A DNA stretch of 24,462 nucleotides from a virus. The position numbers were made by a program, and so were the translations under genes. Below are positions 1-24,462 of this stretch, in pieces; position 1 is the first letter of the stretch, and each line of letters begins with the position of its first letter. The DNA lies in IMG/VR virus record IMGVR_UViG_3300032299_000562, positions 1 through 24,462 of that record; one strand, 5' to 3'. The notes below the pieces were generated by a model. That model did not search any database. It was not told the DNA's origin and saw only the letters and a list, made by a program, of their open reading frames with translations.

Positions 1-726
1 GAGTCTACAGAGGCCATGACGCAGCTTCTATCGGGCAATCCGAACCTGTGGACGGTTATCGGTGACCTGTACGTGCGCGGTCAGAACTGGCCGAACGCGC
101 AAGCCATTGCAGACCGACTCGCCAAGACCGTTCCGCCGGAGATCAAGGGCGGCAACGACGAGGAAGCCGACCCCGAGGCCATGATGGGTCAGATGCAAGG
201 GGCAATGCAACAACTTGAGGGCGCATTGCAGGAGCGTGAGCAGGCGTTGCAGCAAGCGGCGCAGATTGTTCAGCAGCTTGAAGTACAATTGCAAGATGCG
301 CAAGTTAAGCAGCAGACCGAGGAAGCCCAAGTGATGGACAGGACGAACGCAGAGATCATCAAGGCCGAAACCGAGCGGTATAAGGCTGACGCAAGCATTG
401 AAATAGCCCGCATCCAGGCCGAAGTGGCGAAGGCTCAGGCTTTGCGTGAGCAGACCGGCGCGGATATTGAGACGGTCAAGAAGCTCATGGCAACGCTTGC
501 CGACCGGATGAACGTGGAAATGCCCGAGCTTGAGGAAGAAAACAAAGGCCCGGAACCCGAAGAAGTCATGCTTGCTCAGCTTTGGGAGCAGCAGCAAGGC
601 ATGCAAGACGCGATTGCGCAGCTTGCGACTGCGGTGCAAAGCAAGCCGCCAATTGCGGTGGACATTTTGCGCGGGCCGGATGGACGCGCACAACAATTCG
701 TGATGAGGCCTACAAATGTCGGTTAA
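1..726 (+). CDS. Portal protein, C-terminal part (P22 gp1-like), 5' truncated
   Basis: The frame is open from the left edge, so this is the 3' end of a longer gene; the Met at 16 is probably internal. The start of the fragment, with NPNLWTVIGDLY followed by a putative helix ending in IADRLAK, resembles the end of the core of P22-type portal proteins, which form the dodecameric DNA entry ring. From about residue 50 the protein is a long Gln/Glu/Ala-rich coiled coil, like the C-terminal barrel or tail of large podovirus portals. It is followed by a short beta-like end (ILRGPDGRAQQFVMRP). The order portal, scaffold, coat supports the call. The terminase genes expected upstream are outside the window. 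The gene overlaps the next by 11 bp. Fairly sure of portal; the family cannot be proved from the C-terminus alone. Confidence 0.8.
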   Translation, partial: ESTEAMTQLLSGNPNLWTVIGDLYVRGQNWPNAQAIADRLAKTVPPEIKGGNDEEADPEAMMGQMQGAMQQLEGALQEREQALQQAAQIVQQLEVQLQDAQVKQQTEEAQVMDRTNAEIIKAETERYKADASIEIARIQAEVAKAQALREQTGADIETVKKLMATLADRMNVEMPELEEENKGPEPEEVMLAQLWEQQQGMQDAIAQLATAVQSKPPIAVDILRGPDGRAQQFVMRPTNVG

Positions 727-1096
727 TTATCGAACTTCGCTAAAAACTACGCGTATGACGGCGGTGCGCGATGACATTGACAGCGGAACCGGCGCAGGAA
801 CGCTGGAAATCTGCACTGCGGCATATGCCTCGGTGCTGGCGACGTTTACCTGTAACGACCCTTGCGGCACGGTGAGCAGCGATGTTCTATCGTTTTCCGG
901 CCTGACCAAGACTGCGACCGCTGGCAACACCGGCACTGCTGCCATTGCGCGGTTCAAGAATTCTGCGGGCACGGACATTGTGACCGGCCTAACTGTTGGA
1001 ACTTCTGGTACCGATATCATCATCAGCCCGTCAACAACTATTACATCGGGGCAAACCGTCGAATGGACGGCTGGCACCATCACGCATAGCGCATGA
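716..1096 (+). CDS. Hypothetical phage structural protein, 126 aa
   Basis: Starts inside the end of the portal gene, with GAGG about 8 bases upstream of the ATG, so it is probably translationally coupled. The protein is rich in Thr, Ser, Gly and Ala, with alternating beta-strand-like segments and no charged helices. This suits a small beta-sandwich virion protein such as a decoration or head-fibre component. No catalytic motif is visible. It is the first of five genes inserted between portal and scaffold, where P22 has none, so it is probably an accessory virion component. The function is inference from position and composition; I do not recognise a named family. Confidence 0.7.
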   Translation: MSVNYRTSLKTTRMTAVRDDIDSGTGAGTLEICTAAYASVLATFTCNDPCGTVSSDVLSFSGLTKTATAGNTGTAAIARFKNSAGTDIVTGLTVGTSGTDIIISPSTTITSGQTVEWTAGTITHSA

Positions 1097-1266
1097 AAGC
1101 GGTTAACCAGTACGGCCGCCAATGGGGTGAGCTTGACGCCATGAGGGCAAATCTCACGATTGATGGCCCGCTTTATCTCGCCAGCAAAAATGGCGTGCCT
1201 CTGTGCGGTAGGCACGTTTCGGGTCACGAATCTGTCTACTTCACCGCAGTGAACTGGAAAGCGTAA
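1093..1266 (+). CDS. Small hypothetical protein, 57 aa
   Basis: The ATG overlaps the stop of the previous gene as ATGA, and the TAA lies one base before the next ATG, so the ORF fills the gap between its neighbours exactly. The product begins MKAVNQYGRQWGELDAMRAN and has mixed polar and aromatic residues, a His-rich middle (GRHVSGHES) and no membrane segment. It carries two cysteine/histidine positions (LCGRH) but not a full zinc motif. Reality rests on the coupling and the clean packing, not on a known family. Confidence 0.6.
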   Translation: MKAVNQYGRQWGELDAMRANLTIDGPLYLASKNGVPLCGRHVSGHESVYFTAVNWKA

Positions 1267-1267
1267 A

Positions 1268-1567
1268 ATGGCAACACTTGAACAGCTAGACGCCTTGATT
1301 GTCGGCAATCCGCTGCTGCGCCAGCGGTTTCGCGCCGCTCGCATCAAGGCAGCGTGGTACGTCGTCAACGAAAATGCGCAAACGGCCAACCACGCTGCGC
1401 GCTTGGCGTGGGCCAACAAGATCATCGGCAACTATGAAGCCGATCTTGACGTCGAGTATCGCTGGCTGTGCAGCAACGCGACCGTCCAAGCCAGCCCGGC
1501 CACCACGACCGACAACGACCTCGATTACGTTGTTGCGGTGTTCCTGAATCAGTGGGCGGGGGTCTAA
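1268..1567 (+). CDS. Hypothetical phage protein, 99 aa
   Basis: A GGAAAG sequence about 8 bases before the ATG can serve as ribosome binding site. The product is mostly alpha-helical by composition (Ala, Arg, Leu, Asn rich) with tryptophans at intervals and an acidic C-terminal third. It sits in the portal-to-scaffold insert, and its stop TAA is directly followed by the next ATG at 1568. Position suggests a virion or assembly role, but there is no recognisable domain. Confidence 0.65.
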   Translation: MATLEQLDALIVGNPLLRQRFRAARIKAAWYVVNENAQTANHAARLAWANKIIGNYEADLDVEYRWLCSNATVQASPATTTDNDLDYVVAVFLNQWAGV

Positions 1568-1987
1568 ATGGCAGTCGCAAAGTGGTCCACGCCGAGTACG
1601 CGCTCATCTAATCTCGCAAGCACGACGCTTAACTCGCTTGCCAACGGTGGGGCTTCTGCGTTTATCGGCTACGACAACAGCAGCAATCTGGACCTTTACG
1701 CATTAGTGACGGTCAAGCTTGGGTCGATTACTCCTGGCACGGCTGGTAGCATCTCCCTACGGGTCTATGCCGGCGACGGCACGGACCTGCCGGATATAAA
1801 CGGCGGCGAGTTTGACACCTATACGGCGCAGCTCTCCTCTGGCGCATCGGCAAAGGTCGTTATATTTAAAATGGCGCGGCTTTACCCAGTCCCCTGCCGC
1901 CTGCAGATTCTTAACAATTCTGGCGTGGCGCTCGCCGCAAGCTCAAATGAGCTATACGTCAGGCCGTTCAATGAAGATGTGAGCTAA
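1568..1987 (+). CDS. Hypothetical phage structural protein, 139 aa
   Basis: Begins immediately after the stop of the preceding gene with a GGGGG ribosome-binding-like run just upstream. The Ser/Thr/Gly/Leu-rich sequence with alternating hydrophobic strands (for example LYALVTVKLGSITPGTAGSI) looks like an all-beta domain, as in jelly-roll virion decoration proteins. It ends as TAATG shared with the next gene. It is probably a head or neck accessory protein; that role is inferred from context and fold-like composition only. Confidence 0.65.
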   Translation: MAVAKWSTPSTRSSNLASTTLNSLANGGASAFIGYDNSSNLDLYALVTVKLGSITPGTAGSISLRVYAGDGTDLPDINGGEFDTYTAQLSSGASAKVVIFKMARLYPVPCRLQILNNSGVALAASSNELYVRPFNEDVS

Positions 1988-2793
1988 TGCCTCGCGGAAC
2001 CAGTTTGTATGACGAGATGCGGTTACAGCGCCAGCTTGAGCCTGAAGCGCAGGATTACATCGAGCGCGTCGAACGTGCCGAAGGTCAGGCGACCGAAAGC
2101 GACGTTCGGATCGCCATCAATGATTTTGTGCGCGGCTGCAAGATCGACGGCACATGGAACGCGATCAAGTCGTCTTGCATCATGGCAGGCGCTCGTACCT
2201 TGACTGGTGCGCTGGTGCCGCTGGTGGGGACAGCCCCGACAAACTTTAACTTTGTCGGCGGCGACTATGACAGGAAGACAGGTTTGTTGGGTAATGGAAG
2301 CACGAAGTACCTGAATAGCAACCGACCTAGCAACGCAGATCCGCAGAACAGTAAACATTTGTCAGTATATGTTTCAACATCTCCAGCCAATAGCACAAAT
2401 CAATACGTAATAGGGGGCGGGAGTGGACTTTCTTTCGATGACATTGGATATTTATTTATACAGGGAAACACGGGAATTACAACATATTCTAGGTCGGTTG
2501 GAGGCGACAGGGTTGCAAATTCAACCTCAATAACTGGCTTGCTAGGCATCTCGCGCGCTTCCTCTGCTCAATACAGCGCCATAATTGAAAAAATAAGTAC
2601 ACCTTATTCAAGAGCTTCGGCAACTCCGGGAAGCACTCCCTTAACTGTATTCGCTGACAACACTGGCGGTAATGTCTCGTTTTATTCAAACTGTCGCCTA
2701 GCCTTCTACTCCATGGGCGAAGCCCTAGACCTCGCTCTGCTTGACAACCGAGTAAGCGAATTGATGGGCCGCATAAAAACCGCGGCCGCGTGA
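1987..2793 (+). CDS. Phage virion-associated protein with lectin-like (LamG-type) beta domain, 268 aa
   Basis: The ATG overlaps the previous stop (TAATG). Residues 1-45 are helical and charged. From about residue 46 a conserved phage motif appears: FVRGCKIDGTWNAIKSSC, then ARTLTGALVPLVGTAP and NFVGGDYDRKTGLLGNGST. I recognise this from a family of phage-encoded adhesin-like proteins with a concanavalin/LamG-like C-terminal domain. The remainder, to about residue 240, is Ser/Asn/Gly-rich and beta-like, and a short helix (LLDNRVSELMGRI) closes the protein. Base composition from about 2340 to 2660 is more AT-rich than the flanks, a hint of separate acquisition. The likely role is a capsid- or tail-bound glycan-binding appendage; this is inference. 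Confidence 0.65.
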   Translation: MPRGTSLYDEMRLQRQLEPEAQDYIERVERAEGQATESDVRIAINDFVRGCKIDGTWNAIKSSCIMAGARTLTGALVPLVGTAPTNFNFVGGDYDRKTGLLGNGSTKYLNSNRPSNADPQNSKHLSVYVSTSPANSTNQYVIGGGSGLSFDDIGYLFIQGNTGITTYSRSVGGDRVANSTSITGLLGISRASSAQYSAIIEKISTPYSRASATPGSTPLTVFADNTGGNVSFYSNCRLAFYSMGEALDLALLDNRVSELMGRIKTAAA

Positions 2794-2837
2794 CATGCGC
2801 GCCGCCCGCAACCGCCCGCCGCTGATCGGAGACTGAC

Positions 2838-3578
2838 ATGCTGCGCGTCAGAATCCCGCGCATTGGCGTCCAGGCGGTCAGTACCGTATCTCTTGGCGCC
2901 ACGGAGAGCCCAGACACAGCCAGCTTTTCTGTTGGGCTAAGGCAAGCAGTCGCGCTGGCCGCTACAGAGGCGCCAGACGTTGCCGCGGTTAGTGTTGCGA
3001 CAAGAATTGGGATATCTCTTAGCGCAACAGAAGCATCGGACGTTGCCGACTTTACGGTTGCATTGCGTGTCGGCGTAACTCTCGGAGCAACCGAAGGGCC
3101 TGACATTGCCGCGTTTGCTGTTGGCGTTGTCAGCGCAGCGCCAGCGATAAACCTCACGGCCACTGAGGGCGCGGACGTTGCCGACTTTTCCGTAGCTGGC
3201 CCAGACATCGAGCAGACTGGGGGAGGTGCTGGTGACTACTTCACCAACGTCCCGAACTTTGCCCGCCGATGGGTAGATATCCGCGACGAGTTGGAGGAAA
3301 AGCCAACTCCTGAAGTTGTGCGTGAAGCGGCGCGGTCAATCGTCCAAGCGAAGCCGGACATTGAGCCCGCCGCCCTTCAGTCTCTGATTGACGAGCAACT
3401 GCGGGCGTATGATCTTCTTTCGTCGCTTGTTGTCATTGCGCAAGAAGAGGCGCGACGAGAGCTAGATCGGCTGCAAATAATTAAGCAGGAAGAGGAAGAA
3501 ATTCAGCAGGCTATTAAGATGTTTGCAGCTTACATGCAATCAGGCGATAAATCGCCACAGTTCAATATAGTTTTATAG
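2838..3578 (+). CDS. Phage protein with five 21-residue ATE-x-PD repeats, 246 aa
   Basis: A GGAG lies 7 bases or so before the ATG. After a basic N-terminus, residues 19-119 contain five tandem copies of a motif with core ATE(S/A/G)(P/S/A)D followed by (T/V/I)A and an aromatic. The cores start at residues 21, 42, 63, 84 and 108. Residues 130-246 are different: a Gly-rich hinge, then helices and a charged coiled coil (EEARRELDRLQIIKQEEEEI). This combination suggests an extended beta-repeat shaft joined to a helical base, as in a virion fibre or decoration protein. I know such ATE-PD repeats only from phage structural proteins of unknown role. The function is unproven. Confidence 0.65.
   Translation: MLRVRIPRIGVQAVSTVSLGATESPDTASFSVGLRQAVALAATEAPDVAAVSVATRIGISLSATEASDVADFTVALRVGVTLGATEGPDIAAFAVGVVSAAPAINLTATEGADVADFSVAGPDIEQTGGGAGDYFTNVPNFARRWVDIRDELEEKPTPEVVREAARSIVQAKPDIEPAALQSLIDEQLRAYDLLSSLVVIAQEEARRELDRLQIIKQEEEEIQQAIKMFAAYMQSGDKSPQFNIVL
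2892..3194 (+). repeat. Five degenerate 63-bp coding repeats
   Basis: The region codes for the five ATE-x-PD units of the 2838-3578 protein. Spacing is 21, 21, 21 and then 24 codons. The DNA copies differ at many synonymous positions (GCCACGGAG, GCTACAGAG, GCAACAGAA, GCAACCGAA, GCCACTGAG for the Ala-Thr-Glu core), while the protein motif is kept. This indicates old duplication with selection on the protein rather than recent slippage. Confidence 0.75.
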
Positions 3579-3580
3579 TA

Positions 3581-3609
3581 CTTTCTGGCATCTCATTAAT
3601 GCCAGAAGG
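3581..3609 (+). promoter_or_regulatory. RNA hairpin covering the ribosome binding site of the scaffold gene
   Basis: A perfect 9-bp inverted repeat, TTCTGGCAT (3583-3591) and ATGCCAGAA (3599-3607), has a 7-base loop. A G-U and a C-G pair extend it to 11 bp (3581 with 3609). The right arm contains the AGAAGG Shine-Dalgarno at 3604-3609 that serves the ATG at 3614, so the folded form would block translation. No U-tract follows, so it is not an intrinsic terminator. P22 scaffolding protein is known to repress its own synthesis after transcription, and this stem is a plausible site for such control; the link is inference. Confidence 0.55.
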
Positions 3610-3613
3610 CAAG

Positions 3614-4447
3614 ATGACGAACGAAAACAGCGCGCCCTCGCAGGGGAATGAAGCGGAGTCGCTACCCGCAACTGAAGCCGAACAGGTTAAAACGGCAGGC
3701 CAAGAGCAGGCCAGCGAAGAACATCAAAACGAAGAGCAGGGCGTCGATGACGCAGAGCCGCGTGACGATGGGAAGCGCAAGCGTGGTGGATTAGGCGAAC
3801 GTGCGCTGGAGTATCGGAATCAAGCCCGAGACTTGGCACGCGTCAATGAGCGGCTTCTAAACCTAATGGAGCGAACCCTAGCGGGCGATGCTCCGAAGGT
3901 GGAAAAGCCATCAGGCCCGCCGCAGCGTGAGAACTTCGACAGCTACGAGACCTACTTGGAGGCGAAAGCCGACTATCAGGTGGCCGCGAAGCTGCAAGAA
4001 GTTGAAGCGCGAGCGGAACGGGCACGCCAAGAGGCATCGATTCGTGAGCGTGAGGAGTCGTGGATCAACCGGCAGAAACAAGCCGCGAAGAAATACGACG
4101 ACTTTGCCGAAGTAACCATGTCGGACGATCTAACGATCACTCCGATCATGGCTGAAGCAATCAAGGATTCCGATATGGGGCCTGACGTTGCTTATTACCT
4201 CGGCAAGAACCCTGACCTTGCGGAAAAGATCGCCCGTATGAACCCAGCAGCTCAAGTGCGTGAACTCGGGAAAATCGAGGCACGTTTAGAAGTGAATAAA
4301 GAGCCTATTAAGCGCGCCAGCAAAGCGCCCGCACCGATTGAGCCTATTGGCGGTGGCAAGGCATCCTCGGATGAACTTGGCACGATGTCGCAGTCTCAAT
4401 ACGAAGCGATGCGCAAGAAACAGGGCGCTTGGTGGGCAGGACGTTAA
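3614..4447 (+). CDS. Scaffold protein (P22 gp8-like position), 277 aa
   Basis: Lies directly before the coat gene, as scaffolds do. The product is very charged. Residues 1-60 are Glu/Gln/Asn-rich and disordered, followed by a basic patch (KRKRGGLGERALEYRNQARD), long helices with coiled-coil character and a short basic end. No catalytic motif is seen. P22 scaffold is also highly helical, about 300 residues long, and acts as an internal chaperone that leaves the procapsid. I chose the ATG at 3614 because AGAAGG precedes it. An in-frame ATG at 3599 would add five residues but has no ribosome binding site. The upstream hairpin (3581-3609) may control translation. Confidence 0.75.
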   Translation: MTNENSAPSQGNEAESLPATEAEQVKTAGQEQASEEHQNEEQGVDDAEPRDDGKRKRGGLGERALEYRNQARDLARVNERLLNLMERTLAGDAPKVEKPSGPPQRENFDSYETYLEAKADYQVAAKLQEVEARAERARQEASIREREESWINRQKQAAKKYDDFAEVTMSDDLTITPIMAEAIKDSDMGPDVAYYLGKNPDLAEKIARMNPAAQVRELGKIEARLEVNKEPIKRASKAPAPIEPIGGGKASSDELGTMSQSQYEAMRKKQGAWWAGR

Positions 4448-4470
4448 ACCATACCCTGCGGGAATAAATC

Positions 4471-5694
4471 ATGTCGAATACCCTTGCCACTACCTCACTG
4501 GTTGCCAAAGAGTGCCTGGCGATCCTGAAGAACATGCTTACCTTTTCCAAGGGCGTCAACCGCTCGTGGCAAAGCGAGTACGGCTCCAACATGGCCCGTG
4601 GTTATGCCACTGGCCAGACCATCAACATCAAGCGCCCGCCCCGGTATACGTACCGTTCGGGCCGCGTTGCCTCGCCGCAAGCGACCGTTTTCAACACGGT
4701 GCCGCTGACGCTGAGTCAGGGCGGCTGCGACATCAACTTTCCGTTGATCGAGCGTACGGTTAGCATCAGCAACCCCGAATTGCAAAAGGCGCTGCAAGCC
4801 GCTGTGGCCACCGTGGCGAACGAAATCGACCGCCAAGGTCTGGCGCTGGCGCGCACCGCCGTTGCCAATCAGGTCTCGGTCAACACGACCACGATGGTTC
4901 AGCCTGCGACGCAAGCGGAAGCGCTGGCACTTGCCACGCAAGCCGGTCGGATTCTGGATGACCACGCCGCCCCGCGTGACGGCCGCCGCAATCTGGTGCT
5001 GTCCTCGGGTCTTAATGCTTCGATGGTGCAAGGTCTTGCGGGTCTGTTCAACAACGCCTCGACCATCGGCAAGCAGTACGGTGTTGGCATGATGGTGGAT
5101 TCGCTGGGCTTCAACGTCGGGATGGATCAGAACGTGGCCCGCCAGACGAATGGTGCTGCGACTGCGACGAACATCAACGGCGCATCGCAGACTGGTTCCA
5201 CTATGACTGTGGCGGCGATCACTGGTGGCACTCTGGCTGCTGGCACTGTCATTACCCTACCGGGAGTGTTTGATGTCAACCCGCAGACCCGAGCTTCTAC
5301 CGGCCGACTGAAGCTGTTTGTGGTCACTGCCGATGCGCTGCTGAGTGCGACCTCCATCGCGATTAGCCCAGCCGTTACCCCGACCGGCGCTTTCCAGAAC
5401 TGCAGCGCCTCGCCCACTAACGGCTCGCCGTATGTGATTGTCGGCAACGCCTCGGTGAGCTACGATACCTCGGTCGCTTTCCATGAGGATGCATTTACGC
5501 TGGCGATGGTGCCGATGTTTGTGCCGCAAGACCAGAACGCCAAGGTCTCGCAAGAGTCGGATCAGGGCTTTACGGTCAAGGTGACTGAGTACTACGACGG
5601 TGCCAACGACGTGTCGAACATGCGTCTAGACGTGCTGTTCGGTTGGGCCGCGACCTACCCCGAGCTGGCCTGCCGGATTGGTACTACGGGCTAA
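4471..5694 (+). CDS. Major capsid protein, P22 coat (gp5) family, 407 aa
   Basis: The product forms the icosahedral shell. The N-terminus (MSNTLATTSLVAKECLAILK), the segment around QTINIKRPPRY and the C-terminal part (FTLAMVPMFVPQ, then QGFTVKVTEYYDG) match the P22-type coat pattern, and the length is close to P22 gp5 (430). Residues from about 225 to 335 (Thr/Ala/Gly-rich, with ITLPGVFDVNPQT and a GSPYVIVG ending) correspond to the extra I-domain inserted in the HK97 fold of P22-like coats. A GGGA sequence precedes the ATG. The gene lies between the scaffold and a strong terminator, which fits high expression. Confidence 0.92.
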   Translation: MSNTLATTSLVAKECLAILKNMLTFSKGVNRSWQSEYGSNMARGYATGQTINIKRPPRYTYRSGRVASPQATVFNTVPLTLSQGGCDINFPLIERTVSISNPELQKALQAAVATVANEIDRQGLALARTAVANQVSVNTTTMVQPATQAEALALATQAGRILDDHAAPRDGRRNLVLSSGLNASMVQGLAGLFNNASTIGKQYGVGMMVDSLGFNVGMDQNVARQTNGAATATNINGASQTGSTMTVAAITGGTLAAGTVITLPGVFDVNPQTRASTGRLKLFVVTADALLSATSIAISPAVTPTGAFQNCSASPTNGSPYVIVGNASVSYDTSVAFHEDAFTLAMVPMFVPQDQNAKVSQESDQGFTVKVTEYYDGANDVSNMRLDVLFGWAATYPELACRIGTTG

Positions 5695-5717
5695 TTGTCT
5701 CGCTGCCATGGGACTTT

Positions 5718-5743
5718 ACGGGGGCTTCGCGCCCCCGTTTTTT
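5718..5743 (+). terminator. Rho-independent terminator after the coat gene
   Basis: An 8-bp GC-rich stem, ACGGGGGC (5718-5725) paired with GCCCCCGT (5731-5738), has a 5-base TTCGC loop and is followed at once by a run of T (5738-5743). It sits 24 bases after the coat stop and before the gp4-like gene. It probably lowers readthrough so that coat transcripts exceed those of the downstream neck and ejection genes. Confidence 0.85.
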
Positions 5744-5757
5744 CTTAGGGATCAGGA

Positions 5758-6474
5758 ATGCCGCGCACTGTAAGAGACATACTTACCCGCTCAATGCGGG
5801 TCGCCACTATTCTCGGGGCATCCGAGACGATGGACGGTAACGACGCATCCGACGCACTGCTGACGCTCAATCAGATGATGGATGCGTGGCAGGCGGAACG
5901 TCTTTTTGCCTACGAAATCTTGCAGCACACGCATCCGCTAAATACCGGCGTTGGCACGTATACCATCGGGCCTGGCGGAACAATTAACACAGACCGCCCA
6001 GTCAGGATTGAATGGGCGTTTACGCGTGATTCGCAAAACTATGATAGGCCGATGGAAATTGTGCCCGATCAGGTTTTTGCTGCAATCACGCTAAAAAATC
6101 AGGGCGACAATTTTCCGTCCGTGCTGTATTACCGGCCAAATTTTCCTCTTGGGACGATTCGCATTTGGGAGCATCCCTCGGCCAATCTGGTGCTGCATTT
6201 AGGCTGCTGGGTAACGCTATCCGAGTTTGCCGACTTGAATGCTTCTGTATCGCTGCCGCCAGGTTATGAGCAGGCCATTGTGCTGTCGATGGCTGAATTG
6301 CTTTCTCCAGAATACGGCAAAGAGCCGTCAGGAAGTCTGGTGCGCATGGCCGCAAAGTCAAGGGCGAACATCCAGCAAAACAATCTGCCAGACCCGCGCA
6401 TCGGGTGCGAGTTCATGGGAGTGCAGCAGAATATGCCTGCGCCTTACTATCGTTACGTTTCTGGGGACTTTTAA
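5758..6474 (+). CDS. Head completion / tail accessory factor, P22 gp4-like, 238 aa
   Basis: P22 gp4 binds the portal ring after packaging and starts head closure. The N-terminal helices (TVRDILTRSMRVATILGASE, then DALLTLNQMMDAWQAERL) match the usual adaptor start, with the LNxMMDxW motif common in podovirus head-tail connectors. The middle is beta-rich (TYTIGPGG, RPVRIEWAF, IWEHPSANLVLHL), and helices with the PPGYEQAIVLSMAELLSPEYG motif follow. It is longer than P22 gp4 (166 aa). The site after the coat gene and before the gp10-like gene supports the call. AGGGATCAGGA precedes the ATG. It shares TAATG with the next gene. Confidence 0.85.
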   Translation: MPRTVRDILTRSMRVATILGASETMDGNDASDALLTLNQMMDAWQAERLFAYEILQHTHPLNTGVGTYTIGPGGTINTDRPVRIEWAFTRDSQNYDRPMEIVPDQVFAAITLKNQGDNFPSVLYYRPNFPLGTIRIWEHPSANLVLHLGCWVTLSEFADLNASVSLPPGYEQAIVLSMAELLSPEYGKEPSGSLVRMAAKSRANIQQNNLPDPRIGCEFMGVQQNMPAPYYRYVSGDF

Positions 6475-7937
6475 TGCGCGTGCCGTTTGCAGGATTTATC
6501 GGCCCCGCATACGCTGCCGCAAGCTGGAAAGCCAGCACTCAGCGGGCCGTTAATCTATACCCGGAAGGAGACCCGGAAAGGGGACTGGTCTACTATCCGG
6601 CCCCGGGCCATACGACTATCGGGTCAAGGGGATCAACTCCTGTGCTGGCGATGGAGCCAACGCCGTCAGGATTGGTCATCGTTACCGCCGATTCTGTCCA
6701 CTTTGTACTGGATATTCAAAACGGCGCATTCGTCAACCCGGTGCAAGTTGGCACGACCGGTAGCGCATATGCGATTGTGGCGCAGGCTGGCGATCAAGTA
6801 ATGATCGTGAACGGCAATCAAGGGTTCAGTTTTAATCGAACCGATGCCGTTCCGACGCTAACCACGATTACAGCGGATGCGTTCCCGCACAATCCGCAAA
6901 GCTGCACCGCCCTTGATGGATACTTTATCTCGCACGGCCCGAATAGCGACCAGTTTTATTGGTCATCTCCGTTTGATCCGCAGACATGGAACGCGCTGGA
7001 CTTTGCCAGTGCTGAAAACCTAAACGACAAGCTGCAACGGGCTATTACGGTTGAACGTGAGTTGTACCTGATTGGAGCGCAGTCAACGGAAATCTGGGCG
7101 ACTACTGGCGGCGAGGAAGTGTTCGACCGCATACAGGGGACTTACATCCCATACGGCACTGCGGCCCCACTATCAGCCGCTGTAATCGGACAAGCACTAT
7201 TGTGGCTTGCGCAAGACACTAATGGCGGATCGGTCGTTATTCAAGCTCGTGGACTGCAAAGCAAACGCGTCTCGACGCACGCAATCGAACAAGAAATAGC
7301 CGGTTATGTAACCACGGCAGACGCTTATGCTATCACTTATCAACAACACGGACATTTATTTTATGTGCTGACGTTTCCGACTGCCGGGAAAACATGGGTC
7401 TACGATTTGGCAACGCAACTGTGGCACGAAAGATCATCTCTAGTCCCCGACCCTAATCAACCAGATCAAGCTGCCCCGATTAGCTACGTTGAAAGTTCAT
7501 GGCGGGCTAGGTGCCATGCGTACTTTGCCGGTTACAACTTAATTGGAGATTTTCGCGGGCCGAACATTGCTCAACTGTCCACAAGAATCTACAGCGAAAA
7601 CGGCGTGGACATGATTTGCGAGCGAGTATCTCCGCACGTCACAAATAAAGACGATTACATAACCGTATCAGCGGCCGAATTTATTTTTCAACCTGGCGTT
7701 GGTTTAGCAAACGGAAACAATGAGGATGTTAACCCGCAAGCAATGATGCAAGTTAGCAAGGACGGCGGTCGGCAGTGGTCAGCGCAACGCATAGCGCCAA
7801 TTGGAGCGTTAGGCGAATATTTTGAATCTGTCAAATTTAACCGACTTGGCAGGTCTAGAGACATCGTAATTAAACTTAGTATGTCTGCGCAAGTTTACCG
7901 ACCGATTGTTGCGGCATACATTGAGATTACGCAATGA
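6474..7937 (+). CDS. Packaged DNA stabilisation protein, P22 gp10-like, 487 aa
   Basis: P22 gp10 is the second plug protein beneath the portal, forming a hexamer that holds DNA in. The length (487 aa) is near that of P22 gp10 (472). The N-terminus (MRVPFAGFIGPAYAAASWKA, then QRAVNLYPEGD) and the middle motifs (YFISHGPNSDQFYWSSP, FDPQTWNALDFASAE, LIGAQSTEIWATTG) are typical of this family in GC-rich podoviruses. I chose the ATG at 6474, which overlaps the gp4-like stop (TAATG) after GGGGA. A longer reading frame starts at 6405 but would lie inside the previous gene. The end overlaps the next gene as ATGA. Confidence 0.85.
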   Translation: MRVPFAGFIGPAYAAASWKASTQRAVNLYPEGDPERGLVYYPAPGHTTIGSRGSTPVLAMEPTPSGLVIVTADSVHFVLDIQNGAFVNPVQVGTTGSAYAIVAQAGDQVMIVNGNQGFSFNRTDAVPTLTTITADAFPHNPQSCTALDGYFISHGPNSDQFYWSSPFDPQTWNALDFASAENLNDKLQRAITVERELYLIGAQSTEIWATTGGEEVFDRIQGTYIPYGTAAPLSAAVIGQALLWLAQDTNGGSVVIQARGLQSKRVSTHAIEQEIAGYVTTADAYAITYQQHGHLFYVLTFPTAGKTWVYDLATQLWHERSSLVPDPNQPDQAAPISYVESSWRARCHAYFAGYNLIGDFRGPNIAQLSTRIYSENGVDMICERVSPHVTNKDDYITVSAAEFIFQPGVGLANGNNEDVNPQAMMQVSKDGGRQWSAQRIAPIGALGEYFESVKFNRLGRSRDIVIKLSMSAQVYRPIVAAYIEITQ

Positions 7938-9034
7938 CCATTAGAATTCCGCCAATAACGACTCCGGTAGCCGGAGAAGGCGACGATGATGACCCGCGTT
8001 CTATCAATTCCCTATGGTATCGGTATCTGCAATCGTTGCAGCAATCCAAACCCGGCGAGGGCATTCCAGAAGCCCCGCAAGACGGCAAACTGTACGGCAG
8101 ACAGGATGCCGCTTGGCAAGAAGTACCTAGCTCGGAGGATGTTGACTTAGGATACAGCGCAAACGCAACTGCCGGGACGGTATCAAACACAAGCGGGACT
8201 GGCTTTGTCGTGCCGACTTTTACCCGGCAAAACGCAGGATTGGTGCCTGCGCCAATTACGGGCACTGATACGCGATTTTTGCGCGAAGATGGAACTTGGC
8301 AAACCGCAGGCGGGGGGTATGAGTTTAACCCGAACGATGAAATAAACGCCGACATTTCGCGGTTTTACTTGCTCGGTGGGCAGGGCGCGCAATTTGTAGG
8401 TGCAGGCGGGTTAACTTTAACTGGATGGACAGTTAATAACGCTGACGGCAACAACGCCCCAAACGCGGCGTCAAGTTTTACCCAAGCAAGACGACTTGTA
8501 ACCGCTTTTAGGACAAATTCGTTTTGGGGCGCTCGGGCTACGACGACAATTGCACCAGTAAAAATTGGTCAAAATGGGATAGGCGATTTTTCAATTGTGT
8601 TAGATTTTTGTAGATTGCCTACTCAATTATGGGATGGGCAATTTTTTACCGGCGCTAGTTCTGGGTCTTTATCCGACCCTATTGAATCGCACGCGACCGA
8701 TTACGTCGGATTTATGAGGCCATCAACGCTTGGCAACTATCATACGGCTATTCGTGTTGGTTCAGCAACACCTACGTTAGTAGACACTGGAATTGGTCTT
8801 GGAGCAACTAACGGGTCCACCATCTATCGTTTTGTTGTTTCAAGCAACAACGGACAAGTGACGTTTAGTATTTTGTCGTATAACGGAACGACTAACCGCT
8901 TTGACGTTGTTGAATACACTTCAACCGTTACGTCAGGATTGCCAACAGTTACGCTTGCCCCAAGTTTTGGGGGGGCGGCGGCGCAAAATTTATCGGTCGG
9001 CGTGCAAAGGTTTGTTGGATGGGCTAGGCTGTAA
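7934..9034 (+). CDS. Tail fibre / tail needle-position protein, 366 aa
   Basis: The ATG overlaps the gp10-like stop. The N-terminus (TIRIPPITTPVAGEGDDDDP, then LWYRYLQSLQQS) resembles short virion-attachment domains of phage fibres. Residues 50-66 (DGKLYGRQDAAWQEVP) and about 113-128 (TDTRFLREDGTWQTAGGG) are two motifs found again and again in phage tail-fibre shafts. The C-terminal 230 residues are Gly/Ser/Thr-rich and beta-like, with no collagen repeats. In P22 this position holds the gp26 needle, which plugs the tail; gp26 is a coiled coil and this protein is not. It is therefore either a functional replacement or a side fibre. Base composition from about 8340 is noticeably more AT-rich, suggesting an exchanged receptor-binding tip. 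Confidence 0.7.
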   Translation: MTIRIPPITTPVAGEGDDDDPRSINSLWYRYLQSLQQSKPGEGIPEAPQDGKLYGRQDAAWQEVPSSEDVDLGYSANATAGTVSNTSGTGFVVPTFTRQNAGLVPAPITGTDTRFLREDGTWQTAGGGYEFNPNDEINADISRFYLLGGQGAQFVGAGGLTLTGWTVNNADGNNAPNAASSFTQARRLVTAFRTNSFWGARATTTIAPVKIGQNGIGDFSIVLDFCRLPTQLWDGQFFTGASSGSLSDPIESHATDYVGFMRPSTLGNYHTAIRVGSATPTLVDTGIGLGATNGSTIYRFVVSSNNGQVTFSILSYNGTTNRFDVVEYTSTVTSGLPTVTLAPSFGGAAAQNLSVGVQRFVGWARL

Positions 9035-9107
9035 TTATCAGTTTCTAGGCGATAAACCGCCCCAAGAAAGCAAGCCTTTGTAATAGGCTCGAACGATAGG
9101 AGGCCGT
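9035..9107 (+). other. Short intergenic gap with strong ribosome binding site
   Basis: No gene, promoter consensus or terminator is evident in these 73 bases. AGGAGG at 9097-9102 sits 5 bases before the ATG at 9108 and is one of the best Shine-Dalgarno sites in the late operon. It may give the ejection-protein genes independent, efficient initiation. Confidence 0.4.
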
Positions 9108-9851
9108 ATGGGTTGGGGAACTGCGTTATCAATCGGAAGCAACATTCTCGGCGGATTGATTGGCGGGCGATCTGCTCGCAGTGCTGCGCGTAGACAAGAA
9201 GCGGCGGCGCGCGAGGCCAATCAACTACTCGGACAGACGCAGGAGGCCAACTATGCCGACTTGTCTCCGTATCGAGATATCGGGACGGGTGCTACCGGCC
9301 GACTCGCCGCATTGCTTGGCGTTGGCGGCAGCGCTGAAGATCCGCGCTACGGCGAACTTACCCGCCGATTTTCCGCCGCAGACTACGAGGAAGACCCCGG
9401 CCTAGCCTTCCGCCGCGAGCAGGGGGAACAGGCGATCAACCGAAACGCTCTGGCACGGGGCCGGTTTAACTCGGGTTCCGCGCTGAGGGAATTGCAGCGA
9501 TACAACTCCGGCCTTGCCTCGCAAGAATTTGGAAACGCATTTGATCGCTGGCGTGCTCAAAGTTCAGATATTGCCGGACGCCTTGGCGGTGCCTCTGGAA
9601 TTGGTCAGCGTGCTGTCGAAAGCGGTAACGCGGATCGAGCAGCTCTACGCAGCCGCATTGCTGGAAACATTATCGGCATTGGTAACGCGCAGGCCGGGGC
9701 AAGAGTTGCGAGCGGGAACGCGCTAACGCAAGGGCTTGAAGGCGCTACCGATTGGGGCATGAACGCACTGCGGCAACGCCCCCCGATTCCTCGTGGCGTT
9801 AGCAACTATTCGCCGTTCCTTGAGGGCGAAGACCCGTTTGCGGGGCGGTAA
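9108..9851 (+). CDS. DNA ejection (transfer) protein, P22 gp7-like position, 247 aa
   Basis: Ejection proteins are packed in the head and leave with the DNA to build a channel across the cell envelope. A glycine-rich hydrophobic N-terminus (ALSIGSNILGGLIGG, residues 6-20) is followed by an Ala/Arg/Gln helix. The family core lies at residues 94-148: EEDPGLAFRREQGEQAINR, ARGRFNSGSALRELQRYNSG and LASQEFGNAFDRW. This D/EDPGxxFR...ARGxxNSG...RYxxGLASQEY/F pattern is well known from phage proteins annotated as DNA transfer or internal virion protein. AGGAGG precedes the start, and the stop overlaps the next gene (TAATG). Confidence 0.8.
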   Translation: MGWGTALSIGSNILGGLIGGRSARSAARRQEAAAREANQLLGQTQEANYADLSPYRDIGTGATGRLAALLGVGGSAEDPRYGELTRRFSAADYEEDPGLAFRREQGEQAINRNALARGRFNSGSALRELQRYNSGLASQEFGNAFDRWRAQSSDIAGRLGGASGIGQRAVESGNADRAALRSRIAGNIIGIGNAQAGARVASGNALTQGLEGATDWGMNALRQRPPIPRGVSNYSPFLEGEDPFAGR

Positions 9852-11248
9852 TGGCAGAACTTGACACGTCCATTTACGGTCGGATTCGGCCGTTCAAAAC
9901 CGCCAGCCCTGATGAGCTGGAGCGTAATGCGCTCGCCATTGAAAACGCTCGGCAAGCTAATCGCATGAACGCGCTGCGGTTTGACGAGATGGAGCGTGCG
10001 CGCGCTGAGTCTGCGGCCGATCAGGAAACGTGGCGGGCCTACTTTCAGGCCGGCGGCGGTGAAACAAACCTAAACGCGCTGAACGTTCGCCCAAGCCTTC
10101 GAGTGGCCGAGGAAAAGCGATTGCTAGAGGCGGCAAAGCTGCGCGAAGAAGCTGCCGCGAAACGCGCAACGACTGGAAAGACCACGCAGGAAACTTCAAT
10201 TGCCGCCGCAAATCGGCGGGCCAATCTTCTCCGAGGCGCTACCGATCAACAAAGCTGGACGATGCTGCGCGACATTATCGGTCAGGAGATGGGGCCGGAT
10301 ACGCTTGCCAGAGTGCCTGAGCAATTCAACCCGCAACTGCGCGACGCAATGTTGCAAGCCACGATAGACGAGGCGAAGCGGCTCGAGTTGCAGCAGAGCG
10401 GCGAACGGGATCGCAGAGCGGCAGCGAATGCCGAAGTGCTAATTGACGCGCAGGGACGCGCTACCGTAAACCCTGTCCTTGTTAGCGCTCGACGGCAAGC
10501 GGCAGAAGCCCGCCGCGCTCCAGTTGTTGCGCCGGTATCCGATGAGCCGATGCCGAACGACCGCGCGCAACTGTCTGCGCAGCTTGGCGTGCCGGTTGCG
10601 CAGCGCGACCCGTTTACAAACATGTCAGGCAAGGGCCGCGAAGCGTTTCAGCGCGAACTCTACAAGCAGGCCGACAAGAAGCTCACCGAGGCGGACGAGG
10701 GCGTATCTGCGGCGACGGCAATGGCGCGGGATGCGCAGCGATTCCTGCAACTGCAAGGGAACGTTACGATGCAAGGCCCGGTTGCTGGCCGGGTTCCTGC
10801 GTTTTCTGACGCCGCGCAGGAGATGGACGCGATCACGGCACGGATTACGCCGCAGATGCGTCAACCAGGATCGGGAGCGACATCGGATTTCGATGCCAAG
10901 ATGTTCCAGATGGCGACCGTGGGCCGCACGAAGAATACGGCCGCAAATGAGTCGATTGCCACGGGCATCATCGCAAACGCTCGCAATGCCGAGGCCCGCG
11001 CACAATTCATGCGCGACTATGTGACCGTGAACGGTCACCTTGACGGGGCGGATCGAGAGTGGCGGCGCTACATGAACGCCAATCCTATCTTTGACCCGGC
11101 ATCGCCTAACACGCCAAAGATCAACGAGTCGCGCCGGAGCTATCAGGATTTCTTCGGTGGTGCGCAACAAGGTGCGCCGAATTTTCCGCCGCTTGATGCA
11201 ATTGAGGCCGAAATCCGCAGGCGTGCCGCTGCACGCGGGGGCCGCTGA
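9851..11248 (+). CDS. Internal virion / ejection protein, P22 gp20-like position, 465 aa
   Basis: Middle gene of the three-gene ejection block, coupled on both sides (TAATG and TGATG). The product is almost entirely helical: long stretches of Ala, Arg, Glu and Gln (residues 25-130 and 150-215), then a linker (RAPVVAPVSDEPMPNDRAQL) and a second helical region with Gly/Pro turns. There is no transmembrane segment and no enzymatic motif. P22 gp20 is of the same size (471 aa) and similarly helical. The call rests on position, size and composition; sequence-level recognition is weak. Confidence 0.7.
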   Translation: MAELDTSIYGRIRPFKTASPDELERNALAIENARQANRMNALRFDEMERARAESAADQETWRAYFQAGGGETNLNALNVRPSLRVAEEKRLLEAAKLREEAAAKRATTGKTTQETSIAAANRRANLLRGATDQQSWTMLRDIIGQEMGPDTLARVPEQFNPQLRDAMLQATIDEAKRLELQQSGERDRRAAANAEVLIDAQGRATVNPVLVSARRQAAEARRAPVVAPVSDEPMPNDRAQLSAQLGVPVAQRDPFTNMSGKGREAFQRELYKQADKKLTEADEGVSAATAMARDAQRFLQLQGNVTMQGPVAGRVPAFSDAAQEMDAITARITPQMRQPGSGATSDFDAKMFQMATVGRTKNTAANESIATGIIANARNAEARAQFMRDYVTVNGHLDGADREWRRYMNANPIFDPASPNTPKINESRRSYQDFFGGAQQGAPNFPPLDAIEAEIRRRAAARGGR

Positions 11249-13116
11249 TGGATCTATCAAAGCTGTCTGATGATGACCTGATGGCGCTGCGCTCAGGCGA
11301 TCTGTCTCGCGTTTCTGATGCTGGGCTGATGGCAATGCGTGGCGCTACTGCGCAAGCCGCGCCTAGGCCCAAAGCTACGGACACAGGGGGCACGCTGCAA
11401 TTTGCCACGCCGTTTGGCCGCATTAATACGGGCGTCGGCCTTTCGCCCGGAACGACTAACTTTCTGGCGGGCATGGGCAAGGGCTTTACGGACGTTGCCC
11501 GTGGAGTTGGCCAGATGGCCGGTGTTGTCTCGCGCGATGATATTCGCCGTGCGCGAGAGCTTGATGAGGAATTGATGCAGACCGGCGCGGGGCAAGTCGG
11601 CAACATTGTCGGCACAGCCGCATCGCTTGCGCCGCTTGCCTTTGTGCCCGGAGCAAACACGTATGCCGGTGCCGCTGCTATTGGCGCAGGCTCAGGACTT
11701 GCCGCCCCGAGTGCTAGCACTGGCGAAACCATTGCGAACACTGCGATTGGCGGTGCCGCTGGTACTGCCGCGCAGCTTGCTGGCCGGTTGATCGGTGCGG
11801 GCTATCAAGGCGTCAAGTCACTGGCCGCGCCGTTTACGGAACGCGGGCAGCAGCAGATTGCCGCAAGGACGATGCAGTCGTTTGCGTCCGATCCGGCGCA
11901 AGCATCTGCCGCGCTTGCTGCGGCGCAGCCATCGCGCATTCCTGGCGTTCAGCAGACCGCCGCCGAAATTGCCCGCGATCCAGGACTGGCACAACTGCAA
12001 CGGACGATTGCAAATAACCCGGACGCTGGCCGAGCTTTGGCGCAAAGGGCGATGCAAAACCGCGACGCCCGTGCCGCCGCACTTGAAAGCATTGCAGGAA
12101 CTCCCGCGCAACGTCAAGCCGCTGTGGCGTCAAGGGAGCAACTAGCGCAAGATGCATATAGGGCCGCAACTCAAGCGACATATACCCTAGACGATCAATT
12201 GGCGAGCTTGTTGCAACGCCCCGCAATGAAGCAAGCGCTAGCGCGTGCTCAAACAGTTGCACAAAACGAGGGGCGACCGTTCTCTTTTACAGTTGAACCA
12301 ACAGCGCCGTTTGCTGGTGTCGGGGGCAGCGCACCTCAATCGACGCGGCAAATTACCGGCCAAGGGTTGCAAGACCTCAAGATGGCAATGGACGAGATGC
12401 TGACCGACCCGGCATCCGGCTTTGCCGGCAAGAGCGGGGACGCGGTGCGCAACCTGCAAAAGCAGCTTGTGTCATGGATGGAGGGCGTAAACCCTCAATT
12501 TAAAGTAGCGCGAGAGGGATATCGCGCCGCTTCTCAACCGATTAACCAAATGGACATTGGCCGCGCGTTGCTGGAAAGGCTGCAACCTGCCTCGGGTGCG
12601 GTTGGCGAGCGTGGCGAGTCGTTTGCGCGTGCGCTGATGAATGCTGATGACCTTGCGCGAAGTGCTACGGGCTGGCGAGGTGCGCGGTTTGAGCAAATCA
12701 TGTCTCCGGATCAGATGGCGACTGTCAACGCATTGCGCGATCAAATTGCCGGTGTTGCCAATGCTGCAAACCTTGGGCGTGCGGTCGGATCAAACACTGG
12801 GCAAAATTTCGTTTCGCAGAATTTCTTGCGGCAAGTTCTCGGGCCTACCGGACTGCCGGAATCGTGGGCGGAAAGTACGCTGCTAGAAAGCCTTATGCGC
12901 CCGGTTCAGTTTGCTGCGAAGGCCGGAGAGCAGCGGATCACGCCGCAGATTGCAAACGCACTGCTAGACCCGCAAGAAGCTGCGTATCTGCTGAGTCTTG
13001 CGCAGCAGCGCAGCATGTTGGAGCGTGGAGGTTCTCGCGCGTTGGGCGCACTTGGCCCCGCGGGCGCTGCGGTTGCTCCTGCTATGACTCAATCACTGTT
13101 ACCAGCGAATCAGTAA
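11248..13116 (+). CDS. Internal virion / ejection protein, P22 gp16-like position, 622 aa
   Basis: Third ejection gene, starting in TGATG overlap. The N-terminus has two copies of a short motif (SKLSDDDLMALRSGDLS and SRVSDAGLMAM) that recurs in phage internal virion proteins. Residues 112-190 form a Gly/Ala-rich hydrophobic stretch (GTAASLAPLAFVPG, then AIGAGSGLAAP and IGGAAGTAAQLAGRLIGAGY) that could insert into the host membrane, as expected of an ejection channel protein. The remaining 420 residues are helical and Ala/Gln/Arg-rich. P22 gp16 is 609 aa, so the length fits. No lytic transglycosylase motif is seen. The gene ends at 13116, before the widest gap in the late region. Confidence 0.75.
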   Translation: MDLSKLSDDDLMALRSGDLSRVSDAGLMAMRGATAQAAPRPKATDTGGTLQFATPFGRINTGVGLSPGTTNFLAGMGKGFTDVARGVGQMAGVVSRDDIRRARELDEELMQTGAGQVGNIVGTAASLAPLAFVPGANTYAGAAAIGAGSGLAAPSASTGETIANTAIGGAAGTAAQLAGRLIGAGYQGVKSLAAPFTERGQQQIAARTMQSFASDPAQASAALAAAQPSRIPGVQQTAAEIARDPGLAQLQRTIANNPDAGRALAQRAMQNRDARAAALESIAGTPAQRQAAVASREQLAQDAYRAATQATYTLDDQLASLLQRPAMKQALARAQTVAQNEGRPFSFTVEPTAPFAGVGGSAPQSTRQITGQGLQDLKMAMDEMLTDPASGFAGKSGDAVRNLQKQLVSWMEGVNPQFKVAREGYRAASQPINQMDIGRALLERLQPASGAVGERGESFARALMNADDLARSATGWRGARFEQIMSPDQMATVNALRDQIAGVANAANLGRAVGSNTGQNFVSQNFLRQVLGPTGLPESWAESTLLESLMRPVQFAAKAGEQRITPQIANALLDPQEAAYLLSLAQQRSMLERGGSRALGALGPAGAAVAPAMTQSLLPANQ

Positions 13117-13236
13117 TGCACGCTTCAATCTGCCGTCTGGAAGTTTGTTTGTGATCCATCGACCGGCGGGCCTTGCGATACACAGCAAAAACGCGGCGAC
13201 AAAACTTTTCAAGAAAATACCAATCGCGAGTCCCAT
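13099..13236 (-). CDS. Possible antisense small membrane protein, 45 aa
   Basis: This reading frame lies opposite the 120-base gap between the ejection and tail-fibre genes and overlaps the end of the ejection gene by 18 bases. The product has a hydrophobic helix (LAIGIFLKSFVAAFLLCIA), then RPAGRW and a basic end (LPDGRLKRALLIRW). That layout resembles small phage membrane proteins. Its ATG is back to back with that of the fibre gene (CATATG). A GGAGGA lies 14 bases upstream of the start, too far for ideal initiation, so expression is doubtful. If real, it would be the only leftward gene within the late operon. It may instead be chance. Confidence 0.4.
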   Translation of the reverse strand: MGLAIGIFLKSFVAAFLLCIARPAGRWITNKLPDGRLKRALLIRW

Positions 13237-14421
13237 ATGGCTAACGTAGCTCCTCCAGGTTTGGCGACATTTACATACCCGACGAGCGTACTCGTTAACG
13301 GGGTGCCGACGATTGTCCAACTGCCAGCCGCAGGGTATCGGCTGTTTACCTACGACGCAGGAACCACAAACCCGCGTACAACGTGGAGCAACGCAGGCGA
13401 GACGGTTGCAAATGCTAACCCGATCATTCTAGACGCGAACGGGCAAGCGCAGATTTTTTATCGCGGCAATTACAAGCTCGAACTGCGGCAACCCGTAGCC
13501 CTTGGCGGCGCGGTTATCTGGACCGTGGACAATTTCAACGTCCCAGACCCTAGCGCATCTAACTCGATCCAGTTTGCCAACGGTACGGCCGCAACGCCCT
13601 CAATTCGATTTGCGCAGGCCACTAGCTCTGGCCTGTACTCTCCGGCCGCCAATCAGGTGGCAATGTCTGTCAGCGGTCTACAGACGATGCTGTGGGCCGC
13701 GGGGAACGTCGGCATTGGCGGAACCCCTACGCAGAAACTGGACGTATTTGGGACTGCGCGTATTCAAGGCACGACCACGATTACTACGGGCGGACTGGCG
13801 ATCACTGCCGGAGGCGCGACCATTACTGCTGGCGGTCTGACCGTTGCCGCTGGCGGTGCTGCAATCACTGGCAATAGCATGGTAGCCGGCACGTTTGGCG
13901 TGACTGGAAACACCACGATCAGCGGCGGCACGTTTGCGAGCCGTGGATTTACCGACAACGCAACTGCTGCCGCATGGAATATTGATAGCTCGGGCCGGCT
14001 GCGGAACAACGGAAACACGCAGATTAGTTTTTCTGCGCGAAGGACAACGACTGCAGCATCGGGGCAGATTGTTTTCCCTGATGTTTCTTTTGCCGGTGGG
14101 CACAACATCGGCAGCATGTACGACACGGCTACGGGAACTGCAACCGTACCATCAGGACAAGGGGGAAATTATCTGGTCATGTTTGGCGCTCATTGCAGCG
14201 TGTCGGGCAGCGGCGCAAACGTCACCACTGAACTTCGAGTCAATGGCTCTGCGATTTACTCGCGGAGTTTTGGCGGCAACGATGTAGGAGCAACATCAGG
14301 CATTTCCATTAACAGCGTTTTGAGTTTGACAGCGGGGGATACTGTGACAGTGAACGTAGTAACCCTAACAAACGCGACGATTGCCTCTTTTGCCAATTTT
14401 GCGATGCGCCAGGTTGGGTAA
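13237..14421 (+). CDS. Tail fibre with C1q-like tip, 394 aa
   Basis: Residues 14-100 are a known phage fibre N-terminal domain (VPTIVQLPAAGYRLFTYDAG, then NPIILDANGQAQIFYRGNYK and VIWTVDNFN), probably the virion attachment part. Next come the fibre motifs ANGTAATPSIRFAQATSSGL and GNVGIGGTPTQKLDVFGTA. Residues 178-235 have short Gly/Thr repeats (ITTGGLAITAGGATITAGGL) that would form a beta-helical shaft. Residues 275-394 look like a C1q/TNF-type jelly roll: IVFPDVSF, GGHNIGSMYDTATGTATVP, GNYLVMFGAHC, ELRVNGSAIYSR, LSLTAGDTVTVNV and a final FAMRQVG. This tip probably binds the receptor. There is no good ribosome binding site just upstream. The stop is followed directly by the holin ATG. Confidence 0.82.
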   Translation: MANVAPPGLATFTYPTSVLVNGVPTIVQLPAAGYRLFTYDAGTTNPRTTWSNAGETVANANPIILDANGQAQIFYRGNYKLELRQPVALGGAVIWTVDNFNVPDPSASNSIQFANGTAATPSIRFAQATSSGLYSPAANQVAMSVSGLQTMLWAAGNVGIGGTPTQKLDVFGTARIQGTTTITTGGLAITAGGATITAGGLTVAAGGAAITGNSMVAGTFGVTGNTTISGGTFASRGFTDNATAAAWNIDSSGRLRNNGNTQISFSARRTTTAASGQIVFPDVSFAGGHNIGSMYDTATGTATVPSGQGGNYLVMFGAHCSVSGSGANVTTELRVNGSAIYSRSFGGNDVGATSGISINSVLSLTAGDTVTVNVVTLTNATIASFANFAMRQVG

Positions 14422-14763
14422 ATGGACTTGCACATCGCTGAAGTGTTCAAGCGCTACGCGGCGGAAGCGTTTGGCCTTGTAGGTGCGTTGCTCGGTTTGA
14501 GCTTCCTCGAAAAGCTGACCGTCATTGCTGTTTTGACCGCTATTGTGGCCGGTGCCGCGTTTGCGATTGTTGGCGCACCGATCATCGTCCACTACGTCAA
14601 CCCGCCGACTGCGATCCGTGACCACGTTCTAGCCGGGTGTGCGTTGATCTTGGGGCTAATCGGTTTCCTGCTGGCCGGTGCCATCCATGCGAGTGCAGCG
14701 CACATGCGGCACTGGTTGCCGGATTTCATTCGCAAGATGATCGAAAAGCGGGGGGGTGTCTGA
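14422..14763 (+). CDS. Holin-like membrane protein, 113 aa
   Basis: The first gene of the lysis cassette. Hydrophobic helices are visible at about residues 15-29, 32-57 (LTVIAVLTAIVAGAAFAIVG) and 69-92 (VLAGCALILGLIGFLLAGA). The C-terminus is short and basic (MRHWLPDFIRKMIEKRGGV), as usual for class I-like holins. Such proteins collect in the inner membrane and open holes that free the endolysin. It starts right after the fibre stop and ends in TGATG overlap with a second membrane protein. I cannot tell which of the two is the true holin. Confidence 0.72.
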   Translation: MDLHIAEVFKRYAAEAFGLVGALLGLSFLEKLTVIAVLTAIVAGAAFAIVGAPIIVHYVNPPTAIRDHVLAGCALILGLIGFLLAGAIHASAAHMRHWLPDFIRKMIEKRGGV

Positions 14764-15056
14764 TGATTGCCTCCGTTATGTACCTGCTGGCGTGCGTTAT
14801 CGTGGCGATTCTCGGGATTAAGTCGCTCAGCAGAATGAGCCGCAGAACACAACACTTGCGCCGCTTTGCGTTTGTTTTGATGACGGCAGGCGCACTTGTT
14901 CCTGTGGCGGTTTTGTTAAATCATGCGGCGGCTGTTATCACGACAGCAGAAGCTGCAAAGGCACTGGAGGCGGTTAGCGCATCGGCGCAAGTATCAGGCA
15001 CCTTCTTTGCGGTAGGGCTTGCTTTTCTGCTGACTGTTGGAGCTCGGGGGCAATAA
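14763..15056 (+). CDS. Second holin-like membrane protein (holin or antiholin), 97 aa
   Basis: The ATG at 14763 overlaps the previous stop and follows a GGGGGGG run. Hydrophobic helices lie at about residues 3-20, 35-55 and 76-93, with a basic loop (SRMSRRTQHLRR) between the first two. A second Met at residue 6 is possible as an alternative start but has no separate ribosome binding site. Overlap with the endolysin start (TAATG) places it in the lysis cassette. Two adjacent membrane proteins suggest a holin/antiholin or holin/pinholin pair; the assignment is inference. Confidence 0.65.
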   Translation: MIASVMYLLACVIVAILGIKSLSRMSRRTQHLRRFAFVLMTAGALVPVAVLLNHAAAVITTAEAAKALEAVSASAQVSGTFFAVGLAFLLTVGARGQ

Positions 15057-15532
15057 TGGACTTCGACGCCGCGTTTGCCATTTTGCTAAAGCACGAGGGC
15101 GGGTTTTCGGATCACGCGGCCGATCCTGGTGGGAAGACCCGGTACGGAATAACTGAAGCTGTGGCGCGGGAAGTTGGCTACCGTGGCAACATGGAAGAAT
15201 TGCCGCTTGATCTTGCAAGGCGAATATATTTTGATCGGTACTGGACACCATGCCGAGCCGATGATTTGCCTGGACCGCTTAGGTATCCGATGTTCGATGC
15301 CGCCGTTAACAGTGGAGTTCGTGCTGCGGTTAAGTGGCTACAACGCGCAGTAGGGTCTACGGTTGACGGAGTTATCGGACCGGAAACGATTAAAGCTGCA
15401 AACATGGCAGATGTTGATCGAGTTCGAGTGTGGATGATCGCCGACCGCCTTCGCGCAATGACGTGGATGAGCGGCTGGCCATCGTTTAGCCGAGGATGGG
15501 CGCGGCGTATTTGCGACGTTCTAGAACAATGA
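15056..15532 (+). CDS. Endolysin, GH108-type N-acetylmuramidase, 158 aa
   Basis: Residues 7-33 carry the GH108 signature: a helix ending in HEGGFSDH, then DPGGKTRYGIT. Glu14 is the expected catalytic acid. The C-terminal half (MFDAAVNSGVRAAVKWLQRA, VDGVIGPETIKAA) matches the peptidoglycan-binding domain normally fused to GH108. The length is usual for the family (about 160-180 aa). It cleaves the glycan strands of peptidoglycan. There is no signal or anchor segment at the N-terminus, so release depends on the holins just upstream. It overlaps both neighbours (TAATG upstream, ATGA downstream). Confidence 0.92.
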   Translation: MDFDAAFAILLKHEGGFSDHAADPGGKTRYGITEAVAREVGYRGNMEELPLDLARRIYFDRYWTPCRADDLPGPLRYPMFDAAVNSGVRAAVKWLQRAVGSTVDGVIGPETIKAANMADVDRVRVWMIADRLRAMTWMSGWPSFSRGWARRICDVLEQ

Positions 15533-16020
15533 ACTTGCTTGCGTTCCTTGCCGGGCCGTATCGTATGCTAGGTGCATTGCTTGCGGTGCTGCTGGCTTTG
15601 GGTGCCGTTTATATAAAAGGATACAGCGACGGTAAAGAAGCGGTAACGAAAGACTGGCAAATTGAGAAAGACGCGCTGGCAGATGCGCAGTCTCACACGC
15701 TGGCGGCTGCGATTGACAAAGCCAACGAATTGCAACGCAAGAAAACGGAAGCCGAGGCCACCTATGCGCAAGCCCTTGCAGACCGCGACCGCCGTATTGC
15801 TTCCCTTGCTGCTAGTAGCCTGCGCGACGCCGCAGCCTTGCGTGCTGCCGGAACTGCTGCCGATTCCCTCACCGCCTGCCGTTCCGATGCCGCCATCCTC
15901 CGGGACGTACTCAGCGGAGTTGATGAAGAAGCGGGAAGACTGGCGGCGGCTGCTGACGCAAGAGCCGACGAAGTAAGTGTGCTTTTGGAGGCATGGCCAA
16001 ATGCCGCCTTGGGTCGATGA
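15529..16020 (+). CDS. Rz-like i-spanin, 163 aa
   Basis: The ATG at 15529 overlaps the endolysin stop. Residues 11-30 form one membrane anchor (MLGALLAVLLALGAVYIKGY); the rest is a periplasmic coiled coil of Ala, Asp, Glu, Lys and Arg, ending near TACRSDAAILRDVL. This is the i-spanin plan, comparable in length to lambda Rz (153 aa). With the nested lipoprotein at 15764 it would fuse inner and outer membranes in the last step of lysis. A longer reading frame from 15496 lies inside the endolysin gene and is less likely. Confidence 0.85.
   Translation: MNLLAFLAGPYRMLGALLAVLLALGAVYIKGYSDGKEAVTKDWQIEKDALADAQSHTLAAAIDKANELQRKKTEAEATYAQALADRDRRIASLAASSLRDAAALRAAGTAADSLTACRSDAAILRDVLSGVDEEAGRLAAAADARADEVSVLLEAWPNAALGR
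15764..15976 (+). CDS. Rz1-like o-spanin lipoprotein nested in Rz, 70 aa
   Basis: Read in another frame fully inside the Rz gene, as in lambda. The signal peptide MRKPLQTATAVLLPLLLVAC ends in an LVAC lipobox with Cys20 as lipidation site. The mature part is proline-rich (LPELLPIPSPPAVPMPPSSG) and ends in a short charged helix (AELMKKREDWRRLL), both typical of o-spanins. GAGG lies 6 bases before the ATG. The lipobox and proline content make this reading frame convincing despite the overlap. Confidence 0.85.
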   Translation: MRKPLQTATAVLLPLLLVACATPQPCVLPELLPIPSPPAVPMPPSSGTYSAELMKKREDWRRLLTQEPTK

Positions 16021-16081
16021 CGAACTGCTGGCGATGTGGCTTGTGCTGCTGGCCTGCGCGTTTGTTCTGATTGAGTGGTAA
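16001..16081 (+). CDS. Possible 26-aa membrane peptide
   Basis: GGAGG at 15987-15991 lies 9 bases before the ATG. The peptide starts MPPWVDDELL and continues with a single hydrophobic helix (AMWLVLLACAFVLIEW). It begins inside the end of the Rz frame and sits after the lysis genes. Such peptides are easily missed. Good ribosome binding site plus membrane helix argue for it; the very small size argues for caution. Confidence 0.45.
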   Translation: MPPWVDDELLAMWLVLLACAFVLIEW

Positions 16082-16148
16082 GTTCACTAATTGCACATGT
16101 TCACGTTTCGTGGATAGACGAGAAAACTGAACGCGATTGGTGGCGTGT

Positions 16149-16301
16149 ATGGGATTCTGGCTTCTTCTATGTGTGACGCTTGCCTACGCATGGATTGCCA
16201 TTGAGTCCCTTATGAAAGGCCCGACAACGCAGGCAATCATCTTCGCCGGATACGCGCTGGCGAACATCGGCTTCTTGATAGCAATGTGGCGCGAGCAATG
16301 A
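16149..16301 (+). CDS. Small membrane protein, 50 aa, coupled to the protease gene
   Basis: Two hydrophobic helices (MGFWLLLCVTLAYAWIAI and about IIFAGYALANIGFLIAMW) are joined by a short loop (ESLMKGPTTQ). The TGA overlaps the ATG of the zinc protease gene (ATGA), which supports both the ORF and the protease start. No clear ribosome binding site is seen. It might be another lysis or superinfection-exclusion protein; no family is recognised. Confidence 0.5.
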   Translation: MGFWLLLCVTLAYAWIAIESLMKGPTTQAIIFAGYALANIGFLIAMWREQ

Positions 16302-16642
16302 ACGTCACGCCGAAAGTGCTCAAGTCCTCGTACTTTCATTTGCGAGAGTTGAAGCCTTTCAATCGCTGGTATCTGCCAGAAGCGAGCGAAGTGTCATTCG
16401 GAATTCTCACGGGAACCGACCACGCCGTATACATGTTGGACAGAAAGCACCGAATAGAAGTAAATGCTGAAACGCACACGACACACGAGCAGATTCTAAT
16501 GAGCGTGGCTCACGAAATGATTCACTTGCGGCAAAACGAGCTGGGACGCCTCCCAGTGACGCGCAACCCGCATAACGCCGACTTCAGGCGTATGGCTCGG
16601 CAAATATGCCACGAGTTCGGGTGGGATGTGCAAATCTTTTAG
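16298..16642 (+). CDS. SprT-like zinc metalloprotease domain protein, 114 aa
   Basis: Residues 69-76 (SVAHEMIH) contain the HExxH zinc site: His72, Glu73, His76. The later NPHNADFRRMARQICHEFGW (residues 90-109) gives His92 as a likely third ligand, in the place of HGxxF in SprT/WLM-type proteases. The protein is only the catalytic core, much shorter than cellular SprT. Similar phage proteins are known, but their targets are not; Spartan/SprT relatives act on DNA-bound proteins. I chose the ATG at 16298 (ATGA overlap with the upstream gene) rather than a GTG at 16286. It precedes the phosphoesterase gene with 7 bases between. Confidence 0.7.
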   Translation: MNVTPKVLKSSYFHLRELKPFNRWYLPEASEVSFGILTGTDHAVYMLDRKHRIEVNAETHTTHEQILMSVAHEMIHLRQNELGRLPVTRNPHNADFRRMARQICHEFGWDVQIF

Positions 16643-16649
16643 GTGACCT

Positions 16650-17579
16650 GTGCCAAATCAAAAACTTGATACCTCATTAGCAGTCGAAGCGACAGAAGCT
16701 ATTAAACGATACGGTACTCAAGTCGAGGCGGCAAGAATGCTCGGCATCAGCAGGGGGGCATTGCAAAACAGGTTGCGTTCGGCAGATCAATACGGCGTTG
16801 CAGATTACGTGCGCACCGTGCACGGGCGAAAGCATTTTCGCTTGGACGATGGCTACCTGATCGTCGGATCGGATGCGCATTTCTGGCCTGGTCTTGAGTC
16901 TACTGCGTACCGAGCCTTCATGCGATTCTGTGAAGAGCTGCGGCCAACCGCCGTAATTCTGAACGGCGACGTGTTCGATGGGGCTTCAATCTCACGTCAT
17001 CCGATGATGAACTTTGAAGAACGGCCTAGCGTGGTGCAGGAACTCAAAATATGCGAGGAACGACTAAACGCAATTGAGTCTGCCGCACGCACAAAAAATC
17101 TGTTCTGGACTATTGGAAACCACGACTCGCGGTTTGAGTCGTTCCTTGCCAACAACGCGCCAGCGTATAACGGCGTAAAGGGCACGACGCTTAAAGATCA
17201 CTTCCCGATGTGGGCACCTGCCATTTCTTTGTTCGTGAACGACGATCTAGTCATCAAGCACCGATGGAAGTCAGGTATTCACGCGCCGCATAACAATACG
17301 TTGTGGGCTGGACGCTCAATCGTCACCGGGCACCTGCACTCGCAGAAGGTTTACCCGATCAGCGACTACAACGGCACGCGCTGGGGCGTTGATTGTGGGA
17401 CGCTGGCTCAGCCGTATGGGCCGCAATTCGTCTACACCGAAGACGCGCCGGTTAACTGGCGCAGTGGCTTCGCAATCATTCGCTACAAAGCTGGCCGGAT
17501 GCTTACACCTACTTTAGTGCGGGTGGTGGACGAGGAAAGTGGCGAAATAGAGTGGGGCGTAGAGACGTTCAAGGTTTAA
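16650..17579 (+). CDS. Metallophosphoesterase with N-terminal HTH, 309 aa
   Basis: Residues 9-43 form a helix-turn-helix like those of Fis/Hin-type proteins (IKRYGTQVEAARMLGISRGA). From residue 70 comes a calcineurin-like phosphoesterase: SDAH (Asp75, His77), NGDVFDG (Asp107), GNHDSR (Asn157, His158), His204 or His211, and GHLH (His228, His230). All classic metal ligands appear present, so it should be active on a phosphoester, perhaps of nucleic acid. It starts with GTG, with AGGTGA a few bases upstream. It is the last rightward gene, at the end of the late operon, an odd place for a DNA-metabolism enzyme. Confidence 0.85.
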   Translation: MPNQKLDTSLAVEATEAIKRYGTQVEAARMLGISRGALQNRLRSADQYGVADYVRTVHGRKHFRLDDGYLIVGSDAHFWPGLESTAYRAFMRFCEELRPTAVILNGDVFDGASISRHPMMNFEERPSVVQELKICEERLNAIESAARTKNLFWTIGNHDSRFESFLANNAPAYNGVKGTTLKDHFPMWAPAISLFVNDDLVIKHRWKSGIHAPHNNTLWAGRSIVTGHLHSQKVYPISDYNGTRWGVDCGTLAQPYGPQFVYTEDAPVNWRSGFAIIRYKAGRMLTPTLVRVVDEESGEIEWGVETFKV

Positions 17580-17593
17580 GGGGCCGAAGCCCC
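17580..17593. terminator. Short hairpin between convergent operons (weak terminator?)
   Basis: GGGGC (17580-17584) pairs with GCCCC (17589-17593) around CGAA; read leftward the loop is the stable TTCG. It directly follows the rightward stop (17577-17579) and lies 5 bases past the last leftward stop (17599-17601), so it sits exactly where the two operons meet. There is no T-run on either side, so it is at best a weak or Rho-assisted bidirectional terminator. Confidence 0.35.
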
Positions 17594-17598
17594 GTGGG

Positions 17599-17712
17599 TT
17601 AGAACCAGATGCTCACGTGACCGCCGCCAATCTTTGATAGCAGTTCTTCGCTGATCTCGATGGCGTCGAGTTCTTCGTCAACAACAACTTCCACTTCGTT
17701 GTTCTCGGTCAT
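17599..17712 (-). CDS. 37-aa peptide resembling a double-glycine leader
   Basis: Begins MTENNEVEVVVDEELDAIEI and ends SEELLSKIGGGHVSIWF. Residues 1-30 are strongly acidic and helix-forming; then comes a Leu-Ser-Lys-Ile-Gly-Gly-Gly stretch and a six-residue hydrophobic tail (HVSIWF). This looks like the leader of double-glycine bacteriocins or modified peptides (ELSxxELxxIxGG), with a very short remainder. No transporter or modifying enzyme is in the window, so it could equally be a small acidic regulatory or inhibitor protein. The ribosome binding site is weak (AGAAAG). It is the last gene of the leftward operon and fills a gap of about 180 bases. Confidence 0.5.
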   Translation of the reverse strand: MTENNEVEVVVDEELDAIEISEELLSKIGGGHVSIWF

Positions 17713-17760
17713 GGCAGTTTCTTTCTAGGTGCGGGCTGAGTTCCGCCGCCCGCTGCGCGG

Positions 17761-18045
17761 TTATTTCATATTCCTACCAATCTCAGCCGCAGCGCGGGTA
17801 ATGGAACGGCGGGTGGCTGCGCATGGGTCTTTGTCCGATGAATCGGCGTGTCGATAACCGTCACGCACCGCGTACCACAAGTTCAACTCCACCGCCAACC
17901 GCAGCGCATCTGAGTCATATATCAGCGGACTCCATCCATACGCTTTATCGCCATCGTTCACAACCGCATAATTTTCCTGCGCCCAACGCTTAATCGTTAA
18001 CCCGGCCGCCTTTGCGGCAAGTTCGAGCAATTCTTTGTCACTCAT
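17761..18045 (-). CDS. Phage early protein of unknown function, 94 aa
   Basis: I recognise the pattern: SDKELLELAAKAAG at the start, WSPLIYDSDALRLAVEL in the middle and DPCAATRRSITRAAAEIGR at the end. Small proteins of this kind occur widely in early regions of phages of Burkholderia, Bordetella and pseudomonads. The role is unknown. The ATG overlaps the stop of the wHTH gene (ATGA). A 6-bp inverted repeat (17731-17753) follows the stop on this strand but lacks a T-run. Confidence 0.75.
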   Translation of the reverse strand: MSDKELLELAAKAAGLTIKRWAQENYAVVNDGDKAYGWSPLIYDSDALRLAVELNLWYAVRDGYRHADSSDKDPCAATRRSITRAAAEIGRNMK

Positions 18046-18353
18046 TGCAACCCCATCGCAGCACTCAGCCGCTTTCTATTCCTGTAGTTCACCTGCCGCT
18101 CACGATCAGACAATCGTGGCCGCTTTGCATCAGTTTTTTCGCCAAGGCCGTAAACCTTGATGCACGACCGGCCGTGTGCGTCTCGATCCCATGCCGCAAT
18201 GTAGATCACGCCTTCTTTGTGCAGCGCAGCCAAATATTCCCGCGTGGTCACGTAGTGCAAGCCGGTTTCGTCGCACACTTCGCGGATGGTAGATGGGCCG
18301 TCTGTAAGGCAGCGCAGCATCTTGGCGAAGCTGAGAGCGTTAACGCGGATCAC
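18042..18353 (-). CDS. Small winged-helix DNA-binding protein, 103 aa
   Basis: Residues 6-50 fit a winged helix: SFAKMLRCLTDGPSTIREVC, then DETGLHYVTTREYLAALHKEGV as recognition helix and start of the wing, followed by strands IYIAAWDRD and IKVYGLG. The tail is very basic (KRPRLSDRERQVNYRNRKRL). Related phage proteins with the same start exist, with no assigned role. It may regulate early genes or take part in replication. It is coupled to the next gene through ATGA and begins two bases after the stop of the previous one. Confidence 0.7.
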   Translation of the reverse strand: MIRVNALSFAKMLRCLTDGPSTIREVCDETGLHYVTTREYLAALHKEGVIYIAAWDRDAHGRSCIKVYGLGEKTDAKRPRLSDRERQVNYRNRKRLSAAMGLQ

Positions 18354-18355
18354 TG

Positions 18356-18643
18356 CTACCCACTTTCACGATCGTCTAGCCACTGCAAGAACCCGGCCAA
18401 CTCAGGGTATTTCTCCTGAAACTCCTTGCTGGCTGCTTCGTTCAGCCACCGCACTCCGTTCTCTAAATCGCCTTGCAGACGTGACGAATACTCGTCGCTG
18501 ATCGCCTCACGCTCTGCTGCGGCAACTAGAGCGGCGAAGCGTTCAGTTTCTGATGCACTCAATCGCCATTCGCCTTCTGCATCATATGTCAGCATGCCGT
18601 TGGCAGACTCCCGTGCCATGCGGATGATACTTTCCTTATCCAT
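18356..18643 (-). CDS. Phage early protein of unknown function, 95 aa
   Basis: The ATG at 18643 follows AGAAGG with 9 bases between and overlaps the end of the preceding gene by 8 bases. Upstream Mets at 18652 and 18781 would extend it but lie within that gene. The sequence (KESIIRMARESANG, then LSASETERFAALVAAAEREA, ending FLQWLDDRESG) is of the common phage type with an ERFAALVAAAERE helix. The role is unknown. It is mostly helical and acidic. Confidence 0.65.
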   Translation of the reverse strand: MDKESIIRMARESANGMLTYDAEGEWRLSASETERFAALVAAAEREAISDEYSSRLQGDLENGVRWLNEAASKEFQEKYPELAGFLQWLDDRESG

Positions 18644-19262
18644 TCTTTCCATCCTTCTTGTTTTGCCGGGTAGGATGTGCTCCGAACCAGTACGGTATCG
18701 ACTCAATCGGCCAGACTCCATCGACCTTGCTAGCGTCGTTAAATCTGATGGTGTCCGGGTAGTAACGGTATGCGTACCCACTGGGCGGAACCGGCTCGGC
18801 CTGCTGCGCTAGTGCGGCGAAACGGGAAAGATTGCCAAGAGTTAATAAATCAGACGGGTCTTCAATAGACCCTCCAGCCTCCCGCGACCATTTGACGATG
18901 TCTTTGATGTTTATGACCTCCCCTCCGCCCGCACATGGCGGTGCGATGTAGAGTGGCAACGCCCTGTGCTCGTCCGTGAAGTCCGCAGGGTTATCAGTCA
19001 CGCAAACAGACTTGCCGTCAAGCGCGTAAACCATCCACGCCACTGGCTCAACCGGCTCTGCCTTCATCAACGCAATCGTCATGGCTTGGTCTGCTGCGAC
19101 CGCTTCCCAGTCTGTAGGCGGCTCCTGTACCAGCTGTACCAGTGCGGCACGGAGGGCTACTGACGCTTTACGTTCGGCTTGCCACTGTTCGCATCCCGGC
19201 TGCGTGTGTGTCTTGTCCAACGTCTCTAGCGCTTGCTGGGCTGCTTTGTAAAGGTCACTCAT
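18636..19262 (-). CDS. Phage early protein with PVAW / LPLY motif, 208 aa
   Basis: I chose the ATG at 19262, 4 bases after GGAGG; another ATG at 19265 is too close to it. N-terminal helix: SDLYKAAQQALETLDKTH. The segment EPVEPVAWMVYALDG and the later HRALPLYIAPP form a motif pair that recurs in phage and prophage early proteins, often several times per genome; its function is unknown. The C-terminal part (SGYAYRYYPDTIRFND, IPYWFGAHP) is aromatic-rich. The same frame stays open upstream through the Gly-X repeat as a Met-Ala repeat up to 19538. I treat that as repeat read-through, not as the gene start. Confidence 0.65.
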   Translation of the reverse strand: MSDLYKAAQQALETLDKTHTQPGCEQWQAERKASVALRAALVQLVQEPPTDWEAVAADQAMTIALMKAEPVEPVAWMVYALDGKSVCVTDNPADFTDEHRALPLYIAPPCAGGGEVINIKDIVKWSREAGGSIEDPSDLLTLGNLSRFAALAQQAEPVPPSGYAYRYYPDTIRFNDASKVDGVWPIESIPYWFGAHPTRQNKKDGKNG

Positions 19263-19272
19263 CATTCCTCCG

Positions 19273-19575
19273 TCAAAGACTGCGACGATTCCGTGTATTA
19301 ACTGTGCCGTAGCCATTGCCGTAGCCATAGCCATAGCCATTGCCGTTGCCATAGCCGTAGCCATAGCCATCGCCATAGCCGCCGCCATAGCCGCCGCCAT
19401 AGCCGTTGCCACCGCCATTACCATAGCCATTGCCGTAGCCATAGCCATTGCCATCGCCATAGCCATAGCCATAGCCATCGCCATTGCCACCGCCATTGCC
19501 ATTGCCTTTGCCATAGCCATAGCCATAGCCATCGCCATAGCCGTAGCCGTTGCCGTAGCCGATTGGCCTAAACAT
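19273..19575 (-). CDS. Low-complexity Gly-Tyr/Asn repeat protein, 100 aa
   Basis: Starts MFRPI in TGATG overlap with the upstream gene. It then has 42 Gly-X dipeptides (residues 6-90), where X is Tyr 22 times, Asn 11, Asp 4, Gly 4 and Lys once. It ends TVNTRNRRSL. Translation coupling on the upstream side and GGAGG of the next gene 2 bases after its stop support a true gene. No fold is expected; such Gly-Tyr-rich chains are flexible and may self-associate. I recall similar GYG-rich phage proteins without known role. Two of the other frames are also free of stops across the repeat, so frame choice rests on the coupled start. Confidence 0.6.
   Translation of the reverse strand: MFRPIGYGNGYGYGDGYGYGYGKGNGNGGGNGDGYGYGYGDGNGYGYGNGYGNGGGNGYGGGYGGGYGDGYGYGYGNGNGYGYGYGNGYGTVNTRNRRSL
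19306..19560 (-). repeat. Hexanucleotide-based repeat array (about 255 bp)
   Basis: Made of units GGC-NNN on the leftward strand: GGCTAT, GGCTAC, GGCAAT, GGCAAC, GGCGAT, GGCGGC and GGTGGC. Forty-two units follow one another with no stop in any leftward frame. Changes by slippage of six bases would keep all frames, so length can vary without breaking the protein. Longer blocks (for example Tyr-Tyr-Tyr sets) suggest secondary duplication. Confidence 0.85.
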
Positions 19576-19865
19576 CACATACCCCAATCGTCTGCAACAG
19601 GGATACAAAAGATTTCTGCCGCTTCTGGCAAATCAACATCATCAATCTTCCTCAGATCGGCTTTTTGCGTTTCAACCATTTTTGCAAATCCAATCGACTC
19701 CCACTTGAAAACATGCACGGCGCGAGACAGCCTAATCCGGCCATTCTCTCGGGTAACGTCGCCTGCAAAAATCCAGCCGCGATCAACAACGACAACAGCC
19801 CGACTTCCGGTCGGAACAGAATCAGCGCGGACATAATCAATGCCGTTTACAGTGATGGTGTTCAT
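19575..19865 (-). CDS. Conserved phage hypothetical protein, 96 aa
   Basis: The sequence RAVVVVDRGWIFAGDVT, then RIRLSRAVHVFKWESIGFAK and the end EIFCIPVADDWGM, fit a family of small phage and bacterial proteins that I recognise by the DRGWIFAGD and DDWG ends but whose role is unknown. It looks like an all-beta domain of about 95 residues. AAGGA about 6 bases before the ATG. Its stop overlaps the start of the Gly-Tyr repeat gene. Confidence 0.7.
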   Translation of the reverse strand: MNTITVNGIDYVRADSVPTGSRAVVVVDRGWIFAGDVTRENGRIRLSRAVHVFKWESIGFAKMVETQKADLRKIDDVDLPEAAEIFCIPVADDWGM

Positions 19866-19922
19866 TTAATTCCTTTCGTTTGTGGAGACTGCAAAATAAC
19901 CCCGCCTCATGGCTGCGTCAAT

Positions 19923-20201
19923 CTAACTGTTGCGGATATACAACGCTGTGATTGTGTCTGCCAGCGCATCCATCTCGCTGTACCGAGCATTCCGCCACGC
20001 TGATTTGTCGCCGTGGATTCCGTGCGTTCCGCGATGATGCTCTGGGCAGGCGCAGATTGCCAACGCATCGCTGCCACGCTGGGCCATGCCTTGATCCTCT
20101 CGGAGATGATGGATTTCCCCTGGCGTTGCGCCTAGACCCAAGTGCAAACAGAGAGAGCAGCCGCGCTCGGCAACGCGGCTTAGGTGGCGTTTAATGCTCA
20201 T
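19923..20201 (-). CDS. Ref-like HNH nuclease (RecA-dependent nuclease family), 92 aa
   Basis: Cys15/Cys18, then TPGEIHHLR (His31, His32), GMAQRGSD, CPEHHRG (Cys52, His55, His56), GIHGDK (His63) and an end in MDALADTI. This order matches the C-terminal catalytic domain of phage P1 Ref, an HNH enzyme that cuts DNA at RecA-made D-loops. P1 Ref has a long N-terminal tail that is absent here. It lies with the annealing protein and exonuclease in a recombination module, shares TAATG with the next gene upstream, and probably helps resolve recombination intermediates. The activity is inferred. Confidence 0.75.
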   Translation of the reverse strand: MSIKRHLSRVAERGCSLCLHLGLGATPGEIHHLREDQGMAQRGSDALAICACPEHHRGTHGIHGDKSAWRNARYSEMDALADTITALYIRNS

Positions 20202-20446
20202 TAGAACGGGATTCCATCGTCCGGCGCGGATGCCTTCTGCGGCATTTGCTCACGCGGGCCATCGGATTGCTTCAACTTTGCCGACAGGCTGAAAAACGCG
20301 CCGCGTGCGCCCTGTTTCTCCCATGCGGCAATCTCGTACAACTGCCCGCCGATCATCAGATCGCCACGGTAATCCGGCCGCTTTTCGTTGCCTTGCTTGT
20401 CATTCTTAAACAGACTGCCGCCGCCATCTTTTTGCACATATGCCAT
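20201..20446 (-). CDS. Small phage protein with SSB-like acidic tip, 81 aa
   Basis: The ATG at 20446 has AAGGAG 7 bases upstream; a TTG at 20452 is a poorer start. The core (GGGSLFKNDKQGNEKRPDYR, GQLYEIAAWEK, FFSLSAKLK) resembles a family of short proteins with SLF-N-K and D-Y-G motifs seen in phage recombination regions. The last residues are DDGIPF, close to the DDDIPF end through which SSB recruits partner proteins. It may bind ssDNA or act on SSB partners. It sits between the exonuclease and the Ref-like nuclease. Confidence 0.65.
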   Translation of the reverse strand: MAYVQKDGGGSLFKNDKQGNEKRPDYRGDLMIGGQLYEIAAWEKQGARGAFFSLSAKLKQSDGPREQMPQKASAPDDGIPF

Positions 20447-20448
20447 GC

Positions 20449-21066
20449 TCAAACTCCTTCGGTTACTTGCCGGAAAATGGCCTCGACTTCGGCCAGGAAT
20501 TGTTCTGCTGCTTGCTCTACCGCCGCAATCTGATCTGCGGTCGGCTCAAACCGGCGGATGAAAATACGCTGCTCGCGCACCTTGACGCGCGGATCGAACG
20601 CAACGAAATCAACGAAACGTCGACGAGTGCAAGCAAGCTGCGCCAGCATTTGCGGCTGATGCTCCACCGGCACCACGCCAGCGGCCCGCCAGTTGACATA
20701 TGTAGTCGTGGTCGGGCACTTAATCTCGACCAGACCATCCGTGCCGAGTAGCCGGTCAGGCGTTGCGCCGAAAAACTCGATTGACGGATGCGGGAAGAAG
20801 CCGCAGTCGGTTAGCAGCGCACCGCTGACTTCCTCATACGCTGCTGCCGCTTCCTGTTCGCAGTCGATGCCGTGCTGCATTGCAGGGCTGACGAAATGAT
20901 CTAGCGCCCCGTCGAGCATGCGCTCGGCTACAAGCTCCGTCGCGTATTTCCGCCGCGCCTCGGCAGGCTGGCCGTTTTTTAGCGTGGCGAGAACGTCTTT
21001 CATGCGACTAGCAGTAAGCCAGCCGATGCGCTGGCGAACCCATGCCGAGGACTGCTGCGGGATCAT
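20449..21066 (-). CDS. YqaJ / lambda Exo-type recombination exonuclease, 205 aa
   Basis: The start SSAWVRQRIGWLTASRM is the usual W...R...G.xTAS motif of the YqaJ family. The nuclease site follows: GIDCEQEA (residues 66-72), GATPDRLL with Asp104 and VEIKCPT with Glu114 and Lys116, giving a PD-(D/E)xK centre. HQPQMLAQLACTRR matches the conserved Q of the family. Such enzymes resect DNA 5' to 3' to yield ssDNA for an annealing protein, here the ERF protein three genes upstream. The ATG overlaps the previous stop (ATGA). Confidence 0.9.
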   Translation of the reverse strand: MIPQQSSAWVRQRIGWLTASRMKDVLATLKNGQPAEARRKYATELVAERMLDGALDHFVSPAMQHGIDCEQEAAAAYEEVSGALLTDCGFFPHPSIEFFGATPDRLLGTDGLVEIKCPTTTTYVNWRAAGVVPVEHQPQMLAQLACTRRRFVDFVAFDPRVKVREQRIFIRRFEPTADQIAAVEQAAEQFLAEVEAIFRQVTEGV

Positions 21067-21683
21067 TTGCCCTCCGCGTTGGCGTTAGCCCACTGCATCA
21101 CCATGGCTTGCGCTATACCGTCAAACGTCTTGCTCCGGTCGCGCTTCCGTGTTAGCGAAGGTGGCATCTTCCAAATCCGCTGTTCCCTTCCTTCCACTTC
21201 GTTGGTCGGTTTCAGCGGCTCCAAATTGTGCAAGGCAAATCCGGTCTTCTTTGTTTCGCCGTGACCATGCTCATACGGCTGCACATAGCAAACCGGTGCG
21301 TTCAGGTGCTGGTAAATCACGCTTACGGGGTTCTCAAGCGCAACCTTGTCGCCGTGCTGCTTTGCCAGTTCCCATAGCCCTACCGTCCAAGCTATTGCTT
21401 GTTCGCGTTTGTGGTGCATCGGCATCCCGCGTCCATACCAGCGGTTCCCGCTCACAGCCATAGCCGTGCAGTCCGGGTGCAGAATAATCAACCCCCACCG
21501 CCTGCTAGGTATCACTTCGAGAATGTCCTGCTGGTAATGCCAATCAGGGTTCCCACGAGTCGGCGCAAGATCGCACGAGTACGCTTCATGCCCTGCCGCC
21601 CGCAGTGCCTTGGTTATCGTCTGGCTTTCTTCGCAGCCAATCAAAGCCGGGATAACACGGCGGTCAACACTGCCGCCTGACAT
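21063..21683 (-). CDS. DNA cytosine methyltransferase-like protein, 206 aa
   Basis: IGCEESQTITKALRAAGHEA with CDL at residues 37-39 matches motifs I and II of a phage group of C5-methyltransferase-like proteins. LHPDCTAMAVSG (residues 68-79) occupies the place of the PPC catalytic loop, with Cys72 as candidate nucleophile but Asp where the second Pro is usual. ALENPVSV (residues 115-122) matches the ENV/ENP motif. The protein is short, without a target recognition domain. Related phage proteins are frequent; whether they methylate DNA is not established to my knowledge. It overlaps both neighbours. Confidence 0.75.
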   Translation of the reverse strand: MSGGSVDRRVIPALIGCEESQTITKALRAAGHEAYSCDLAPTRGNPDWHYQQDILEVIPSRRWGLIILHPDCTAMAVSGNRWYGRGMPMHHKREQAIAWTVGLWELAKQHGDKVALENPVSVIYQHLNAPVCYVQPYEHGHGETKKTGFALHNLEPLKPTNEVEGREQRIWKMPPSLTRKRDRSKTFDGIAQAMVMQWANANAEGK

Positions 21684-21946
21684 TATTTCTCCTCCGCAAG
21701 TTTTATTGCGTTATTTAGCCGATCAACTATCCCAATAGGTACGTCGTACTCACTCCAATACTCGGCACACTCAGATAATTCTTTGCAAACCTCCAGTAGT
21801 TGCGCACCCTTCCTGCGCTGCAACCATAACGCCGTTACCGTTGCAAGGATTGAGTAGGCGGCATACGCTGGTTCTTCAATCGTTTCTCCGTGTTCAAGCT
21901 GTGTTGAAATAATCGCAGCGTGACGACTTGCTCTACAAGTAATCAT
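21683..21946 (-). CDS. Hypothetical early protein, 87 aa
   Basis: ATGA overlap with the ERF gene upstream and TAATG with the methyltransferase-like gene downstream make the ORF credible. Mostly helical: SRHAAIISTQLEHGETIEEP, then AYSILATVTALWLQRRKGAQ and the acidic end DRLNNAIKLAEEK. The middle hydrophobic stretch is too short and interrupted for a clear membrane anchor. No family is recognised. Confidence 0.65.
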   Translation of the reverse strand: MITCRASRHAAIISTQLEHGETIEEPAYAAYSILATVTALWLQRRKGAQLLEVCKELSECAEYWSEYDVPIGIVDRLNNAIKLAEEK

Positions 21947-22494
21947 GCTTTCTCCAATTCAGCTTTACGCGCATCTTTAACCGACGCATACCGCGCTCGC
22001 AGGTTGACTGGAATGTCCTTCCACGCCGCCGCCAATTCGTCAACGGTCTTGGCAGTCTTCAGCCGGCCAACAGTGACGGGGTCATGCGTGAACGGATCGG
22101 GCTGTTCATCAGGCCGCTTGTCCTTCGATGCATTATTGCCGTCATCGTCTTCGCTCGGCAGACCGACCGCCGTTTGCAGGCTGTATCGGCGCGTGTACGT
22201 AATGGCAGACCCGTAACCCTGCGCGTCTTGTTTAGATGCCGGAACGAAAAGCGGGCCGCACGAAAATTGTTCGCCGCTTTCGTGGATGATGATTGTCTCG
22301 ATGGTCACGCCGCCGCTTGCCTCGCGGAACACCTGGACAAACCCGAGGCCATGCTTTGACAGCGCGGGCTTGATTGCCGAAACAACCGAAGCCAGGTCGG
22401 CGTATTTAGATTTAAAGTGCGGGTTTGTGCTGTCTTTGACCGCCGCAGAAATTTCAGATTGCGCCTTGACCAGCGCAGCAAACAAGTTTTTCAT
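21943..22494 (-). CDS. ERF-family single-strand annealing protein, 183 aa
   Basis: ERF signature: a start helix (FAALVKAQSEISAAVKDSTN), NPHFKSKYADLASV (residues 24-37), HGLGFVQ, then QGYGSAITYTRRYSL (92-106) and AVGLPSEDDDGN. P22 Erf is a ring protein that anneals ssDNA and circularises the phage genome by recombination, needed when the packaged DNA is terminally redundant. With the YqaJ exonuclease it forms a complete recombination pair. AAGGGA precedes the ATG. The C-terminal part (TVDELAAAWKDIPVNLRARY) resembles the small helical tail domain of ERF proteins. Confidence 0.92.
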   Translation of the reverse strand: MKNLFAALVKAQSEISAAVKDSTNPHFKSKYADLASVVSAIKPALSKHGLGFVQVFREASGGVTIETIIIHESGEQFSCGPLFVPASKQDAQGYGSAITYTRRYSLQTAVGLPSEDDDGNNASKDKRPDEQPDPFTHDPVTVGRLKTAKTVDELAAAWKDIPVNLRARYASVKDARKAELEKA

Positions 22495-22568
22495 TCTGTC
22501 CCTTCGTGCGCGTTTTGGCGCATACGGTTAAGCCATTCTTCATATTCCTGCTGCTGTTCATCTGTCAT
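22491..22568 (-). CDS. Possible 25-aa peptide coupled to the ERF gene
   Basis: Starts MTDEQQQEYEEWLNRMRQNA and ends HEGTE; acidic, Gln/Glu-rich helix. The TGA overlaps the ERF ATG, and the start overlaps the end of the upstream membrane peptide by 11 bases. Its main role may be to bring ribosomes to the ERF start. The overlap chain is the chief support. Confidence 0.45.
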   Translation of the reverse strand: MTDEQQQEYEEWLNRMRQNAHEGTE

Positions 22569-22650
22569 AGCTGGCCCACAAAATCCCGAGGAAGATTCCA
22601 AGAAAAATGCCGGTCAGAAAAAGCATTAGGCCGATCAGCACTTCAATCAT
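22558..22650 (-). CDS. 30-aa single-pass membrane peptide
   Basis: The ATG overlaps the previous stop as ATGA and is preceded by AGGA at good spacing. One hydrophobic helix with a Gly-Ile-Phe-Leu repeat (MLFLTGIFLGIFLGILW) and short charged ends. It lies among several other tiny membrane genes. The function is unknown; such peptides in phage early regions may affect host membrane proteins or block superinfection. Confidence 0.55.
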   Translation of the reverse strand: MIEVLIGLMLFLTGIFLGIFLGILWASYDR

Positions 22651-22865
22651 TTTTTCCTGCCTGACCCGAAAACACAAGAAACCGTGCCGGAATTCAACAC
22701 CATGAGTGCAATTCCGTTGCTTTTTGCACACGCCTCGATGTGCGCCCGTGTTTCCGCATTGCTGGTTGCGCGTTTTTCGTTGGCGCAAACCAAACTGGCA
22801 TATATCCAAATGCCTGGCGTAACGACGGCCGCACCGACTAAAGACCAGACGATTCGATGCGCCAT
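22647..22865 (-). CDS. Small exported or membrane-anchored protein, 72 aa
   Basis: Residues 1-27 hold a basic start and a hydrophobic helix (IVWSLVGAAVVTPGIWIYAS), then a charged stretch (NEKRATSNAETRAHIEAC) and a short end with a Cys pair (ACAKSNGIAL... SCVF). It may be a membrane-anchored periplasmic protein with a disulphide between these cysteines. AGGG lies about 5 bases before the ATG. It overlaps the next gene as ATGA. No family is known to me. Confidence 0.55.
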   Translation of the reverse strand: MAHRIVWSLVGAAVVTPGIWIYASLVCANEKRATSNAETRAHIEACAKSNGIALMVLNSGTVSCVFGSGRKK

Positions 22866-22966
22866 AGCGCCCTCATGATGGCTCGGAACAGGAATACAAA
22901 CGCCAGCGCAATCGGAAACGAGACGCCTAGAAAAGCAACGCCGAATATCACGTCAAGAGCGTCCAC
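22838..22966 (-). CDS. Possible small membrane protein, 42 aa, GTG start
   Basis: GTG at 22966 with GGTGA 4 bases before; another GTG at 22951 is possible. One long hydrophobic helix (VIFGVAFLGVSFPIALAFVF) followed by a basic end (LFRAIMRALWRIESSGL). It overlaps both neighbours by 14 and 28 bases, more than usual. Kept because the hydrophobic pattern is coherent and it covers the gap between two likelier genes. Confidence 0.4.
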   Translation of the reverse strand: MDALDVIFGVAFLGVSFPIALAFVFLFRAIMRALWRIESSGL

Positions 22967-23144
22967 GGATCACCAGATTACGAAGTGCAAGTTCAGCCGC
23001 TACAAGTTCTGTGTAAACGGCATCGGTCTTGCGTTGCTCGGCAAGTCGGAACGTCTTTCGAACGTCTGTTTGCGCTGCCGGAACGTAACGAAACTCGTTC
23101 GAAAGGATCGACGTTGCGGGTGCGGTAGATCGAAGCGGTTTCAT
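22953..23144 (-). CDS. Small hypothetical protein, 63 aa
   Basis: The ATG at 23144 overlaps the stop of the upstream membrane gene (ATGA), which fixes the start; a longer frame back to 23186 lies in that gene. Sequence: MKPLRSTAPATSILSNEFRY, then a helix (DVRKTFRLAEQRKTDAVYTE, LVAAELALRNLVIRGRS). Likely soluble and helical. No family is recognised. Confidence 0.5.
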   Translation of the reverse strand: MKPLRSTAPATSILSNEFRYVPAAQTDVRKTFRLAEQRKTDAVYTELVAAELALRNLVIRGRS

Positions 23145-23257
23145 TGCATCAAATCCACAATAACCATCCAGCCAAGGACGGCACATCCGATCACAAAAAA
23201 CGCGGTAAGGCCGATCAACTCAATGACCTCGCGGCGACGCAGGTAACGTAACTTCAT
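23141..23257 (-). CDS. Small membrane protein, 38 aa
   Basis: Basic start (MKLRYLRRRE) and one hydrophobic helix (LIGLTAFFVIGCAVLGWMVI), then VDLMQ. It overlaps both neighbours as ATGA, a strong sign of a real coupled gene despite the size. The positive-inside rule puts the N-terminus in the cytoplasm. The function is unknown. Confidence 0.55.
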   Translation of the reverse strand: MKLRYLRRREVIELIGLTAFFVIGCAVLGWMVIVDLMQ

Positions 23258-23532
23258 TCGCAATCCCTTTCAAACTGACGGCGCAATTCTTCGATTCGGC
23301 AGTGGTGCGCCTTGACGGCCGCAGATGCAACCTCCGCGCACCTAGCCAACTCGTGATAGTTAGACGATGCCTCGGCTGTTGCTCTAGACCATTCGGCCGC
23401 AGCTTCGCGGATCACCGAATCAGGCGCTCTGGCTAAAAGCCTGATTCGGTGAAGATGCTCGGCAGCGTCTTGAATGCTGCGAGCCTCAACGTAGGCGGTT
23501 GCGGCCTCTGTAAGCGCAATAAAGTGATTCAC
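23254..23532 (-). CDS. Hypothetical helical early protein, 92 aa
   Basis: Starts with GTG at 23532, which overlaps the upstream stop (GTGA) and has GGAGG 5 bases before it. Almost wholly helical, Ala/Glu/Arg/His-rich (SIQDAAEHLHRIRLLARAPD, then EASSNYHELARCAEVASAAV). No membrane segment or motif. Second gene of the leftward operon. Not recognised. Confidence 0.65.
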   Translation of the reverse strand: MNHFIALTEAATAYVEARSIQDAAEHLHRIRLLARAPDSVIREAAAEWSRATAEASSNYHELARCAEVASAAVKAHHCRIEELRRQFERDCE

Positions 23533-23882
23533 GCATCCTCCCGATCAATCTGCATCAGGTAATCGATGCGCCGGTCGCGCTCGATCTCAGCTTGCTCAAG
23601 TCGGTATTCGTCTACGACGTCAACATCGTGCGATTCGGCCAGCGACTCGACAACGGCCCGCATTTGACGCTCAAAAATCTCCAGCAGGCCCGCCGCATTG
23701 CCAGCGGCAGCGGCTAAAACCATTGCCTCGGCAGTTTTTGCGTCGATGCCGTCGAAAGTGATATCGGTCACGTTGTCTAACAGAGGCTTACGGCCGATGC
23801 TGAATGCCGGGTTGCGGCGCATTTCTCCAAGCCAGTTTTCTACGCGCTGGGACAGAAGGCGGTCACGCAGTTGAGTGGTCAT
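23529..23882 (-). CDS. First gene of the leftward operon, hypothetical, 117 aa
   Basis: The ATG at 23882 has AAGGA 6 bases upstream; the longer frame from 23942 would start inside the promoter. Acidic, helical: QLRDRLLSQRVENWLGEMRR, then ITFDGIDAKTAEAMVLAAAA and YRLEQAEIERDRRIDYLMQI. No helix-turn-helix is apparent, so it is not the CI-type repressor one would expect here. As the first gene after the promoter it would be made at once after infection; a host-takeover or regulatory role is possible but not shown. Confidence 0.65.
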   Translation of the reverse strand: MTTQLRDRLLSQRVENWLGEMRRNPAFSIGRKPLLDNVTDITFDGIDAKTAEAMVLAAAAGNAAGLLEIFERQMRAVVESLAESHDVDVVDEYRLEQAEIERDRRIDYLMQIDREDA

Positions 23883-23907
23883 TTCGTTTCCTTGTTTGCG
23901 TTGCGAT

Positions 23908-24035
23908 AACCGAATAATGAGGCACGCCTTATGGGCTGTCAATAGGCAAACCGAATTATTTCCGCGTGCGTTGCGAATTTACAACGGCCAATTCAGTGCT
24001 TGCTTTTTTTCTGGCTGACGTGTGAACATTCGGTT
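23908..24035. promoter_or_regulatory. Operator region between divergent early operons
   Basis: Three copies of AACCGAAT: 23908-23915 and 23949-23956 direct, 24028-24035 inverted (ATTCGGTT). A 16-bp palindrome with arms GTTG and CAAC and centre AATT lies at 23970-23985. GCGTTGCGA also occurs twice (near 23898 and 23968). These are likely binding sites for the Cro-like protein and for an unseen repressor. No good rightward promoter consensus is evident; a T-run (24004-24010) lies between. Confidence 0.5.
23914..23942 (-). promoter_or_regulatory. Sigma70-type promoter for the leftward early operon (PL-like)
   Basis: Read leftward: TTGACA at 23942-23937, a 17-base spacer and CATTAT at 23919-23914. 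The -35 is perfect and the -10 matches 4 of 6. The start of transcription would be near 23907, about 25 bases before the first ATG. One AACCGAAT element (23908-23918) overlaps the -10 and another (23949-23960) flanks the -35, so binding there could repress it. Confidence 0.75.
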
Positions 24036-24057
24036 TCCCAAACACACAAGGAAGCAC

Positions 24058-24246
24058 ATGACACCCGATCAAGCGCTCGAATACTTTGGCAGCAAGGCCG
24101 AAATCGCCCGCGTGCTGGAAGTGACTCCTCCTTCTGTTGTTGAGTGGTTCCAGGCCGGAGCAATCCCTGAGGGACGGCAGTATCAGCTTGAACTTGCTAC
24201 GCAGGGAGACCTAAAGGCAGACAAGCCAGCGAATCGAAAGGCGTGA
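24058..24246 (+). CDS. Cro/YdaS-like HTH regulator, 62 aa
   Basis: ALEYFGSKAEIARVLEVTPP, then SVVEWFQAGAIPEGRQYQLE fit the Cro of P22 and YdaS/DicC proteins, with the HTH at residues 9-35 and the typical IPEGRQYQLELAT end of this family. AAGGAAG precedes the ATG at 24058; a GTG at 24022 would add 12 residues but has no ribosome binding site. It diverges from the leftward operon across the operator region. It probably binds the operators there and lowers early transcription. The TGA lies one base from the next ATG. Confidence 0.85.
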   Translation: MTPDQALEYFGSKAEIARVLEVTPPSVVEWFQAGAIPEGRQYQLELATQGDLKADKPANRKA

Positions 24247-24247
24247 T

Positions 24248-24462
24248 ATGTGGCCCCCGCCTAGAGAGATAAAAGTCACATCTGGTCTAAAAATGAAGGA
24301 CCTTAGGACCAGTTTTAAGCAGGAATTTGCAGATTCGGAAAAGGCTAGCAATCAAAAAACCGCAAAAACTAGCACGATGAAGGATGACGTATTAGCGGTA
24401 CTGGTTGAAGAAAGAAGATGGCTTAGTGCCAATGAAATTTGTGCAATTTTGCGCAGGAGTAA
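24248..24462 (+). CDS. Partial gene with winged-helix-like segment, truncated by the window
   Basis: The ATG follows the Cro-like stop by one base, with GAAAGG about 8 bases before. Seventy-one codons are seen, with no stop before the right edge. Residues 1-43 are polar and basic, perhaps unstructured; from the Met at residue 44 comes a helix and the start of a wHTH (MKDDVLAVLVEERRWLSANE, then ICAILRR). The position after Cro suits a CII-like activator or a replication initiator. The DNA is more AT-rich than its neighbours. Assignment awaits the rest of the gene. Confidence 0.55.
   Translation, partial: MWPPPREIKVTSGLKMKDLRTSFKQEFADSEKASNQKTAKTSTMKDDVLAVLVEERRWLSANEICAILRRS

Follow-up and report, generated by a model that had tools for sequence, protein, structure and literature searches.

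Control of the P22 scaffolding protein acts after transcription. Autoregulation of the P22 scaffolding gene has been reported (Wyckoff and Casjens, 1985, cited as reference 45 in PMC5744158). The DNA analyzed here, an IMG/VR virus record of 24,462 bases (referred to below as the window), is like P22 in that a scaffold gene stands before a coat gene of the P22-like family, but the two have no RNA feature in common. In the P22 record that we fetched, the gene 8 leader is 13 nt long, unstructured and open, with a predicted opening cost of 4.1 kcal/mol, and thus no leader structure is shared between P22 gene 8 and the window. A reading made from the window's letters alone (the sequence-only reading) had invoked P22 autoregulation for a hairpin at the start of the scaffold gene; because the gene 8 leader is open, that parallel does not yield a common RNA target.

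Closer in layout are the hairpins at the replicase and lysis starts of MS2, which sequester a Shine-Dalgarno (SD) sequence and are opened by translational coupling. The window hairpin falls among SD-sequestering hairpins in that the SD of the downstream gene, AGAAGG, lies inside the stem, in its 3' arm. Like the MS2 hairpins, it is a local stem that covers the SD ahead of a start codon and has the end of the preceding frame close by; unlike them, it belongs to the late head operon of a DNA phage, its regulation is putative, and the perfect stem is not conserved. In Rfam, the region from 3300 to 3800 gave just one match of 17.3 bits against a cut-off of 57, and no Rfam family was matched in 14 relatives.

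The window has a P22-like head gene order, consisting of the end of the portal gene, five small genes, the scaffold gene, the coat gene, and tail-adaptor and head-closure genes. The scaffold gene (3614–4447, plus strand, 277 aa) matches the PHROG 8865 head scaffolding protein (E 1.1e-44), and the P22-like coat gene (4471–5694, plus strand) matches Pfam PF11651 (E 5.8e-27). The five genes between portal and scaffold occupy 716–3578, where P22 has none; one of them matches a virion structural PHROG and another PHROG 17104. The last of the upstream genes (2838–3578, plus strand, with the stop codon TAG at 3576–3578) encodes a 246-aa product without a family match, which contains about four repeats of a unit of ~27 aa (LxATExxDxAxFxV). 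Elsewhere in the window, a 6-base unit, GCCATA, is repeated in 42.5 copies at 19306–19560 and is read from the minus strand as Met-Ala repeats, and a perfect inverted repeat (14-bp arms, 13-nt spacer) at 23412–23452 forms the strongest local hairpin.

The hairpin ahead of the scaffold gene lies on the plus strand at 3581–3609. As judged from sequence and fold, its 5' arm is CUUUCUGGCAU (3581–3591), its loop CUCAUUA (3592–3598) and its 3' arm AUGCCAGAAGG (3599–3609), so that the 11-bp stem, one pair of which is U-G, and the 7-base loop were described correctly in the sequence-only reading. The same is true of its placement of the SD and of an ATG within the stem: AGAAGG at 3604–3609, recognized from the sequence 4 nt before ATG3614, is predicted to be almost fully hidden (probability of being unpaired, 0.01), and the in-frame ATG3599 lies in the 3' arm. 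We rejected ATG3599 as the scaffold start; it is improbable because no SD precedes it and because three relatives (L002, L003, and L010) have an in-frame TAG after this ATG, the sequence at window position 3599 being ATG CCG TAG in L002 and L003. The 46-nt leader of the window folds at -15.4 kcal/mol (z -3.9), an energy reached by 0 of 200 shuffles. Two other readings of the hairpin were also rejected: nothing terminator-like is present at it and nearby promoter matches reach just 9 of 12 positions, and the stem occurs only once in the window, which argues against a repeat or mobile element.

How exceptional the hairpin is depends on what is counted. It is the only plus-strand hairpin of the window with at least 11 bp, at most one G-U pair and a loop of 3–10 bases; shuffled windows contain 0.48 such hairpins on average, with at least one in 42% of shuffles, and its raw energy ranks only about 330th among 12,211 forty-base windows. 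One stem of this quality per window is therefore unremarkable by chance. By comparison, the cost of opening the scaffold initiation region, 15.4 kcal/mol, is the second highest among the 21 gene starts of the window and exceeds those of all 68 scaffold leaders of relatives (mean 8.4, sd 2.7) once miscalled starts, judged to be those of L022, L117, and L147, are left out. What is unusual is the placement of the stem on an SD, not its existence.

Close relatives were found through the coat and scaffold proteins, and their clade comprises five distinct leaders, namely those of the window, L004, L005 (identical to L006 and L007), L002, and L003 (identical to L010). A search of genome contigs with the coat of the window found no relative, while one with the relatives' coat found two; a plasmid search gave no match. 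The perfect stem is present in the window alone among the five leaders. In the other four, the 5' arm is longer by a C (CUUUC[A/G]GCGCAU, or CCUUCGGCGCAU in L003/L010), and in L002 and L003 the SD itself is changed to GUAGG. L005 retains 11 bp around the bulge, with one double change from U-A to G-U. Counted over the alignment of the five leaders, the stem has a single double-changed pair, a level of covariation no higher than that of shuffles (338/500). L004 is the nearest relative; its scaffold protein is 100% identical to that of the window over 277 aa and the locus is otherwise almost identical, but it has neither the perfect stem nor the nearby upstream stop. Its 3' arm is the same as in the window, so the pairing was lost one-sidedly, through an A.A mismatch and the extra C in the 5' arm. 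In full context, its 47-nt leader folds otherwise, at -10.3 kcal/mol compared to -15.4 kcal/mol for the window, with the AUG rather than the SD paired. Relative to L004, identity over 4450–5350 falls from ~98% in the scaffold gene to about 85–90% in the coat gene, which suggests recombination near the scaffold/coat boundary.

Pairing of the SD as such is more widespread than the perfect stem. When only the RNA before the start codon is folded, mimicking ongoing transcription, the SD is predicted to be paired in 5/5 clade leaders (P 0.86–0.99), by differing pairings; in L002, for instance, a shifted register, GUCUAC/GUAGGC, is used. Since random mutation of a leader (2–5 changes) retains P>0.9 in 36–67% of trials, the persistence of SD pairing in the five relatives is weak evidence for selection. 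Judged from these alignments and predicted folds, the window stem is a private, strengthened form of an SD pairing loosely kept in the clade, not a conserved operator. A target of scaffold control at this stem had been one possibility raised in the sequence-only reading, which had also set one-sided loss of pairing in relatives as its own refuting test; such a loss is what L004 displays.

Other features around the stem vary in how well they are kept. A small hairpin, GGCGA-UAAA-UCGCC (3543–3556, plus strand), is kept with 4–5 bp in the five close relatives. In the first 30 scaffold codons, 14/14 fourfold sites agree across the two clade halves; because fourfold identity is 75–82% over the whole gene, this is just a hint of synonymous constraint. 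The nearby end of the upstream gene, TAG at 3576–3578 close to the stem starting at 3581, is a property of the window and is not found in its relatives: their TAA/TAG stop corresponds to TCA at window positions 3540–3542 (4069–4071 in L004), so that the frame of the window runs past it and its product is 12 residues longer than that of L004 through stop loss. Thus, the proximity of gene end and stem pointed out in the sequence-only reading is real in the window but private to it, the relatives' stop lying ~36 nt further upstream. As the window stop ends 2 bases before the stem, a terminating ribosome, given the size of its footprint, would overlap the 5' arm.

A competing structure can form at 3593–3617 on the plus strand, in which UCAUU of the loop (3593–3597) pairs with GAUGA (3613–3617, matching RAUGA at the start codon) and UGCC (3600–3603) pairs with GGCA (3608–3611). 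Here AUG3614 is base-paired, and AGAA lies in the loop. Folding the five full leaders together gives this structure as the consensus, with 100% of cells paired, and of the four variable columns that it covers, three are unpaired and the fourth keeps its pair (U-A/U-G). Because nearly all of its pairs are invariant, the comparison neither supports nor excludes it.

We tentatively favor, at a probability of about 0.4, the explanation that the stem hides the ribosome site and lowers scaffold initiation, thereby tuning scaffold relative to coat. The hairpin on the SD would lower initiation at ATG3614, the lowered initiation would set the amount of scaffold protein relative to coat, and ribosomes finishing the upstream gene at 3576–3578 would probably open the stem by translational coupling, rather than heat or the scaffold protein itself doing so. 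The unusually closed state of the initiation region, both among the window's own genes and among the scaffold leaders of relatives, argues for such a damping role, as do the predicted SD pairing in all five clade leaders and the covarying SD hairpin of other P22-like phages (described below), and the private nature of both the perfect stem and the near upstream stop argues against it. Chance drift is only slightly less probable: a weak pairing could have been perfected by a single deletion plus a single substitution in the non-coding 5' arm, leaving a conserved initiation region with a local chance variant of no regulatory role. Both changes are one-sided and confined to the window, the covariation of the clade stays within that of shuffles, and the frequency of equally good stems in shuffled windows (42%) fits the same picture. 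Moreover, L001, which is 99.9% identical to the window, starts at 3588, the first base where both arm types agree, suggesting an assembly branch at this point, such as the presence of both types in one sample would produce, and hence a 5' arm that may be polymorphic. Against drift, the stem sits on the SD of a gene that has a structured leader in many relatives, and identity to the distant half of the clade is 83–89% over the block 3579–3613, compared with 58–61% over the 33 bases that precede it.

A choice between the SD stem and the AUG3614-pairing hairpin, made by the order of transcription or by a ligand, is unlikely. That the five leaders have the alternative as their consensus, and that L004 is predicted to hide its AUG and the window its SD, would be consistent with two states; on the other hand, almost all pairs of the alternative are invariant and hence uninformative, leaders whose minimum-energy fold is the alternative or close to it have unremarkable energies (z -0.2 to -1.8), and for the window the SD stem is clearly the preferred fold. 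We consider it slightly less probable still that unassembled scaffold protein represses its own translation by binding the hairpin, by analogy with P22. The recurrence of structured scaffold leaders in the coat family would fit such an operator, as would the autoregulation reported for P22 (Wyckoff and Casjens, 1985, as cited in PMC5744158), but P22 lacks such a hairpin in its open leader, and L004 does not conserve the stem despite having the identical scaffold protein. A stem over the SD is also the usual layout of a thermosensor, in which warming melts the stem and frees the SD. That suggestion of the sequence-only reading is very improbable here, as the predicted exposure of the SD stays flat at 0.00–0.01 from 20 to 42 C.

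Beyond the clade, we found a different arrangement of RNA structure at the same place. In 16 scaffold leaders of the P22-like coat family, three hairpins run in tandem up to the scaffold start codon. The first, H0, has a stem such as CCGGC-GCGCA-GCCGG; the second, H1, varies in sequence; and the third, H2 (UCCUU..AAGGA), includes the SD within its 3' arm. A covariance model (R1) was built from 12 leaders, and in the first 91 loci it gave 14 matches, all at scaffold starts. Further matches outside the training set, all ending at a scaffold ATG, are those in L257 (E 3.9e-20), L253 (E 1.4e-11), and L189 (E 3.4e-7), the former two having been fetched by the DNA pattern of H0 and not by coat. The members are L153 (4059–4124), L172 (4064–4130), L138 (4105–4171), L257 (6358–6424, minus strand), L253 (6869–6936), and L189 (2446–2529), and ten others. 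The leader is single-copy in 6/6 records and matches no Rfam family. H0 often takes the form of a GCGNA pentaloop on a 5-bp stem, which is boxB-like in resemblance only.

Compensatory changes, proposed in the sequence-only reading as a check on the window stem, are at the level of shuffles there, as noted above, and are found instead in these wider-family leaders. Across the 16 members, double changes occur at 11/15 pairs in an alignment fitted to the model and with relatedness ignored; the double-changed cells number 31, whereas shuffles give 8.9 and slid versions no more than 9, again ignoring relatedness. For the SD hairpin H2, 3/5 pairs have double changes among the 16 members (relatedness ignored). 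H0 is conserved in loci where it overlaps the last codons of the portal gene (L153, L257), and also in those with an upstream stop well ahead of it (L120, L123, L118, L135). In L153, L172, L173, and L257 the portal stop codon falls in the H1 loop, so terminating ribosomes would sit on H1. In several relatives (L148, L016, L167, L130, and L175), a GC-rich hairpin followed by a T run, resembling an intrinsic terminator, lies directly before the scaffold gene.

The window leader resembles the three-hairpin leader in lying directly before the scaffold ATG with the SD in its last hairpin, but H0 and H1 are absent from the window. The best R1 match in 601 bases of the window (4.4 bits, E 0.54) falls away from the leader, the search of the first set of loci gave no match to the window up to E 1, and homology between the two leaders was therefore rejected. 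R1 matches are likewise absent from P22, Rhodoferax phage P26218, and EBPR podovirus 1. In the coat tree, the three-hairpin members are scattered among non-members, and the window clade forms one group. Over 54 distinct scaffold leaders, predicted pairing of the SD with upstream sequence is 0.54, compared to 0.45 for 362 other starts in the same loci (p 0.01, relatedness ignored), and the ten highest of the 54 consist of four from the window clade and six three-hairpin leaders. Given that the three-hairpin leaders hold the SD in their last hairpin, SD-hiding structure recurs at scaffold starts.

Proper procapsid formation depends on the ratio of scaffold to coat protein. Taken alone, the stem of the window would be one more SD-hiding hairpin. 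The covariation in the three-hairpin leader lends support to RNA-structure control of scaffold translation in the family, and such control of scaffold production is worth testing because relatives carry supported hairpins at the same place. A broader and rather doubtful possibility is that many environmental P22-like podoviruses place their scaffold genes under a structured RNA leader, taking the form of the three-hairpin element in some phages and of a lone SD hairpin in the clade of the window, which would sense free scaffold or coat protein, or translation of the portal gene, and so balance head assembly. If true, this would give the autoregulation of P22 a testable RNA counterpart. A covarying RNA that is found at the scaffold start in one copy per phage record and has no counterpart in Rfam provides concrete RNAs with which the question of translational control may be addressed.
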